Position numbers and translations under genes: made by a program. The notes beneath the pieces were generated by a model. That model was given only the letters and a program-made list of their open reading frames with translations. It did not search any database and was not told where the DNA came from. Positions 1 through 64,000 of a DNA stretch of 64,000 bases are shown here, one piece after another. Position 1 is the stretch's first letter. Every line of letters begins with the position of its first letter. The DNA is from Thermobifida alba (GTDB lineage Bacteria; Actinomycetota; Actinomycetes; Streptosporangiales; Streptosporangiaceae), in assembly GCF_023208015.1 (NCBI RefSeq), contig NZ_CP051627.1:558001-622000 (forward strand), given 5' to 3'.

Positions 1-223
1 CGGAGCAGCGCAGGCTCACCGCGAGCACCGCGTCGCGGGCGGCCTTGGCCTCCGCGTAGGTCGCGGGGCGCGCCGAGCCCCGGATGCGCCGCAGGGTCGC
101 GCTGATGCGCTCGGGGGACCTGCGCTCCAGCAGCCGGGCCAGTCCCACCGCGCAGCGCGCGGCCCACTTCTCCCGCACGGTGAGCCGGACGTCGCTGCGC
201 TGCAGCACCACGTTCTCGCTCAT
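1..223 (-). CDS. Lasso-peptide leader peptidase (transglutaminase-like, B2 type), 5' part only
   Basis: The first 74 codons are in the window; the rest lies beyond the left edge. The ATG overlaps the stop of the RRE gene in an ATGA, so the two are translationally coupled. The visible N-terminus is basic and helical (MSENVVLQRSDVRLTVREKW...), and the fragment stops at ...AVLAVSLRCS. In B2 proteins this is just before the region holding the catalytic cysteine of the transglutaminase-like protease. In lasso systems this enzyme cleaves the leader from the precursor after the RRE protein has delivered it. The family call rests mainly on the position after precursor, cyclase and RRE genes, and on the Ala/Arg-rich approach to the conserved cysteine. 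The catalytic Cys-His-Asp triad cannot be checked here. Confidence 0.75.
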   Translation of the reverse strand, partial: MSENVVLQRSDVRLTVREKWAARCAVGLARLLERRSPERISATLRRIRGSARPATYAEAKAARDAVLAVSLRCS

Positions 224-492
224 CGCAGGACCATCCCGCTCTCCAGCAGGCCGGTGACGAGCGCGGCGACGTCGCGTTCGGCGGTGGCCTGCTCCACCTC
301 GTACTCGCCGACCAGGAACTGGGCGACGTCGGCGGGCGCCTGCCCGTCCAGCAGCCGCTGGACGATCTGCGCCGCGGTGTCGTTGAGCTCCCAGTACTCG
401 CCGCTGCGGCCGTCCAGCAGCACCATGCCGTAGTCGGTCTCGGCCGCCGAGACGTCCGGGCGCAGCCGGAACTCAGCTCCTGTTGTCTCCAC
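220..492 (-). CDS. Lasso-peptide RiPP recognition element protein (PqqD-like, B1 type)
   Basis: A 90-residue protein with the PqqD-like winged-helix fold. A beta hairpin (GMVLLDGRSGEYWELNDTAAQIVQRLL) is followed by helices, with the ELN-TA-I motif typical of RRE proteins in RiPP clusters. In lasso systems the B1 protein binds the YxxP part of the precursor leader and presents it to the B2 protease. Its start overlaps the last 20 bases of the cyclase gene, and its stop overlaps the start of the protease gene, so the three form one tightly packed operon. PQQ biosynthesis is not a sensible alternative, because none of its other genes are present. Function follows from family and context. Confidence 0.9.
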   Translation of the reverse strand: METTGAEFRLRPDVSAAETDYGMVLLDGRSGEYWELNDTAAQIVQRLLDGQAPADVAQFLVGEYEVEQATAERDVAALVTGLLESGMVLR

Positions 493-2308
493 CGTTTGCT
501 CCCTGTAGGACTCGTTCGCGGGAACGCAGCCACAACTCGACGGTGAGGGTCAGTTCCATCCCCCAGTTCGGCCCGTGGAACGAGTACGGCCGCATGACCT
601 GCTCCACCAGCGGCTCCGGGTCGATCAGGCCCAGTTCCGCGAGCCGGGACTCCCGCCATATCTGAACTATTCGGTCACGCTGTTCGGCGAACCCCTCCGC
701 GGCGAGCGGAGTCCCGTCGGTCTTGGAGCGGCGGTGCAGGAACTCCTCGGGGAGGAGGTCGGACACGGCCGCCTTCATGAGGGGTTTGAACTCGAACGGG
801 GTCGACCGCCCCTCGGGGCGCACCCGCAGGCAGGCCTCCACGACCCGGTCGTCGAGGAAGGGCGACTCCGCGCTCGGCAGGCCGTCGACGCTCATCTGGT
901 GGATCAGCCGCAGGTCGCGGCCTGTGGAGCGGACCGTGGCCAGGTCGGCGTGGCGGCCGCGGGTGGGGGCGAGCGGCTCCAGCGTCTCGGCCGCCGCGTC
1001 GAAGCGGGCCAGGACGCGCTCCCTGGCCTCGGCGGTCAGCCAGGGGCCGCAGCTGGGCAGTGAGTCCCAGCCGAACAGGGCGTTGCGGGGCGCCTCCCCG
1101 GTGGCCACGAGGCGTCGGGTGGCGGCGAACCACGCGCGCAGGTCGCGGCGGTCGGCCAGGGAGGAGACGGTCTCCGACAGGGGCAGGCCCAGCAGCAGGC
1201 GGTGGCCGCGGACCAGCCGCAGCGCGGTGAGCGGACGGCTGCGCAGCAGGTCGTGGTAGAGGGTGGGGGTCCCGCACAGCAGCTGGTCGCCGCCCAGGCC
1301 GTCCATGTGCAGGCGGGCGCCGTGCCGGTGGGCCAGCCGCAGTCGGCCCAGCACCCGCGGGGCGCTCAGGACGGCCACCGACGGCTCGTCCAGCAGAGGC
1401 AGCTCCTCCCCGTCGAGACCGGCGTAGAAGTCGGGGAGGTCCCGGGTGGAGAACACGACGTGGTCGACCGAGGGGAAGGAGCGCAGGGCGATCCTCGCCC
1501 AGTGCAGGTCGTCGTCGGTGTCCAGGTCGCTGCTGAGGGTCAGGGCGACGACCTTCGCGGGACCGGAGGAGGCCAGCGCGCACAGCGGGGTGGAGTCGAG
1601 GCCGCCGGACAGGTCGGCGCTGACCACCTGTCCGCCGTGGGTGCGCGCGTCCACGGCGTCGGTCAGGGCCGCGCGCAGCAGCGGGGCCCCGGCCGCGATG
1701 TCCAGCTCCGGTTCGGGGGGCCGCCACCACCGGACCACCCGGTGGTCGCCGCCGTGCAGGCCGAGGTCGAGGTAGTGCCACGCGGGAACGGGGTCGACGC
1801 CGGGCCACACGGACGTCTCGGTGAGCGGGTGCGGCAGGCCGTTGAACAGCCGCAGGGCCAGGACGTCGGGGTCGGGGGAGACGCCGGACAGGCCGGCCAG
1901 GACGTCGGAGCGGTCCGCGGCGACGCGGGCCGCTCCGACCCGGGCGTGGAAGACCCGGCGCAGTCCCGAGGCACTGCCCTGCACGCGCATCCGGTCGCCC
2001 ACCACCGCGACGAGGTGGAAGCTGCCCGGCAGGGCGTGCGCGACCCGGTCGAGCCCGGCCAGGCCGTCGAGCCGCTCAAGCTCGGCGCGCAGCCGCTCGG
2101 GCCCGACCGCGCAGCGTCCGATCACGGCGAGGCGCCGTTCCCCGGCTTCGACCAGCAGGAACTGGTCGTCGGGGAGGGAGCCCACGATCCAGGGGCGTCC
2201 CGAGCGGTGGGTGGCCAGGCACTGCGCTGCCGGAAGGCGGTCGGCCGCACGCCCGAGAGCGTCCTCGTCGGGGAAAACGGCGAAGTAGGGGCTGATACGA
2301 CCGACCAC
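473..2308 (-). CDS. Lasso-peptide cyclase (asparagine synthetase-like macrolactam synthetase)
   Basis: About 611 residues with the asparagine-synthetase B architecture: an N-terminal glutaminase-like half without the usual catalytic Cys2, then an ATP-pyrophosphatase half with the PP-loop SGGLDST near residue 250. This family adenylates the side chain of Asp/Glu in the core and closes the ring onto the N-terminal amine. The start chosen is a GTG at 2308 preceded by GGAGGG; the longer open frame upstream runs back across the precursor gene and lacks family sequence. It starts 37 bases after the precursor stop and overlaps the RRE gene. True asparagine synthetase is unlikely because of the missing Cys2 and the precursor and RRE neighbours. 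The spacing from ribosome site to GTG is short (3 bases), so the start is slightly uncertain. Confidence 0.9.
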   Translation of the reverse strand: MVGRISPYFAVFPDEDALGRAADRLPAAQCLATHRSGRPWIVGSLPDDQFLLVEAGERRLAVIGRCAVGPERLRAELERLDGLAGLDRVAHALPGSFHLVAVVGDRMRVQGSASGLRRVFHARVGAARVAADRSDVLAGLSGVSPDPDVLALRLFNGLPHPLTETSVWPGVDPVPAWHYLDLGLHGGDHRVVRWWRPPEPELDIAAGAPLLRAALTDAVDARTHGGQVVSADLSGGLDSTPLCALASSGPAKVVALTLSSDLDTDDDLHWARIALRSFPSVDHVVFSTRDLPDFYAGLDGEELPLLDEPSVAVLSAPRVLGRLRLAHRHGARLHMDGLGGDQLLCGTPTLYHDLLRSRPLTALRLVRGHRLLLGLPLSETVSSLADRRDLRAWFAATRRLVATGEAPRNALFGWDSLPSCGPWLTAEARERVLARFDAAAETLEPLAPTRGRHADLATVRSTGRDLRLIHQMSVDGLPSAESPFLDDRVVEACLRVRPEGRSTPFEFKPLMKAAVSDLLPEEFLHRRSKTDGTPLAAEGFAEQRDRIVQIWRESRLAELGLIDPEPLVEQVMRPYSFHGPNWGMELTLTVELWLRSRERVLQGANGGDNRS

Positions 2309-2345
2309 GGACCCTCCGGAAACGATGTTGCGTGCAGACGGGCGA

Positions 2346-2489
2346 CTAGCGGAGCCAGCGGGGGAAGATGAGGTAGATCTCGACGCCCGAATTCGCGGTG
2401 TACCAGCCGGTGGACTCCTTGAAGCCGCCGGCCTTGGCGATCTGCGGGGCGGTGTACTTCTTGCGCTGCGTCGGCTTCTTTTCCTGCAT
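2346..2489 (-). CDS. Lasso-peptide precursor (fusilassin-like), 47 aa
   Basis: A short gene that would be missed as an independent call, since the frame stays open upstream. The ATG at 2489 has a strong AGGAGG site 11 bases upstream. The leader (28 residues, MQEKKPTQRKKYTAPQIAKA then GGFKESTG) carries the Y-x2-P-x-[IL]-x3-G-x5-T-x signature that the RRE protein binds, with Thr at the conserved penultimate leader position. The predicted core is WYTANSGVEIYLIFPRWLR (19 residues). By analogy with fusilassin of Thermobifida fusca (WYTAEWGLELIFVFPRFI), the ring would join Trp1 to Glu9. The core differs at positions 5, 6, 8, 10-13, 17 and 18, and has an extra C-terminal Arg. The cyclase, RRE and protease genes follow directly. 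Confidence 0.93.
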   Translation of the reverse strand: MQEKKPTQRKKYTAPQIAKAGGFKESTGWYTANSGVEIYLIFPRWLR

Positions 2490-2557
2490 GATCTGCCTCT
2501 CCTCCTGAAAGGGGTATCTGGGTGAGCGCTCTGGGTAACTGCCGGCATGCGGCACAA

Positions 2558-2586
2558 AGGCTAGGGGATTCCGATGCGTATGGCAA
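2558..2586 (-). promoter_or_regulatory. Promoter of the lasso-peptide operon
   Basis: Reading the minus strand, TTGCCA (2586-2581) and TAGCCT (2563-2558) are separated by exactly 17 bases, close to the housekeeping sigma consensus. The predicted transcript starts near 2551, about 60 bases before the precursor ATG. Seen in sequence; not tested. Confidence 0.65.
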
Positions 2587-2589
2587 CAG

Positions 2590-3192
2590 GTGCGAGAAGA
2601 AAGGATTGGTAAGACGAATGGTGACATAAAAGAGGGGGTGGATTGTGGTGCGCAAGAGTGGTAAAGGGACGTGTTCTCGCTGGTGGGAACGGTGTCTTTG
2701 CGGAGGTGTCGAGAGGTCGGGAGGGGCGGTGGCGGCCTTTCGGGGGGCGGTCGGCCGCGGGAGGTCGGAGGAGTGGCCCCGTCGCCGGGCGGCCGCCTCC
2801 GGGGGGCGGGAGTGCTCCGGGAAGCGTCCCGACCGGTCCCGTTATTCGCTTCGGCGCTGCTGGGAACGGGAGTGGGCGGCTGCGGTGGAGGAAGGGGCGG
2901 CGACGGGGGGAGGGCGGAGCCGGAACGGCTGACCGAGGACGATTCGCAATACGAATAGACCACCCGGTAGGTGGGTGGGCGAAGGGTGTCGGCGGGAGTT
3001 TTCGGGAGATGCGGAGCGGGGGAAGGGGAGCGTCCCGGGAAAGTCGCGGTGAGCGGCCGCTGAATTTTGGTTCAAAATTTGATTTCTTTTCGGGGCGTCC
3101 CGCTCCCGCCGGGCCGGTGCGGCGGGGAGCCGTCCCGGCAGGGGATACCCTCTGGTGGGCACAACGACCGAGGGTGAACGGGTGGGCCGGTC
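2590..3192. other. Intergenic stretch without a recognisable gene
   Basis: About 600 bases between the divergent lasso operon and the next plus-strand gene. Open frames here are glycine/arginine-rich and look like GC-skew shadows. The only local feature is a short AT-rich island near 3064-3090 with runs of A and T, in a window otherwise above 70% GC. A TACCCT hexamer near 3147 could be a -10 for the downstream membrane-protein gene. No terminator or RNA was recognised. Confidence 0.5.
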
Positions 3193-3768
3193 ATGGGGCG
3201 TAAACTCGCCGTGGGAACGGTGGTCTTCGGCGGCATCACACTGCTCGGACTGCCGCTGGGACTGCTGTGGTGGCTGATCGCCCCACGCCCCGAGGCGACC
3301 GTCACCTCCCGGGGACTCGCCTACTACCCGCTCTCCCAGACCTGGTTCGCCGTCGACGGCCACTACTCGCTCATGATGCTGGTCGCCGGGCTCGCCGTCG
3401 GCTACGTCTGCTATCTCGTCCAGCAGCGGGTATCCCACCGGCACCGCCTGGACCTGCGGCTGCCCACACTGCTGGGGGTCGCCGCCGGAACCGCGGCGGG
3501 CTCCCTCGTCGCCTGGGGCGTGGGCGTCGGACTCGACCTGCGCGCCGCGGACGACGCCCTCCTGCTGGCCGGCCCCGGCGACGTCGTCCGCACCGGGCTG
3601 GCCCTGCGGGCGCACAGCGCGCTGCTGCTGTGGCCCTTCAGCGCGGTCCTGCAGTACGGACTGTTCGAGGCGCTCACCCTGTGGCAGGCGGAGCCGGACG
3701 ACGGGGCGGAGGAGTCCGCCCGGACCGGGGCGGCCGCCGGGAGCGGGGGCCGCCCCGGCCGGGACTGA
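3193..3768 (+). CDS. Small integral membrane protein, DUF2567-like
   Basis: 191 residues with four hydrophobic segments, approximately residues 7-27, 58-78, 90-112 and 133-158. A loop of the pattern LIAPRPE...YYPLSQTWFAVDGHYSL follows the first segment. This is the layout of the actinobacterial DUF2567 family, whose function is unknown. The C-terminal 25 residues are a hydrophilic Gly/Ala/Glu tail. The start is an ATG with only a weak purine-rich site upstream. It stands alone, convergent with the padR-type gene that follows. The family assignment is from memory of the pattern and is moderately secure. Confidence 0.7.
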   Translation: MGRKLAVGTVVFGGITLLGLPLGLLWWLIAPRPEATVTSRGLAYYPLSQTWFAVDGHYSLMMLVAGLAVGYVCYLVQQRVSHRHRLDLRLPTLLGVAAGTAAGSLVAWGVGVGLDLRAADDALLLAGPGDVVRTGLALRAHSALLLWPFSAVLQYGLFEALTLWQAEPDDGAEESARTGAAAGSGGRPGRD

Positions 3769-3792
3769 ACCGGGGCACGGGGCCGCGCCCGG

Positions 3793-4503
3793 TCACCGGG
3801 CCCCGTCCTCGTCCTCGGCGAGGATGCGGTACACGCCCCTGCGCGCCTCGGCCAGCAACCGCTTGGCCCGCTCGACCTGCTCGGCGGTGCCCACGTGGGA
3901 GACCTGGGCCGCGGCCGCCGCCAGCTGTGCGGCCAGGGAGGCGAGCTCGGCGTGCTGGGCGTGCTCCTCCTCGTACTCCCGGGCGGCGCTCTCCCAGGGC
4001 GGGGTCAGCTCCGCGGCGTGCTCGGCGACGTGGGCGTGCCCCTCCTCGGTCAGTTCGTAGGGGCGGCGGCGCCCCTCCCCGCCGGCGGCGGGGGCGACCA
4101 GGCCCTCGTCCTCCAGCTGCTGCAGCATCGGGTAGACGGAGCCGGGGCTGGGCCGCCACGCGCCGTTGCTGCGCTCCCGGCCCTCCTTGATGATCTCGTA
4201 GCCGCTCATCGGTTTCTCCGCCAGCAGCAGCAGGATTCCGGTGCGCACGTCGCCGCGCCGGGCGCGCGGACCGCGGCCGCCGCGACGGCCGCCGAAGAGG
4301 CCGAACGGGCCGTGGTGGGCGCCGAACGGCCCGGCGGGGGGCATCCCCCACGGTCCGTTCGGCGGCGGGGGCGGCACCGGGGGCCCGAACCCGCTACGGC
4401 GGTGCGGACCGCCCCCGCCCGCCCACTGCGCGAAGAGCCAGGTGCGGCGACCGACGCGGCGGGGGCCGCGCCTCCAGTCCCAGGGCATCGCTGCGGTGAC
4501 CAT
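3793..4503 (-). CDS. PadR-family transcriptional regulator with a Gly/Pro-rich N-terminal extension
   Basis: 236 residues. Residues 1-85 are a low-complexity Gly/Pro/Arg/Trp-rich region. Residues 86-165 are the PadR winged helix (RTGILLLLAEKPMSGYEIIKE, then GSVYPMLQQLEDEGLV and a YELTEEG wing). The last 70 residues form a helical dimerisation arm rich in Glu and Ala. PadR proteins are usually autorepressors that also control nearby efflux or stress genes. The ATG at 4503 has a GAAGGAGGG site just upstream. An inverted repeat lies about 40 bases upstream and could be its operator. No obvious target gene is adjacent, and the ligand cannot be inferred. Confidence 0.9.
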   Translation of the reverse strand: MVTAAMPWDWRRGPRRVGRRTWLFAQWAGGGGPHRRSGFGPPVPPPPPNGPWGMPPAGPFGAHHGPFGLFGGRRGGRGPRARRGDVRTGILLLLAEKPMSGYEIIKEGRERSNGAWRPSPGSVYPMLQQLEDEGLVAPAAGGEGRRRPYELTEEGHAHVAEHAAELTPPWESAAREYEEEHAQHAELASLAAQLAAAAAQVSHVGTAEQVERAKRLLAEARRGVYRILAEDEDGAR

Positions 4504-4540
4504 CGTCCCTCCTTCGGAACACTTGCGACAGTATTCGAAC

Positions 4541-4559
4541 TATCGACATGTTGACGATA
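4541..4559. promoter_or_regulatory. Candidate PadR operator (TATCG-N9-CGATA)
   Basis: Inverted repeat in an AT-rich patch (TATCGACATGTTGACGATA) upstream of the PadR-type gene. The adjacent bases continue with ATATCGGATA, a partial second copy of the half-site. PadR repressors commonly bind such AT-rich dyads in their own promoters. The role is inferred from position. Confidence 0.45.
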
Positions 4560-4628
4560 TATCGGATACTGGTCGATGGCAATGCCCAAGTCCGCCACCG
4601 GAGCCGCCCCGGCGGCACGGGCCCCGGA

Positions 4629-5765
4629 TCAGGAACGGCCGTTCGCTGGCCCCCGGCGGTCCCGCCCCCCGCGCGGGGCGGACGACGGCAGCGGCAGCAC
4701 CTCACCGTGCACGGTCCAGTCGCCGCGCGCCCCGTCCCAACCGAAGTCACCGCCCACCCCCCGGTCCGCCGAGCCGAACGAACGCCCGCACGCCGCGGCG
4801 AAGGCGGCCAGCCGCGCCAACCGGGGCGCACCCGTCGCCGGAACGCTCCCCGTGCGCAGCCCCCGGAACCCCGCCACCGCGGTCACCCGCAGCAGCGCCC
4901 CGCCGTCGCACCGCACCGCCACCTCCGCGCGGGCCTCGGCCAGCAGGACGTCCCCGGCCACCGTGCGCGGCCCCAGCCTGCCCCCGGTACCCCGGTAGAC
5001 CGCGTACGCCGCGAACCACCCGCCGAACGGCACCACGGCGGCCAGCAGCTCTCCGGCCGACCCCCCGGCCACCGCGCTCACCGCCACCACCAGCGCCGCC
5101 GCCCCCACCGCTCCCGCGGCCCCGCCGACCGCCCGGAACCCCACGTGCAGCAGGAAGGGGTACCCCAGCAGCAGGACCAGCAGCAGCGGAACGGGGGAGC
5201 GGTCCACCGGAGCCGACGACACCGTCCACCCCACCACGAACCCCGCGGCCAGCACGCCCACGGCCCCCAGAGCCACCTGGGACAGCCACGCCGCCCGCCG
5301 GAGCGCCACCACCCCGAGCAGCCGCCCCGCCGCCAGGAACAGCCCCAGCCGGCGCAGCCGCCACAACGCCGCGGTGATCGCGTCCCCGCACGTCGCCGCC
5401 GACGCCAGCCGGTCCACGGACAACGGCCGGCCCGCCACCAGGCGCGCGGAGAGCGCCCGTACGAAAGGCGCGTCCGACAGCGGGGCGGGGGAGGCGCCGC
5501 AGCGTCCGGGGACCCCCGCGACCATGCCCGGCCCCCACGCGGTGAGCCGCCCGGTGAGGAACAGTTCGGCCACCGCGACCTCGCCCACCCGCGTCCGGCC
5601 CCCCGCGAGCAGGGCGAGCTCGTAGGGGTCCAGGTCCTCCGGTCCCACCGCGGGCCGCAGCGGACCGGCCGCACGCACCCGCGAGTAGCGCACCCGGGTC
5701 ACCACATAGCAGAACGTGACGAGCAGGTAGTGCAGAGCCGTGCCCAACACGATCGCGGCGACCAT
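4629..5765 (-). CDS. TIGR04222-family membrane protein
   Basis: 378 residues. An N-terminal membrane segment (residues 2-22) is followed by the family signature DPYELALLAGG near residue 46 and a helical cytoplasmic part. Several hydrophobic segments follow between about residues 145 and 255, some in close pairs. The C-terminus is an Arg/Gly-rich hydrophilic tail. This family is common in high-GC actinobacteria and has no known function. The ATG at 5765 has GCGAGGAG upstream. No operon partner is evident; the PadR-type gene lies downstream after a promoter-containing gap. Confidence 0.8.
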   Translation of the reverse strand: MVAAIVLGTALHYLLVTFCYVVTRVRYSRVRAAGPLRPAVGPEDLDPYELALLAGGRTRVGEVAVAELFLTGRLTAWGPGMVAGVPGRCGASPAPLSDAPFVRALSARLVAGRPLSVDRLASAATCGDAITAALWRLRRLGLFLAAGRLLGVVALRRAAWLSQVALGAVGVLAAGFVVGWTVSSAPVDRSPVPLLLVLLLGYPFLLHVGFRAVGGAAGAVGAAALVVAVSAVAGGSAGELLAAVVPFGGWFAAYAVYRGTGGRLGPRTVAGDVLLAEARAEVAVRCDGGALLRVTAVAGFRGLRTGSVPATGAPRLARLAAFAAACGRSFGSADRGVGGDFGWDGARGDWTVHGEVLPLPSSAPRGGRDRRGPANGRS

Positions 5766-5894
5766 CGCGGACTCCTCGCCTGTCCTGTGTCAACCGGATA
5801 TTGATCACAGTAGGCCGGTTCCTCGGGCCTGGAAAGGGCGGTGACCGCTCCGTGTCCGCGGCGTGACCGGCCGCGGCCCGCCGCCCCGCCGGGC

Positions 5895-6374
5895 TCAGTC
5901 CCGCGCGGCGATCGACGCGGTGACGGCCCCGGTCAGCCGCACCAGGTCGGCGGGGGCCACCTCCATCTGCAGGCCCCGCCTGCCCGCGGACACGTACACC
6001 GTCTCGTGGTCCGCTGCCGAGGAGTCCACCACCGTCCGCAGCCGCCTGCGCTGGCCCAGCGGACTGATCCCGCCGCGCACGTACCCGGTGGCGCGCTCGG
6101 CCGCGGCGGGATCGGCCAACCGGGCCCGCCGCCCTCCCACCGCCGCCGCCAGCGCCTTGAGGTCCAGCCTTCCCGCCACCGGCACCACCCCCACGGTCAG
6201 CGTGCCGTCGACCTCGGCGACGAGGGTCTTGAACATCCGCTCGGGCGGCACCCCCAGCGCCCCGGCCGCCTCCTCCCCATAGGAGCCCGTCCCCGTGACC
6301 GTGTAGGTGTGCAGGGTGAACGCGATACCGCCGCGCGCGGCCGCGACCGTGGCCGGAGTACCCCTACCGCCCAA
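5895..6374 (-). CDS. ybaK: YbaK/EbsC-type aminoacyl-tRNA deacylase (Cys-tRNA(Pro) type)
   Basis: About 159 residues covering the whole YbaK fold. It has the FKTLV motif with the conserved lysine (near residue 46), the VVPV-GRLDLKALA segment and the GYVRGGISPLGQ signature. These enzymes hydrolyse Cys-tRNA(Pro) and related mischarged tRNAs in trans. The open frame has no stop for a further 700 bases upstream, but those codons are antisense shadow of the LON-domain gene. The best start is a TTG at 6374 with GGAAGG nine bases upstream. It follows the LON-domain gene on the same strand by about 30 bases, so co-transcription is likely. Confidence 0.88.
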   Translation of the reverse strand: MGGRGTPATVAAARGGIAFTLHTYTVTGTGSYGEEAAGALGVPPERMFKTLVAEVDGTLTVGVVPVAGRLDLKALAAAVGGRRARLADPAAAERATGYVRGGISPLGQRRRLRTVVDSSAADHETVYVSAGRRGLQMEVAPADLVRLTGAVTASIAARD

Positions 6375-6403
6375 CGCCGTCCGCCTTCCGTGCCGTGAAC
6401 CGG

Positions 6404-7081
6404 TCAGTTCAGGTTGATCACCTGGTGGGGGAACCGGCCCGCGGGCAGCAGGCGGAACGCCGACAGCACCCGGTTCTCCCGCCGCAGCAGGTCGACGGCG
6501 AGCGCCAGGCGCTCGGCCGCGGAGGGGGCCTCCAGCAGCGCCTGCTTGTCGGACATGTCCAGGACCATCGCGTCGGCCACCGTGTAGGACGACTCCACCG
6601 GCTCGGCGGGCAGTTCCGCGCCGGCCGCCACGACCACCCCGATGCGGTCCAGGCGTTCCAGGTACACCGTGAAGTGCCGGGCCGTCCGCTCCCACCAGGC
6701 CCCGGCGTCCTCGCCGACCTCCTCGGCCAGCGGGGCGACCCGCGCGCGCCGGTAGGGCGTCTCCTCGTCCGGTTCCACCGGCTCCACCACCCGGAACCGC
6801 TCCACGCCCGTCACCACCAGGTCCAGACCGGAGTCGGAGCGGTGCTGCACCGTGCTGATCTCGGCGGTGCAGCCGACCTCGGCGATCTGGTGCGTCGCCC
6901 CCTCCCCGACCTCGCGGCCCAGCTTGATGCCGACCACCCCGAAGCGGCGGGGCCGGTCGGCGGGCAGGTCCAGCAGGTCGTCCACCAGTCTCAGGTAGCG
7001 GTCCTCGAACACGTGCAGGGCCATGGTCAGCCCCGGGAAGAGGACCGAGCCGAGCGGGAAGAGCGGCAGCGTGGTGGACAC
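6404..7081 (-). CDS. LON N-terminal (substrate-binding) domain protein
   Basis: 225 residues beginning [25 protein letters not shown], the hallmark opening of the LON_substr_bdg domain. There is no AAA ATPase or protease domain. Stand-alone proteins of this kind are widespread in actinobacteria and are thought to bind unfolded peptides; the role is not established. The GTG at 7081 lies six bases after CATACT on the minus strand, suggesting a leaderless transcript, and the open frame upstream of it is low-complexity. The ybaK-type gene follows on the same strand. Confidence 0.88.
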
Positions 7082-7093
7082 CGTACAAGTATG

Positions 7094-7124
7094 CCCGCCG
7101 GCGGCACGCCGCGCCGTCGGCGGG
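7094..7124 (-). terminator. Hairpin after the ferritin gene
   Basis: Arms at 7094-7105 and 7113-7124 form a 12-bp stem with one mismatch and a 7-base loop, directly downstream of the ferritin stop. No U-run follows, as is common for high-GC actinobacterial terminators. Confidence 0.55.
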
Positions 7125-7130
7125 GCCGCG

Positions 7131-7694
7131 TCAGGAGGCGGCCGGTCCCGCCGTCTCCGGGGCGCCGGCCTCCACGGCCTCCGCCGGGCGCAGGTCCCGG
7201 GCCACGAAGGTCTCCACGTCGAACAGGTCGCCACTGGCCCGGTCCACGACCGCCAGCAGCGTCGACATCGTGGCGACCTCCTCCACCTGCTCCCTGAGGA
7301 ACCACTGGAGGAACTGCTCGCCGGTGTAGTCGTTCTCCTCGCGCGCGGCCGCGACCAGCCGGTGGAACTGGTCGGTGACCGCGCGCTCCTGCCGCAGGGC
7401 CAGCGCCACCGGGTCGCGCGGCGTGTCGAAGTCGTTGCGGACCGCGTCGGTCCCCGGCACCGTGACCGGCACGCCGCTGTCGAGCAGGAAGCGCAGGATC
7501 ATCATCGCGTGGTCGCGCTCCTCCAGCGCCTGGCGGTAGAAGAACCCGGCCAGCCGCGGCAGGTCCCGGCCGTCGAACCAGGCCGCCAGCGCCACGTACT
7601 GCTGCGAGGCGGTGAACTCGTGGCGCAGTTGGTCGACGAGGAGCTGGTGGAACTTGGAAAGACCGTGCTCGGAACCGTGGACGTCGGTAGTCAT
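7131..7694 (-). CDS. Non-haem ferritin (iron storage)
   Basis: 187 residues of four-helix-bundle ferritin. The first helix carries [11 protein letters not shown] and the second [18 protein letters not shown], giving the Glu and ExxH residues of the ferroxidase centre; the third and fourth helices follow ([30 protein letters not shown]). The C-terminal 25 residues are an Ala/Glu-rich extension. It belongs to the BfrB/Ftn group that stores Fe(III) in 24-subunit shells; there is no obvious haem-binding Met. The ATG at 7694 is chosen because the upstream open frame is antisense to hisD. A CATACT hexamer at 7727-7722 on the minus strand is a plausible -10. Confidence 0.92.
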
Positions 7695-7795
7695 ACCGTG
7701 CCGCTGACCACACCGGGACGAAGTATGCGGAAACCGGGGAGACGCGCCTGTCCACAGGCGGCGCCGCCCCGACGGCCCCGACGCGGAGCCGCCCC

Positions 7796-7801
7796 TACAA
7801 T
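7796..7801 (+). promoter_or_regulatory. -10 element of the his operon, leaderless arrangement
   Basis: TACAAT lies exactly seven bases before the GTG at 7809, so transcription would begin at or next to the start codon. No convincing -35 is seen. This spacing recurs at several genes in the window. Confidence 0.6.
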
Positions 7802-7808
7802 GAGGTCC

Positions 7809-9116
7809 GTGATCTCCCGAATCGATCTCCGAGGCAACCCCGCTGACCCGCGCGAGTCCCTGCCGCGCGCCGAGACCGACGTCGCGTCCGCGGTCGAGAA
7901 AGTCCGCCCCATCTGTGAAGACGTGCGCCATCGCGGGGTTGAGGCGCTGATCGAGCTGGGGGAGCGCTTCGACGGGGTGCGCCCCGCCCACCTCCGCGTC
8001 CCCGCGGACGCCCTCGACACCGCCCTGGCCGAGCTCGACCCGGCCGTGCGCGCCGCGCTGGAGGAGTCGATCCGCCGGGCCCGCCTGGTCCACCGCGACC
8101 AGCGCCGCACCGACACCACCACCCGGGTCGTCCCCGGCGGCACGGTCACCGAACGCTGGGTCCCCGTCGACCGGGTCGGGCTGTACGTGCCCGGCGGCCG
8201 CGCCGTCTACCCCTCCAGCGTCGTCATGAACGTCGTCCCCGCCCAGGAGGCCGGGGTGCCCTCCCTGGCCGTGGCCTCGCCGCCGCAGGCGGACTTCGGC
8301 GGGCTGCCGCACCCCACCATCCTGGCCGCCTGCGCCCTGCTCGGCGTCGACGAGGTCTACGCCGTGGGCGGCGCCCAGGCCGTCGCCATGTTCGCCTACG
8401 GCGCGGGCGAGTGCGCCCGCGCCGACATGGTCACCGGCCCCGGCAACATCTGGGTCGCCGCGGCCAAGCGCCTGCTCAAGGGCATCATCGGCATCGACTC
8501 CGAGGCCGGGCCCACCGAGATCGCCATCCTCGCCGACGACACCGCCGACCCCGGCTACGTCGCCGTCGACCTGATCAGCCAGGCCGAGCACGACGTCGTC
8601 GCCGCCTCGGTCCTGGTCACCCCCTCCGAGCGCCTCGCCGCCGGCGTCGAGGCCGAACTCGCCGCGAGGGTGCCCGCCACCAAGCACAGCGACCGCGTCG
8701 CCCAGGCCCTGGGCGGACCCCAGTCCGGCATCGTCCTCGTCGACGACCTCGACCACGGCCTGGACGTCGTCAACGCCTACGCCCCCGAACACCTGGAGGT
8801 CATGACCGCCGACGCCCGGTCCGTCGCCGCCCGGGTGCGCAACGCCGGAGCGATCTTCGTCGGGGACCACTCGCCGGTGTCCCTGGGCGACTACTGCGCG
8901 GGCTCCAACCACGTGCTGCCCACCGGCGGCTGCGCCTGCCACTCCTCCGGACTGAGCGTGCAGAGCTTCCTGCGCGGCATCCACGTCGTCGAGTACGACC
9001 GCGCCGCACTGGCCGAGGTCGCCCACCACGTGGTGGCCCTCGCCCAGGCCGAAGACCTTCCCGCGCACGGCGAGGCCGTCACCGCGCGCATCCCGCTGGA
9101 GGAACAGCAGACGTGA
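7809..9116 (+). CDS. hisD: Histidinol dehydrogenase
   Basis: 435 residues catalysing the last two steps of histidine synthesis, the NAD-dependent oxidation of histidinol to histidine. Family blocks are clear: [49 protein letters not shown], and the zinc-binding [17 protein letters not shown] region with the active-site His nearby. The start is GTG 7809, giving [10 protein letters not shown], a typical actinobacterial HisD opening; an in-frame ATG at 7800 overlaps the -10 hexamer and is less likely. First gene of the his operon; its stop overlaps the hisC start. Confidence 0.97.
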
Positions 9117-10216
9117 GCGACTTCGGACACACCGACTTCGGGCTGGAGGACCTGCCCCTCCGCGACGACCTGCGCGGACAGTCCCCCTACGGCGCCCCGC
9201 AGCTGACGGTGCGGGCCGTCCTCAACACCAACGAGAACCCGTACCCGCCGTCGCCCCGGCTGGCCGAGGCCATCGGCCGCGCCGCCGCGGAGGCGGCCGC
9301 CGGCCTCAACCGCTACCCCGACCGCGACGCCGTCGACCTGCGCCGGGCGCTCGCCGACCACCTCGGCCACGGCCTGGACGCCGCCAACGTCTGGGCCGCC
9401 AACGGCTCCAACGAGATCCTCCAGCAGATCCTGCAGGCGTTCGGCGGCCCCGACCGCACGGCCGTGGGCTTCGAGCCGTCCTACTCCATGCACCCGATCA
9501 TCGCGCGCGGCACCGCCACCGGGTGGGTGTCGGTGCCCCGCACCGCACGCTTCGAGGTGGACGCCGCCGACGCCGTGGCCGCGGTCAAGGAGCACCAGCC
9601 CTCCGTGGTCTTCCTGACCTCGCCCAACAACCCCACCGGAACCGCGCTGCCGCTGGAGACCGTCGAGGCGGTCGCCGCGGCCGCCCCCGGCGTCGTCGTG
9701 GTCGACGAGGCCTACGCCGAGTTCCGCCGCGAGGGCACCCCCAGCGCCCTGTCGCTGCTGCCCATCCACCCCAACGTCATCGTCTCGCGCACCATGTCCA
9801 AGGCGTTCGCCCTGGCCGGGGCCCGCCTCGGCTACCTCGCCGCGCACCCGGCCGTCGTCGACGCCCTGCAACTGGTGCGGCTGCCCTACCACCTGTCGGC
9901 CGTGACGCAGGCGGTGGCCCGCACCGCCCTGGAGTACGCCGACGAACTGCTGGGCGCGGTCGAGACGCTGCGCGCCGAACGCGACGCGCTCGTCGACTGG
10001 CTGCGCGCCCACGACTTCGAGGTCGCCGACTCCGACGCCAACTTCGTGCTGTTCGGCCGTCTTCCCGACCGCTCGGAGGTGTTCCGGAAACTGCTGGAAC
10101 AGGGGGTGCTCATCCGCGAGGTGGGACCACCCGAGTGGCTGCGCGTCACCGTCGGCACCCCGGAGGAGATGGCGCTCTTCCGCGACGCGCTGCTCACGGC
10201 GACCGGCCGTGCCTGA
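9113..10216 (+). CDS. hisC: Histidinol-phosphate aminotransferase
   Basis: 367-residue PLP-dependent class I/II aminotransferase converting imidazole-acetol phosphate to histidinol phosphate. Visible motifs are [12 protein letters not shown] at the N-terminus, [25 protein letters not shown], and the PLP-lysine motif [17 protein letters not shown]. The start is a GTG overlapping the hisD stop (GTGA), which is translational coupling. The lysine and the phosphate-binding Arg near the C-terminus (LRVTVGT) are in place. Confidence 0.97.
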
Positions 10217-10285
10217 CCACGGTCCTTTCCCGACACACGACCCGACACCCGGCGGTTGGCACCGCCACGACGAGGAGAACCACCC

Positions 10286-10879
10286 ATGAGCCGCATCGGC
10301 CGCGTCGAACGCGCCACCAACGAGACCAAGGTCCTGGTCGAGATCAACCTCGACGGCACCGGCGCCGCCGACATCTCCACCGGCGTCGGCTTCTACGACC
10401 ACATGCTCCACCAGATCGCCAAGCACGGACTGTTCGACCTGACCGTGCACACCGAGGGCGACCTGCACATCGACTCCCACCACACGATGGAGGACACCGC
10501 CCTCGCCCTCGGCGCCGCCTTCCGGGAGGCCCTGGGCGACAAGACCGGGATCCGCCGTTTCGCCGACGTCAAGGTCCCCCTGGACGAGGCGCTCGCCGAG
10601 GTCACCGTCGACGTCTCGGGCCGGCCCTACCTGGTGCACTCCGAGCCCGCGGGCATGGCGCCGGTGATCGGCCGCGACTACGACACCACGATGACCCGGC
10701 ACATCTTCGAGTCCTTCGTCGCCCAGGCCCGCGTCGCGCTGCACGTCCACGTCCCCTACGGACGCAACGCCCACCACATCGTGGAGTGCCAGTTCAAGGC
10801 GCTGGCCCGGGCCCTGCGGTTCGCCTGCGAACGCGACCCCCGCGTCAGCGGGGTGCCCTCCACCAAGGGAGCCCTGTGA
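10286..10879 (+). CDS. hisB: Imidazoleglycerol-phosphate dehydratase
   Basis: 197 residues, the stand-alone dehydratase (no fused phosphatase domain, unlike the enterobacterial HisB). The two Mn-binding His clusters are visible: DSHHTMEDTALALG near residue 65 and GRNAHHIVECQFKALARALR near residue 160. The ATG at 10286 has GAGGAGA upstream. The 69-base gap from hisC has no terminator. Histidinol-phosphate phosphatase is therefore encoded elsewhere. Confidence 0.97.
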   Translation: MSRIGRVERATNETKVLVEINLDGTGAADISTGVGFYDHMLHQIAKHGLFDLTVHTEGDLHIDSHHTMEDTALALGAAFREALGDKTGIRRFADVKVPLDEALAEVTVDVSGRPYLVHSEPAGMAPVIGRDYDTTMTRHIFESFVAQARVALHVHVPYGRNAHHIVECQFKALARALRFACERDPRVSGVPSTKGAL

Positions 10880-11037
10880 GCACCACGGTCCTGGGGGTGC
10901 TGCTGATCGGCCTCGGCGGCCTGCTGTTCGGCGGCACCCTGTCGCTGTGGAAGACCAACAAGGCCATCGCCGTGGGCCTGGCCGCCTGCGCGGTCCTGGC
11001 CCTGGCGGCCGGGGTGCTGCGCCTCGGCTACTTCTGA
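10876..11037 (+). CDS. Small two-helix membrane protein in the his operon
   Basis: 53 residues starting at a GTG that overlaps the hisB stop (GTGA), ending 28 bases before hisH. It has two hydrophobic stretches ([21 protein letters not shown] and [19 protein letters not shown]) separated by a short KTNK loop. The coupled start and preserved frame support a real gene. No function is known to me; small membrane proteins between hisB and hisH occur in other actinobacteria. Confidence 0.7.
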
Positions 11038-11065
11038 CCGTCCCCACAGGAAGGCACGTCCACCC

Positions 11066-11701
11066 GTGCAGCCACACGTCGTCATCCTCGACTACGGATC
11101 GGGAAACCTGCGCTCCGCGCAGCGGGCCGTGGAACGGGTCGGCGCCCGCGTCACCGTCACCGGCGACCCGCACACCGCCCTGGAGGCCGACGGGCTCGTC
11201 GTGCCCGGCGTGGGGGCGTTCGAGACCTGCATGAGAGGGCTGCGTGCCGTCCGGGGCGACCGCGTCATCGGCAAACGCCTGGCGGGAGGCCGTCCCGTGC
11301 TGGGCATCTGCGTCGGCATGCAGGTCCTGTTCGACCGGGGGGTCGAACACGGCGTCACCACCGAGGGCTGCGGGGAGTGGCCCGGCACCGTGGACCGGCT
11401 CGACGCCCCCGTCGTCCCGCACATGGGCTGGAACACCGTCGACACGCCCGCCGGATCCGAGATGTTCGCCGGGCTCGACGAGGACACGCGCTTCTACTTC
11501 GTCCACTCCTACGGCGTGCGCGCCTGGGAGATGGAGGCGACCAGCCCACACCTGAAGCCGCCGCTGGTCACCTGGTCCACCCACGGCTCCCCGTTCGTGG
11601 CGGCCGTGGAGAACGGTCCGCTGTGGGCCACCCAGTTCCACCCGGAGAAGTCCGGTGACGCGGGGGCCCGACTGCTCGCCAACTGGATCGCGACGCTCTG
11701 A
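11066..11701 (+). CDS. hisH: Imidazole glycerol phosphate synthase, glutaminase subunit
   Basis: 211-residue class I glutamine amidotransferase supplying ammonia to HisF. The nucleophile motif is GICVGMQ (Cys near residue 84) and the His/Glu pair is in QFHPEKS near residue 195; the N-terminus [10 protein letters not shown] is typical. The start is GTG 11066, preceded by CAGGAAGG. priA follows after 66 bases and hisF beyond it. Confidence 0.97.
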
Positions 11702-11767
11702 ACAGGCCGTCACGCGGCCGGACAGGCCCTGACGCCACCCTCCCATCTCCGTGAAAGGTTCACCCAC

Positions 11768-12505
11768 ATGGCGCCCACACTCGAACTCCTGCCCGCCGTC
11801 GACGTCGCGGGCGGCCAGGCAGTGCAACTCGTCCAGGGCAGGGCGGACACCGGCGGCCGGTACGGCGACCCGCTGGAAGCGGCCCTGGCCTGGCAGAACG
11901 CCGGAGCCGAGTGGATCCACCTGGTCGACCTGGACGCCGCCTTCGGCCGGGGCCACAACCGGGAACTGCTGGCCTCCATCGTCGGTAGGCTCGACGTCCA
12001 GGTGGAACTGTCCGGGGGAATCCGCGACGACGAGTCGCTGAACGCGGCGCTGGCCACGGGGTGCCGCCGCGTCAACATCGGCACCGCCGCACTGGAGAAC
12101 CCCGACTGGTGCGCCAGGATCATCGCCGAGCACGGCGACCGGATCGCCATCGGCCTGGACGTGCGCGGCACCACCCTGGCCGCGCGCGGCTGGACCCGCG
12201 AGGGCGGCGACCTGTACGAGACCCTGGAGCGCCTGGAGGCCGCGGGCTGCGCCCGCTACGTCGTCACCGACGTCAACAAGGACGGCACCCTCAAGGGCCC
12301 CAACCTCGACCTGCTGCGGGACGTGTGCTCGCGCACGGACAGGCCGGTCGTGGCCAGCGGCGGCGTGTCCAGCCTCGACGACCTGCGGGCACTGGCGGCC
12401 CTGGTGCCCGAGGGAGTGGAGGGCGCCATCATGGGCACCGCCCTGTACGAGGGCGCGTTCACCCTGGAGGAGGCCCTGGCCGTGGTGCGGGAGGCCGCCC
12501 GATGA
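11768..12505 (+). CDS. priA: Bifunctional phosphoribosyl isomerase A (HisA/TrpF activities)
   Basis: 245-residue (beta/alpha)8 barrel. The N-terminal catalytic Asp is in [10 protein letters not shown] and the C-terminal one in [14 protein letters not shown]; the two phosphate-binding motifs (SGGIRDDES and [11 protein letters not shown]) are intact. In actinobacteria lacking trpF this enzyme isomerises both ProFAR (histidine) and phosphoribosyl-anthranilate (tryptophan). No trpF is seen among the trp genes 9 kb away, which supports the bifunctional call. The ATG at 11768 has GTGAAAGG upstream. Its stop overlaps the hisF start (ATGA). Confidence 0.93.
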
Positions 12506-13272
12506 GCCTGGCGGTCCGTGTCATCCCGTGCCTGGACGTCGACGCGGGACGGGTGGTCAAGGGCGTCAACTTCCAGAACCTGCGGGACGCGGGCGACCCC
12601 GTCGAACTGGCCCGGCGCTACGGCGCCGAGGGCGCCGACGAACTGACCTTCCTGGACGTCACCGCCTCCAGCGGCAACCGCGAGACCACCTACGACGTGG
12701 TGCGCCGCACCGCCGAACAGGTGTTCATCCCGCTCACCGTCGGCGGCGGAGTGCGCAGCACCGACGACGTCGACCGGCTGCTGCGCGCCGGAGCGGACAA
12801 GGTCGGCGTCAACACCGCCGCGGTCCGCCGCCCCGAACTGGTCCGGGAGATCGCCCAGCGGTTCGGCAGCCAGGTCCTGGTCCTCTCCGCCGACGTGCGG
12901 CGCACCGCCGACGGCACCGCCACCCCCAGCGGCTTCGAGGTCACCACGCACGGCGGCCGCCAGGGGACCGGCATCGACGCGGTCGAGTGGGTCCAGCAGG
13001 CCGTGGAACTCGGCGCCGGCGAGATCCTGCTCAACTCCATGGACGCCGACGGCACCAAGAACGGATTCGACCTGGAGCTGATCCGTGCGGTGCGCGAGGT
13101 GGTGACCGTGCCGCTGATCGCCAGCGGAGGAGCGGGCGCCGTGGAGCACTTCGCCCCGGCCGTGGAGGCGGGCGCCGACGCGGTCCTGGCCGCCAGCGTG
13201 TTCCACTTCGGCGAGTTCACCATCAACGACGTCAAGGCGGACCTGCGCGCCAAGGGCCATCCGGTGCGCTGA
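12502..13272 (+). CDS. hisF: Imidazole glycerol phosphate synthase, cyclase subunit
   Basis: 256-residue (beta/alpha)8 barrel with both catalytic aspartates: [18 protein letters not shown] at the N-terminus and [18 protein letters not shown] in the second half. With HisH it makes IGP and AICAR. The start overlaps the priA stop. Last gene of the operon; a strong hairpin follows 34 bases downstream. Confidence 0.98.
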
Positions 13273-13306
13273 AGCACGGCCCCGGCACGGGGCCGCACGA
13301 CACCGG

Positions 13307-13340
13307 CCGGGGGCGGGACCGTCGCGGGTCCCGCCCCCGG
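13307..13340 (+). terminator. Terminator of the his operon
   Basis: A perfect 14-bp GC stem (13307-13320 with 13327-13340) with a 6-base loop, followed by CGTTCTT. It lies 34 bases after the hisF stop. Confidence 0.8.
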
Positions 13341-13607
13341 CGTTCTTCGGCCGGCTCGGGGAGGAGGCCGGGGGCGGCTCCGAGCGGCCCCCGCCGGGAG
13401 ACCGCCGCCCCGCACCGGCCCCGCGAACGGGACCCCGGCGACGGTGGCCACAAGCGGACACTCCTGCCGTGGGCGGACGGAATAGCCGAGTTGTCCACAA
13501 CGCTGAACCAGACCGGTGCAGTCCGACAGTCCGGTGGGTACGGTGGGAAACCGTTGCGCCTGCCAGGGGAGGGCGCCAACCACCGCAACAACACAACGGG
13601 GGGACGA
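13341..13607. other. Intergenic leader upstream of the ABC exporter
   Basis: No gene seen. It holds the his terminator at its left edge and must contain the exporter promoter. A run near 13483-13520 (GAATAGCC, TTGTCCACAACG) is less GC-rich than its surroundings, but no clean -35/-10 pair is convincing. Confidence 0.4.
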
Positions 13608-15515
13608 ATGGCACAGGGGTCGGCCGCCGCGAAGTCCAACGCCGGCTCTCGGGTCTTCACCGAGGGGATGCGCGTCCTGTGGACCGCGATCCGCACCGAA
13701 CCGGCGGTCTTCACCGCCGCACTGGTCGGCGCAGTGCTCTACGCGGCCGCCTCCGTCGCCTCCGCCTCCGTCCTCGGAGCCGTCTCCGAACAGGTCATCC
13801 TGCCCGCCGTCGAGAACGGACACACCACCACCGCCGCGGTGGCCACCGCCGCGGCGGTGGTCTTCGGCGTCGGCGCGCTCAGGGCGCTGGGCCTGGGCGC
13901 ACGCCGCTTCTACGCCGGCCTCATGCAGTTCCGCATGCAGGCGCGGTACCGGCGCGCGGTCGCCCGCAAGTACCTGCAGCTGCCGCTGGCCTGGCACCAG
14001 CGCCACCCCGCCGGACAGCTGCTGTCCAACGCCAACGCCGACGTCGAGGCCGCCTGGCAGCCGCTCGCACCGCTGCCGATGGCCGTGGGCAGCGTCGTCA
14101 TGCTGCTGATCGCCGCCGTCGCGATGCTCGTCACCGACCCGGTGCTCGCCCTGGTGGGCTTCGTGGTCTTTCCCACGCTGGCCGTGGCCAACATCGTGTT
14201 CCAACGCAGGGTCTCACCCGCCGCCACCCGCGCCCAGGCGCTGCGCTCCCAGGTCAGCGAGGTCGCGCACGAGTCCTTCGACGGCGCGCTCGTGGTCAAG
14301 ACGCTGGGCCGCGAGGACACCGAGACGGAACGGTTCGCCCGTGCCGCCGACCAGCTGCGCGACGCCCAGATCAGGGTCGGTCGGATGCGCGCCGCGTTCG
14401 ACCCGCTCCTGGAGGCGCTGCCCAACCTCGGCGTGCTGGTGGTGCTGCTCATCGGCCTGATCCGCCTCGACCTGGGCGCCGTCACCTCCGGCGAGGTCGT
14501 CCAGATCGCCTACCTGTTCACCCTGCTGTCGCTGCCGGTGCGCTCCCTCGGCTGGCTGCTGGGGGACCTGCCGCGCAGCGTGGTGGGGTGGCGGCGGGTC
14601 AGCGCGGTGCTCGACGCCGAGGGCGGCACCGACCACGGCGACGCCGTGCTCCGCGGCGAGGGCGGCCTGGCGGTCAGCGTCCGCGGCCTCAGCTTCTCCT
14701 ACGTCGACACCTACACCGAGAACCGCGACGACGGCGGACGCGGCCTGAACGCGGACGGCGACGCGGAGCTGCCGCGCACCACCGTCCTGCGCGACGTGCA
14801 CCTGGAACTGGCCCCCGGACGGGTCACCGCCCTGGTCGGCCCCACCGGGGCGGGCAAGTCCACCCTCACCATGCTGCTGGCCAGGCTGGTCGACCCGGAC
14901 CGGGGCGAGGTGCTCGTCAACGGGGTCGACGCCCGCCACTACGCTCCCGGGGAACTGTCCCGCGCCGTCGCCCTGGTCCCGCAGACCACGTTCGTCTTCG
15001 ACGACAGCGTCCGCGACAACATCACCCTGGGCATGGACGTCGACGACGCCGCCGTGTGGCAGGCGCTGCGGCTGGCCCGCGCCGACTCCTTCGTCGCCGC
15101 CCTCCCACAGGGGCTCGACACCCGGCTCGGCGAGCGCGGCACCAGCCTGTCCGGCGGCCAGCGCCAACGCCTGGCCCTGGCCCGCGCCCTGGTCCGCCGC
15201 CCCCGACTGCTCATCCTGGACGACGCCACCTCCGCGGTCGATCCCCAGGTCGAGGCGCAGATCCTGGGCGGGCTGCGGGAAGCCGACCTCGCGGGAGCCA
15301 CCGTCGTCGTCGTGGCCTACCGCAGGGCCACCATCGAACTCGCCGACGAGGTCGTCTACCTCGAACAGGGCACGGTCCGCGACCGGGGGACCCACGAGGA
15401 GCTGCTGGTGCGCTCCCCCGGATACCACCGGCTCGTCACCGCCTACGAGCAGGCCGCCGCACAACGCAGAGCCGAAGCCGCCGCCCGACCCGCCGACCAG
15501 GAGGCCCTCCGATGA
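13608..15515 (+). CDS. ABC exporter half-transporter, chain 1 (degenerate ATP site)
   Basis: 635 residues: six membrane helices (about residues 30-310) and a C-terminal nucleotide-binding domain. Walker A GPTGAGKST and signature LSGGQRQ are canonical. Walker B reads LLILDDATSAVD, with Asp where the catalytic Glu should be, and the H-loop reads VVVAYRRAT, with Tyr in place of His. A 20-residue acidic insert (near YTENRDDGGRGLNADGDAE) precedes the NBD core. The start is ATG 13608. It overlaps chain 2 by four bases, and the two form a heterodimer of the TM287/288 type. Substrate unknown. Confidence 0.92.
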   Translation: MAQGSAAAKSNAGSRVFTEGMRVLWTAIRTEPAVFTAALVGAVLYAAASVASASVLGAVSEQVILPAVENGHTTTAAVATAAAVVFGVGALRALGLGARRFYAGLMQFRMQARYRRAVARKYLQLPLAWHQRHPAGQLLSNANADVEAAWQPLAPLPMAVGSVVMLLIAAVAMLVTDPVLALVGFVVFPTLAVANIVFQRRVSPAATRAQALRSQVSEVAHESFDGALVVKTLGREDTETERFARAADQLRDAQIRVGRMRAAFDPLLEALPNLGVLVVLLIGLIRLDLGAVTSGEVVQIAYLFTLLSLPVRSLGWLLGDLPRSVVGWRRVSAVLDAEGGTDHGDAVLRGEGGLAVSVRGLSFSYVDTYTENRDDGGRGLNADGDAELPRTTVLRDVHLELAPGRVTALVGPTGAGKSTLTMLLARLVDPDRGEVLVNGVDARHYAPGELSRAVALVPQTTFVFDDSVRDNITLGMDVDDAAVWQALRLARADSFVAALPQGLDTRLGERGTSLSGGQRQRLALARALVRRPRLLILDDATSAVDPQVEAQILGGLREADLAGATVVVVAYRRATIELADEVVYLEQGTVRDRGTHEELLVRSPGYHRLVTAYEQAAAQRRAEAAARPADQEALR

Positions 15516-17335
15516 GCGCCCCGGCCCGCACCCGGACCCCCCGCACCGACAACCGGAAGACCGCCCCCGCGCTGCACCGCTCCACCGACTCGGCGTGGGC
15601 CACCCTGCGCCGCGGCATCGCGCTGTCCCCCGAGTTCACCCGCGGACTGGCGGTCACCGTCACCCTCGCGGCACTCGCCACCGTCGGCAAGGTCGTGGTG
15701 CCCCTGGCGGTGCAGCAGATCATCGACAACGGCCTGCTCGCCGAGGGCGGCCCGGACATCGGTTTCGTGGTCGGCACGGTCGCACTGTGCGCCGTCCTGG
15801 TCGCCGTCACCGCGCTGTGCTCCTACGCGATGAACACACGCCTGTACCGGTCCACCGAGTCGGGCCTGGCCACCCTGCGCCGCAAGGCGTTCCGCCACGT
15901 GCACGACCTGTCGGTGCTCACCCAGAACAGCGAACGCAAGGGCGCCCTGGTGTCCCGGGTCACCAGCGACGTCGACCAGATCAGCACCTTCATGCAGTGG
16001 GGCGGCATCCTGCTGGTGGTCAGCACCGGGCAGTTGGCGATCGCCACCGTGCTCATGGCCGTGTACTCCTGGCAGCTGACCCTGCTGGTGTGGGTGTGCT
16101 TCCTGCCCCTGCTGTTCGGGGTGCGCCGGCTGCAGCGGCTGCTGTCCAAGGCCTACCTGAAGGTGCGGGAACGCACCGGCGAGATGCTCGGCGTCGTCAG
16201 CGAGACCGTCGTCGGCGCCGCGGTCATCCGCGCCCACGGCACCGAGCAGCGCACCGCCGCACGCGTCGACACGACCGTCCTGGCCACCCGCGCCGCCCAG
16301 GTCAGGGCCCAGCGCCTGTCCATGGCCATCTCCCCGCTCGCCGAACTCGTCTCGGCGTTCACCTACGCGGTCGTCATCGCGGTCGGGGTGGCGCTGGGCG
16401 TCACGGGCTCCCTCACCGCCGGGCAGCTGGTGGCCTTCCTGTTCCTCATCAACCTGTTCATCGCGCCCATGACCATGGCCACGGAGATCTTCAACGAGGC
16501 GCAGAACGCGATCGCCGGATGGCGCAGGGTGCTCGGCGTCCTCGACACCGACCCCGACATCGCCGACCCCGGCCCCGCCGGCAGGCAGCTGCCGCGCGGC
16601 CCCGTCACGATCCGCTTCGACCACGTCAGCTACGCCTACCCCGGCGGCCCCCGCGTGCTCGACGACATCGACGTGGAGATCGCCCCGGGCAGCCGCGTCG
16701 CGGTCGTCGGCGAGACCGGCTCCGGCAAGACCACCTTCGTCAAACTGCTCACCCGACTCATGGACCCGGTCGAGGGCACGGTCCTGCTGGACGGGGTCGA
16801 CCTGCGCGACGTGACGTTCCCCTCGCTGCGGTCCCGGGTGGTCATGGTCCCCCAGGAAGGCTTCCTGTTCGACAGCACCCTGGGCGACAACATCCGCTTC
16901 GCCCGCCCCGAGGCCACCGACGAGCAGATCAGCGAGGCGATCGCCGAACTGGGACTGCGTGACTGGCTGGACAGCCTGCCGCACGGCCTGGACACCCCCG
17001 TGGGACAGCGCGGCGAGTCCCTGTCGGCGGGGGAGCGCCAGCTCGTGGCCCTGGTCCGGGCCTTCATCGCCGACCCCGACCTGCTGGTCCTGGACGAGGC
17101 CACCTCGGCGGTCGACCCGGCCACCGAAGTGCGTATCCAACACGCCCTGGACCGGCTCACCCGGGGCCGCACCTCGGTGGCGATCGCGCACCGGCTCTCC
17201 ACCGCGGAGGCCGCCGACGAGGTGCTCGTCTTCGACCGCGGCCGCATCGTGCAACGCGGCACCCACACCGACCTCGTCGCGTGTCCGGGCGTCTACGCGG
17301 ACCTGCACGCCTCCTGGGTGAGCAGTTCGGCGTGA
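15512..17335 (+). CDS. ABC exporter half-transporter, chain 2 (catalytic ATP site)
   Basis: 607 residues with the same permease-NBD layout. Walker A GETGSGKTT, Walker B LLVLDEATSAVD with the catalytic Glu, and H-loop VAIAHRLST are all canonical. The signature is LSAGERQ instead of LSGGQ. In the heterodimer this altered signature faces the degenerate Walker motifs of chain 1, so one composite site is impaired and the other is intact. Its ATG overlaps the chain 1 stop (ATGA). The drug or lipid transported cannot be told from the sequence. Confidence 0.93.
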   Translation: MSAPARTRTPRTDNRKTAPALHRSTDSAWATLRRGIALSPEFTRGLAVTVTLAALATVGKVVVPLAVQQIIDNGLLAEGGPDIGFVVGTVALCAVLVAVTALCSYAMNTRLYRSTESGLATLRRKAFRHVHDLSVLTQNSERKGALVSRVTSDVDQISTFMQWGGILLVVSTGQLAIATVLMAVYSWQLTLLVWVCFLPLLFGVRRLQRLLSKAYLKVRERTGEMLGVVSETVVGAAVIRAHGTEQRTAARVDTTVLATRAAQVRAQRLSMAISPLAELVSAFTYAVVIAVGVALGVTGSLTAGQLVAFLFLINLFIAPMTMATEIFNEAQNAIAGWRRVLGVLDTDPDIADPGPAGRQLPRGPVTIRFDHVSYAYPGGPRVLDDIDVEIAPGSRVAVVGETGSGKTTFVKLLTRLMDPVEGTVLLDGVDLRDVTFPSLRSRVVMVPQEGFLFDSTLGDNIRFARPEATDEQISEAIAELGLRDWLDSLPHGLDTPVGQRGESLSAGERQLVALVRAFIADPDLLVLDEATSAVDPATEVRIQHALDRLTRGRTSVAIAHRLSTAEAADEVLVFDRGRIVQRGTHTDLVACPGVYADLHASWVSSSA

Positions 17336-17396
17336 GCACGGGGAGACGGGCGGGCCCGGTTCCCCGGACGCGGCGGACTCCCCGCCCCCGCGCCGC

Positions 17397-18380
17397 TCAG
17401 CCGCCGCGCTCCCGCCACCAGTGCAGCGCCAGCAGTTCGGCGACCAGCGGGTCGACGAGCAGACGCACGTCCGGGTCGTTCTCCCCCGGGTAGCGCAGAC
17501 TCACCGCCGCCCCCGGGACCTCCCCGCCCACGGCGACGAACACGCCCCGCAGCGCGGCCAGGTGCTCGGCGAACCGCCCGTCGAACCGCGACCCGGTGAA
17601 CAGCAGCGCGCGGTAGTCCTGCACCGCCGCCAGATAGCGGTCGACGTGCGACCACTCACCGGTCTCGCAGGCGTGGGCGACCAGCACCGGGCCGCGCCGC
17701 AGCGTCAACGCGCCGAACCGGGCCGAGGCCAGCAGCTCCGCCGGGGCCACCAGCGCCGTCCCGGAACGTCCCCGCAACGCCTCGGCGACCCCGGGCACCC
17801 AGGACGGGGCGCGCTCCCACAGGTCGGTGACGGAGTTCGCCGCGCGCCGCAGCGTCGCCGACGGGTCGGCCACCCCCGGCGCGGCCGCGCCCAGCCGGGC
17901 CGCCAGCACCAGCAGCAGCGCCACCGCCTGCTGGTAGGCCACCACCTCCAGCTCCCGGGCGGAGCCGTCGGCCATGAGCGGCGCCACCACGTCGGCGTAG
18001 CGGGCCTCGGGGGACTCGGGGGAGTCGGTCAGCACGACCACCGGGCCGGAGTGCGCGTAGCGTTCCAGCGACTCGCGCAGCTCACGCCGCCCACTGCCCA
18101 GCGCCACCGCCACCACCAGGGTGTCCGGGCCGCCGGGGGGAAGGTGCGCCGAGGTCGCGGACTCGGCGAACGCCCCCAGGCCGAAACGGCGCATCCGCAG
18201 GCCCGCGGCCTGGCAGGCGTAGTACCCCGCCCCCACCCCCAGCAGCACGACCGCGGCGGGCTCGTCGTCCAGCAGGGAGGGCAGCGCCGCATAGGGGTCG
18301 TGGCGGGACAGGTGGTCGGCCAGTCCGTGCAGGGCCGCGGCCTTGGCGGACAGGTCGGCCGCGAGTTGTTCGACGGTCAC
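17397..18380 (-). CDS. SIS-domain protein (phosphosugar isomerase-like)
   Basis: About 327 residues with tandem SIS-like Rossmann halves: [44 protein letters not shown] and [19 protein letters not shown] in the first half, [21 protein letters not shown] in the second. The layout resembles bifunctional phosphoglucose/phosphomannose isomerases, but the strictly conserved catalytic Glu/His cannot be placed with confidence. The start chosen is the second of two adjacent GTGs (18380), five bases after GGAG. It is convergent with the ABC exporter and divergent from hisI. Function is uncertain. Confidence 0.7.
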
Positions 18381-18498
18381 CACAGCTCCATCCTCGCATC
18401 CCCGGCGGTGCGCGGGCGGCGGGAGGCCGCAGGCGCGGCGGCGGGCCCTCCGGACCGGACAAGCCCGGCCCCCGTCCCCGCCCGCGACCGGGCGGCCG

Positions 18499-18504
18499 TA
18501 GTCT
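18499..18504 (+). promoter_or_regulatory. -10 element of hisI, leaderless arrangement
   Basis: TAGTCT exactly seven bases before the hisI ATG; no ribosome-binding site can be fitted between them. Confidence 0.55.
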
Positions 18505-18511
18505 TGCAGAC

Positions 18512-18862
18512 ATGAGCAGCAGCCCTCCCCGACTGGACCCCGGTATCGCGGCACGCCTCAAGCGCACCCCCGACGGCCTGGTGCCCGCCGTCGTGCAGCA
18601 GTACGACACCGGGGAGGTCCTCATGCTCGCCTGGATGGACGACGAGGCGCTGCGGCGCACCCTCACCACACGGGCCGCCACCTACTGGTCGCGCAGCCGA
18701 GGCGAGTACTGGGTGAAGGGGGCCACCTCCGGGAACACCCAGCGGGTCGTCTCCGTCGCGCTCGACTGCGACGGCGACACCCTGCTGGTCAAGGTCGACC
18801 AGACCGGCGGGGCCTGCCACACCGGTGACCGCACCTGCTTCGACGCGGACCGGCTGCTGTGA
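18512..18862 (+). CDS. hisI: Phosphoribosyl-AMP cyclohydrolase
   Basis: 116 residues, the stand-alone HisI that opens the purine ring of PR-AMP. Visible motifs are [30 protein letters not shown], the Mg-binding acidic stretch [15 protein letters not shown] and the Zn-binding CHTGDRTCF. There is no fused HisE domain. It lies apart from the main his operon, as usual in actinobacteria. Its stop overlaps the GTG of the next membrane-protein gene. Confidence 0.96.
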
Positions 18863-19482
18863 GAGCCGCAGCAGCCGCCGCGCCCGACGCGGTCCGCCGC
18901 CGGGAGTACCTGGCCGCGCTCGCGCTCACCGCGCTCGGCGCGGTCGCCCTGCTCGCCTCCTCCGCGCAGGTCTGGGCAAGAGCCCGGATGGAACTGGCGG
19001 GCGACCTCGCCCCCGTCACCGTGGAACTGTCCGCCTCCCAGGCGGTCCCGGCCGTCTCCGCGCTGGGCTGGGCCGCGCTGGCCGCGCTGGCCGCGCTGGT
19101 CGCGACCACGGGAGCGGCCCGCCGCCTGGTCGGAGCCCTGGTGGCGCTGCTGGGGCTCGGCGCCCTCGGCTCCGTCGCGGCCGGTCTGCGTCCGGCCGCC
19201 CTGGCCGACGCCGCGGCGCGGTCCGCCACCGCCGAAGGAGGGCTCGACGGTCTCACCGTGGCATGGGCGTGGCCGGCACTGGCCTGCGCCGGCGCGGCGG
19301 TGCTGCTCGTGTCGGGAGTACTGGCCCTGGTCAGGGGCACCGCGTGGCCCGCCATGAGTAGCCGATACGATCGCCACAGCGCCCCCCGCGCGACCCGCAC
19401 CGACGCTCCCGCAGAGCTGTGGAGGTCGCTCGACAGCGGCGCGGATCCCACCGATGAGAACGCTGAACCGAAGGAGCGTTGA
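18859..19482 (+). CDS. Tryptophan-associated membrane protein (TIGR02234, Trp_oprn_chp)
   Basis: 207 residues with four membrane segments: residues 17-37, 60-80, 85-110 and 132-155 approximately. They are joined by short loops including [21 protein letters not shown]; the C-terminal tail is hydrophilic. The family is found next to trp genes in actinobacteria and its role is unknown. It starts at a GTG overlapping the hisI stop. In Streptomyces trpE usually sits at this position between hisI and this gene; here there is no room for it. Confidence 0.85.
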
Positions 19483-19787
19483 TGGCCGAAGAACACCACG
19501 ACGACCACGGCAACACCGTTGCCGGCTGGTTCCTCACCATCTCGTGGATCGTCGTCTGGACAGCGGCCGCGGTTGCGATCATCGCCGGCCTGGACCTTTT
19601 CGTCTGGACGGCCATCGGCCTGGGCGCCAGCGTCGTCTGCGCCATCGTGGCCGGTGTGATGAAGAAGGCGGGAATGGGCCGCAAGGCGCCTCGCCCCTAC
19701 CCGATGACCCGCGAGGAGTACGAGGCGAAGCTCGCCGAAGCCGCGCAGCAGAAGACCGTCGAGAGCGGCGAGACCGCCGGGGTGTGA
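19482..19787 (+). CDS. HGxxPAAW-like small membrane protein
   Basis: 101 residues. The acidic/His N-terminus ([17 protein letters not shown]) matches the HGNTVAGW opening of the actinobacterial HGxxPAAW family; two membrane helices follow, then a basic/hydrophilic tail with YPMTREEYEAKLAEA. The ATG at 19482 overlaps the preceding stop by one base and has AAGGAG upstream. It is regularly found between trp genes. No function is known. Confidence 0.82.
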   Translation: MAEEHHDDHGNTVAGWFLTISWIVVWTAAAVAIIAGLDLFVWTAIGLGASVVCAIVAGVMKKAGMGRKAPRPYPMTREEYEAKLAEAAQQKTVESGETAGV

Positions 19788-19791
19788 CCGA

Positions 19792-19820
19792 CCGGTCTCC
19801 GGGTCCGTCCCGGGGACCGG
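19792..19820 (+). terminator. Hairpin after the HGxxPAAW gene
   Basis: A 12-bp stem with one G-T pair (19792-19803 with 19809-19820) and a 5-base loop, a few bases after the stop codon. It probably ends the hisI-led transcript. Confidence 0.6.
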
Positions 19821-20017
19821 CCCGTCCGCTTCGGGATCGATCGCCGATCGTTACTGGTTCCGAGTGCGCACACAACAAAAAAATCTGGCATGATTCGGTC
19901 GTTCGCGCGTCTGCGGCGTGCAATGGAGCGGTACAGCCAACCGTGACACCCGTTGGTCCTCTCTCCGGGTCGCGACGCACACCTGACGATCCGCCACAAC
20001 GGAAAGACACACCAACC

Positions 20018-20383
20018 ATGAGCTACGGTCCTCCCGGCCCCCCGCCCCCCGGCGGCTACGGTCCGCCTCCCGGCGCCTACCCCAGCGGCGGACAGCCCGC
20101 CGCGCAGCCGCCCAAGAACTACCTGTGGATGAACATCCTGGGCATCTTCGGCTGCACGATCATCGGCATCATCGGCCTGATCTTCTCCCTCCAGGTCAAC
20201 AGCAAGTGGAGCATGGGCGACTACGCCGGTGCGGAGAGCTCGGCCAACACCGCCAAGATCCTGGGGATCATCAGCCTCATCGGCTTCATCCTGACGGTGA
20301 TCTCCGTCATCCTCTACATCATCTTCGCGGTGGCCCTCGTCGGTGCCGCGGCGACCTACGACCCCGGTTACTCCACCTACTGA
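20018..20383 (+). CDS. CD225/dispanin-family membrane protein
   Basis: 121 residues. Residues 1-35 are Pro/Gly/Tyr repeats (YGPPGPPPPGGYGPPPGAYP). Two membrane helices follow (WMNILGIFGCTIIGIIGLIFSL and ILGIISLIGFILTVISVILYIIF) with the CD225-type linker QVNSKWSMGDYAGAESSANTAKILG. The family fits the fold of interferon-induced transmembrane proteins; bacterial roles are unknown. The ATG at 20018 has GGAAAG upstream. The preceding 230 bases contain an AT-rich patch (ACAACAAAAAAATC near 19872) that may include its promoter. A DUF2752 gene follows after three bases. Confidence 0.85.
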   Translation: MSYGPPGPPPPGGYGPPPGAYPSGGQPAAQPPKNYLWMNILGIFGCTIIGIIGLIFSLQVNSKWSMGDYAGAESSANTAKILGIISLIGFILTVISVILYIIFAVALVGAAATYDPGYSTY

Positions 20384-20386
20384 GCG

Positions 20387-20845
20387 ATGACCGAGGCATC
20401 GGTACTGGAGCGACTGCGGCGCCGTCTGCACCCTGCGACGGCGCCGTTGGCGTTGGGGGCCCTGGGCGCGGTCGGCGCGGTCGTGGTGCACCTCGTCGAC
20501 CCCAACGAACCCGGGTTCTACCCCACCTGCCCGTGGCTGGCCCTCACCGGCACCTACTGCCCCGGCTGCGGCACGACCCGGGCCCTGCACGCGCTGACCC
20601 ACCTCGACGTGCTCGCCGCCGCGCAGCTGAACATCCTGCTGCTGGCCGCGCTGCCGTTCATGGCCTTCGCCTACCTGCGCTGGGTCTACCGCTCCTTCCG
20701 GCCCTCCGACCGGCCGCCCGCGCGGCTCCACCCGTTCTGGGCGTGGGCGCTGCCCGGCGTCATCCTCGTCTTCTGGCTGGTGCGCAACCTCCCCTTCGGG
20801 GCCTTCCTCGCCCCCGGCGGGATCCCGGCGCCGCTCCTGGCCTAG
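20387..20845 (+). CDS. DUF2752 membrane protein
   Basis: 152 residues with the family signature [23 protein letters not shown] (two cysteine clusters) between membrane helices at about residues 20-38, 75-95 and 115-135. Function unknown; these proteins often accompany CD225 genes in actinobacteria, as here, where the two genes are three bases apart and surely co-transcribed. Confidence 0.88.
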
Positions 20846-20939
20846 CCGGCGCCCCGCCGCGCACGGCCGCCCCACGGCCGAACCCCACCCCCGAAGACGC
20901 CAACAGCGGTGCCGGTGTCCGGTGACTCGCCGGGGTGGA

Positions 20940-20980
20940 TACGATCGTGAATACACGGCGGGAGTGAGCCCTCTCACTCC
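20940..20980 (+). promoter_or_regulatory. trpC promoter candidate and leader hairpin
   Basis: TACGAT at 20940-20945 is a possible -10. Downstream, GGAGTGAG-CCCT-CTCACTCC (20961-20980) is a perfect 8-bp stem with a 4-base loop. The CTCAC arm is repeated just before the trpC start (21013-21017), where it forms CTCACGTGAG around the GTG, so alternative pairing is possible. The control role is inference. Confidence 0.4.
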
Positions 20981-21017
20981 CAGTCACCCAGTCGACAGCA
21001 AGAAGGGGCCCTCTCAC

Positions 21018-21824
21018 GTGAGCGTGCTCGACGAGATAATCGACGGAGTGCGCGCGGATCTCGCGGAACGCCAGGCCGCCGTACCCTTGGATCAGCTCAA
21101 AGAGCAGGCCGCGACCCTACCGTGGCCCAAGGACGTGGTGGCGGCGCTGCGTGCTCCCGGAGTCCAGGTCATCGCCGAGGTGAAGCGCTCCAGCCCCTCC
21201 AAGGGCGCGCTCGCCGCGATCGCCGACCCCGCGGCGCTGGCCCGCGACTACGCCGCGGGCGGTGCCTGCATGATCAGCGTCCTGACCGAACAGCGCCGCT
21301 TCGGCGGCAGCCTGGCCGACCTGGCGGCGGTGCGCGCCGCCGTGGAGACGCCGCTGCTGCGCAAGGACTTCGTGGTCAGCTCCTACCAGCTGTGGGAGGC
21401 GCGCGTGTACGGCGCGGACGCCGTCCTGCTGATCGTGGCCGCGCTGTCCCAGGAAGCCCTGGTCTCCCTGGTGGAACGGGCCGAGTCGCTCGGTCTGACC
21501 CCGCTCGTCGAGGTGCACACCGAGGAGGAGGTCGAGCGTGCCCTGGACGCCGGGGCCACGGTCATCGGCGTCAACGCCCGTGACCTCAAGACCCTGAAGG
21601 TCCACCGGGAGACCTTCGCCCGGTTGTCCCCGATGATCCCCGACGACAAGGTCAAGATCGCCGAGTCCGGTGTGCGCGGCCCCCACGACCTGCTCGCCTA
21701 CGCGAGCTTCGGAGCCGACGCGGTGCTGGTGGGCGAGAGCCTGGTGATCGGACGCAAACCCCGGGAGGCCGTCGCCGACCTCGTCACGGCCGGAGCGCAT
21801 CCCGCGCTGCGGGACCGGCACTGA
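21018..21824 (+). CDS. trpC: Indole-3-glycerol phosphate synthase
   Basis: 268-residue (beta/alpha)8 barrel converting CdRP to indole-glycerol phosphate. Motifs: the N-terminal helix [29 protein letters not shown] with the catalytic Lys, [33 protein letters not shown] and AESGVRG. It is monofunctional, with no fused TrpF. The GTG at 21018 is the family-consistent start; an upstream in-frame ATG would add 32 unrelated residues. trpB follows after 350 bases. Confidence 0.96.
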
Positions 21825-22175
21825 CCGTGGACGTGCTCCGTGCGCCGCGCGCGGCGACGCCGCCCCGGCGATGGCGCCGGAGGCCACGCGGACCGGTCGG
21901 CGGGCTGCGTACCGCCCCCTCGGCCCCGCCCCGAGCCGGACGTTTCCGTGCATACTGTCGGTAGGTGCGGCACGATCCTCGGTGCCGGGCAGCGGGTGCG
22001 CGCCGATCGCAGGCGGGGTGCAGGACCACAGCCACCTGGCCCGACCGCCCCACAGGGCGACCGCAGACCGTCCACGTGGCCTCAGCAGGAAACCCGTGCG
22101 GCTGCCTGAACACGGGTTTTGCGCCGCGACACCGTCCACCTCACGCCCGTGCCCCGAGGGGCACCTGGAGACCCG
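21825..22175 (+). promoter_or_regulatory. trpC-trpB gap with a leader hairpin
   Basis: No convincing gene, although Streptomyces often has trpM here. TACTGT at 21953 (in CATACTGT) could be a -10. Near the 3' end, AAACCCGTG (22090-22098) and CACGGGTTT (22111-22119) form a perfect 9-bp stem with a 12-base loop. It is followed by one more T and a GC-rich stretch, 57 bases before the trpB ATG. It looks like an attenuator or weak terminator; no tryptophan-rich leader peptide was found. Confidence 0.5.
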
Positions 22176-23414
22176 ATGAAGACCAACAGCGCACACCCCG
22201 TGCCTCCCTACCTGGGCGAGGGCGGGCACTACGGCCGTTTCGGCGGCCGGTTCAGCCCCGAAGCCCTCGTCGCGGCCCTCGACGAGGTCGCCGCGGCCTG
22301 GGAGGAGGCCAAGAACGACCCGCAGTTCCAGGCCGAGCTGCACCGGCTGCTCACCGAGTACACCGGCCGCCCCAGCCCGCTGACCGAGGCGCGCAACTTC
22401 AGCGAGTACTGCAACGGCGCGCGGATCCTGCTCAAGCGCGAGGACCTCAACCACACCGGCTCCCACAAGATCAACAACGTGCTCGGCCAGGCGCTGCTGA
22501 CCAGGCGCATGGGCAAGACCCGCGTCATCGCCGAGACCGGGGCGGGCCAGCACGGCGTGGCCACCGCCACCGCGTGCGCGCTGCTGGGCCTGGAGTGCGT
22601 GATCTACATGGGGGAGGAGGACACCCGCCGGCAGGCGCTCAACGTCGCCCGCATGAGGATGCTCGGCGCCGAGGTCGTCCCCGTCACCGTGGGCAGCCGC
22701 ACCCTCAAGGACGCCGTCAACGAGGCGTTCCGCGACTGGGTGGCCAACGTCCACACCACCCACTACCTGCTGGGCACCGTCGCCGGCCCCCACCCGTTCC
22801 CGGCCATGGTCCGCGACCTGCACTACGTCATCGGGGCCGAGGCGCGCCAACAGGTCCTGGAACGCACCGGGGCCCTGCCCGACGCCGTCGCCGCCTGCGT
22901 GGGCGGCGGTTCCAACGCCATCGGCATCTTCGCGGCCTTCATCCCTGACGAGACGGTGCGGCTGTACGGGTTCGAGGCGGGCGGCGAGGGGGTGGACACC
23001 GACCGGCACGCCGCCTCCATCACCGGCGGCAGCGTCGGCGTCTTCCAGGGCGCCCGCACCTTCGTCCTGCAGGACGAGTACGGCCAGACCGTGCCCAGCC
23101 ACTCCATCTCCGCCGGCCTCGACTACCCGGCGGTCGGCCCCGAGCACGCCTGGCTCGCCGACAGCGGACGCGCCACCTACGCCCCCGTCACCGACGCCGA
23201 GGCGATGGAGGCGTTCCGCCTGCTGTGCCGCACCGAGGGCATCATCCCGGCGATCGAGAGCGCGCACGCGCTCGCCGGGGCCCGCACCATCGGAGCCGAA
23301 CTCGGCCCGGACGCCACCGTCCTGGTGAGCCTGTCGGGCCGGGGTGACAAGGACGTCAACACCGCCGCCGCCTACTTCGGACTGCTCGGCGGCGAGGGGG
23401 AGCAGAGCCGATGA
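22176..23414 (+). CDS. trpB: Tryptophan synthase beta chain
   Basis: 412 residues, PLP-dependent condensation of indole with serine. Motifs: [10 protein letters not shown] at the N-terminus, the PLP-lysine segment [32 protein letters not shown], the phosphate-binding GGGSNAIG, and LSGRGDKDV near the C-terminus. The ATG at 22176 has CTGGAG upstream; the 19 extra codons of the longer frame are not family-like. It overlaps trpA by four bases. Confidence 0.97.
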
Positions 23415-24223
23415 CCACGCTGCAACGCACACTCGCCGAGGCCAGGGCGGCGGGACGGGCCGCGCTGATCGGCTACTACCCGGCGGGATTCCCCGACGTG
23501 GAGTCCTCCATCCGGATCGTCCAGGAGATGGTGGCGGGCGGCTGCGACGTCGTCGAGGTCGGCCTGCCCTACTCCGACCCCACCATGGACGGCCCCGTCA
23601 TCCAGCAGGCCGCCGACCGGGCGCTCGCGGCGGGCACCACCCCCAAGGACGTGTTCGCCGTGGTGCGCGCCGTCGCCGAGGCCGGAGCGGCGGCCCTGGT
23701 CATGTCGTACTGGAACCCCATCGAACGGTACGGCGTGGACGCGTTCGCCGCCGACATGGCCGCGGCGGGAGGATCGGGGGTGATCACCCCCGACCTGATC
23801 CCCGAGGAGGCCGGACCCTGGATCAGCGCCAGCGACGCCGCCGGCCTCGACCGGATCTTCCTGGTCGCCCCCTCCTCCACCGACCGGCGCCTCAAGCTGA
23901 CCTGCGACGCCTCCCGCGGGTTCGTGTACGCGGCGTCGCTGATGGGGGTCACCGGCACCCGGGACAAGGTCGCCGCGACCGCGCGGAAGCTGGTGGAGCG
24001 CACCCGCGAGGCCACCCGGGACAGCGGCCTGCCGATCTGCGTCGGCCTGGGGATCTCCAACGGCGACCAGGCCGCCGAGGTCGCCTCCTACGCCGACGGG
24101 GTCATCGTCGGCACCGGTTTCTGCCGGCGGGTGCTGGACGCCCCCGACCTGGACACCGCGGGTGCGCGGGTCCGCTCCTTCGCCGCCGAGCTCGCCGAGG
24201 GCGTGCGCGCGGCCGCTCGGTGA
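23411..24223 (+). CDS. trpA: Tryptophan synthase alpha chain
   Basis: 270-residue barrel cleaving indole-glycerol phosphate. The catalytic Asp lies in [14 protein letters not shown], and the conserved Gly/Ser phosphate loop is in [25 protein letters not shown]. The start overlaps the trpB stop (ATGA), as expected for a channelled alpha2beta2 enzyme. It is slightly unusual in reading IGYYPAGFP where many homologues have a different FxxAGxP segment. Confidence 0.96.
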
Positions 24224-24259
24224 AAATTCGGTGAGAGTTCCCCGCTGAATTCCGTCCCC

Positions 24260-24285
24260 AGCCCCCCGGTCCCCACCGGGGGGCT
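24260..24285 (+). terminator. Terminator after trpA
   Basis: A perfect 11-bp stem (24260-24270 with 24275-24285), 4-base CCCC loop, 36 bases after the trpA stop. Confidence 0.75.
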
Positions 24286-24338
24286 AGGGTGCGGAAGAGA
24301 CGCCGCGACCGGCCCTTCGGGCGCGATGTGACGCTTCC

Positions 24339-24365
24339 GACACGGAGAGTAGTAGTCTCTGTGTC
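24339..24365 (+). promoter_or_regulatory. Inverted repeat in the promoter region of the redox module
   Basis: GACACGGAGA and TCTCTGTGTC form 10-bp arms with one G-T mismatch around AGTAGTAG-type sequence, 66 bases before the MauE/DoxX ATG. It contains TAGTCT, a possible -10, and may be a repressor site. Role inferred. Confidence 0.45.
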
Positions 24366-24431
24366 GTTCCTGCGGCGTCCGCACCCGCGTCCACGACGCC
24401 CGCACACCTCACGACACGTTCGGGGAGAGGC

Positions 24432-24998
24432 ATGTCGACCGGCACCGAAGAGAACGCCCGGAGCGGCAGCGCGGACAGCGCCCACGGCGAGGGGCGCCCG
24501 GCCACCGCCTCCGGATGGGCCCTGCTCCAGCCGTGGCTGAGCCTGGCCGTGCGACTGGCCCTGGCGGGCATCCTCGGATACGCCGGATACACCAAGGTGA
24601 TCGTGCCCGCCCTCTCGGTGGAGTCGGTGGCGGCCTACGAACTCTTCGGAGACGGCCTCAACCAGTTCATCGGCTACACCCTCCCCCTGTTCGAGATCGC
24701 CCTGGCGCTGCTGCTGCTGGCCGGACTGGCCACCCGGGCCACCGGAATCGTTTCCGCCCTGCTCATGTTGGTGTTCATCGCGGGCATCGCCTCGGCGTGG
24801 GCACGCGGTCTGGCCATCGACTGCGGATGCTTCGGCACCGGCGGCCCCGTGGACGCCGACGAGACCGCCTACGGGCTGGACATCGCCCGCGACCTCGGCT
24901 TCATGGCGCTGGGACTGTTCCTCGCGATCTGGCCGCGCTCGCGGTTCGCCCTGGACGGGGCCCTTGGCCTCTACCCGGACTCCGACCGGGAACGGTAG
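24432..24998 (+). CDS. MauE/DoxX-like redox membrane protein
   Basis: 188 residues. A polar N-terminus of about 35 residues is followed by four membrane helices (approximately 36-55, 75-100, 103-123 and 150-168). A CGCF motif (AIDCGCFGTGG) lies between helices 3 and 4, typical of the MauE/methylamine-utilisation and DoxX-like family that passes reducing power to periplasmic thioredoxins. The ATG at 24432 has GGGGAGAGG upstream. The adjacent DsbA-like gene points to a shared disulphide role. Confidence 0.85.
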   Translation: MSTGTEENARSGSADSAHGEGRPATASGWALLQPWLSLAVRLALAGILGYAGYTKVIVPALSVESVAAYELFGDGLNQFIGYTLPLFEIALALLLLAGLATRATGIVSALLMLVFIAGIASAWARGLAIDCGCFGTGGPVDADETAYGLDIARDLGFMALGLFLAIWPRSRFALDGALGLYPDSDRER

Positions 24999-25110
24999 AA
25001 CTCCACCGACCCCGCGGGCGGCGGCACGCCCCGGGCGGTGCGGACACGGACGGCGGCCATGCCCCGATCCGGCAGACACAGTGGTCCAACGAGGAAATGG
25101 TGATCGGCTG

Positions 25111-26118
25111 ATGAGCAAGGAGTCGCGGCGCGCCAACCGCGAGCGCCTCAGGCAGGAGCGCATCAGGGAGCAGCAGCGGGCCAAACGCAACAGACTCCTG
25201 GCCACCATCGGCGCGGCGGTCGCCGTGGTCGCCCTCGTCGTGGGCGGCGGCTACCTGATCATGCAGGCGTCGAACAGAACCTCCGCCGAGGAGTACCAGG
25301 GGGCGCTCGCCCCCCAGACCCTCCAGGAGGACGGCAGCGTCGTCATGGCCCGCGACGGAGCCGAAGCGCCCGTTGTGGAGGTCTACGCCGACTACCAGTG
25401 CTCCCACTGCGCCAGGTTCGAACTGGTCAACGGCGAGAACCTCAAGGAGCTGGCGGCCGAGGGCGAGGCGATCGTCCACTTCCGCCCCGTGAGCATCTTC
25501 GCCGACGCGGGCGCCCCCGCCGGCGCCAACTCGCTGCGCGCGGCCGCCGCGGCGCGGGCCGCCGCCGACCACGGCAGGTTCGTCGAGTACAACGACCTCC
25601 TCTTCGACCACCAGCCCGGCATGAACCAGGACGGCTACACCGTCGAGGACCTCGTCGCCTGGGGGGAGGAGGCCGGCATCACCGACCCCGCCTTCGCCGA
25701 ACGGGTGCGTTCCGAGAGCGAGGTCGTGGAGGAGTTCGTCACGAGCTACTACCCTGAACTGTCGACCAAGGCTCAGGCCGAGCTCCCCGAGGACCAGCTC
25801 CGGACCATGCGGCTGAGCGAGCTGATCGAATGGGGTGAGGACAACGGCGTGGACTCCTCCTTCCTGGACGGCAGCTACGTCCGCACCGTCCTCGACGCCA
25901 CCGCCGCGGTCAACGCCAAGTACTCCGAGGGCGCCAACGCGTTCGGAGGCACCCCGTCCATCTACGTCAACGGTGAACTCCTGGGCAACGAGACCTACTC
26001 CGCGACCGACTTCCGTGAAGTGGTCCGGTCCGCACCCGCCGGTGAGGTCGACACACGCCCGGCAGTCCAGGACGACTCCGTGACGCCCTCGGCTTCGCCG
26101 TCCTCCCCACCGGCCTAA
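25111..26118 (+). CDS. Membrane-anchored DsbA-like thioredoxin-fold protein
   Basis: 335 residues. A highly basic cytoplasmic N-terminus (residues 1-32) precedes one membrane anchor (LLATIGAAVAVVALVVGGGYLIM). An extracytoplasmic DsbA-type domain (Thioredoxin_4) carries the active site YQCSHC near residue 97 and the cis-Pro segment GGTPSIYVNG near residue 285. A Pro/Ser tail ends the protein. It probably oxidises or isomerises disulphides in exported proteins, re-oxidised by the upstream MauE/DoxX-like partner. The ATG at 25111 is favoured. lgt follows 15 bases downstream. Confidence 0.92.
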   Translation: MSKESRRANRERLRQERIREQQRAKRNRLLATIGAAVAVVALVVGGGYLIMQASNRTSAEEYQGALAPQTLQEDGSVVMARDGAEAPVVEVYADYQCSHCARFELVNGENLKELAAEGEAIVHFRPVSIFADAGAPAGANSLRAAAAARAAADHGRFVEYNDLLFDHQPGMNQDGYTVEDLVAWGEEAGITDPAFAERVRSESEVVEEFVTSYYPELSTKAQAELPEDQLRTMRLSELIEWGEDNGVDSSFLDGSYVRTVLDATAAVNAKYSEGANAFGGTPSIYVNGELLGNETYSATDFREVVRSAPAGEVDTRPAVQDDSVTPSASPSSPPA

Positions 26119-26133
26119 GGAAAACCCGGAGTT

Positions 26134-27201
26134 ATGACGAGTCCGTTGAGCACCACCGCGGGCGCGGCCGACCTCGGCCGCGCCCTCGCGGCTATTCCCA
26201 GCCCCGGCACGAACGCCATCGAGCTGGGGCCGCTGAAGATCCACTTCTACGCGCTGTGCATCCTGGCCGGAGTCATCGTCGCGGTCTACTGGAGCGAGCG
26301 CCGCTGGGCGGCCATGGGCGGACGCCCCGGCACGATCATGGACCTGGCGGTCCCGGCGGTGCTCCTCGGGCTCCTCGGCGGGCGCCTCTACCACGTCATC
26401 ACCGACTACCAGCTGTACTTCGCCCCGGGCAAGGACCCCATGGGCGCCCTCTACATCTGGAACGGCGGCCTGGGCATCTGGGGGGCCATCCCGCTGGGCG
26501 CGCTGGGCGTGTGGTGGGTGGCCCACCGGCGCGGCCTGTCGCTGTCGCAGCTGTCGTTCGCGATCGCCCCGACCATCCCGCTCGCCCAGGCCTTCGGACG
26601 CTGGGGCAACTACTTCAACCAGGAGCTGTTCGGCGCCCCCACCGACCTGCCCTGGGCGCTGCGCGTGGAGCCCTACGAGAACGGCGCGCTGCGCCCCGGG
26701 ATGGTCCCCGGTGCCGAGACCTACCACCCCACGTTCCTCTACGAGTTCCTGTGGTGCCTGGCCCTGGCGGTCGCGCTCGCCTGGCTGGGACGCCGCTACG
26801 GCGAGGCGCTGCGCGGCGGAAGGCTGTTCGCGCTCTACGTCATGGGCTACTGTGTGGGACGGTTCTGGATCGAGTACCTGCGGGTCGACCCCGCCCACGA
26901 GGTCATCGGCCTGCGCCTCAACAACTGGACCTCCCTCCTGGTCTTCCTCGGCGCCCTCGCCTACTTCGTGTGGGCCGGGCGGCGGCTCAACACGTTCTCC
27001 TCCCGGGTGCTGCCCGAAGGCGAGGACGAGGGCACCCAGATGATCGGCGCCGAGATCGACGAGGAGGGACCGGACACCGTCCTGGCCACCGAGTCGCTCG
27101 CCGAGGAGGAAACCGTGCGGTCGGGCTCCCGGCCGTCGGCGCAGGGCGAGGACACCGCTTCGACCGAGCCCCCGACCCGAGAAGACGAGTCGCGGGACTG
27201 A
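26134..27201 (+). CDS. lgt: Prolipoprotein diacylglyceryl transferase
   Basis: 355 residues, seven membrane helices. Family blocks: IHFYALCILAGVI, the central GGLGIWGAIPLGALG, and the signature FGRWGNYFNQELFGAPT near residue 165 that contacts phosphatidylglycerol; HPTFLYEFLW and YCVGRFWIEYLRVDPA follow. It transfers diacylglyceryl to lipobox cysteines. The C-terminal 70 residues are an acidic hydrophilic extension (EEGPDTVLATESLAEEE...), common in actinobacteria. A terminator follows. Confidence 0.96.
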   Translation: MTSPLSTTAGAADLGRALAAIPSPGTNAIELGPLKIHFYALCILAGVIVAVYWSERRWAAMGGRPGTIMDLAVPAVLLGLLGGRLYHVITDYQLYFAPGKDPMGALYIWNGGLGIWGAIPLGALGVWWVAHRRGLSLSQLSFAIAPTIPLAQAFGRWGNYFNQELFGAPTDLPWALRVEPYENGALRPGMVPGAETYHPTFLYEFLWCLALAVALAWLGRRYGEALRGGRLFALYVMGYCVGRFWIEYLRVDPAHEVIGLRLNNWTSLLVFLGALAYFVWAGRRLNTFSSRVLPEGEDEGTQMIGAEIDEEGPDTVLATESLAEEETVRSGSRPSAQGEDTASTEPPTREDESRD

Positions 27202-27215
27202 CACACAAGGCTCTC

Positions 27216-27240
27216 CCCCTCGCGGCACCGCCGCGAGGGG
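27216..27240 (+). terminator. Terminator after lgt
   Basis: A perfect 10-bp stem (27216-27225 with 27231-27240) with a 5-base loop, 14 bases after the lgt stop. Confidence 0.75.
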
Positions 27241-27250
27241 CCCGCACCCC

Positions 27251-28399
27251 TTGGATGAGTACGTGAAGCTGCACAACGCCGATCCCGCCGGGAACCGCAC
27301 GTCGGGACGCCGGACCGCGACAGAGCACCACCCGGACGGCCACGACCACCCCGCCGAGACCGAGCAGCGCTCCTCCCGGGCCCGCCACAAGCCCCGCGGA
27401 GGCCGCCGCTCCACCGGACGGATCAGACAGGACACGGCCCAGCGGGGCCGCAGGAGCGCGCAGCAGACCGCCGACCGGGGCGGCGCCCCGGAACGGGCCG
27501 GGAGGTCCTCCGACGGCTCCCGCCGCGCCACCCGCGTCCGCAAACCCCGGACCGTCGACCGCGTCTCCCGGTTCTCCGCGTCGGCGCTGCGCAAGGTCAC
27601 GGTGCTGGGCGACCGCCCCGAACAGGTCGTCTACACCCTCGCCGAGCAGAGCCGGCAGAAACACGGCACCTACGTGCTGATCACACTGCTGGTCATGGCG
27701 GTCATCTCGCTGCTCGCACTGCTGGCCGCACTCGTCTTCCAGGTGCTCAACCCGCAGGCGGCCACCAACCGGGTGCCCGCGCCCATCGTCGAGCCGCCCC
27801 CCGGACACAGCACCCTGCGCCCGGAACTGTTCCACGCCCAGGACCAGCAGGACATCTTCGACCCCATCGCGGAGCGCGCCGCCGACGCCGAACCCCTCAC
27901 CGAGGAGGAGATCTTCGGCTCGGTCGAGGAGCTGTCGCTGGGCGGCATGGACCTGACCCTGCGCGACTCCGAGGTCACCGACACCTGCACCGCGCTGGTG
28001 TGGGGCGAGGAGCTCGCCCAGACCCTGTCCACCGGCGCGTGCACCTCCGCGGCCCGCGGCGTCTACCAGGACGGCAACGGCGAGTACGTGGCGCAGTTCA
28101 CCCTGTTCGACCTGGCCGACGCCGAGGCCGCGAGCGCCACCCTGCGCAGCCTCGACTCCCCGCAGAGCCCCGGCTTCGTCCTGCCCATGCTGGAGGACGT
28201 CGAAGGACTGCACACCGGCTACAGCCAGGCCACCGCCCAGGCCATGGGCCACTACGTCGCGGTGTTCTGGGTCGCCCGGGCCGACGGCGCCGAACCCTCC
28301 GGCGACGACTCCATGGCCACCCTCAACGTGGCCGCGATGGACGCCGCCCTCGTCGTCTACGAGCAGGTCCGCGACGCCAAGGAGGGGGAGAAGGACTGA
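27251..28399 (+). CDS. Single-pass membrane protein with conserved extracellular domain (paralogue 1)
   Basis: 382 residues. Residues 1-135 are a basic, Arg/His-rich cytoplasmic region; a membrane helix spans about 141-163 (YVLITLLVMAVISLLALLAALVF); an extracellular domain follows. The latter has LTLRDSEVTDTCTALVWG, ACTSAARGVY and GYSQATAQAMGHYVAVFWV, all matched in the next gene (28479), so the two are tandem paralogues with two shared cysteines. No known family was recognised. The start is uncertain: TTG 27251 opens the frame, and GTG 27263 is an alternative. Confidence 0.75.
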   Translation: MDEYVKLHNADPAGNRTSGRRTATEHHPDGHDHPAETEQRSSRARHKPRGGRRSTGRIRQDTAQRGRRSAQQTADRGGAPERAGRSSDGSRRATRVRKPRTVDRVSRFSASALRKVTVLGDRPEQVVYTLAEQSRQKHGTYVLITLLVMAVISLLALLAALVFQVLNPQAATNRVPAPIVEPPPGHSTLRPELFHAQDQQDIFDPIAERAADAEPLTEEEIFGSVEELSLGGMDLTLRDSEVTDTCTALVWGEELAQTLSTGACTSAARGVYQDGNGEYVAQFTLFDLADAEAASATLRSLDSPQSPGFVLPMLEDVEGLHTGYSQATAQAMGHYVAVFWVARADGAEPSGDDSMATLNVAAMDAALVVYEQVRDAKEGEKD

Positions 28400-28478
28400 C
28401 CTCCGGCGGGTCGCCGAAGAGTCCTCTATCCTTCCCTACAGCCCTCCCGAAACCATCCGCTCATCGAAGAGGTCACAG

Positions 28479-29462
28479 GTGTCATCTACCGAGTCGCCCG
28501 TGTCCGGCGCCCCCGGCCGACGCAGGAAACCCCCCGCGAGCACCCCCCAGGAGCGTTCCGGGCGGAGCCGGGGGACCCGACGCCGCAGAGGCGGGCGACG
28601 CGCCACCAGACGCTTCCCCCTGGTGCCGGTCCTCGTCGGTGTGCTGGTCGTCGCGGTGATCGCGCTGGCCGTGGTCGTGGTCATGAGGTTCACCGGCCCC
28701 GGCACCCCGGAGACCGTCCAGGCCATGCCCTCCCGCTACCAGGTCTACGAGGCGGGACAGGCCAACGAACTCCTCGCCGACCGCGACGACGACCCGCGCC
28801 CCTTCACCGAGCACGACTTCTTCTCCGAGGGCGACACCGACATCAGCTCCCGGGAGCTGACCTTCGCCCTCCAGGCCCAGGACATCAGCGAGAACTGCAC
28901 CGAGGCGGTGTGGGGCCCCAGAGCCCTGGCCGCGGTGGAGAGCGCCGACTGCTCGCAGGTGGTGCGCGCCGGCTACGTCTCCGACGAGCACATCGGCGTG
29001 GCCGCGGTCTTCAAGCTCCGCGACGTCGAGGCCGCACGGACCCTCGCCGAGGGACTGGCCCCCGCCGAGGAGGACGCGGCCGAGAAGGCTGAGGGCGGCT
29101 TCCTGGTCCCGCCCACCTCGCAGGAGCCCTTCAACCTCCTCGGCTCCGGCTACAGCTCGGCCGAGGCCACCGTCAACGGCCACTACCTGGTCGTGCTGTG
29201 GGTGCAGTCCAAGGACTCCGCCTCCGCCGAGGAGATCGAGGTCCTGCAGCAGCCGCTGGTCACGCTGAGCCGCTTCGACATGCCGATCTACCAGCGGATC
29301 AACGAACGCAAGAACTTCCTGGAGGCCCACGGCGAGGACACCGGCGCCGAGGACGCCGGCGCCGAAGACACCGGGACGGGGGAGACCGGGGCCGGGGACG
29401 CCGGGACGGGGGAGACCGGAACGGGCGTCGAAGGCACGGAACTCCCGCAGGGAACCGGGTGA
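28479..29462 (+). CDS. Single-pass membrane protein with conserved extracellular domain (paralogue 2)
   Basis: 327 residues: a short basic cytoplasmic part, a membrane helix near 48-70 (LVPVLVGVLVVAVIALAVVVVM), and an extracellular domain matching the upstream gene (LTFALQAQDISENCTEAVWG, DCSQVVRAGYV, GYSSAEATVNGHYLVVLWV). Its C-terminus is a 35-residue repeat of acidic/Gly/Thr units (GEDTGAEDAGAEDTGTGETG...), encoded by near-perfect DNA repeats. The GTG at 28479 has GAAGAGG upstream. The paired genes probably encode a membrane complex or sensor; the function is unknown. Confidence 0.78.
   Translation: MSSTESPVSGAPGRRRKPPASTPQERSGRSRGTRRRRGGRRATRRFPLVPVLVGVLVVAVIALAVVVVMRFTGPGTPETVQAMPSRYQVYEAGQANELLADRDDDPRPFTEHDFFSEGDTDISSRELTFALQAQDISENCTEAVWGPRALAAVESADCSQVVRAGYVSDEHIGVAAVFKLRDVEAARTLAEGLAPAEEDAAEKAEGGFLVPPTSQEPFNLLGSGYSSAEATVNGHYLVVLWVQSKDSASAEEIEVLQQPLVTLSRFDMPIYQRINERKNFLEAHGEDTGAEDAGAEDTGTGETGAGDAGTGETGTGVEGTELPQGTG
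29334..29445 (+). repeat. Short tandem repeats encoding an acidic Gly-Thr tail
   Basis: Degenerate repeats of a 12-15 base unit encode (E/D)(D/T)(A/T)G(A/T). A CCGGGACGGGGGAGACCGG block appears twice almost exactly, at about 29373 and 29400. It is in frame at the end of the second paralogue and likely varies in copy number. Confidence 0.6.
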
Positions 29463-29472
29463 CCCCGGCCCC

Positions 29473-31161
29473 ATGAGCGACGACACCGCCGCACCGCACG
29501 CCCTGCTCGCCGGGCAGGGCGTGCACGCCGTCCGCGGCCACCTCGTCCTGGGCGCCCTCGCCGACGGACGGTGGTGGACCACCCGCGACCTCGTGCGCGC
29601 CACCGCCGTGGCCCACCGGGTGGTCGCCGAAACCCTCGCCGCGGTCGAGGCCGAACTGGACCGCGACGGCGACCGCGTCCGCCTGCGCGACCCCGCCCGC
29701 TACGCGTCCCTCGCCGCCCGCCCCGGCCTCGCCGACCCGGTCGGCCACCTGGTCGACGCCCACCCCGAGGCCGAGGCCGAACTCCGCCGGCTCGTCGCCG
29801 AGGCGCCCGCGCCCCGAGCGGACCTGGACCACGTGTCCGCCACTGCCCGCACCGCGCTGCGCCGCGCCCTGTTCCTCACCACCCGCTTCACCACCCACCG
29901 CGCCCGCCTGCTGTGTGTCGGCGACCACGACCTCACCTCCCTGGCCCTGACCCTGGTGGACCCCGACGCCGAGGCGACCGTGGTGGACATCGACGAGCGC
30001 ATGCTCGACTACATCGACACCGCCGCGGCCCGGCTCGGCCGGAAGGTCCGCTGCTACTTCGCCGACCTGCGGTTCGGCCTGCCCCCGGCGGTACGCGGCA
30101 GCGCCGACCTGGTCTTCACCGACCCGCCCTACACCCCCGAGGGCGTGGAACTGTTCGTCCGCCGCGGCCTGGAGGGCAGCGCCGACCCCCGGACCACGCG
30201 CGTGCTCCTCGCCTACGGCGCCAGCGAGACCACCCCGGCCCTCGCCGCCCGCGTCCAGCGGCGCCTCACCCGCCTCCACCTCGCCATCGAGGCCCTCTGG
30301 CCGGACTTCAACCGCTACCTGGGAGCCGAAGCCATCGGCGCGGCCAGCGACCTGTACGTCCTGCGCGCCACCGCCCGCACCCCCCTGGGCCGCGCGGAGG
30401 AGACGACCGCGCGCATCTACAGCCAGGGAGCCCACGCACGCGAGTCCGCCGCGACCCTCACCGCCGAGACCGCCCGGCGGGTCTGGGCCGACACACCCCC
30501 CGAGGCCTGTGTCGGCGACTGGCCGGGCACACTCCCCGCGGAGGTGCGCCGCGTCCCCCTGGACACCTGGCTGTCCACACCGGCCCCCGCCCGCAGCGCC
30601 GCCGTGAACCTCACCGGCGGAGCCGAAGCGCTCACCGAACGTGTGATCCTCGCCTCACCAGCCAGTGATCTGCGCGTCGTGGTGGACTCCCACGCCCCCC
30701 AGGTCCGCGACGCCGCCGGACAGGAGGCGCTGCGCCGCGTCGTCGGCTCCCGCCGCCCCCTGCGGTTCCTGCGCGGCCTCCCGGACGCGCGGCACACCGT
30801 CATCCAGGTGGGCGCGGCGGCCCGGCCCCCGGACGAAACCGCCGACCCCGCCGCCTGGCTCGCCCACCGCCTGCGGCACCGCGCCCACGGATCGGTGGCC
30901 TCCGTGCTGCGTGAGAGCCTCGTCCAGCTCGCGGCCCGCACCGGACGCCCCGTCAACAAGAAGTGGGCCCGCACCCACGTCGCCGCGGCACTGCCGTGGC
31001 TGGCCGGACACACCCTGCTGGACCTGCCGCTGCACCGCTTCGCCGCACTCGACGACGCACTGCGCCGGCTCGCCGCGGCACTGCCGCCGCCCACCGGGGA
31101 CACCGGCCCCGGAGCACACCAACCGGGGCCGCCCCGCAGCCACCGGCCCCCCGGCAGGTAA
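29473..31161 (+). CDS. BpsA-like aminopropyltransferase (branched-chain polyamine synthase family) with C-terminal extension
   Basis: 562 residues. The N-terminus has a winged helix (WWTTRDLVRATAVAHRVVAETLAAVE). A class I AdoMet-fold domain follows with LLCVGDHDLTSLALTL (G-D-x-D-L in place of motif I), ATVVDIDERMLDYI and the catalytic-type DLVFTDPPYTPEGVELF. These are the marks of the DUF43/BpsA family, which adds aminopropyl groups to make branched polyamines in thermophiles. Residues after about 330 form an extra domain of 200 residues that I do not recognise. The reaction is inferred; an RNA/DNA methyltransferase is the alternative because of DPPYT. It starts ten bases after the preceding gene. 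Confidence 0.7.
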   Translation: MSDDTAAPHALLAGQGVHAVRGHLVLGALADGRWWTTRDLVRATAVAHRVVAETLAAVEAELDRDGDRVRLRDPARYASLAARPGLADPVGHLVDAHPEAEAELRRLVAEAPAPRADLDHVSATARTALRRALFLTTRFTTHRARLLCVGDHDLTSLALTLVDPDAEATVVDIDERMLDYIDTAAARLGRKVRCYFADLRFGLPPAVRGSADLVFTDPPYTPEGVELFVRRGLEGSADPRTTRVLLAYGASETTPALAARVQRRLTRLHLAIEALWPDFNRYLGAEAIGAASDLYVLRATARTPLGRAEETTARIYSQGAHARESAATLTAETARRVWADTPPEACVGDWPGTLPAEVRRVPLDTWLSTPAPARSAAVNLTGGAEALTERVILASPASDLRVVVDSHAPQVRDAAGQEALRRVVGSRRPLRFLRGLPDARHTVIQVGAAARPPDETADPAAWLAHRLRHRAHGSVASVLRESLVQLAARTGRPVNKKWARTHVAAALPWLAGHTLLDLPLHRFAALDDALRRLAAALPPPTGDTGPGAHQPGPPRSHRPPGR

Positions 31162-31535
31162 GCTTGCCCCGCTCGTCGGCGAACCTCTCCCCGCGAGGTT
31201 TCACCACACCGTCCGCGGGATACGTAACCGCACGCCGCACCACCCCGTGCGGCACCGCGGCCACCGCCACCGCGGGCGGGAAAAGCCCGCCTCGGCGGGG
31301 CGTGGTCTAGACCACGAGTTACAGTGAAGACCGGACCACCGAACCGGGTGGGCCACCGGCGGGTGGCACACTGTCCAGGCGAGTACCGACGGTCACGATG
31401 GCGTGTCCCGCGGACCGATCGACCAGATCCGCGTACACCAGGTGCGGGCAGTGCGGCACACGCCGGACGCAGCAGGGCCAACGTCGTCCCTCTGCGCTTT
31501 TGCACGAAGCACAGAGAAGACGACAGGAGGGGCCG
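31162..31535 (+). promoter_or_regulatory. gltB upstream region with a perfect palindrome
   Basis: 374 bases without a gene. The 16-base palindrome CGTGGTCTAGACCACG occupies 31301-31316, immediately before TACAGT (31320-31325), a candidate -10; a repressor or activator bound there would control gltBD. Another hairpin (GCGGGC...GCCCGC) lies near 31273-31290. The predicted leader of about 200 bases shows no recognisable riboswitch. Confidence 0.5.
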
Positions 31536-34500
31536 ATGCCCGCTGGCCGACCACGGCGTCCGACGACCCGACCGAACACCACGACCACCCGGGGCCTGTA
31601 CGACAGCTCCTACGAACACGACTCCTGCGGTGTCGGCTTCGTCGCCGACCTCTCCGGACGCCGCAGCCACACCATCGTCGAGAAGGCGCTGACCGTCCTG
31701 CGCAACCTCGACCACCGCGGCGCCTCCGGCGCCGACCCCGACGACGGCGACGGTGTGGGGATCCTCACCCAGATCCCCCACGAGCTCTACCGCGAGACCT
31801 GCGGCTTCGCGCTTCCCGAGGCGGGCGCCTACGCCGTGGGCACCGCGTTCCTGCCGACCGGGGAGGCCGAGCGCGCCGCGGCCGTCGCCGCCGTCAACCG
31901 CATCGCCGAGGAGGAGGACCTCACCGTCCTCGGCTGGCGCGACCTGCCCGTCGACCCCCGCCACTGCGGCCCGGTCGCCCGGCAGACCATGCCGTTCTTC
32001 GGCCAGCTGTTCCTCACCGGCCGCCCCGGCACCCCCACCGAGGGGCTCACCGGGATCGACCTGGAACGCCACGCCTACTGCCTGCGCAAGCGCGCCGAAC
32101 ACGAGACCGGCGTCTACTTCGCCAGCCTGTCCCCGCGCACCATCACCTACAAGGGCATGCTGACCACACCGCAGCTGGAGCCCTTCTTCCCCGACCTGTC
32201 CGACCACCGCTACGCCTCCGGCCTGGCGCTGGTGCACTCGCGCTTCTCCACCAACACCTTCCCGTCGTGGCCCCTGGCGCACCCCTTCCGCTACATCGCC
32301 CACAACGGCGAGATCAACACCGTCAAGGGCAACCGCAACTGGATGCGCGCCCGCGAAGCCACCCTCGCCAGCGACCTCATCCCCGGCGACCTGTCCCGGA
32401 TCTTCCCCGTCGTCGACGCCTCCGACTCCGACACCGCGTCCTTCGACGCCGCACTGGAACTGCTGCACCTGGGCGGACGCCCACTGCCGCACGCGGTGCT
32501 CATGATGATCCCCGAGCCGTGGGAGAACCACACCGAGATGGACCCGGCGGTGCGGGCCTTCTACGAGTTCCACTCCATGCTCATGGAACCCTGGGACGGC
32601 CCCGCCTCCGTCACCTTCACCGACGGCACCCTCATCGGCGCGGTCCTGGACCGCAACGGACTGCGCCCCGGCCGCTACTGGGTCACCGACGACGGACTCG
32701 TCGTCATGGCCAGCGAGGTCGGCGTCCTCGACATCGCCCCCGAACGCGTCGTCCGCAAGGGCCGCCTGCAACCCGGCCGCATCTTCGTCGTCGACACCGC
32801 CCGGGGACGCATCCTCGAAGACGAGGAGGTCAAGGCCGAACTCGCCGCCGAACACCCCTACGCCGAATGGCTCGCCGACAACGTCGTCCGCCTGGCGGAC
32901 CTGCCCGCGGCCGAACCCGCCCCCGTCGACGACATCGCCCACCACCAGCGGGTCTTCGGCTACACCGAAGAAGAGCTGCGCCTCCTGCTCACCCCCATGG
33001 CCCGCACCGGAGCCGAAGCCGTCGGCTCCATGGGCACCGACACCCCCGTCGCGGTGCTGTCCCAGCCGAGATCTGCGCCGAGGTGTCGCGGGCCATCGCC
33101 GACGGCGCGCACATCGTCGTCCTCAGCGACCGCGGAGCCGACGCCGACCGCGCCCCCATCCCGTCGCTGCTGCTCACCGGCGCCGTCCACCACCACCTGG
33201 TGCGGGAGAAGACCCGCACCGAGGTCGGCCTCGTCGTCGAGGCCGGAGACGTCCGCGAATGCCACCACGTCGCCCTGCTGCTGGGCTACGGCGCCTCCGC
33301 GGTCGCCCCCTACCTGGCCCTGGCCACCGTCCGCGACCTCGCCGAACGCGGCGTCATCAGCGGTATCGACCCCGACACCGCCGCCCGCAACACCGTCCGG
33401 GCGTTCGGCAAGGGCGTCCTGAAGATCATGTCCAAGATGGGCGTCTCCACGGTCAGCTCCTACACCGGCGCGCAGATCTTCGAAGCCCTCGGCCTCGGCC
33501 AGGAGGTCATCGACCGCGCCTTCACCGGCACCACCTCCCGCCTGGGCGGCGTCGGCTTCGACGTCCTCGCCGAAGAGGTGCGCCGCCGCCACGCCGCCGC
33601 CCACGCGCCCAACCCCGCCGACCACCGCCGCCTGCCCGTCGGCGGCGAGTACCAGTGGCGCCGCGAGGGCGAACCCCACCTGTTCAACCCCGAAACGGTC
33701 TTCAAACTCCAGCACTCCACCCGGACCCGGCGCTACGAGATCTTCAAGGAGTACACCTCCAGGGTCGACCGGCAGGCCGAGGACCTCATGACCCTGCGCG
33801 GCCTGTTCACGTTCCGGGAAGGCGTGCGCGAACCCGTGCCGATCGAAGAGGTCGAACCGGTCTCGTCGATCGTCCGGCGCTTCTCCACCGGAGCCATGTC
33901 CTACGGCTCCATCTCGGCGGAGGCCCACGAGACCCTCGCCATCGCCATGAACCGGCTCGGCGGCAAGTCCAACACCGGCGAGGGCGGCGAGGACCCCCGC
34001 CGCTTCACCCCCGACCCCGACGGGGACCTGCGCCGCAGCGCCATCAAGCAGGTCGCCTCCGGCCGCTTCGGCGTCACCTCCCTGTACCTGACCAACGCCG
34101 ACGACATCCAGATCAAGATGGCCCAGGGAGCCAAGCCCGGCGAGGGCGGCCAACTCCCCGGCCACAAGGTCTACCCGTGGGTCGCCGACACCCGGCACTC
34201 CACGCCCGGCGTCGGCCTGATCTCCCCGCCGCCCCACCACGACATCTACTCCATCGAGGACCTCGCCCAGCTCATCCACGACCTGAAGAACGCCAACCCG
34301 GCGGCGCGCATCCACGTCAAACTGGTCTCCGAAGCCGGAGTGGGCACCGTGGCCGCGGGCGTGGCCAAGGCCCACGCCGACGTGGTCCTCATCTCCGGAC
34401 ACGACGGCGGAACCGGAGCCTCCCCGCTCACCTCCATCAAGCACGCGGGCACCCCCTGGGAGCTCGGCCTGGCCGAGACCCAGCAGACCCTGCTGCGCAA

Positions 34501-35788
34501 CGGACTGCGCGACCGCATCGTCGTGCAGGTCGACGGCCAGCTCAAAACCGGCCGCGACGTCGTCGTCGCCGCCCTCCTGGGCGCCGAGGAGTTCGGCTTC
34601 GCGACCGCACCGCTCGTGGTGTCCGGCTGCGTCATGATGCGCGTGTGCCACCTGGACACCTGCCCGGTGGGCGTGGCCACCCAGAACCCCGAACTGCGCA
34701 AGCGCTTCCGCGGCAAGCCCGAGTTCGTCGTGAACTTCTTCGAGTTCATCGCCGAGGAGGTCCGCGAGCACCTGGCCGCCCTCGGCTTCCGCAGCCTCGA
34801 CGAGGCCGTCGGCGCCGTCGAGATGCTCGACACCCGCGACGCCGTCGACCACTGGAAGGCCTCCGGACTCGACCTGACCCCGATCCTGCACCGGGAGCAG
34901 CCCTGGGCGGGCGACCACCGTCGCCGGGTCCGCGCCCAGGACCACGGCCTGGACAAGGCCCTCGACCACACCCTCATCCAGCTGTCGGAGGGAGCCCTGG
35001 AGTACGGCACCCCCCTCAAGCTGGACCTGCCGGTCCGCAACGTCAACCGCACCGTCGGCACCATGCTCGGCCACGAGGTCACCAAGCGCTACGGCGCCGC
35101 GGGCCTGCCCGACGACACCATCGACATCACCTTCACCGGCTCGGCCGGACAGTCCTTCGGCGCGTTCGTGCCCCGCGGCGTCACCCTGCGCCTCATCGGC
35201 GACGCCAACGACTACGTCGGCAAGGGCCTGTCCGGCGGCCGCATCACCGTCCGCCCCGCCGACGGCGCCCGCTTCACCGCCGAGGACAACGTCATCGCCG
35301 GCAACGTCATCGCCTACGGCGCCACCTCCGGCGAACTGTTCCTCCGCGGCGTCGTCGGCGAACGGTTCTGCGTGCGCAACTCCGGAGCCCTGGCCGTCGT
35401 CGAGGGCGTCGGCGACCACGGCTGCGAGTACATGACCGGCGGACGCGCCGTCATCCTGGGACGCACCGGACGCAACTTCGCGGCCGGCATGTCCGGCGGC
35501 ATCGCCTACGTCCTCGACCTGGACCACCGGCGCGTCAACACCGAGATGGTCGACATCGACCCGCTCGACGACACCGACCGCGCCTTCCTGGAGGACGTGC
35601 TGACCCGCCACCACGCCGAGACCGGCTCCACCGTCGCCCAGCGGCTCCTCGCCGACTTCGACACCGCCGTCGAACGCTTCGCCAAGATCATGCCGCGCGA
35701 CTACAAGCGCGTCCTCAACGCCCGAGCCGAAGCCGAACGCGACGGACGGGACGTGGCCGAGGCCGTCATGGCCGCTGCCCAGTCCTGA
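31536..35788 (+). pseudogene. gltB: Glutamate synthase large subunit, interrupted by an internal deletion/frameshift
   Basis: Starts at ATG 31536 with AGGAGGGG. The N-terminal Ntn-type glutaminase is intact ([14 protein letters not shown], with the nucleophile Cys after a 30-residue propeptide; [10 protein letters not shown]). The frame holds to DTPVAVLS at residue 509 (33062). The next base belongs to another frame, which resumes with [24 protein letters not shown] and runs to 35788. Family members have about 100 further residues between these points, including a conserved FDYFTQLFAQVTNPP-type segment, all missing here. The FMN/3Fe-4S part ([13 protein letters not shown]) and beta-helix are intact. 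Either a true inactivating deletion or an assembly error. gltD follows. Confidence 0.88.
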
Positions 35789-35821
35789 CCACCGCACCCG
35801 AGAAAGGAGGGACGAACAGAC

Positions 35822-37279
35822 ATGGCCGACCCCAAGGGCTTCCTCAAGATCACCGACCGGGAGCTGCCCCGGCACCGCCCGGTGGACATCCGACTCCAGG
35901 ACTGGCGCGAGGTCCACGAGGACTTCGACCGCGGCACCCTCATCAGGCAGGCGTCGCGCTGCATGGACTGCGGCATCCCGTTCTGCCACAACGGCTGCCC
36001 CCTGGGCAACCTCATCCCCGAGTGGAACGACCTGGTCTACCGGCACGACTGGCGCGAGGCCGTCGAACGGCTGCACGCCACCAACAACTTCCCCGAGTTC
36101 ACCGGACGCCTGTGCCCCGCCCCGTGCGAGTCCGCCTGCGTCCTGGGCATCAACCAGCCCGCCGTCACCATCAAGAACGTCGAGGTCTCCATCATCGACC
36201 GGGCCTGGGAAGAAGGCTGGGTCCGCCCCCGGCCCCCCGCCCGGCGCACCGGAAAGCGGGTCGCCGTCGTCGGCTCCGGCCCCGCCGGACTGGCCGCCGC
36301 CCAACAACTCACCCGCGCCGGGCACACCGTGACCGTCTACGAGCGGGCCGACCGCATCGGCGGCCTGCTGCGCTACGGCATCCCCGAGTTCAAGATGGAG
36401 AAGCGGCACCTCGACCGGCGCCTCGCCCAGATGCGCGCCGAGGGCACCGAGTTCCGCACCGGCGTCGACGTCGGCGTGGACCTCAGCGTCGAACAGCTGC
36501 GCGCCGACACCGACGCGGTCGTCCTCGCGGGCGGCGCCACCGCCTGGCGCGACCTGCCCGTCCCGGGCCGCGACCTCAACGGCATCCACCAGGCCATGGA
36601 GTACCTGCCGCTGGCCAACCGGGTGCAGGAAGGCGACTTCGCCGCCCCGCCCGTCACCGCCGAGGGCAAGCACGTCGTCGTCATCGGCGGCGGCGACACC
36701 GGCGCCGACTGCGTCGGCACCGCACACCGCCAGGGCGCGGCCTCCGTCACCCAACTGGAGATCATGCCCAAGCCCCCGACCACGCGGCCCGACAGCCAGC
36801 CGTGGCCGACCATGCCCCTCCTCTACAAGGTCACCAGCGCCCACGAAGAGGGCGGCCAACGCCTGTACTCGGTCAACACCCTGGAGTTCCTCGGCGACGA
36901 CGAGGGCAACGTGCGCGCCCTCAGAATGGTCGACGTCAACCGCACCGACAGCGGGTTCGAACCGGTGCCCGGCACCGAACGGGAGATCCCCGCCCAGCTC
37001 GTCACCCTCGCCCTGGGCTTCCTCGGCCCGCAGCGGGAGGGCCTGCTGGAGCAGCTCGGCGTGGAACTCGACGGGCGCGGCAACGTCAGACGCGACGCCG
37101 GCTACGCCACCAGCGTCGAAGGGGTCTTCTGCGCCGGGGACATGGGCCGCGGCCAGTCCCTCATCGTGTGGGCCATCGCCGAAGGACGCAGCGCCGCCGC
37201 CGCGGTCGACGCCTACCTGACCGGCGACACCGGCCTGCCCACCGCGATCCCGCCGACCGCGCGACCGCTGACCGCCTGA
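35822..37279 (+). CDS. gltD: Glutamate synthase small subunit
   Basis: 485 residues. The N-terminal cysteines of the two [4Fe-4S] clusters ([17 protein letters not shown] and [12 protein letters not shown]) precede an FAD-binding GxGxxG ([17 protein letters not shown]) and an NADPH-binding GGGDTGADC. It oxidises NADPH and passes electrons to GltB. The ATG at 35822 has AAAGGAGGG upstream, 33 bases after the gltB stop. The intact gltD beside a broken gltB is notable. Confidence 0.97.
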
Positions 37280-37303
37280 CCCGCCCGGCGCACAGCGCCA
37301 CCC

Positions 37304-37333
37304 GGCCGGGGCCGCTGCCGAGCGGCCCCGGCC
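37304..37333 (+). terminator. Terminator after gltD
   Basis: A perfect 13-bp stem (37304-37316 with 37321-37333) with loop GCCG, 24 bases after the gltD stop. Confidence 0.75.
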
Positions 37334-37408
37334 CCGACACCGCGCCGACCACCGAACCCGGTCGGCCATCCGGCACTGCGCACGGCCGCAGCGGGTAGGT
37401 CCACCACC

Positions 37409-37837
37409 GTGGCCCACACACTCCTGGCGGAGGCCGCCATGGCGGTCCACTTCGCCTTCATCGCCTACGTCGTCTGCGGCGGCTTCCTCGCCTGGCGCTG
37501 GCCCAGGGCCGTCTGGCCGCACCTGGCGGCGGCCGCCTACGGCCTGGGCGTCACCGTCATCGGCTGGCCCTGTCCGCTCACCCGGCTGGAGAACCAGGCC
37601 CGCACCGCGGCCGGGCAGCGGGGCCTGGATGCCGGGGGCTTCATCTCGCACTACTTCACCGGTGTCGTCTACCCCGCCGAACACCTGCGCGAGATCCAAC
37701 TGGCCGCGGCCGCCACCGTCGCCCTCTCCTGGGCCGGAGCCGCACTCCTCGCCCACCGTCCCGGACCGCTCCGAGAACGCACCGGCCGCCCCCACGCCAC
37801 CGGTGAAAACCCCGATACCCCGGAGCGGACACGGTAG
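37409..37837 (+). CDS. DUF2784 membrane protein, copy 1
   Basis: 142 residues with membrane helices at about 7-27, 33-55 and 104-122. Family motifs are AVHFAFIAYVVCGGFLAWRWP and CPLTRLE...GGFISHYFTGVVYP. It starts at GTG 37409, seven bases after TAGGTC. It is a near-duplicate of the next gene: DNA identity is complete over more than 130 bases beginning GCCGCCAT, offset by 443 bases. The C-terminal 20 residues are unrelated to copy 2. The family's function is unknown. Confidence 0.85.
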   Translation: MAHTLLAEAAMAVHFAFIAYVVCGGFLAWRWPRAVWPHLAAAAYGLGVTVIGWPCPLTRLENQARTAAGQRGLDAGGFISHYFTGVVYPAEHLREIQLAAAATVALSWAGAALLAHRPGPLRERTGRPHATGENPDTPERTR

Positions 37838-37851
37838 GTAGCGTCCCGGAC

Positions 37852-38235
37852 ATGGGATACCTTCTCGTGGCCGAAGCCGCCATGGCGGTCCACTTCGCCT
37901 TCATCGCCTACGTCGTCTGCGGCGGCTTCCTCGCCTGGCGCTGGCCCAGGGCCGTCTGGCCGCACCTGGCGGCGGCCGCCTACGGCCTGGGCGTCACCGT
38001 CATCGGCTGGCTGTGCCCGCTCACCTGGCTGGAACACTGGGGACGGACCAACGCCGGACAACAGGGCCTGGATGCCGGGGGCTTCATCTCGCACTACCTC
38101 ACCGGTGTGGTCTACCCCGCCGAACACCTGCGCGAGATCCAACTGGCCGCGGCCGCCACCGTCGCCCTCTCCTGGCTCGGAGCCGCACTCCTCGCCCGCC
38201 GCCGCACCGCACACCGACCCCGGTCGACTCCCTGA
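37852..38235 (+). CDS. DUF2784 membrane protein, copy 2
   Basis: 127 residues, same layout as copy 1, with CPLTWLEHWGRTNAGQQGLDAGGF in the family loop. The ATG at 37852 is exactly seven bases after TAGCGT, so it has its own probable leaderless promoter despite lying only 14 bases after copy 1. Divergence from copy 1 is confined to the extreme N-terminus, the loop and the tail, suggesting a recent duplication or gene conversion. Confidence 0.85.
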   Translation: MGYLLVAEAAMAVHFAFIAYVVCGGFLAWRWPRAVWPHLAAAAYGLGVTVIGWLCPLTWLEHWGRTNAGQQGLDAGGFISHYLTGVVYPAEHLREIQLAAAATVALSWLGAALLARRRTAHRPRSTP

Positions 38236-38305
38236 CCCGCAGCGACAACGGAGAAGCAGAACCGCTCCCACGTTTGAACCCCCCTCCCGGCGGCACGTGT
38301 CCACC

Positions 38306-39223
38306 ATGGACACCACCACACGAGACATGCTCTACGCGGCCGAACACTTCCTCGCCCGCAACGCCCGACTCCTGGACCGCTACCGCTACGCCCACCACTT
38401 CCAGAGCGAACCGCCCCGTACCGTCCGCACCGTACTCGACACCTACCGCAACATCGACGGCGGCTACGGCAACGCCCTCGACCCCGAACTGCGCGGCCAC
38501 GGCAGCCAACCACTCAGCACCACACTGGCCCTGCGCCTCCTCGACGAACTCGGTCCCCTGCCCACCGACACCGCCAAGCACGTCTGCCGCTACCTCACCG
38601 GCATCACCCGGCCCGACGGAGGAGTCCCGCCCGTCCTCCCCAGCGTCCGCCACACCGAGTCCGCCCCCTGGTGGCGGGAGCACCGCGACTTCACCGGCGC
38701 CCTCAACCCCACCGCCACCATCACGGGCCTGCTCCACAAGCACCGCGTCACCGGCCCTTGGCGGGACCGCGCCACTGCCTTCTGCTGGAGCCGCATCTCC
38801 ACCCTGCACTGGACCGACCCCGAAGAAGCCGACGCGGTCTGCGTCTTCCTCCAGCACGCCCCCGACCGAAGACGCGCCCGCGCCGAATTCACCCGACTCG
38901 TCCCCGTCATCCGCGCCGTCGTGGAACTCGACCCCGCGGCCCAGGGCCGGGTCCACACCCCCCTGGACCTGGCCCGCCACCCCGGCGACCTGGCCCGCAC
39001 CCTCTTCACCGACACCGAGATCGACGCCCACCTCGACGCGCTGCGCGCCACCCAGGACACCGACGGCGGCTGGCCGCTCACCCGCCCCTGGGCCACCGCG
39101 CCCGACGCCGAACAGCGCGGCGCCCTCACCGTGCAGCGCCTGCTCACCCTGCGCGCCTACGGACGCCTCCCGCAGCCCGCCCCGCGCACCATGCCCCGCC
39201 CCACGCTCCCCGCCGACGCATGA
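38306..39223 (+). CDS. Terpenoid-cyclase/prenyltransferase-fold protein of unknown function
   Basis: 305 residues of alpha/alpha-toroid repeats. QW-like motifs appear at NIDGGYGNALDPELRG (near residue 50), RPDGGVPPVLPS (near 110) and DTDGGWPLTRPWA near the C-terminus, in the manner of squalene-cyclase-fold proteins. The DxDD of squalene-hopene cyclases is absent, so cyclase activity is doubtful. The ATG at 38306 is used; a GTG three codons upstream is equally possible. Stands between DUF2784 copy 2 and a PfpI-like gene with no clear operon logic. Confidence 0.7.
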   Translation: MDTTTRDMLYAAEHFLARNARLLDRYRYAHHFQSEPPRTVRTVLDTYRNIDGGYGNALDPELRGHGSQPLSTTLALRLLDELGPLPTDTAKHVCRYLTGITRPDGGVPPVLPSVRHTESAPWWREHRDFTGALNPTATITGLLHKHRVTGPWRDRATAFCWSRISTLHWTDPEEADAVCVFLQHAPDRRRARAEFTRLVPVIRAVVELDPAAQGRVHTPLDLARHPGDLARTLFTDTEIDAHLDALRATQDTDGGWPLTRPWATAPDAEQRGALTVQRLLTLRAYGRLPQPAPRTMPRPTLPADA

Positions 39224-39288
39224 ACACCGCCTCCCCGGGCAGAGGACCCCACACCGTCCGCACCCGGACCGCCGGAAGGAGCACCACC

Positions 39289-39855
39289 ATGGCCAACGGA
39301 CTCGATGGAGCCGCCGTCGCCGTCCTCGTCGCCCCCGAGGGAGCCGAGCAGATCGAACTCACCAGCCCCTGGGACGCCATCCGCGAGGCCGGCGGACAAC
39401 CCCGCCTGGTCTCCACCGCCGGCGGACGCGTCCAGGCCTTCAACCACCTCGACCGGGCCGACACCTTCGCCGTGGACACCACCGTCGACCAGGCCGGCGC
39501 CCACGACTTCGCCGCGCTCCTGCTGCCCGGAGGCGTAGCCAACCCCGACCACCTGCGCACCCACGAACGCGCCGTCGCCTTCGTCCGCGAGTTCTTCGAC
39601 ACCGGGCGCCCCGTCGCCGCCATCTGCCACGCCCCCTGGGTCCTGATCGAAGCCGACGTCGTCCGCGGCCGCACCCTCACCTCCTACCCCAGCCTGCGCA
39701 CCGACCTGACCAACGCCGGAGCCACCTGGGTGGACGAACCGGTCGTCGTCTCCACCGACGGCCCCAACGAACTCGTCACCAGCCGCACCCCCAAAGACCT
39801 GCCCGTCTTCAACAAGGCTCTGGTCAGCGCGTTCGCAGCGAAGTCGACTCCGTGA
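39289..39855 (+). CDS. PfpI/DJ-1 superfamily protein (type 1 amidotransferase-like)
   Basis: 188 residues with the PfpI core: VAVLVAPEGAEQIELTSPW at the start, ALLLPGGVANPDHLR, and the nucleophile elbow AAICHAPWVLIEA with the catalytic Cys-His pair near residue 110. Members act as glyoxalases, deglycases or proteases; which one applies here cannot be told. The ATG at 39289 has GGAAGGAG upstream. Confidence 0.9.
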   Translation: MANGLDGAAVAVLVAPEGAEQIELTSPWDAIREAGGQPRLVSTAGGRVQAFNHLDRADTFAVDTTVDQAGAHDFAALLLPGGVANPDHLRTHERAVAFVREFFDTGRPVAAICHAPWVLIEADVVRGRTLTSYPSLRTDLTNAGATWVDEPVVVSTDGPNELVTSRTPKDLPVFNKALVSAFAAKSTP

Positions 39856-39901
39856 CGCCTGCTCGCAACCTGGTTTAGACCAATCGACACCAGAAAAGCT
39901 C

Positions 39902-39907
39902 TAAAGT
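39902..39907 (+). promoter_or_regulatory. -10 element of pyk, leaderless arrangement
   Basis: TAAAGT exactly seven bases before GTG 39915, in an AT-rich patch after the PfpI gene. Confidence 0.6.
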
Positions 39908-39914
39908 GTTACAC

Positions 39915-41339
39915 GTGACACGTCGAGCAAAGATCGTCGCGACCCTCGGACCGGCCACTTCGAGCCCGGAGATCCTCCGCAAGCTCGTCGACGCCGGACT
40001 GGACGTAGCGCGACTCAACCTCAGCCACGGTACCCACGACGACCACCGCGCCAACTACGCCAACGTCCGCGCGGCAGCCGAGGCCAGCGGGCGCAGCGTC
40101 GGCATCCTCGCCGACCTCCAGGGCCCCAAGATCCGCCTCGGCACCTTCGCCGACGGACCCGTCACCCTCAACCCCGGTGACGAGTTCACCATCACCGTCG
40201 ACGACGTCCCCGGCGACCGCCACCGGGTCTCCACCACCTACAAGGGACTCCCCGGCGACGTCCGCCCCGGCGACCGCGTCCTCGTCGACGACGGCCGCGT
40301 CGTCCTCGAATGCGTCAAGAGCTCCAGCACCGACGTCCACACCCGCGTCATCATCGGCGGCCCCGTCTCCAACCACAAGGGACTCAACCTGCCCGGGGTG
40401 TCCGTCGCCGTCCCCGCGCTGACCGAGAAGGACGAACGCGACCTGCGCTGGGCCCTCGAACAGGGAGTCGACCTCGTCGCGCTCTCCTTCGTGCGCAGCC
40501 CCACCGACGCCGAGGACGTCCACCGGGTCATGGACGAGGTGGGCGTACGCGTCCCGCTCATCGCCAAGATCGAGAAGCCCCAGGCAGTCGAGCGCCTCCA
40601 GGACATCATCGAAGCCTTCGACGGCGTCATGGTCGCCCGCGGCGACCTCGGCGTGGAACTGCCTCTGGAGAACGTCCCGATGGTGCAGAAACGCGCCATC
40701 GAACGCTGCCGCGACAAGGCCAAACCGGTCATCGTCGCCACCCAGATGCTCGAATCCATGATCGGCGCCCCCCGCCCCACCCGGGCCGAGGCCTCCGACG
40801 TCGCCAACGCCGTCCTCGACGGCGCCGACGCGGTCATGCTCTCCGGCGAGACCAGCGTCGGAAAGTACCCCGTCGAGACCGTGCAGACCATGGCGCGCAT
40901 CGTCGCCGCCGCCGAACAGGAGTCCCTGCGGGCCTCGCACATCCTCAACCGCGTCCCCGAGACCGTGGGCGGCTCCATCGCCCGAGCCGCCGCCGAGGTC
41001 GGCGCCACCGTCGGCGCCAAGGCCCTGGTCGCCTTCACCAGCAGCGGCGAGACCGCGCGCCGCCTGGCCCGCTACCGTTCGCCCATCCCGCTGCTGGCCT
41101 TCACCACCGAGCCCTCCACCCGAGCCCAGCTCTCCCTCACCTGGGGTGTGGAGACCCACCTCGTGCCGTGGGTGGACAACACCGACGACATGGTCCGCCA
41201 GGTCGAGACCGAACTGCTGGACATGGACTACCAGAAGGGCGACAAGGTCGTCATCGTCGCCGGAAGCCCCCCCGGCACCCAGGGCTCCACCAACATGCTG
41301 CGAGTGCACCGCATGGGCGACGCCATCACCAACCGGTGA
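39915..41339 (+). CDS. pyk: Pyruvate kinase
   Basis: 474 residues. Catalyses the last step of glycolysis, PEP plus ADP to pyruvate plus ATP. Signatures: RRAKIVATLGPATSS, LNLSHGTHDDH, the active-site IAKIEKPQAVERL, MVARGDLGVE, the MLESMI block and DAVMLSGETSVGKYP. The C-terminal regulatory domain is complete (SSGETARRLARYR). GTG 39915 is preferred over an upstream GTG at 39906 that lies inside the -10 hexamer. Convergent with the DUF1266 gene. Confidence 0.96.
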   Translation: MTRRAKIVATLGPATSSPEILRKLVDAGLDVARLNLSHGTHDDHRANYANVRAAAEASGRSVGILADLQGPKIRLGTFADGPVTLNPGDEFTITVDDVPGDRHRVSTTYKGLPGDVRPGDRVLVDDGRVVLECVKSSSTDVHTRVIIGGPVSNHKGLNLPGVSVAVPALTEKDERDLRWALEQGVDLVALSFVRSPTDAEDVHRVMDEVGVRVPLIAKIEKPQAVERLQDIIEAFDGVMVARGDLGVELPLENVPMVQKRAIERCRDKAKPVIVATQMLESMIGAPRPTRAEASDVANAVLDGADAVMLSGETSVGKYPVETVQTMARIVAAAEQESLRASHILNRVPETVGGSIARAAAEVGATVGAKALVAFTSSGETARRLARYRSPIPLLAFTTEPSTRAQLSLTWGVETHLVPWVDNTDDMVRQVETELLDMDYQKGDKVVIVAGSPPGTQGSTNMLRVHRMGDAITNR

Positions 41340-41360
41340 TCCGCCCCCACCACTTCCGTT

Positions 41361-41396
41361 CCCCGGCGGGGTGACCACGCCGCACCCCGCCCGGGG
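41361..41396. terminator. Shared hairpin between pyk and the DUF1266 gene
   Basis: CCCCGGCGGGGTG (41361-41373) pairs with CACCCCGCCCGGGG (41383-41396) with one bulged base. It lies between convergent genes and could end transcription from both sides. Confidence 0.6.
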
Positions 41397-41433
41397 AGCC
41401 CGGCACCACACCCCCGACAGGGGAGGAGCACCC

Positions 41434-42366
41434 TCAGGGACGGCTCTCCCCCCGGTCCCCCGCGACCACCCGGTCCAGCGGCATGTCCCAGGGCAGCAGC
41501 CGCCACGGACTCGCCGGATCGGTCGTCAACAGCCCCAGCGCGGCCCACAGCCGCTCCGCCCCCGCCGTGGCCGGACCGTCCTGCTCCAACAGGACCCCCG
41601 CGTGGAAAGCCGCCGACAGCTGACTCCACCCGCCGAACCGCCGCTGCAGGTCCGCGGCCACCCGGCGCAGCAGACTCTGCGTCTCCACCGGACTCAGCCA
41701 GTCCAGCGTCGCACCGCCGCAGATCAACGGGACCAGGTACACCGCCCGCCACCACTGGTAGGCGCCCACCACCACCGAATCGGCGGACTCCGCCCCGGCC
41801 ACCGTACGCAGCCGCGCCACCTGCTCGGCGGAGAGCACCACCGTCCGGTCGGGCCGGGAACCGTCGGAGCGGCGACTGCGCGCCACACCGGAACGCAGGT
41901 CCACGAACAGGTCGCTCTCGGGAGCGGCGTGCAACTCCGCCCAGAGGCGCTCGATCTCGGCCAACAGCCCCGCCCGGTCGGTGATGCCCCGCTCCCGGAC
42001 GAACGTCCGACGGTAACGCCACCGCAGCTGGGGCCGGACCACCACGTCCCACGGCTCGGCCAGCGCCACCCGGAACGGCGCGGCCACCGCGGCCGCCCAC
42101 CGCTCGGTGCTCAACGGCGCGTCCGGCTCCCCGGTACGCAGCGCGGGAGCCTCGCGCGCCCCCACCACCAGCTCGGCGAACGTGCCCGCGACCAGGGCCG
42201 CCGTGGGCAGCAGCGACCACCCGGGAAGACCGGCGACGACGAGCAGTGCGATGAGCAGCGCCAGAGGAGCCATCAACCACGGCAGGCGGCGCCTGGACGC
42301 CCAGGACACCACGGTCCACGCGCCGATCGCCAGCGCGCCCATGACCCCGGCCACCGCGGTGAACAC
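41434..42366 (-). CDS. DUF1266-containing membrane-anchored protein
   Basis: 310 residues. Two N-terminal hydrophobic segments (about 3-22 and 30-66) are followed by a soluble domain. It has the DUF1266 signature VGAYQWWRAVYLVPLICGGATLDWLSPVETQSLL near residue 200 and WRLLPWDMPLDRVV at the end. Function unknown; DUF1266 proteins are often linked to polymorphic toxin or secretion loci. Starts at GTG 42366. It sits at the border of the accessory island that follows. Confidence 0.8.
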   Translation of the reverse strand: MFTAVAGVMGALAIGAWTVVSWASRRRLPWLMAPLALLIALLVVAGLPGWSLLPTAALVAGTFAELVVGAREAPALRTGEPDAPLSTERWAAAVAAPFRVALAEPWDVVVRPQLRWRYRRTFVRERGITDRAGLLAEIERLWAELHAAPESDLFVDLRSGVARSRRSDGSRPDRTVVLSAEQVARLRTVAGAESADSVVVGAYQWWRAVYLVPLICGGATLDWLSPVETQSLLRRVAADLQRRFGGWSQLSAAFHAGVLLEQDGPATAGAERLWAALGLLTTDPASPWRLLPWDMPLDRVVAGDRGESRP

Positions 42367-42537
42367 CCCTCACCCCTCTCCCCGCCGTCCGTGGCAGGAC
42401 GAAGAAAACCCGACACTTCCAGGATCGAGGACCCCGGGCGGCGACGGAAACCAAAGCGGCATGTTGTACTCAGGTTGTGGCCGTGATGTGATCCGCTACG
42501 TCCCGAAAAGCCGAAAAGTTGCAGGTAGACGCACTTG

Positions 42538-43350
42538 TCAGCGCTTGTCGCCGACGAAGGAGTCGAGGAGTGCCGCGGAGGTGCGCTCGGCCACGGAGAG
42601 GATTCCGGACCGCCGGTGCGGACCGTTGTCCCGGAACCGCAGCGACCACCGGACGCCGAGTCGGTCGAGCGCGGTCCCGAGCAGGTCGAGGATCCCCTCG
42701 GAGGTGTTGGAGAAGAGGGAGCGGGGGTACTCGTAGTACTTCCACGTCCCGCCGACCGTGCGCCTGACCCGGTTGGTGACGCGGCAGCCGTCGGAGTGGA
42801 ACAGGCCGCGGACGAACTCGCGGGTGCGGGCGTCGACGACCTCCTGCTGCCACCGGTCCAGGCTGATCGTCCGACTGTGCTTCCTGCCGGGGCCGTGCTG
42901 GGGGAACAGGCACGGCCAGTGCGTGGAGGCGCTCTTCACCTCGGTGTAGCCCCGGCGGGGCACGGAGAAAGCGGAGACGGGAAAGACCGCCTCCATCGCC
43001 TCGCCGCACGCCCGGATCAGGCCGGGGTAGGCGTTGTCGCAGAAGACCGCCAGGAAGTGGACACCGCGCCGGTGCGCGGTGATGTGCCCGTCGCCGAGGT
43101 AGAGGCCGAGCAGGTAGGCGTAGGCGGCGGCATCGAGTTCGGCGGAGGAGCAGCGCGGGCAGTAGGAGGTACGGGCGGCCCGCCGCGCCTCGACCTCGGG
43201 GCCGCGGCGCCTGCCGGAGCGCCAGTGGCGGACGGTGTGGACAGACACGCCGCACGCCTGGGCCACGGCGCGGTCGGTCCATCCCCGGGCGTGCAGTCGG
43301 AGGGCCCTGTCCACGATTTCGCGAGGGTCCATGCCGTGATTGTCGCCCAT
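42538..43350 (-). CDS. HTH plus LAGLIDADG-like endonuclease-type protein (copy A)
   Basis: 270 residues. An N-terminal helix-turn-helix (EIVDRALRLHARGWTDRAVAQACGVSVHTVRHWRSGRR) precedes a CPRC zinc-ribbon-like pair (one CxxC). Two LAGLIDADG-like motifs follow, YAYLLGLYLGDGHI (near 87) and EFVRGLFHSDGC (near 193), with the acidic residue after each glycine kept. This suggests a free-standing homing-endonuclease fold or a regulator derived from one. ATG 43350 is used; an ATG six codons in is shared with copy B. A palindrome TCGAAC-N4-GTTCGA lies four bases upstream. Tandem paralogue of the gene at 44195. Confidence 0.75.
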   Translation of the reverse strand: MGDNHGMDPREIVDRALRLHARGWTDRAVAQACGVSVHTVRHWRSGRRRGPEVEARRAARTSYCPRCSSAELDAAAYAYLLGLYLGDGHITAHRRGVHFLAVFCDNAYPGLIRACGEAMEAVFPVSAFSVPRRGYTEVKSASTHWPCLFPQHGPGRKHSRTISLDRWQQEVVDARTREFVRGLFHSDGCRVTNRVRRTVGGTWKYYEYPRSLFSNTSEGILDLLGTALDRLGVRWSLRFRDNGPHRRSGILSVAERTSAALLDSFVGDKR

Positions 43351-44195
43351 TTATCGAACCTTTGTTCGAATTTCGGGGAGCTTGTGGACAGGGTCCGCTG
43401 CGGAGAGTGCGGGGCGAAGGGGCAGTACTTGGGGCCGACGAAGGAGTCGAGGCGGGCGACCGAGTCGCGCTTGGCGACGGACAGGTTCCTGGCGCTGGAC
43501 ACCTTCCACTCGATGTGAATGCGGTCGAGGGCGGAGCCCAGGATTTCCATGATGTCCTGCGACTCGTTGGCGAAGAAGTAGCGCGGGTACTCGTACCATT
43601 TCTCCCGGCCCGCGACCGTGCGCCTGACCCGGTTGGTGACGCGGCAGCCGTCGGAGTGGAACAGGCCGCGGACCAGTTTCTCGGGGTGGCGGTCGACAAT
43701 GTCGCGTTGCCAGGGAGTCAGTTCGATCCTGCGCTTGTGCTTCCTGCCGGGGCCGTGCTGCGGGAAAAGGCAGGGCCAGTGCTTCCACCGGGCGACCACC
43801 TCGGTGCACCCCGGCCTGGGAACGGTGCCGATCCTGTGGTGAGGCAGGAGGGCCTGGAGAGTGCCGACGCACTCGTGGGTGAGACCGGGCCAGGTGTTGG
43901 CGCAGAAGATGCGCAGACCCCACACCTCCTTCTTGCGGTCGCCGGCGTAACTGATGCAGCCGTCGCCGAGGTAGAGGCCGAGCAGGTAGCTGTAGGAGGA
44001 CTGCGGCTCAGGCAGAGAAGGGAATGGAGCGCAGCGGACGCACATCTCTTCCGCGCGTTCGGTCAGTTTCTCGGGGTTGACGACCCAGTCGCGGATAGCC
44101 GCGCGGGAGATGCCGGTCTGGCGGCTGACCTCACTGATGGACAGCCCGGAACGGTGCATGGAGACCGCCTGGCGGCGGATGTGGAGAGGGTACAT
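43017..44195 (-). CDS. HTH plus LAGLIDADG-like endonuclease-type protein (copy B), stop codon lost
   Basis: Residues 1-258 or so match copy A: an HTH (AVSMHRSGLSISEVSRQTGISRAAIRDW), CVRC, YSYLLGLYLGDGCI and KLVRGLFHSDGC. Copy A ends SFVGDKR then TGA; copy B reads SFVGPKY then TGC (43424-43422). Translation therefore runs on for about 135 residues, out of frame across the first third of copy A, and stops at 43017. The extension has no domain. The start is ATG 44195 with GGAG close by; TTG 44213 is an alternative at the same distance from the palindrome as in copy A. DNA identical to copy A over about 60 bases at the second motif. Confidence 0.7.
   Translation of the reverse strand: MYPLHIRRQAVSMHRSGLSISEVSRQTGISRAAIRDWVVNPEKLTERAEEMCVRCAPFPSLPEPQSSYSYLLGLYLGDGCISYAGDRKKEVWGLRIFCANTWPGLTHECVGTLQALLPHHRIGTVPRPGCTEVVARWKHWPCLFPQHGPGRKHKRRIELTPWQRDIVDRHPEKLVRGLFHSDGCRVTNRVRRTVAGREKWYEYPRYFFANESQDIMEILGSALDRIHIEWKVSSARNLSVAKRDSVARLDSFVGPKYCPFAPHSPQRTLSTSSPKFEQRFDKWATITAWTLAKSWTGPSDCTPGDGPTAPWPRRAACLSTPSATGAPAGAAAPRSRRGGPPVPPTARAAPPPNSMPPPTPTCSASTSATGTSPRTGAVSTSWRSSATTPTPA
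43354..43369 (-). promoter_or_regulatory. Palindrome TCGAAC-N4-GTTCGA upstream of copy A
   Basis: A perfect 6-bp inverted repeat with spacer CTTT, four bases before the ATG of copy A. The same arms and spacing occur in front of copy B, suggesting an operator bound by the HTH domain of these proteins. Confidence 0.6.
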
Positions 44196-44216
44196 GTCTC
44201 CACGATCGGCCAACCG

Positions 44217-44232
44217 TCGAACTTTTGTTCGA
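44217..44232 (-). promoter_or_regulatory. Palindrome TCGAAC-N4-GTTCGA upstream of copy B
   Basis: The same arms with spacer TTTT, four bases before the TTG at 44213. Both palindromes are followed (upstream side) by a related stretch containing GGGGA...CTTGTGGA. Confidence 0.6.
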
Positions 44233-44270
44233 TGAACAGTGAAATTGGGGAAATCTTGTGGAAAGGGGGT

Positions 44271-44315
44271 TTCAAATGAGAAAGTCGCCTGCGCAAGGCG
44301 ACTTTCTCATTTGAA
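44271..44315 (-). terminator. Long perfect hairpin downstream of the tRNA
   Basis: Arms 44271-44290 and 44296-44315 are perfectly complementary over 20 bp with a 5-base loop (GCGCA), in an AT-rich context. It lies nine bases past the tRNA 3' end and should terminate it; its symmetry would also stop transcription from the other side. Confidence 0.75.
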
Positions 44316-44323
44316 TTGAAAAG

Positions 44324-44397
44324 TACCCCGGGTCGGATTCGAACCGACACTTTATGGATTTTGAATCCACCATCTCTGCCAATTGGATTACCGGGGC
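44324..44397 (-). tRNA. tRNA with CAA anticodon (Leu, UUG codon) but a class I body
   Basis: A 74-base cloverleaf on the minus strand. The 7-bp acceptor stem includes a G1-U72 pair; the D-arm has GG in the loop; the anticodon stem is GTGGA/TCCAT with loop TTCAAAA (anticodon CAA); the variable loop has only 5 bases (AAAGT); the T-arm is GTCGG-TTCGAAT-CCGAC; the discriminator is A. CCA is not encoded. CAA means leucine, yet leucine tRNAs normally carry a long variable arm. Either a reduced Leu tRNA or a tRNA of unclear charging. It lies beside the HTH-LAGLIDADG genes. Confidence 0.8.
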
Positions 44398-44516
44398 TCT
44401 GTTGATTTGTCGAGTGTTTGAAAAACGCTTTTCCAAAATTCTCGACCGCTTCTCCGGGGCGCTCTGTCCGTGGGACGTCGAGCCCCGGCGGTGCAGACCA
44501 TCTTAGCGGATCTCTG

Positions 44517-44522
44517 TACCCT
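44517..44522 (+). promoter_or_regulatory. -10 element of pdtaR, leaderless arrangement
   Basis: TACCCT exactly seven bases before GTG 44530. Confidence 0.55.
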
Positions 44523-44529
44523 CTTGTCT

Positions 44530-45120
44530 GTGACGCAGACGCAGACGCAGAGCCGCGTGGTGATCGCGGAAGACGAGGCCCTGATCCGACTGGATCTCAA
44601 GGAGATGCTGGAGGAGGACGGCTACGAGGTCGTGGGAGAGGCCGGCGACGGGGAGGCCGCCGTCCGCCTCGCCACCGAGCTGCGGCCTGATCTCGTCATC
44701 CTCGACATCAAGATGCCCGTTCTGGACGGACTGTCCGCCGCCGAGCGGATCGCCGCCGAGCGGATCGCGCCCGTGGTCATCCTGACCGCCTTCTCCCAGC
44801 GCGACCTGGTGGAGCGGGCCCGCGACGCCGGGGCGATGGCCTACCTGGTCAAGCCGTTCACCAAGAGCGACCTGGTGCCCGCCATCGAGATGGCGGTGAG
44901 CCGGTACGCGGAGATCACCGCCCTGGAGGCCGAGGTCACCGGGCTCAACGAGCGTCTGGAGACCCGCAAGATCGTCGAGCGCGCCAAAGGGCTGCTGCAG
45001 AGCCGTTACGGCCTCAGCGAACCCGAGGCGTTCCGGTGGATCCAGAAGAACTCCATGGACCGCAGGCTCACCATGCGCAGGGTGGCCGAGACGGTGGTGG
45101 AGACCCTGGGTGACCAGTAG
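44530..45120 (+). CDS. pdtaR: ANTAR-domain response regulator (PdtaR type)
   Basis: 196 residues. The receiver domain has the acidic pocket EDE near residue 15, the phospho-acceptor Asp in LVILDIKMP near 60, Thr in VILTAF and Lys in YLVKPF. A coiled linker (ALEAEVTGLNERLETRKIV) leads to the RNA-binding ANTAR domain (ERAKGLLQSRYGLSEPEAFRWIQKNSMD). ANTAR regulators bind paired hairpins in mRNA to prevent termination. Its kinase PdtaS is not in the window. GTG 44530 is preferred because a -10 lies seven bases upstream. pyk is the nearest conserved neighbour. Confidence 0.93.
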   Translation: MTQTQTQSRVVIAEDEALIRLDLKEMLEEDGYEVVGEAGDGEAAVRLATELRPDLVILDIKMPVLDGLSAAERIAAERIAPVVILTAFSQRDLVERARDAGAMAYLVKPFTKSDLVPAIEMAVSRYAEITALEAEVTGLNERLETRKIVERAKGLLQSRYGLSEPEAFRWIQKNSMDRRLTMRRVAETVVETLGDQ

Positions 45121-45161
45121 CCGACCCTCCGGAGAACCGCCGGACCCCGACCGCGCCCCAG

Positions 45162-45191
45162 GGCCGCCCGCACCTCGGCGGGCGGCCTTTT
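45162..45191 (+). terminator. Intrinsic terminator after pdtaR
   Basis: A 10-bp GC stem (45162-45171 with 45178-45187), loop ACCTCG, followed by TTTT. Confidence 0.85.
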
Positions 45192-45293
45192 CGCTGCTTG
45201 CAGCAGGGAAGACGGGTCAACTGCAGAAGGGTTCCGATTGCGTCACGGTTGCGCACGAAGCAGTGACGTTTGGATCACGTGGCTTAAGCGCTC

Positions 45294-45323
45294 CTGAACG
45301 AATCGGCTAAATCGGGCTAAACT
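45294..45323 (+). promoter_or_regulatory. Candidate promoter of the liv operon
   Basis: CTGAAC (45294-45299) and TAAACT (45318-45323) spaced by 18 bases, 80 bases before the livH-type start. A short direct repeat (ATCGGCTAA / ATCGGGCTAA) covers the -10. Confidence 0.5.
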
Positions 45324-45402
45324 CGCGCCACCGAAACAACCCAGGTACGGCCCAGTGGGTGAGCCCCAGGGGCCTTCTCAAGATGCGCAAGGGAGCGCGC
45401 AC

Positions 45403-46854
45403 GTGCGCAGACGCCTCGTGACTGTCCTCCTCGCCGTGGTCGCCGCCATCCTGGCGACACCGGTGGTGGCGGTGGCAGACACCCAGGGCGGTGAGACGCT
45501 CAACGGTCAGATCCGCAAACCCGAGACCGTCGAGGGCATCGACATCACGGTCTTCCGGGGGGACGAGGAGATCGGGACCGCGACCACCGACTCTGAGGGA
45601 AGATGGGAAGTGGAGCTGCCCGGACCGGGCGACTACCGCGTCGTACTGGACGAGGAGTCCGTCCCCGAGGAGTTCGTCGTCGCCGAACGGCCCGGAGCCG
45701 AGCACACCGGCGTCAACGTCCGACCGGGACAGCAACGTACCGTGATCTTCGTCCTCGCCCACCCCGGTGAGGAGGGGGGCTCCTCGCCGTCGCCCACACA
45801 GAGCAGCGGCGACTCCGCGGAGGGGACCCCGGAGGGCTCGGGGGACGAGGCCGAGGGGGCGGCGACCGTACCGGGCGTCTCCGCCGGCTCCTCCTTCGGC
45901 GACCGGGTCGTCCAGCTCACCGTCGCCGGACTGCTCTACGGGCTCATCATCGCCATCTCCGCGGTCGGCCTGTCCCTGATCTTCGGCACGACCGGGCTGA
46001 CCAACTTCGCCCACGGCGACATGGTGACCTTCGGCGCCCTGATGGCCCTGGTGTTCAGCGGCATGACGCTGTTCTCCCGGCTGCACGCCGCGATCGCCGA
46101 CGCGCTGTCGGGCGTGTGGCTGCTGGGGCCGGCGCTGGGCTTCGTGTTCCGGCCCATGGTGCTCGCCACGCTGGTGGCGGTCCTGCTGGGCGCGGCCCTG
46201 GGCGCGGCGCTGGAGCGGTTCGTCTGGCGTCCGCTGCGCAGGCGCAACGTGGCGCTGATCCAGATGTTCATCGTCTCCATCGGTCTGGCGATGGTGCTGC
46301 GGCACGTCCTGATGGTGGCCTTCGGCAGCAACCGGATGACCTACCCCGACTTCCAGCTGCAGGAGGTGATGCGGCTGGGGCCGGTCGCGATCACCCCCCG
46401 GGACCTGACGCTCATGGTCCTGTCGGTGCTGGTCCTGGTGGGGGTGGCCGCCCTGCTGCAGTTCACCCGGGTCGGCAAGGCGATGCGGGCGGTCTCCGAC
46501 AACCGCGACCTCGCCGAGTCCTCGGGGATCAACGTGGACCGGGTGACGCTGTACGTGTGGACGCTGGGCGGCGCCCTGTCCGCGCTGGGCGGCGTCTTCT
46601 ACGGGCTCAACCAGGTCGTCTACTGGCAGATGGGCTTCCACCTGCTGCTGCTGATGTTCGCCGCGGTCATCCTGGGCGGTCTGGGCACCGCCTACGGCGC
46701 GATGGTCGGCGGCCTGGTCATCGGCCTGGTGGCGCAGCTGTCCACGCTGTGGTTCCCCTCGCAGCTCATGAACGCCTGGGCGTTGGGGCTCATGATCATC
46801 ATGCTGTTGGTCCGGCCGCAGGGCATCCTGGGCCGGCGCGAGCGGGTCGGCTAG
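45403..46854 (+). CDS. livH: Branched-chain amino-acid ABC permease LivH with an extra N-terminal extracellular domain
   Basis: 483 residues, versus about 290-310 for LivH. Residues 1-28 are a signal peptide (RRRLVTVLLAVVAAILATPVVAVA). Residues 35-120 are a beta-sandwich-like domain of the carboxypeptidase-regulatory/Ig type (GEWEV-like EGRWEVELPGPGDYRVVLDEE); a Ser/Gly/Glu linker follows. The permease begins near 170 with VAGLLYGLIIAISAVGLSLIFGTTGLTNFAHGD and has the conserved MRAVSDNRDLAESSGIN loop. It forms the membrane channel with LivM. GTG 45403 follows AAGGGAG. First gene of a four-gene operon. Confidence 0.92.
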   Translation: MRRRLVTVLLAVVAAILATPVVAVADTQGGETLNGQIRKPETVEGIDITVFRGDEEIGTATTDSEGRWEVELPGPGDYRVVLDEESVPEEFVVAERPGAEHTGVNVRPGQQRTVIFVLAHPGEEGGSSPSPTQSSGDSAEGTPEGSGDEAEGAATVPGVSAGSSFGDRVVQLTVAGLLYGLIIAISAVGLSLIFGTTGLTNFAHGDMVTFGALMALVFSGMTLFSRLHAAIADALSGVWLLGPALGFVFRPMVLATLVAVLLGAALGAALERFVWRPLRRRNVALIQMFIVSIGLAMVLRHVLMVAFGSNRMTYPDFQLQEVMRLGPVAITPRDLTLMVLSVLVLVGVAALLQFTRVGKAMRAVSDNRDLAESSGINVDRVTLYVWTLGGALSALGGVFYGLNQVVYWQMGFHLLLLMFAAVILGGLGTAYGAMVGGLVIGLVAQLSTLWFPSQLMNAWALGLMIIMLLVRPQGILGRRERVG

Positions 46855-46864
46855 GAGAGCGACG

Positions 46865-47851
46865 ATGGATATTCTGCAGGTCCTCGCCGACGCCACCCGG
46901 TCGGCGATCGGTCCGGTGGCCGCCGCCTACGCGCTGGCCGCCATCGGCCTGAACATGCACTTCGGCTACACCGGCCTGCTCAACTTCGGCCAGGTGGGCT
47001 TCATGCTCGTGGGCGGCTACGGCGTCGCGGTCAGTGTGCGGACCTTCGACCTGCCGCTGTGGGCGGGCTTCCTGGTGGGGATCGCCTGCGCGGTGGTGCT
47101 GGCGCTGCTGCTGGGGGTCTCGACGCTGCGGCTGCGCGCCGACTACCTGGCGATCACCACGATCGCGGTGGCCGAGGTGGCGCGGTTGGTCTACCGGGCG
47201 GAGTTCCTCCGTGACGTCACCGGAGGGGTCTACGGCCTCCAGGGCTTCGCGGGGAGCTTCTACGACTGGAACCCGTTTCCCGCGGGCAGCTACGGCTTCG
47301 GATGGTTCAGTTTCGGGGCCCGCGACCTGTGGATGATGACGGTGACGTGGGGGCTGGTGCTGCTGTGCAGCGTGCTGATGTGGCTGCTGGTCCACAGTCC
47401 GTGGGGGCGGGCGGTCAAGGGCATCCGCGAGGACGAGGACGCGGTGCGCAGTCTGGGCAAGAACGTCTTCGTCTACAAGATGCAGAGCCTGGTCCTGGGC
47501 GGCGTGTTCGGTGCGCTGGCCGGTGCGATGTTCGTGATCAACCAGCAGACGATCACCCCCGACCAGTTCATGCCGCAGGTGACGTTCTACCTGTGGGCGA
47601 TCCTCCTGCTGGGCGGGGCGGGGCGCACCCTGGGACCGGTGCTGGGGTCGGTGGTGATGTGGTTCCTGCTGTCCGCCTCCGACAGTGTGCTGCGCCAGCT
47701 CACCTCCGCCGAGGTGATCACGTTCATCAGTAGTTCCGACATCGGCGGGATCCGGCACGCGCTGGTGGGTGTGGCGCTTCTGGTGCTGATCGTCTTCCGG
47801 CCGCAGGGGCTCATCGGCAACCGCAAGGAGATGCTGGTCAATGTCAAGTGA
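46865..47851 (+). CDS. livM: Branched-chain amino-acid ABC permease LivM
   Basis: 328 residues, about nine membrane helices. Family blocks: LNMHFGYTGLLNFGQVGFMLVGGYG near the N-terminus, LRLRADYLAITTIAVAEV, and the coupling loop GRAVKGIREDEDAVRSLGKN that docks on the ATPases. The ATG at 46865 lies ten bases after livH, and its end overlaps livG by 11 bases. C-terminus VFRPQGLIGNRKE is typical. Confidence 0.94.
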   Translation: MDILQVLADATRSAIGPVAAAYALAAIGLNMHFGYTGLLNFGQVGFMLVGGYGVAVSVRTFDLPLWAGFLVGIACAVVLALLLGVSTLRLRADYLAITTIAVAEVARLVYRAEFLRDVTGGVYGLQGFAGSFYDWNPFPAGSYGFGWFSFGARDLWMMTVTWGLVLLCSVLMWLLVHSPWGRAVKGIREDEDAVRSLGKNVFVYKMQSLVLGGVFGALAGAMFVINQQTITPDQFMPQVTFYLWAILLLGGAGRTLGPVLGSVVMWFLLSASDSVLRQLTSAEVITFISSSDIGGIRHALVGVALLVLIVFRPQGLIGNRKEMLVNVK

Positions 47852-48725
47852 CGTGAACGGGGCCGCGGTCGACCGGATGGCCGGGGTGGAACCGGTTCCC
47901 GGGGTGGCCAAGCCCGACCCGATCCTCGTGGCGACCGGGGTGCGGCGCTCCTTCGGCGGGCTGACCGCGGTCGACGTGGCGCACCTGGAGGTGCAGCGCG
48001 GCACGATCACGGCGCTGATCGGCCCCAACGGCGCGGGCAAGTCCACGCTGTTCAACCTGCTGACCGGGTTCGACCGGGTCGACGCCGGCGAGTGGACGTT
48101 CGAGGGCAGGCGGCTGAACGGCCTGGGCGGGCACCGGGTGGCCCGGCGGGGGATGGTCCGGACCTTCCAGCTGACCAAGGCGCTGACCCGGCTGACGGTC
48201 ATGGAGAACATGCTGCTGGCCGCGCCGGGGCAGACCGGGGAGCGGATGCTGGGCGCGCTGCTGCGTCCGGTGTGGCGCGGGCAGGAGGAGGCCAACCGGG
48301 CCCGCGCCGAGCAGCTGCTGGAGCGCTTCAAGCTGCTGGCCAAGAAGGACGAGATGGCGGGCAGCCTGTCCGGGGGCCAGCGCAAGCTGTTGGAGATGGC
48401 CCGGGCGCTCATGGTGAACCCGTCGATGATCATGCTCGACGAGCCCATGGCGGGGGTGAACCCGGCGCTGGTGCAGTCGTTGCTGGAGCACATCACCGCG
48501 CTGCGCGACGACGGGGTGACGGTGCTCTTCGTCGAGCACGACATGGACGTCATCATGGGGATCAGCGACTGGATCGTGGTGCTGGCGGAGGGGAGGGTGA
48601 TCGCCGAGGGGCGGCCGTCGGACATCCGCGCCGACCAGCGGGTGATCGACGCCTACCTGGGGGCCGGCCACGACGACGGGGCGGAGCAGGAACCGCAGAC
48701 CGACACCGGGGAGAGCCATGAGTGA
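47841..48725 (+). CDS. livG: Branched-chain amino-acid ABC ATPase LivG
   Basis: 294 residues. A 28-residue N-terminal extension precedes the ATPase: Walker A GPNGAGKST, the LivG-specific VRTFQLTKALTRLTVMENML, signature LSGGQRKLLE, Walker B IMLDEPMAGVNP and H-loop FVEHDMD. Energises uptake with LivF. The ATG overlaps livM, and the end overlaps livF by 8 bases. Confidence 0.95.
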   Translation: MSSDVNGAAVDRMAGVEPVPGVAKPDPILVATGVRRSFGGLTAVDVAHLEVQRGTITALIGPNGAGKSTLFNLLTGFDRVDAGEWTFEGRRLNGLGGHRVARRGMVRTFQLTKALTRLTVMENMLLAAPGQTGERMLGALLRPVWRGQEEANRARAEQLLERFKLLAKKDEMAGSLSGGQRKLLEMARALMVNPSMIMLDEPMAGVNPALVQSLLEHITALRDDGVTVLFVEHDMDVIMGISDWIVVLAEGRVIAEGRPSDIRADQRVIDAYLGAGHDDGAEQEPQTDTGESHE

Positions 48726-49560
48726 GCACGAGGAGAGCGGCCGCGGCGCGGTGCCGGACGAGGCGGCCGTCGAGGCCCAGCAGCAGGCGCGGGAGGAGGT
48801 CCTGGAGCGCGCCGCGGCCGAGGAGGTCGGGGACGACGGCGACTACCTGGTGGTGGCGCGCGACCTGGTGGCGGGGTACGTGCCCGGGGTGAACATCCTC
48901 AACGGGTGCACGTTGACGCTGTCGGAGGGCGAGATCGTGGCGATCATCGGCCCCAACGGCGCGGGCAAGTCCACGCTGATCAAGACGGTCTTCGGGTTGA
49001 TCCCGGTGCGCAGCGGCGGTCTGTCGCTGCGGGGGCGGAGCATCGTGGGGCTGCCCGCGCACGAGCTGGTGAAGCGGGGGGTGGGCTACGTCCCGCAGAC
49101 GCGCAACGTGTTCCCGTCGCTGACGATCGAGGAGAACCTGCAGATGGGCGCCTACCTGCGGCCCAAGCAGGTGCCCGAGCGGTTCGAGGCGGTCGCCGAG
49201 CTGTTCCCGCTGCTGGCGAAGCGGCGCAAGGCCAAGGCCGGGTCGCTGTCGGGGGGTGAGCGGCAGATGGTGGCGATGGGGCGGGCGCTGATGATGAACC
49301 CGTCGGTGCTGCTGCTGGACGAGCCGACGGCGGGCCTGTCGCCGATCTACCAGGAGGAGGTCTTCCAGCGGGTCCGGCAGATCAACGCCACCGGGGTCTC
49401 GGTGCTCATGGTGGAGCAGAACGCCCGGCGCTGCCTGCAGATCTGCGACCGGGGCTACGTGCTGGACCAGGGGCGCAACGCCTACACCGGCACGGGGCGG
49501 GAGCTGCTGAACGACCCCAACGTGATCGAGCTGTACCTGGGGACGCTGGCCAAGGCCTGA
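48718..49560 (+). CDS. livF: Branched-chain amino-acid ABC ATPase LivF
   Basis: 280 residues. An acidic N-terminal extension of about 45 residues (EEVLERAAAEEVGDDGD) is followed by the ATPase: Walker A GPNGAGKST, Q-loop YVPQTRNVFPSLTIEENL, signature LSGGERQMVAMGRAL, Walker B LLLDEPTAGLSP and H-loop MVEQNAR. Partner of LivG. The start overlaps the livG end; strong hairpin after the stop. Confidence 0.95.
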   Translation: MSEHEESGRGAVPDEAAVEAQQQAREEVLERAAAEEVGDDGDYLVVARDLVAGYVPGVNILNGCTLTLSEGEIVAIIGPNGAGKSTLIKTVFGLIPVRSGGLSLRGRSIVGLPAHELVKRGVGYVPQTRNVFPSLTIEENLQMGAYLRPKQVPERFEAVAELFPLLAKRRKAKAGSLSGGERQMVAMGRALMMNPSVLLLDEPTAGLSPIYQEEVFQRVRQINATGVSVLMVEQNARRCLQICDRGYVLDQGRNAYTGTGRELLNDPNVIELYLGTLAKA

Positions 49561-49578
49561 GCGGCGCCGGTCGTCCCG

Positions 49579-49608
49579 GAGGGGCCCCGGAGTGTTCCGG
49601 GGCCCCTC
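49579..49608 (+). terminator. Terminator of the liv operon
   Basis: A perfect 13-bp stem (49579-49591 with 49596-49608), loop GTGT, followed by TT. It lies 18 bases after the livF stop. Confidence 0.8.
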
Positions 49609-49642
49609 TTCGCGTGCCGGGGCCGTGGCCGGGGACGGGAAA

Positions 49643-49672
49643 GGGGGCCGGAACCGGTCGGTTCCGACCCCC
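49643..49672 (-). terminator. Terminator of the livK gene
   Basis: A 13-bp stem with one C-A mismatch (49643-49655 with 49660-49672), loop GGTC, 20 bases past the livK stop on the minus strand. Confidence 0.6.
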
Positions 49673-49692
49673 GGGGAGCGGGGCGGGAGGGG

Positions 49693-50934
49693 TTACTCCT
49701 CGCCGCTCTGGACGTAGTCGAGGACCTCGTACTCGCCGTCGTCGTTGAAGCCGTAGATCATGAAGGAGGCGGCGGTGACGTCGCCGTTGTCGTCGAAGTC
49801 CAGGGGACCGCTGACGCCGTCGTAGTCGATGTCGACGCCGTCGGCCAGCAGGTCACGGCATTCGACGAAGGTGGTGCACTTCTCGCCGTCGCGGCTGACG
49901 TTGACCATCTCCGCGACGAAGTCCGACGGCTGGGTGCTGCCCGCGGCCTCGGCGGCCAGGGCCACGGTGATGGCGCAGTCGTAGACCTGGGCGGCGAACT
50001 GGTAGTCCTGCAGCTCCGGGTCGAACTCGGAGAGGGCCTGCTCGAACTCGGGGGCGTTCACGCCGGGGGCGGTGCCCTTGAAGCCGGCCAGGACCGAGGG
50101 GTCGTTCTCGTCGACGGTGGAGCTCAGGCCGCTGGAGTTCATGCCGTCGGCGCTGTACATCTGGTCGGCGCCGATGCCGGCTTCCAGGAGGCCGGAGATG
50201 GCCTGGACGCCCTCTTCGAAGGAGGCCAGGAAGACCGCGTCGGGCTTGGAGTCGGCGATGGCGTTGACCACGGAGTCGAAGTTGGTGGCGTTGGGGTCGT
50301 AGCTCTCCTTGGCGGTGATCTCCGCGCCGCTGGCCTCCAGGGCCTCGATGACGGAGTTGGCCAGGCCCTCGCCGTAGTCGTCGGCGCGGTAGGCTACGGC
50401 GACGCTCTGGTGGCCGTCGCCGAGGATGGTCTCGGCGAGCACCGGTCCCTGCAGCAGGTCGCTGGGGGCGGTGCGGAAGTAGTAGCCGCCGTCCTCGTAG
50501 TCGGTGAGGTCGGGCGAGGTGTTGGAGCCGGAGCACTGCACGACCTCGGCGCCGGTGACGGAGTCGATGATCGCCATGGTCATGCCGGAGGCGGCGGCGC
50601 CCAGGACGGCGTCCACCCCCTGGTCGAGGATGCGGTTGGCGGCCTCGTTGGCCTGGGCGGCGTCGCCGGCCTCGTCGCCGCCGATGAGGCCGGGCAGTTC
50701 GGTTTCCAGGACGCCTCCGGCGTCGTTGATCTCCTGGATCGCGTATTCGGCCGCGGCGATCTGGGGCGGGCCGAGGAAGGACAGGTCGCCGCTTTCGGGG
50801 AAGATGTAGCCGAACTGCAGGGCGTCGCCTCCGCCGCCTTCCCCTCCGTCTTCGCCGCCACCGCCGCACGCGGTGAGTCCCAGGGCCAGCGCCGCGACCG
50901 CGGCAGTGAAGCCCAGCGCCTTCGTGTTAGGCAT
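49693..50934 (-). CDS. livK: Branched-chain amino-acid binding lipoprotein (LivK type)
   Basis: 413 residues. A lipoprotein signal peptide ends in LGLTACGGGG (lipobox with Cys near 23); a Gly/Asp/Glu linker follows; the mature part is a type I periplasmic-binding fold (LQFGYIFPESGDLSFLGPPQ, AVLGAAASGMTMAIIDSV, VAVAYRADDYGEGLA). It captures the substrate for LivHMGF, encoded convergently next door. ATG 50934 follows GGAGAG better than the upstream ATG at 50946. A dyad CGGAG-CTTAA-CTCCG lies about 90 bases upstream in the promoter region. Confidence 0.93.
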   Translation of the reverse strand: MPNTKALGFTAAVAALALGLTACGGGGEDGGEGGGGDALQFGYIFPESGDLSFLGPPQIAAAEYAIQEINDAGGVLETELPGLIGGDEAGDAAQANEAANRILDQGVDAVLGAAASGMTMAIIDSVTGAEVVQCSGSNTSPDLTDYEDGGYYFRTAPSDLLQGPVLAETILGDGHQSVAVAYRADDYGEGLANSVIEALEASGAEITAKESYDPNATNFDSVVNAIADSKPDAVFLASFEEGVQAISGLLEAGIGADQMYSADGMNSSGLSSTVDENDPSVLAGFKGTAPGVNAPEFEQALSEFDPELQDYQFAAQVYDCAITVALAAEAAGSTQPSDFVAEMVNVSRDGEKCTTFVECRDLLADGVDIDYDGVSGPLDFDDNGDVTAASFMIYGFNDDGEYEVLDYVQSGEE

Positions 50935-50946
50935 CCATCTCTCCAT

Positions 50947-51239
50947 TCGACCCGCGTTGATCGCGTGTGAATCTCCACGTCCGCCCGGCCGTCATGTTCC
51001 GACGGGCTTAACGGCGGGCGTTAGCGGAGCTTAACTCCGAGCTCTGCGGTTCAGGAAGATGGTGCGATCTGTCGCTGCCGACTCGGGTTCATGCTGTTAC
51101 GCACCTGTAGCCGAATATCTGGGGGGTGTTGGGAGTTTTTACGGAGAGTTGTGCGCTGTGGGCTTTTGGTGGTGGAGGGGGAATATCGGATTACGGAAAC
51201 CCCTGAAAAGGGCGGGGTGGAACGGTGGCGGGATTCGGT
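50947..51239. other. Intergenic region upstream of livK
   Basis: No gene. It holds the livK promoter region, with the dyad CGGAGCTTAACTCCG near 51025 and a further GTTAGCGG/TTAACGG repeat. Towards 51110-51230 the sequence is less GC-rich and rich in GGGG and TTTT runs. No RNA was recognised. Confidence 0.4.
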
Positions 51240-52025
51240 TCAGAAAGCGGCGACGACCGCGGTGAGGACGGGGGCGACGAACAGGGCGGGCAGCAGGTCG
51301 GCGACGGGGAGGTCGCGGATGCGCAGCAGGCGCAGGGCCACCCCGACGAGCAGCAGCCCTCCGGTCGCGGTGAGTGCGGCGATGTGGGCGTCGGGCAGGA
51401 CGCTGCCCAGGGCGACGCCGAGCAGGGTGAAGGCGCCCTGGTAGAGGAGGACGGGCAGCGCGGAGGCGAGGACGCCCGCGCCCAGGGCGGCGGCGAAGGC
51501 GATCGAGGCGAAGCCGTCCAGGGCGGCTTTGAGAGCGAGCTGGTCGATGCCGTTGCCCAGGCCGTCGCTGAGGGCGCCGAGGATGGCCAGGGGGCCGACG
51601 AGGAAGACCAGGGAGGAGCTGACGAAGCCCTCGACGAAGCGTTCGGTCGGGGAGGAGCGGGGGGACGGGGGGCCGTCCGCCGGGGCGGGGGCGGCGACCG
51701 CGGCGGCGCGGCGGGTCAGTGCGGTGCGGACCAGGCGTCCCAGCTGTTCCAGGCGTTGTTCCACGTGGAGCAGGGAGCCGATGATCCCGCCGAGGAGCAG
51801 CGAGCCGAGCACGATGAGGGTGGGGGCGGCCGTGCCGACCGCCGCGCCGAGGGCGGGGGAGCCGACCTCGGCGGCGTTGAGCGCGGCGATGAGGAGCACC
51901 ACGAGGCCGAGCGCGTCGGTGACCACGGTGCGGGTGCGTTCCGGCAGGCGGCTGCCGAGGGCGAGGCCGAGTCCCGAGCCCACGGTGATCGCGACGACGT
52001 TGACGAGGGTGCCCAGGCCAGGCAT
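51240..52025 (-). CDS. DUF554 membrane protein (YdfK/YqgA-like)
   Basis: 261 residues with at least six membrane segments. The N-terminus GTLVNVVAITVGSGLGLALGSRLPER is the family hallmark, and the second half has GLGNGIDQLALKAALDGFASIAFA and a GAFTLLG segment. A Pro/Ala linker near 115-130 separates the halves. Function unknown. ATG 52025 has a GGAGG site. Stands alone, upstream of the livK promoter. Confidence 0.88.
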   Translation of the reverse strand: MPGLGTLVNVVAITVGSGLGLALGSRLPERTRTVVTDALGLVVLLIAALNAAEVGSPALGAAVGTAAPTLIVLGSLLLGGIIGSLLHVEQRLEQLGRLVRTALTRRAAAVAAPAPADGPPSPRSSPTERFVEGFVSSSLVFLVGPLAILGALSDGLGNGIDQLALKAALDGFASIAFAAALGAGVLASALPVLLYQGAFTLLGVALGSVLPDAHIAALTATGGLLLVGVALRLLRIRDLPVADLLPALFVAPVLTAVVAAF

Positions 52026-52056
52026 CCGGTCCTCCGATGTCTTCCGGTACGGGGGC

Positions 52057-52482
52057 TCAGCGGCCCGGGGCGTCGCGCAGCATGCAGGTCAGGCGGGAGG
52101 TGCACACGCGCCGACCGGTGTCGTCGGTGATCTCGATGTCCCAGGTGGCCAGGGTGCGGCCGGCGTGGACGGGGACGGCCACCCCGGTGACGTGGCCGGA
52201 GGTGGCGCTGCGGTGGTGGGTCGCGTTGATCTCGATGCCCACGGCGATGCGGCCCGGTCCGGCGAGGAGGGCCGAGCCGATCGAGCCGAGGGTCTCGGCG
52301 AGCACGCAGGAGGCGCCGCCGTGCAGCAGGCCGTAGGGCTGGGTGTTGCCCTCGACGGGGAGGCGGCCGACCACGCGCTCGGCGGAGGCCTCCAGCAGTT
52401 CCATGCCCATCCGCTCGGCCAGCGTGCCGAGGGTGGGCGCGTGGCCGAGGAGTTCGGTCAGCTTCTCGATGTCCAGTGACAT
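52057..52482 (-). CDS. PaaI-type hotdog thioesterase
   Basis: 141 residues of the hotdog fold. Active-site region GNTQPYGLLHGGASCVLAETLGSIGSAL near residue 50, followed by VGIEINATHHRSATSGHVTG, as in PaaI/YdiI acyl-CoA thioesterases. ATG 52482 is chosen because the long open frame upstream is antisense to polA. Divergent from polA by 87 bases. The substrate is unknown. Confidence 0.92.
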   Translation of the reverse strand: MSLDIEKLTELLGHAPTLGTLAERMGMELLEASAERVVGRLPVEGNTQPYGLLHGGASCVLAETLGSIGSALLAGPGRIAVGIEINATHHRSATSGHVTGVAVPVHAGRTLATWDIEITDDTGRRVCTSRLTCMLRDAPGR

Positions 52483-52556
52483 GGGCCGCTCCGTCGTCGT
52501 GCGGGGCGGTTCGGGCGGAGTGCCGCCGGGACCGCGAAAATGTCTCCCGCGCATCC

Positions 52557-52562
52557 TAGGAT
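52557..52562 (+). promoter_or_regulatory. -10 element of polA, leaderless arrangement
   Basis: TAGGAT exactly seven bases before GTG 52570. Confidence 0.6.
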
Positions 52563-52569
52563 TCGTCGT

Positions 52570-55332
52570 GTGGTGAACACACAGGCGACTCCCGGGCAGA
52601 CCCGTTCCTCCGAGACCGGCGAGGGGGGTGGGCGTCCCCGGCTGCTGCTGGTGGACGGCCACTCCCTGGCGTTCCGCGCGTTCTTCGCGCTTCCGGCGGA
52701 GAAGTTCGTCAACAGCGCGGGCCAGGCCACCAACGCGATCTACGGTTTCACCTCGATGCTGGTCAAGCTGCTGCGCGACGAGCGGCCCACGCACATCGCG
52801 GTGGCCTGGGACCGTTCCGAGCCGACCTTCCGGCACGAGGAGTACGCCGAGTACAAGGCAGGGCGCTCCGAGACCCCTCCGGAGTTCCCCGGCCAGGTGG
52901 GGCTGCTGCAGGAGCTGCTGGGGCTGATCGGCGTCACCAGCCTGTCGGCCGCCGGCTACGAGGCCGACGACATCATCGCCACGCTGGCCACCCGCGGGCT
53001 CGCCGAGGGGATGGAGGTGCTCATCGCCTCGGGGGACCGCGACACCTTCCAGCTGGTCGGGGACGACTGCACGGTGCTGTACCCGGGCAAGAGCCTGTCC
53101 GACCTGGTCCGCATGACCCCCGAGGCGGTGGAGGCCAAGTACGCGGTGCGGCCCGAGCGCTACCGCGACCTGGCGGCGCTGGTGGGGGAGAAGGCCGACA
53201 ACCTGCCGGGGGTTCCGGGGGTGGGGCCCAAGACCGCCGCCAAGTGGCTGGCCAAGTACGGGTCCCTGGACGAGCTGGTGGCCCGCGCCGACGAGATCGG
53301 CGGCAAGGCCGGGCAGAACTTCCGCGACCACCTCGACGACGTGCTGCGCAACCAGCGGCTCAACCGGCTCGACACCGATGTCGAGGTCGGGGTCGAGGTG
53401 GGCGACATGACGCTGGACGGCTGGAACCGCGACGGGGTCAACCTGCTCTTCGACAACCTGGAGTTCGCCTCGACGCTGCGCGACCGGCTGTTCGCGGTGC
53501 TGGGGGAGAGCACGTCCGCCGAGGACGCGGAGGCGGAACCGGACGAGGGGTTCGCCGTCGAACTGGTCGAGGTGGCGCCCGGCGCGCTCGGCGAGTGGCT
53601 GGCCGCCGAGGTCGCGGCCGGGGCCCGCACCGGGCTGGCCGTCGAGGGGACCTGGGAGCGCGGCGGCGGCGACGTCGTCCGGCTGGCCCTCGCGGCGCCG
53701 TCGGGGCGGGCGGTCTGCCTCGATCCGGCGCGGCTGGACCCCGCCGACGAGGCCGCGCTCGCGGCGTGGCTGGCCGACCCGGCCTACCCCAAGGCGCTGC
53801 ACGATGCCAAGGGGCCGATGCTGGCGCTGCGGGCGCGCGGCTGGGAACTGGCCGGACTCGACTCCGACACCGCCATCGCCGGATACCTGGCGATGCCCGG
53901 CCGCCGCAACTTCGACCTGGCCGACCTGTGCACCCGCTACCTCGGCCGGGAGCTGACCGAGCGCGACTCCGACGGCACCCAGCTCGCGCTCGACCTCGAC
54001 GGCACGGGGGACGACCAGCAGGCGGCCCGCCACCTGCTGGCCACCCGTGCCCTGGCCACGCTGGAGCTGGCCCTGGCCCTGGACGCCGACCTCGCCAAGC
54101 GGGGGGCCGCCGAACTGCTGCGCGACCTGGAGATCCCCCTGGCGGGGGTGCTGGCCCGGATGGAGGCCGCGGGCATCGCCGCCGACCTCGACTACCTGCG
54201 GGAGCTGGAGGCCGAGTTCGCCGCCGCGGTGCGCCAGGCGGTGGACGAGGCCCACCGGCTGGTGGGCCGCGAGTTCAACCTCGGTTCGCCCAAGCAGTTG
54301 CAGCAGATCCTCTTCGACGAGCTGGGGCTGCCCAAGACGAAGCGGATCAAGACCGGCTACACCACCGACGCCGACGCGTTGGCCTGGCTGGCGACCCAGA
54401 GCGACAACGAGCTCCCCGTCATCCTGCTGCGCCACCGCGACCAGACCAAGCTGCGCACCACGGTGGAGGGGCTGATCAAGACCGTCGCCGAGGACGGGCG
54501 CATCCACACCACCTTCAACCAGACGGTGGCCGCCACCGGACGGCTCAGCTCGGCCGACCCCAACCTGCAGAACATCCCGGTGCGCACCGACGCGGGGCGG
54601 CGCATCCGCCGTGCCTTCGTGGTGGGCGAGGGCTACGAGCAGCTGCTCACCGCCGACTACAGCCAGATCGAGTTGCGCATCATGGCGCACCTGTCCCAGG
54701 ACGAGGCCTTGATCGAGGCGTTCCAGAGCGGCTACGACTTCCACGCTCAGATCGCCGCGCGGGTCTTCCGCATCCCGGTGGAGCAGGTCGACGGCGAGGC
54801 GCGGGCCAGGATCAAGGCCATGAACTACGGCCTGGCCTACGGGCTGAGCGACTACGGGCTGTCGCAGCAGCTGGGCATCACGCCCAAGGAGGCGCGGGTC
54901 CTCATGGAGGACTACTTCTCCCACTTCGGCAGGGTCCGCGACTACCTGGAGGCCGTGGTGTCCCAGGCGCGGCGCGACGGCTACACCGCGACCATGCTGG
55001 GGCGGCGCCGCTATCTGCCGGACCTCAACAGCGACAACCGGCAGCGTCGGGAGATGGCCGAGCGCATGGCGCTCAACGCGCCCATCCAGGGGTCGGCCGC
55101 CGACATCATCAAGCTCGCGATGCTGCGGGTGGACCGGGCACTGCGGGACGAGGGGCTCGCCTCGCGGATGCTGCTGCAGGTCCACGACGAACTGGTGCTG
55201 GAGGTTGCTCCCGGCGAACTGGACACGGTGCGGGAGCTGGTGGTCGAGCACATGGCGGGCGCCCAGCAGCTGCGGGTCCCGCTGGCCGTGTCGGTGGGGG
55301 TGGGCCCCAACTGGCACGACGCGGCGCACTGA
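52570..55332 (+). CDS. polA: DNA polymerase I
   Basis: 920 residues. An N-terminal 5' nuclease (LLLVDGHSLAFRAFFALP, the acidic AGYEADDIIATLA and the H3TH GVPGVGPKTAAKWL) occupies residues 1-310. The middle 3'-5' exonuclease-like domain lacks the DxE motif (GLAVEGTWERGG), so proofreading should be absent. The polymerase has motif A TADYSQIELRIMAHLS, the O-helix RIKAMNYGLAYGLSDYGL and motif C LQVHDELVLE. The O-helix has Tyr where E. coli has Phe762, a natural actinobacterial trait. GTG 52570 gives a VVNTQATPGQ start and matches the -10 spacing. Confidence 0.96.
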   Translation: MVNTQATPGQTRSSETGEGGGRPRLLLVDGHSLAFRAFFALPAEKFVNSAGQATNAIYGFTSMLVKLLRDERPTHIAVAWDRSEPTFRHEEYAEYKAGRSETPPEFPGQVGLLQELLGLIGVTSLSAAGYEADDIIATLATRGLAEGMEVLIASGDRDTFQLVGDDCTVLYPGKSLSDLVRMTPEAVEAKYAVRPERYRDLAALVGEKADNLPGVPGVGPKTAAKWLAKYGSLDELVARADEIGGKAGQNFRDHLDDVLRNQRLNRLDTDVEVGVEVGDMTLDGWNRDGVNLLFDNLEFASTLRDRLFAVLGESTSAEDAEAEPDEGFAVELVEVAPGALGEWLAAEVAAGARTGLAVEGTWERGGGDVVRLALAAPSGRAVCLDPARLDPADEAALAAWLADPAYPKALHDAKGPMLALRARGWELAGLDSDTAIAGYLAMPGRRNFDLADLCTRYLGRELTERDSDGTQLALDLDGTGDDQQAARHLLATRALATLELALALDADLAKRGAAELLRDLEIPLAGVLARMEAAGIAADLDYLRELEAEFAAAVRQAVDEAHRLVGREFNLGSPKQLQQILFDELGLPKTKRIKTGYTTDADALAWLATQSDNELPVILLRHRDQTKLRTTVEGLIKTVAEDGRIHTTFNQTVAATGRLSSADPNLQNIPVRTDAGRRIRRAFVVGEGYEQLLTADYSQIELRIMAHLSQDEALIEAFQSGYDFHAQIAARVFRIPVEQVDGEARARIKAMNYGLAYGLSDYGLSQQLGITPKEARVLMEDYFSHFGRVRDYLEAVVSQARRDGYTATMLGRRRYLPDLNSDNRQRREMAERMALNAPIQGSAADIIKLAMLRVDRALRDEGLASRMLLQVHDELVLEVAPGELDTVRELVVEHMAGAQQLRVPLAVSVGVGPNWHDAAH

Positions 55333-55345
55333 GCAGGACAGGGGC

Positions 55346-55381
55346 CGGGGAGGGCGTCGGGGGGGCGACGGAGCCTCCCCG
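55346..55381 (+). terminator. Hairpin after polA
   Basis: CGGGGAGG (55346-55353) pairs with CCTCCCCG (55374-55381); inner CGTCG pairs with CGACG. An imperfect stem 14 bases past the polA stop. Confidence 0.5.
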
Positions 55382-55452
55382 AAACGCCTCCCCGGCATGC
55401 GACAAGCGGGTAAAATTCCGGTGAAGGGTGTCGATCCGTGGAGGGAGCGGTG

Positions 55453-55878
55453 ATGGGAAGGCCGCGCGGTGCTCCCGCCGTGGAGTTGCGCGAGGACGAG
55501 CTGATGTGGCGTTTCTCTCGTTCCTCGGGGCCGGGCGGGCAGCACGTCAACACCTCCGACACCCGGGTGTCGCTGTCCCTGGACGTCACCGCCACCGCGG
55601 TGCTCACCGAGGAGGAGCGCGAGCGCGCCCTGCGGCGGCTGGGGCCGCGGCTGGTCGACGGGGTGCTGACGGTGTCGGTGCAGGACTTCCGGTCCCAGGG
55701 GCGCAACCGGGAGGCGGCGCGGCGGAGACTGGCCGAACTGCTGGGCGAGGCGGCGCGGCCCCCGGCGCGGAGCAGGCGGCCCACCAGGCCGAAACGGGCG
55801 GCCAGGGAACGCCGGCTGCGGGAGAAGCGGCACCGCTCCGCCCTCAAGCGCCTCCGTTCGGGACGCCACGACGACTGA
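55453..55878 (+). CDS. arfB: Ribosome-rescue peptidyl-tRNA hydrolase ArfB (YaeJ)
   Basis: 141 residues. Codon-independent release factor with the catalytic GGQ in SRSSGPGGQHVNTSDTRV. It lacks the stop-codon recognition domains of RF1/RF2 and ends in a basic tail (RRPTRPKRAARERRLREKRHRSALKRLRS) that inserts in the mRNA channel of stalled ribosomes. ATG 55453 is five bases after GGGAG; a GTG five codons upstream is less likely. Confidence 0.94.
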   Translation: MGRPRGAPAVELREDELMWRFSRSSGPGGQHVNTSDTRVSLSLDVTATAVLTEEERERALRRLGPRLVDGVLTVSVQDFRSQGRNREAARRRLAELLGEAARPPARSRRPTRPKRAARERRLREKRHRSALKRLRSGRHDD

Positions 55879-56296
55879 GGCCGCCAAACGCTCTTGACGG
55901 AAATTTTACTCACCGGAAACCTTCAAAGACGGAGTTGCGCCTTGTAGCATCCGTTGTGGACTTCGGTCAAGGTCACTGAGAGGTGAGTCTGCTCCCTCCG
56001 CAGCCTCGAAACACGGTGAAACAGGATTGATCCCGGCGCTCACCCCCGCTTGCGATTGACCAAGGGGCAGTCGTCTCATAGGCTGGTGTGAGCGTTGTGG
56101 ATTCGCATGCACACACTCGATTCGGGGTTCGCCCGGGGTCGGGGGAGAGTCGACCGGTCGACGTGCGGATGGTGGGGGAAGCCACGCCCCGGTGTGGCGG
56201 ACCTTCCGTCCGGACACTGCCGGCCGGGTCCGAATCAATGTGTACTCACAGCGTGTCCAAGCTTCTATCCATGTCCGTACCGGAGTCCACCCACAC
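55879..56296 (+). promoter_or_regulatory. rpsA upstream region with a strong promoter
   Basis: No gene. TTGACC (56056-56061) and TAGGCT (56079-56084), exactly 17 bases apart, make a good housekeeping promoter with a start near 56091 and a leader of about 205 bases. A weaker pair, TTCAAA (55922-55927) and TAGCAT (55945-55950), also 17 apart, could be a second promoter. The long leader may serve S1 autoregulation. Confidence 0.65.
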
Positions 56297-57760
56297 ATGA
56301 CGAGCAGCACCGAGGCCACCTCGACACCGCAGGTAGCGGTCAACGACATCGGTTCCGAGGAAGCCTTCCTCGCCGCGATCGACGAGACCATCAAGTACTT
56401 CAACGACGGTGACATCGTCGAAGGCACCATCGTGAAGGTCGATCGAGACGAGGTCTTGCTCGACATCGGCTACAAGACCGAGGGTGTGATCCCCTCACGC
56501 GAACTCTCGATCAAGCACGACGTCGATCCGAACGAGGTCGTCGCCGTCGGGGACCATGTCGAGGCTCTTGTCCTCCAGAAGGAGGACAAGGAGGGCCGCC
56601 TCATCCTGTCCAAGAAGCGCGCCCAGTACGAGCGCGCCTGGGGCACGATCGAAAAGATCAAGGAGGAGGACGGCGTCGTCACCGGCACCGTTATCGAGGT
56701 CGTCAAGGGCGGTCTCATCCTCGACATCGGCCTTCGCGGCTTCCTGCCCGCCTCCCTCGTCGAGATGCGTCGCGTGCGTGACCTGCAGCCCTACGTGGGT
56801 CGCGAGCTCGAAGCCAAGATCATCGAGCTTGACAAGAACCGTAACAACGTCGTGCTGTCGCGCCGCGCCTGGCTGGAGCAGACCCAGTCCGAGGTCCGCC
56901 AGACCTTCCTCAACACCCTGCAGAAGGGCCAGATCCGCAAGGGTGTGGTCTCCTCGATCGTCAACTTCGGCGCGTTCGTCGACCTCGGCGGTGTCGACGG
57001 TCTGGTGCACGTGTCCGAGCTGTCCTGGAAGCACATCGACCACCCGAGCGAGGTCGTCGAGGTCGGCCAGGAGGTCACGGTCGAGGTCCTCGACGTCGAC
57101 ATGGAGCGCGAGCGCGTCTCCCTGTCGCTGAAGGCCACCCAGGAAGACCCGTGGCAGCAGTTCGCCCGCACCCACCAGATCGGGCAGGTCGTCCCGGGCA
57201 AGGTCACCAAGCTGGTGCCGTTCGGCGCGTTCGTCCGCGTCGAGGAGGGCATCGAGGGCCTGGTGCACATCTCCGAGCTGGCCGAGCGCCACGTGGAGAT
57301 CCCCGAGCAGGTCGTCCAGGTGGGCACCGAGATCTTCGTCAAGATCATCGACATCGACCTGGACCGGCGCCGCATCAGCCTGTCGCTGAAGCAGGCCAAC
57401 GAGAGCGTCTCGCCGGACCAGACCGAGTTCGACCCGACTCTGTACGGCATGACCGCCGAGTACGACGAGCACGGCAACTACAAGTACCCCGAGGGCTTCG
57501 ACCCCGAGACCGGCGAGTGGATGGAGGGCTACGAGGCCCAGCGCGACGAGTGGGAGCGCCAGTACGCCTTGGCGCAGGCCCGCTTCGAGGCGCACCGCAA
57601 GCAGGTCCAGGAGGCCCAGGCCGCCGAGGCCGAGGCCGCGCAGGCCCCGTACCAGCCCGAGCCGGAGGACACCGGTGCCGGGCAGGGCAGCGGCGCGCTG
57701 GCCTCCGACGAGGCCCTGGCCGCGCTGCGGGAGAAGCTCGCGGGCGGCGGCGAGAGCTGA
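56297..57760 (+). CDS. rpsA: 30S ribosomal protein S1
   Basis: 487 residues with four S1 (OB-fold) domains, at about 35-105, 123-190, 208-277 and 295-365. Each has a hydrophobic/GA[FL]V core (for example FGAFVDLGGVDGLVHVSELSW and FGAFVRVEEGIEGLVHISELAE). An acidic/Gln C-terminal tail of about 115 residues follows. Four rather than six repeats is normal for actinobacteria. Mediates mRNA binding to the 30S subunit. ATG 56297 gives the usual MTSSTEA opening; its long leader lies at 56091-56296. Confidence 0.97.
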   Translation: MTSSTEATSTPQVAVNDIGSEEAFLAAIDETIKYFNDGDIVEGTIVKVDRDEVLLDIGYKTEGVIPSRELSIKHDVDPNEVVAVGDHVEALVLQKEDKEGRLILSKKRAQYERAWGTIEKIKEEDGVVTGTVIEVVKGGLILDIGLRGFLPASLVEMRRVRDLQPYVGRELEAKIIELDKNRNNVVLSRRAWLEQTQSEVRQTFLNTLQKGQIRKGVVSSIVNFGAFVDLGGVDGLVHVSELSWKHIDHPSEVVEVGQEVTVEVLDVDMERERVSLSLKATQEDPWQQFARTHQIGQVVPGKVTKLVPFGAFVRVEEGIEGLVHISELAERHVEIPEQVVQVGTEIFVKIIDIDLDRRRISLSLKQANESVSPDQTEFDPTLYGMTAEYDEHGNYKYPEGFDPETGEWMEGYEAQRDEWERQYALAQARFEAHRKQVQEAQAAEAEAAQAPYQPEPEDTGAGQGSGALASDEALAALREKLAGGGES

Positions 57761-57779
57761 TCCGTCCCACCGGCTGACC

Positions 57780-57815
57780 GGAGGGGGCCGTCCCGGGAAC
57801 GGGGCGGCCCCCTCC
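57780..57815 (+). terminator. Terminator after rpsA
   Basis: GGAGGGGGCCG (57780-57790) pairs perfectly with CGGCCCCCTCC (57805-57815), and the loop contains a further CCC/GGG pairing. 20 bases past the rpsA stop. Confidence 0.8.
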
Positions 57816-57836
57816 GCGTTCGGCGGAGGCGGTCCG

Positions 57837-57842
57837 TAGGAT
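57837..57842 (+). promoter_or_regulatory. -10 element of coaE, leaderless arrangement
   Basis: TAGGAT exactly seven bases before ATG 57850. Confidence 0.6.
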
Positions 57843-57849
57843 CGTCGGC

Positions 57850-58473
57850 ATGCTGAAAGTGGGACTGACCGGCGGGATCGGCTCGGGGAAGAGCTCGGTG
57901 GCGCGCCGTCTGGCCGAATACGGGGCCCTGGTCATCGACGCCGACGCCATCGCCCGCGAGGTGGTGGAGCCGGGCACGGAGGCGCTGGCCGAGATCGTCG
58001 CCGAGTTCGGCGAACAGGTGCTCACCCCCGAGGGGCGGCTGGACCGGCCGAAGCTCGGCGAGATCGTGTTCGCCGACGAGGCTCGACTGGCCCGGTTGAA
58101 CGCGATCGTGCACCCCCGGGTGGGGCAGCGCACCCAGGAGCTGATGGAACGCGCCGAGGAGGGCACGGTCGTCGTCTACGACGTGCCCCTGCTGGTCGAG
58201 AACGGTCTGGCTGACCTCTACGACGTGGTGGTCGTGGTGGACGTCCCGGTCCGGACCCAGGTGGAGCGGGTGACGGCCACCCGGGGGATGCCGGAGGAGC
58301 AGGTGCGCGCCCGTATCAGGGCCCAGGCCACCCGGGAGCAGCGTCGCGCGGTCGCCGACATCCTCATCGACAACTCCGGTTCCGAACAGGAGTTGGACGT
58401 CCGCGTCGCCGAGGTCTGGGAGGAGCTGCAGCGCCGGCTGCGCGACACCCGTCCCGCCGACCCGGCCTCCTGA
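57850..58473 (+). CDS. coaE: Dephospho-CoA kinase
   Basis: 207 residues. Last step of CoA synthesis, the ATP-dependent phosphorylation of dephospho-CoA. P-loop [13 protein letters not shown] at the N-terminus, [29 protein letters not shown] and the lid LIDNSG. Monofunctional, without the C-terminal UPF0157 domain of mycobacterial CoaE. Leaderless ATG as described for its -10. Confidence 0.95.
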
Positions 58474-59931
58474 GGTCCGGACCGCCGCGGTCCTGCCGGG
58501 ACGGGGCCAGCCCTCCACGGACGCCTGCCACAGGCCGTGGACGAACCTTCCGACCAGTTCGGCTCCCTGTTCCAACGTGCCCGAGAGCCAGTCCCGGAAC
58601 CGGCGTTCGGTCTGCGTTTCGTGCTCGGCCACGTCCGCGGCGAGCCGGTCCACCCCCTCCTGCCGTTCTCTGATCCGCTCCGTGCGTTCCCGGAGTTTCC
58701 GGCGCGTGCCGGCGGTGTCGTCCCGAGGGGTCGGGGCAGAGAGCGGCGAGGGGGTGAAGCGTTTCGGGGGACCGGCATCCCGCGGCTGCCCCACCGGTCG
58801 CCTCTCCCACCGGCTCGCGCTGTTGGTTTTCTGTTCGGCTCCCGTCCGTCGATCTCCTCCTCGCGCCGGGAGAGTGACTTCCCGCGGCGGGCGAGCTCCC
58901 GTTCCCGTTGGGTGATCGCCTTCTCCTGTTTCGTCGGGAACTCCTCCCAGTCGTGGAGCAACTGCTCCTTCTCGGCGCGAATCTGTCCGCGGGGCGCGGT
59001 CCTGGAGTTCGCGGACGCCCCGGGAGACGGCGTTGTGCCAGTCGGCCGGGGCCTCCCCGGGGAGGGGGTGCAGGACCTGGGTGAAGAGGGCGAAGATGGT
59101 CCATCCGTGCAGGGCGTCGTAGGGCACGATCTGGTCGAGGGAGCAGCGTTCGCGGTACCGGCCGCCGTGGATCCCCTCCCGCAGGTCCTCGTGAAAAGCA
59201 CGGCGGGCCAGTTCGACGGCCTCACGGTCGGCTTCCGAGACGGGACCGGTGATCCCGTTGAGCGTGACGGGACGCCGTTCCCCGTTGGTCCGCGCGGTGA
59301 GCGACCCGAGGCGGTTGTGGGCGAAGACGATCTTCTCCGGCTCCACCCCGCAGGCGATGAGCAGGGCAACGGTGCCCTTCGTGGCGGAGTTGAACGGGCG
59401 GGGAGGGGTGCCGACCACGAGGAAGCCGTCGGCCTCGGGGATCCGGCGCCGGTCCATCTCGCGGTACGCGCGGTCGCGTTCGGGGGGCCCCGGACCGGGG
59501 AGGTCGACGATGTCGATGTACTGACCGGGCGCCTCCCACTCGTGGAGTTCGTCGGTCACACTGCCTCTGGAGTAGTCGCCGACGGCGCCCCCCTCCCTGC
59601 CGAAGAGGGGGTTGCTCGTGGTGGTCCTGCCGACTCCGGTCTGTCCGCAGACGACGATGTTCGGCTTTCGCTGCTCGGGGAGCCGATCGCCCCTCCGGTG
59701 AAGCAGTTCTGTGAGCTTTTGGAGTTCGGGGAGGTGGTTTCCTCCGGCAGCAATCACCGCTGTGTCTTCTGAAAGGCGTGGCGGCCCATGATTTCCCTGC
59801 CCCTGCTCCAGAAGAGATAACAATTCTCCGTTCCCTTGCCCGAGGTGATCAATTAATTGATTGATTGCGCGTCGGTGCTGTTCTTCTTTTGCGTGCTCCG
59901 CGGGGGCGGACCGGTGGCTGTGGGGCCTCAT
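58474..59931 (-). pseudogene. Decayed GTPase with C-terminal coiled coil
   Basis: From ATG 59931, one frame encodes a P-loop GTPase: NIVVCGQTGVGRTTTSNPLFG, IDIVDLPGPGPPERDR, VVGTPPRPFNSATKGTV and a C-terminal helix set ending VSRGVRELQDR. The Walker A lysine is replaced by Arg (GVGRT), and the G4-type NxxD lacks its Asp. Near 58990 the coding sense moves to another frame (GQIRAEKEQLLHDWEEFPTKQEKAITQRERELA, a coiled coil), then returns to the first near 58790 (RKLRERTERIRERQEGVDRL). No stop is found before coaE antisense sequence. Two frameshifts and a lost stop mark a pseudogene. The 3' limit is not defined. Confidence 0.7.
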
Positions 59932-60035
59932 CTGGGAGGATGCCGGGAACCGGGTGGGGGAGGCCGCGGAGTTCCGCGTTCGGCTCTTTTTCGGAATACT
60001 GGTGGACGGTACGGCGGTTGCGAAACGGAGGTCTG

Positions 60036-62498
60036 GTGGTCCAGGAGACGCGGCCGGGACGTCGACCCAATCCGGTACCCGAACCCGAAAGTCCGCTGGG
60101 AAAATTCGCAACAGGGTTGCGCGAGTTGCGGACGAGGGCGGGAATGCCGACTTTTCGGACACTTTCTGCGCTCACCGCCGAACTGGGGGGCCGGTACTCC
60201 GACACGACCCTGCGCACCGTGGCCTCCGGACGGGTGCTGCCCACCCTGGAGGCCACGGTGGTGTTCGTCCGGGCCTGCGCCGCCCACGCCCGGACCCGCC
60301 CCGACCGGACCGGGCGGTGGGACGAGGACGCCCTGGTCGACCAGTGGAAGCGGCGGTGGCGGCGCACCCGCGACGCGTTGGCCGCCGCACCGCCGGATCC
60401 CCCGGCCGGGGCCGCGGACGGCCCGTCCGCGCAGGTGGTCCCGGCGGGCGGCCTGCCCGCCGAGGTCACCACGTTCGTGGGACGCGAGACGGACCTGGCC
60501 GAGGTGGTGGAACGGCTGGAGCACGGCGGAACGGTGACGCTCACCGGGGCCGGCGGCATCGGCAAGACCAGGCTCGCACTGCGGGTCGCCGCCCGGCTGC
60601 GCGACCGCTACCGGGACGGGGCGTGCCTGGTGGAACTGGCCGCGGTCGTGGACCCGGGGGCGGTGGCCTGGGCGGTGGGAGCCGCCCTGCGGATCTCGGA
60701 CGGCTCCGCGGACTCGCCGGCGGACGCGCTGGCGGAGGCCCTGGCCGACCGCGAGCTCCTGCTGGTGCTCGACAACTGCGAGCACCAGCAGGAGAGCTGC
60801 GCCGCCCTGGTGGAGGCCCTGCGGCGCCGGGCCCCGGGGGTGCGGGTCCTGGCGACCAGCCGACGGGCCCTCGGATACTCCGGGGAGGTCCTCTGGCGGG
60901 TCCCGCCCCTGAGGGTGCCGGCGACCGCGACACCGGTCGAACGGCTGGGTGCCTACGAGGCGGTCGCGCTGCTGACGGACCGGGCCGCGGCGGTGGTTCC
61001 GGGATTCGCCGTGGACGAGGGCAACCACCGGGCGGTGGCGGGGCTGTGCCGGCTGCTCGACGGGGTGCCGCTGCTGCTGGAGCTGGCGGCTCGCGGGCTG
61101 CGTGTGCTGTCCCCGCAGCAGCTTCTGGAGCGCCTGGAGGAGGGGCTGCCGCTTCCGGACGGTTCGCTGCGCACCGCGCCGGACCGGCACCGGACCCTGC
61201 GCGCGGTCCTGGACTGGAGCCACGACCTCTGTTCCGAGGAGGAACGGCGGGCCTGGGCGCGGTTGTCGGTCTTCGCCGGGGACTTCACGCTGGAGGGGGC
61301 GCAGGCGGTGCTGGCCGGTGACGGCCGCGGGCCGGAGAGCGCGCTCGCCGCCGTCACCGGGCTGCTGGACCAGTCGGTGCTGACCGTCCACGAGGCCGGG
61401 GAGGACCGGTGCTACCGGATGCTGGAGCCGGTCCGGCGCTACGGCCGCGACCGGCTGGCCGAGAGCGGCGCGGCCGAGGAGGTCCGCCGCCGCCACCGCG
61501 ACTGGTACCTGGCGCTGGTGGAGCAGGCCGAGAGCGCGTGGAGCGGGGCCGAGCAGGCGCTCTGGTTCCGTCGGCTCCGCCGGGGCCACGCCGACCTGCG
61601 GGCGGCGCTGGACGCGGGGCTCGCCGACCCCGCCACCGCGCGGCGCACGCTCCGGGCGATGGGGACGCTGTGGCCGTACTGGCTGCTGTGCGTACCGCTC
61701 AGCGAGAGCCGCCACTGGCTGGAGTCGGCGCTGCGGTGCTGCGGGGAGCCGGGGGAGGAGCGCGTGAAGGCGCTGTGGGCGTGCGGGTTCGTCGCGGCCC
61801 TGCAGCGGGATCTCGACGCGGTGGACCGCTGCGCCGAGGAGATCGAGCGGATGGGGCTGGACGGCGGCGAGCCGACGGCCGGGGCCGGTGCGGCCCTGCT
61901 GCGGGGACTGGCCGCGTTCTCCCGCGGCGAGGTGGGAGCGGCCCGCGCCCAGGCGCTGCGGGCGCTGCAGGAGTACCGCCGTCACGACGACCGGTTCGGT
62001 GCGCAGGTCACCCTGGGGCTGCTCACGCTGACCGGTGCGGGCGACGGCGAGCCGGTGGCGGAGTACCACCGGGAGGCGCTGGAGTCGAGCAGGCGGCGGG
62101 GGGAGCGGTGGCACCGCTCCTATCTGCTGTACACGTTCGGGCTGTACCTCCGGCGGCGGGGGGAGACGGCCGCGGCGGTCGAGGCGCTCCTGGAGGGCCT
62201 GGAGATCAACGCGGAGTTCGACGACCGGCTCGGCGGCGAGATGGTGGTCGACGCACTCGCCTGGACGTTGGCGGAGCGGGGGGAGGCGGTGCTCGCGGCG
62301 CGCCTGCTGGGGGCGGCCCGGACGCTGCTGCGCGGAGCGGTCCCCCGCCTCCTCGGTTTTCCCTACCTGCTGCGGCAGCAGGAGCGCTGTGTGGCGAGGC
62401 TCCGCGCGGACCTGGGGGAGCGGGGGCTGGAGCGCGCGCTCGACGAGGGCGCCGGTCTGGAGTTGGGGGAGGTCGTGCGGCTGCTCCGGCGGCCCTGA
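60036..62498 (+). CDS. STAND-type regulator: HTH, NB-ARC-like ATPase and TPR repeats
   Basis: 820 residues. An N-terminal HTH-like domain (LGKFATGLRELRTRAGMPTFRTLSALTAELGGRYSDTTLRTVASGR) is followed from about 140 by an ATPase with Walker A LTGAGGIGKTRLAL and Walker B LLLVLDNCEH, and an ARC2-like LATSRRALGYSGE-VWRVPPL. TPR-like helices fill residues 500-820. Such proteins are ATP-switched transcription or defence regulators (AfsR/LuxR-like class). GTG 60036 lies four bases after CGGAGG. It is divergent from the decayed GTPase by about 105 bases. The target is unknown. Confidence 0.85.
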   Translation: MVQETRPGRRPNPVPEPESPLGKFATGLRELRTRAGMPTFRTLSALTAELGGRYSDTTLRTVASGRVLPTLEATVVFVRACAAHARTRPDRTGRWDEDALVDQWKRRWRRTRDALAAAPPDPPAGAADGPSAQVVPAGGLPAEVTTFVGRETDLAEVVERLEHGGTVTLTGAGGIGKTRLALRVAARLRDRYRDGACLVELAAVVDPGAVAWAVGAALRISDGSADSPADALAEALADRELLLVLDNCEHQQESCAALVEALRRRAPGVRVLATSRRALGYSGEVLWRVPPLRVPATATPVERLGAYEAVALLTDRAAAVVPGFAVDEGNHRAVAGLCRLLDGVPLLLELAARGLRVLSPQQLLERLEEGLPLPDGSLRTAPDRHRTLRAVLDWSHDLCSEEERRAWARLSVFAGDFTLEGAQAVLAGDGRGPESALAAVTGLLDQSVLTVHEAGEDRCYRMLEPVRRYGRDRLAESGAAEEVRRRHRDWYLALVEQAESAWSGAEQALWFRRLRRGHADLRAALDAGLADPATARRTLRAMGTLWPYWLLCVPLSESRHWLESALRCCGEPGEERVKALWACGFVAALQRDLDAVDRCAEEIERMGLDGGEPTAGAGAALLRGLAAFSRGEVGAARAQALRALQEYRRHDDRFGAQVTLGLLTLTGAGDGEPVAEYHREALESSRRRGERWHRSYLLYTFGLYLRRRGETAAAVEALLEGLEINAEFDDRLGGEMVVDALAWTLAERGEAVLAARLLGAARTLLRGAVPRLLGFPYLLRQQERCVARLRADLGERGLERALDEGAGLELGEVVRLLRRP

Positions 62499-62546
62499 CC
62501 CCGTCAGGCGCGGGCGGGGCGCCGACGGGGCCCGCGGTCCGGCCGG

Positions 62547-62820
62547 TCACCGGGCCGGGCCCTCCGGAGGGGTGAGGATCCTGGTCGGCAGTGCGGACAG
62601 GTGCGCGCGCTCCTCGGCAAAGAGCGCCTCCGGGAGGCCGGCCCCGGCGGCGGCAGGCGGTCGACGAGCCGCCGTCCGTCCGCGGTGAGCCGCACGTCCA
62701 CCTCGCGGCGGTCGTGCGCGGAGACGGCCCGGGTGAGCAGGCCGTCGCGTTCCGGTCGGGCCGGCCGTTCGGCCGTCGCCGCTGCCGAGGGGACCGTCTC
62801 GCGGGTGAGCCGGCTGGGAC
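62547..62820 (-). pseudogene. MarR-family regulator remnant
   Basis: The minus strand encodes the MarR wing and C-terminal helix: [33 protein letters not shown], then, after a frameshift near 62640, [21 protein letters not shown]. The N-terminal half of a MarR protein is not found upstream. A degraded gene. Confidence 0.6.
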
Positions 62821-63535
62821 GCGGTCCGCGGTCGGCGCGGCGGTCGGCCTGCCCCGGACCGCGCAGGCGGTGCTGTGGGAGGCCGCTGCGGCGGCGGGCG
62901 CGGTCGCGGGGTGCCGGTGTGGGCGATGGCCGGTCGGCTGGGGCACCGCACCGTGCAGCGCGCGACCGGCACCCCGCTCGGCGCGGCCCCGGCCCTGTGC
63001 GGCCTGGACCTCACCCCCCGGCGGGGAGCGTCGCGGCGGTGGTGCTCTGCCGGGTCGCGGCGGACCCGGTCATCATGGCCAGCTCCGCGTTCGCGGTCGT
63101 GTTCGCCACCCCGCTGGCCCCGGCGGTCCCCCGCTGGCCGAACCGGAGAGGCCGCGCAGGCCGTTGCGGGGCGGGGGCGGCGACCCGGCTCGGCGCGCTT
63201 GGCCGGGGCGGCGTCAGCACCGTGGCGGCCGGCCGCGGGGCCGCTGCGCGACTGCGTGCGGCACTGGAGGGGCCGGGCCGCGGAGGCGGAACTGCGCCGT
63301 GTCCGCGCCGGGGCCCCGGGCGCTGCCCCCGGCCCGCGCCCGGCTCTCCCGGGCCGTGCTCTCCCCGCGGGAGACCTCCTCGGTCGCCGGCGGCGAGCCG
63401 TGGACCGGCGGGACTTCTCCACCGAGCAGGCCACGGCCGCCGAGCAGGCCGCCCGCCGGCTGCTCGCGGCCACCGCGGTCGCCCGCTGACGCGGTGGCGG
63501 GGCCGGGACCCGCGCGGAGTGTCCCCGGCGCCGCC
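62821..63535. other. Degenerate non-coding stretch before uvrB
   Basis: Open frames here are Arg/Ala/Gly-rich and lack family sequence. One plus-strand frame near 63020-63160 reads [31 protein letters not shown], membrane-like, but it is not preserved on either side. Probably the debris of a gene linked to the MarR remnant. TAGAGT at 63536 is a candidate -10 for uvrB. Confidence 0.4.
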
Positions 63536-63581
63536 TAGAGTGGACAGGGTCGGGGAGGCTTTCGACACGCCAGGGGGACGC

Positions 63582-64000
63582 ATGCGACCGGTCACCGACA
63601 TCCAGCGCACGGCCAAGCCGTTCGAGGTGGTCTCGGAGATGGTCCCGGCGGGAGACCAGCCCGCGGCGATCGCCGAACTGGCCCGCCGGATCGAGGGCGG
63701 GGCCGCCGACACGGTGCTGCTGGGCGCCACCGGCACGGGCAAGACCGCCACCGTGGCCTGGCTGGTGGAGAAGCTGCAGCGCCCCACACTGGTCATGCAG
63801 CCCAACAAGACGCTGGCCGCGCAGTTCGCCAACGAGCTGCGCGAGATGCTGCCCGGCAACGCCGTCGAGTACTTCGTCTCCTACTACGACTACTACCAGC
63901 CCGAGGCCTACGTCCCGCAGACCGACACCTACATCGAGAAGGACTCCTCCATCAACGAGGAGGTGGAGCGGCTGCGCCACTCGGCGACCACCTCGCTGCT
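63582..64000 (+). CDS. uvrB: Excinuclease ABC subunit B, 5' part
   Basis: The first 139 codons, cut by the window edge. [27 protein letters not shown], Walker [41 protein letters not shown] and the beta-hairpin region [37 protein letters not shown] are diagnostic. Nucleotide-excision repair helicase loaded by UvrA. ATG 63582 follows CAGGGGGA; probable promoter TAGAGT at 63536-63541. Confidence 0.95.

Follow-up and report, generated by a model that had tools for sequence, protein, structure and literature searches.

The left edge of the window, meaning here the whole 64,000-nucleotide stretch that was analysed (bases 558001-622000 of a single-contig genome of 4,903,256 bases), carries a minus-strand lasso operon, A-C-B1-B2-D. 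The operon is defined by its genes, their order, their families and their conservation in related genomes, and we conclude with high confidence that it is a functional-looking fusilassin-type lasso peptide operon of a Thermobifida species. The cluster is an ordinary, intact-looking member of its family that probably works, its product being predicted. The core adds a member to the known fusilassin kind, whose siblings in print were matched by sequence for fusilassin/fuscanodin and by name for cellulassin and halolassin.

Operon layout and gene families

The operon is tightly packed (Table 1). Genes A and C are separated by 37 nt, C and B1 overlap by 20 nt, B1 and B2 overlap by 4 nt, and D begins 7 nt after B2. 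The reading frames of all five genes are open, with start sites and overlaps kept. The whole B2 frame was located in the genome at L005 10223-9807. The lasso cluster of precursor, cyclase, RRE and protease described in an earlier note on this DNA was borne out, as was its 47-residue precursor with a YxxP...T leader.

Table 1. Features of the lasso operon and its upstream region (window positions unless L005 is given)
Feature	Coordinates	Strand	Basis
Conserved upstream block, -100 to -21 from the ATG	2510..2589	-	54/80 columns invariant in 4 Thermobifida
Candidate promoter TTGCCA-N17-TAGCCT	2558..2586	-	TTGCCA first base 2586, TAGCCT last base 2558; conservation of CTGTTGCCA
Shine-Dalgarno stretch AGGAGGAGAGG, 5' of A	2496..2506	-	Sequence
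Precursor gene A, 47 aa	2346..2489	-	Translation; Pfam DUF5972 above cut-off; relatives in 3 other Thermobifida genomes
A leader, 28 aa	2489-2406	-	
A core WYTANSGVEIYLIFPRWLR, 19 aa	2405-2349	-	
A stop	2348-2346	-	
Lasso cyclase C, 611 aa	473..2308	-	GTG start at 2308 after GGAGGG; Asn_synthase; motifs
B1, stand-alone RRE (PqqD-like), 90 aa	220..492	-	NF033530; PDB 6jx3 chain B
B2 leader peptidase, first 74 of 138 aa (remainder beyond window edge)	1..223	-	NF033537; Transglut_core3
ABC exporter D	L005 9799-8063, outside window		ABC_membrane and ABC_tran

Family scans of C used the frame from 2335. They assigned it to Asn_synthase (Pfam 2.4e-36); the macrolactam cyclase model NF033561 also matched at 1e-70, but with a score of 239 against a cut-off of 300. 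The protein carries SGGLD, of the ATP-binding SGGxD type, at 234 and DGLGGD at 336. B1 scored above the cut-off of the lasso PqqD/RRE model (NF033530, 7.4e-31) and matched the solved structure of TfuB1 (PDB 6jx3 chain B) at 4.8e-43 over residues 1-89. The whole B2 was identified as lasso_biosyn_B2 (NF033537, 2.8e-29, above cut-off) with Transglut_core3 (1.5e-24). B2, predicted to act as a transglutaminase-like Cys protease of the Cys-His-Asp type, has five Cys and a single His, His112. Sequence searches of the PDB with C (E 0.001) and B2 (E 0.01) returned no relative. The leader of A was assigned to DUF5972 with 24.2 bits against a cut-off of 22.6; with the lasso leader model NF033521 it scored 14.6, below the cut-off of 19.

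Several neighbouring genes were also recorded. On the other strand, a Ser/Thr-kinase-type gene (L005 7188-8102) ends in overlap with the end of exporter D. A PadR-family regulator gene lies near the cluster (window 3793-4503) and has matches near the lasso genes of the other Thermobifida and of Actinorugispora. The genome also has two neighbouring cutinase genes, one of which is identical at 298/300 positions, counted from the alignment, to PDB 3vis (T. alba Est119), and on this basis the species is probably T. alba.

Precursor and predicted product

The precursor divides into the leader MQEKKPTQRKKYTAPQIAKAGGFKESTG and the core WYTANSGVEIYLIFPRWLR. The leader has the YxxP signature (Y12 and P15) and a Thr at -2 (T27). 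Glu9, within core positions 7-9, is the sole acidic residue of the core, and W1-E9 is therefore the only canonical ring option; the FPR tail motif is F14-P15-R16. In an alignment of six precursors, Y12, P15, G21, F23, K24, T27, G28, E37 (core Glu9), P43 and R44 were invariant in all six. Three of these lie in the core, namely the acceptor Glu9 (or the residue that corresponds to it), Pro15 and Arg16. Within the genus the last 18 leader residues are near-fixed, two species matching the window at 17/18, while the cores vary.

What is known of the fusilassin pathway is the basis on which we infer all chemical steps, as well as fold, export, expression and activity. By this analogy, B1 would bind the leader around Tyr12 and Pro15, and B2 would cleave after Thr27-Gly28. 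C would then activate Glu9 with ATP and couple it to the Trp1 amine around the threaded tail, and D would export the finished lasso. The predicted product is a 19-residue lasso with a nine-residue ring and a neutral monoisotopic mass of 2365.237, or 2209.136 should the final Arg be trimmed.

Comparison with fusilassin, cellulassin and halolassin

Fusilassin (fuscanodin) of Thermobifida fusca has the same genes, the same leader signature, a nine-residue W1-E9 ring and the FPR tail motif. The core found in genome G040 agrees letter for letter with the printed fuscanodin/fusilassin core, and the G040 locus is thus the studied one. Its proteins are identical to those of the window at 74% and 77% for C (two contig pieces), 79% for B1, 86% for B2 and 84% for D. 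Identity to fusilassin is 14/18 in the last 18 leader residues, 9/18 in the core, 6/9 in the ring and 3/9 in the tail; the window core differs by E5N, W6S, L8V, L10I, I11Y, F12L, V13I, F17W and I18L and by an additional C-terminal Arg. The earlier note's reading of the core is upheld on each of these points, namely the candidate W1/E9 pair, the FPR motif, the nine differences with the added Arg, and the replacement of Glu5 by Asn and Trp6 by Ser. In fusilassin, Glu5 is an additional acidic residue that is unused as acceptor.

The T. cellulosilytica locus (L007, core WIQGKWGLEIYLIFPRYL), the presumed source of cellulassin, also has Glu9, and its C, B1 and B2 are 83%, 79% and 88% identical to those of the window. 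Its leader end is identical at 17/18 positions, the core at 11/18, the ring at 3/9 and the tail at 8/9, and it is without the terminal Arg. Thus, the window ring is closer to fusilassin (6/9) and the window tail to T. cellulosilytica (8/9). In the T. halotolerans-like genome G111 (core YKSGRGLELWLFLPRMV) the leader end is again identical at 17/18 positions and C at 79%, whereas the acceptor is at position 8, predicting an eight-residue ring, and only 5/17 core residues match. The G111 core is possibly halolassin, which is known here by name. Because the G111 core differs, the idea that the window core is halolassin renamed can likely be rejected, a judgement made on G111 rather than on the letters of halolassin itself.

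Reviews describe the production of cellulassin and halolassin by cell-free biosynthesis (PMC8498205), the making of halolassin with FusBCE and the ability of FusC to accept replacements at several sites within ring residues 2-6 (PMC11920963); E5N and W6S both fall in this stretch. According to a further review, two groups reproduced fusilassin in vitro with A, B1, B2 and C, and its enzymes tolerate rings of 7-10 residues (PMC13352647). On the effect of the extra Arg19 the literature points both ways. FusBCE matured a variant of fusilassin that was extended by a single Thr at its C-terminus (PMC12338566), and the review has added tail residues typically lowering product formation (PMC13352647).

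The claim that the core is new stands in part. Neither the exact core letters nor parts of them had a match in the main texts of the literature searched, but the kind of cluster is known and sibling products are in print. Searching for T. alba together with lasso peptide returned, in that literature, only a mention of a T. alba graspetide precursor.

Upstream region

The earlier note had also listed a promoter in the stretch that ends at 2586. A scan with the sigma-70 consensus gave 0 sites in this region, yet the site finds support when relatives are aligned: CTGTTGCCA is retained in 5/5 aligned genomes and TCCCCTA in all four Thermobifida. The reading of the promoter as unsupported was accordingly rejected. 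The block at -100 to -21 is also set apart from the region further upstream, where only 36/200 columns (-320 to -121) are invariant in the same 4 species.

Two 8-bp palindromes, TGCCGGCA and GAGCGCTC, lie below the candidate promoter (window 2524-2547), are kept in three of the four Thermobifida in the alignment, and are possibly an operator. The inner pattern of the conserved upstream block was considered as a genome-wide regulon mark and rejected: it occurs exactly at 1 place in the genome and at 1 more with 3 mismatches, and a control pattern gave 1.

Conservation among relatives

With the window precursor alone as query, 4/4 Thermobifida genomes matched, the other three at E values of 1.1e-18, 1.3e-16 and 2.8e-14. 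Each of these three relatives lies beside the cyclase, and with these E values the precursor is not a chance reading. Searching 200 genomes of the family with C gave 122 with a match at E <= 0.001, mostly far relatives; the closest were in G086 (T. cellulosilytica-like, 83%), G111 (79%), G040 (74% and 77%, the match being split between two contig pieces), G042 (66%) and G045 (59%).

A profile of the six precursors matched 16 of 341 family genomes at E <= 0.01. Six of these were strong (E <= 3.4e-22) and were all rows of the profile itself; the other 10 were weak (E 7.9e-4 to 9.8e-3) and comprised 7 precursors with GNDRL...SKN cores, which resemble the citrulassin core listed in PMC12427821, 2 with other cores and 1 that was not read. 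Among 394 genomes across the class 13 matched, 4 of them strongly and again as profile rows. Taken together with the single-precursor search, these counts show that few of the genomes searched carry a fusilassin-type precursor and that those that do are mainly Thermobifida. A distant precursor at about L067 1530 (G241), with the core YVGLRNRESLLGYPRNIW after ...LTG, Glu8 and a YPR motif, is perhaps an outlying relative.

In 4/4 Thermobifida genomes the locus includes C, B1, B2 and D and is flanked by the kinase gene and by the genes that lie upstream of A; the kinase gene adjoins the lasso genes in 5/5 genomes where that side was read. In Actinorugispora, D had no match within the stretch of 13.8 kb, and the kinase gene comes after B2. 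In T. cellulosilytica, exporter D (L051 3154-5014) matches in two pieces, in different frames and with ~120 nt between them, reflecting either assembly error or decay.

A second lasso locus

Outside the window, the same genome has a second lasso locus (L046 4638-8556, G000:C1 about 1541637-1545555) that includes B1, B2 and a methyltransferase of the PCMT type. The precursor there has the core GAADDDTADMNTAKYY, which the matching locus of G086 shares without change and which has DTAD at positions 6-9, as described for cellulonodin-2 in an excerpt of PMC13001092. The cyclase is 99-100% identical to that of G086 in two pieces, its reading frame being broken in the window genome. Over 14.2 kb (L046 1-14227 against L047, the borders of the stretch lying beyond) the genomes of the two species are 99.6-99.8% identical, compared with 87.7% over the stretch of the fusilassin-type locus, a sign of recent exchange of the L046 stretch.

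Alternative explanations

One alternative is a silent or decaying cluster, with the genes present and the product not made. The broken cyclase frame at the second lasso locus indicates that decay (or sequencing error) does occur in such loci. At the operon studied here, however, there are five open frames with kept starts and overlaps and an upstream block conserved in four species, and we regard silence or decay as very improbable. Still harder to credit is that the operon makes another PqqD-containing RiPP. PqqD-like domains are found in many systems, but the B2 and cyclase families, the Thr at -2 and enzymes that are 74-86% identical to those of the fusilassin locus leave this reading with almost no weight.

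The lasso might also be changed further, by trimming of Arg19, by spontaneous deamidation or succinimide formation at Asn5-Ser6 in the ring, or by a neighbouring enzyme, all of which are compatible with a fusilassin-type operon. Asn-Ser is prone to deamidation. The adjoining kinase-type gene would be a candidate enzyme, although its position may be plain synteny, as conserved gene order extends to the other flank as well, and none of the 7 operon and flank proteins scanned belongs by name to a known lasso-tailoring family. Truncated tails, cut by a host carboxypeptidase, have been observed on expression, according to part of the review (PMC13352647). On balance we consider such a change unlikely, if clearly more plausible than the two previous readings, and retain the unmodified 19-residue lasso as the predicted product of the fusilassin-type operon.

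Ring size and the cyclase tree

Three species, that of the window, T. cellulosilytica and T. fusca, have the acceptor as core residue 9; in G111, Actinorugispora and G045 it is residue 8. A cyclase tree was rooted on six other cyclases of the family, with the T. fusca row joined from two contig pieces. It grouped the four Thermobifida cyclases with support of 100/100 and the three with nine-residue rings with 98/98, leaving the eight-ring relatives outside; support for the order within the three was poor (44/0). One change of ring size is needed among the six cyclases on this tree. Since the nearest outside rows are eight-ring, that state is probably the older one, judged on six sequences with rings predicted for all but fusilassin.

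The tree fits the proposal, to which we give about even weight, that a single natural expansion from an eight- to a nine-residue ring took place among the fusilassin loci of Thermobifida. One codon would have been inserted into the core in the ancestor shared by the window species, T. cellulosilytica and T. fusca, with little change in leader and machinery. By alignment, the inserted residue would be the Trp at position 6, now Ser in the window.

The operon supplies one more natural core, from a heat-loving genus, for a model lasso system used in in vitro engineering. Together with its siblings it forms a natural series with a near-fixed leader, a variable core and a difference in ring size across 79%-identical cyclases, which makes the series useful for testing the rules by which FusC-type cyclases accept substrates, although the fusilassin enzymes are already known to tolerate rings of 7-10 residues. 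If the ring expansion is true, the series would reveal whether ring size is set by residues of the cyclase, and by which.
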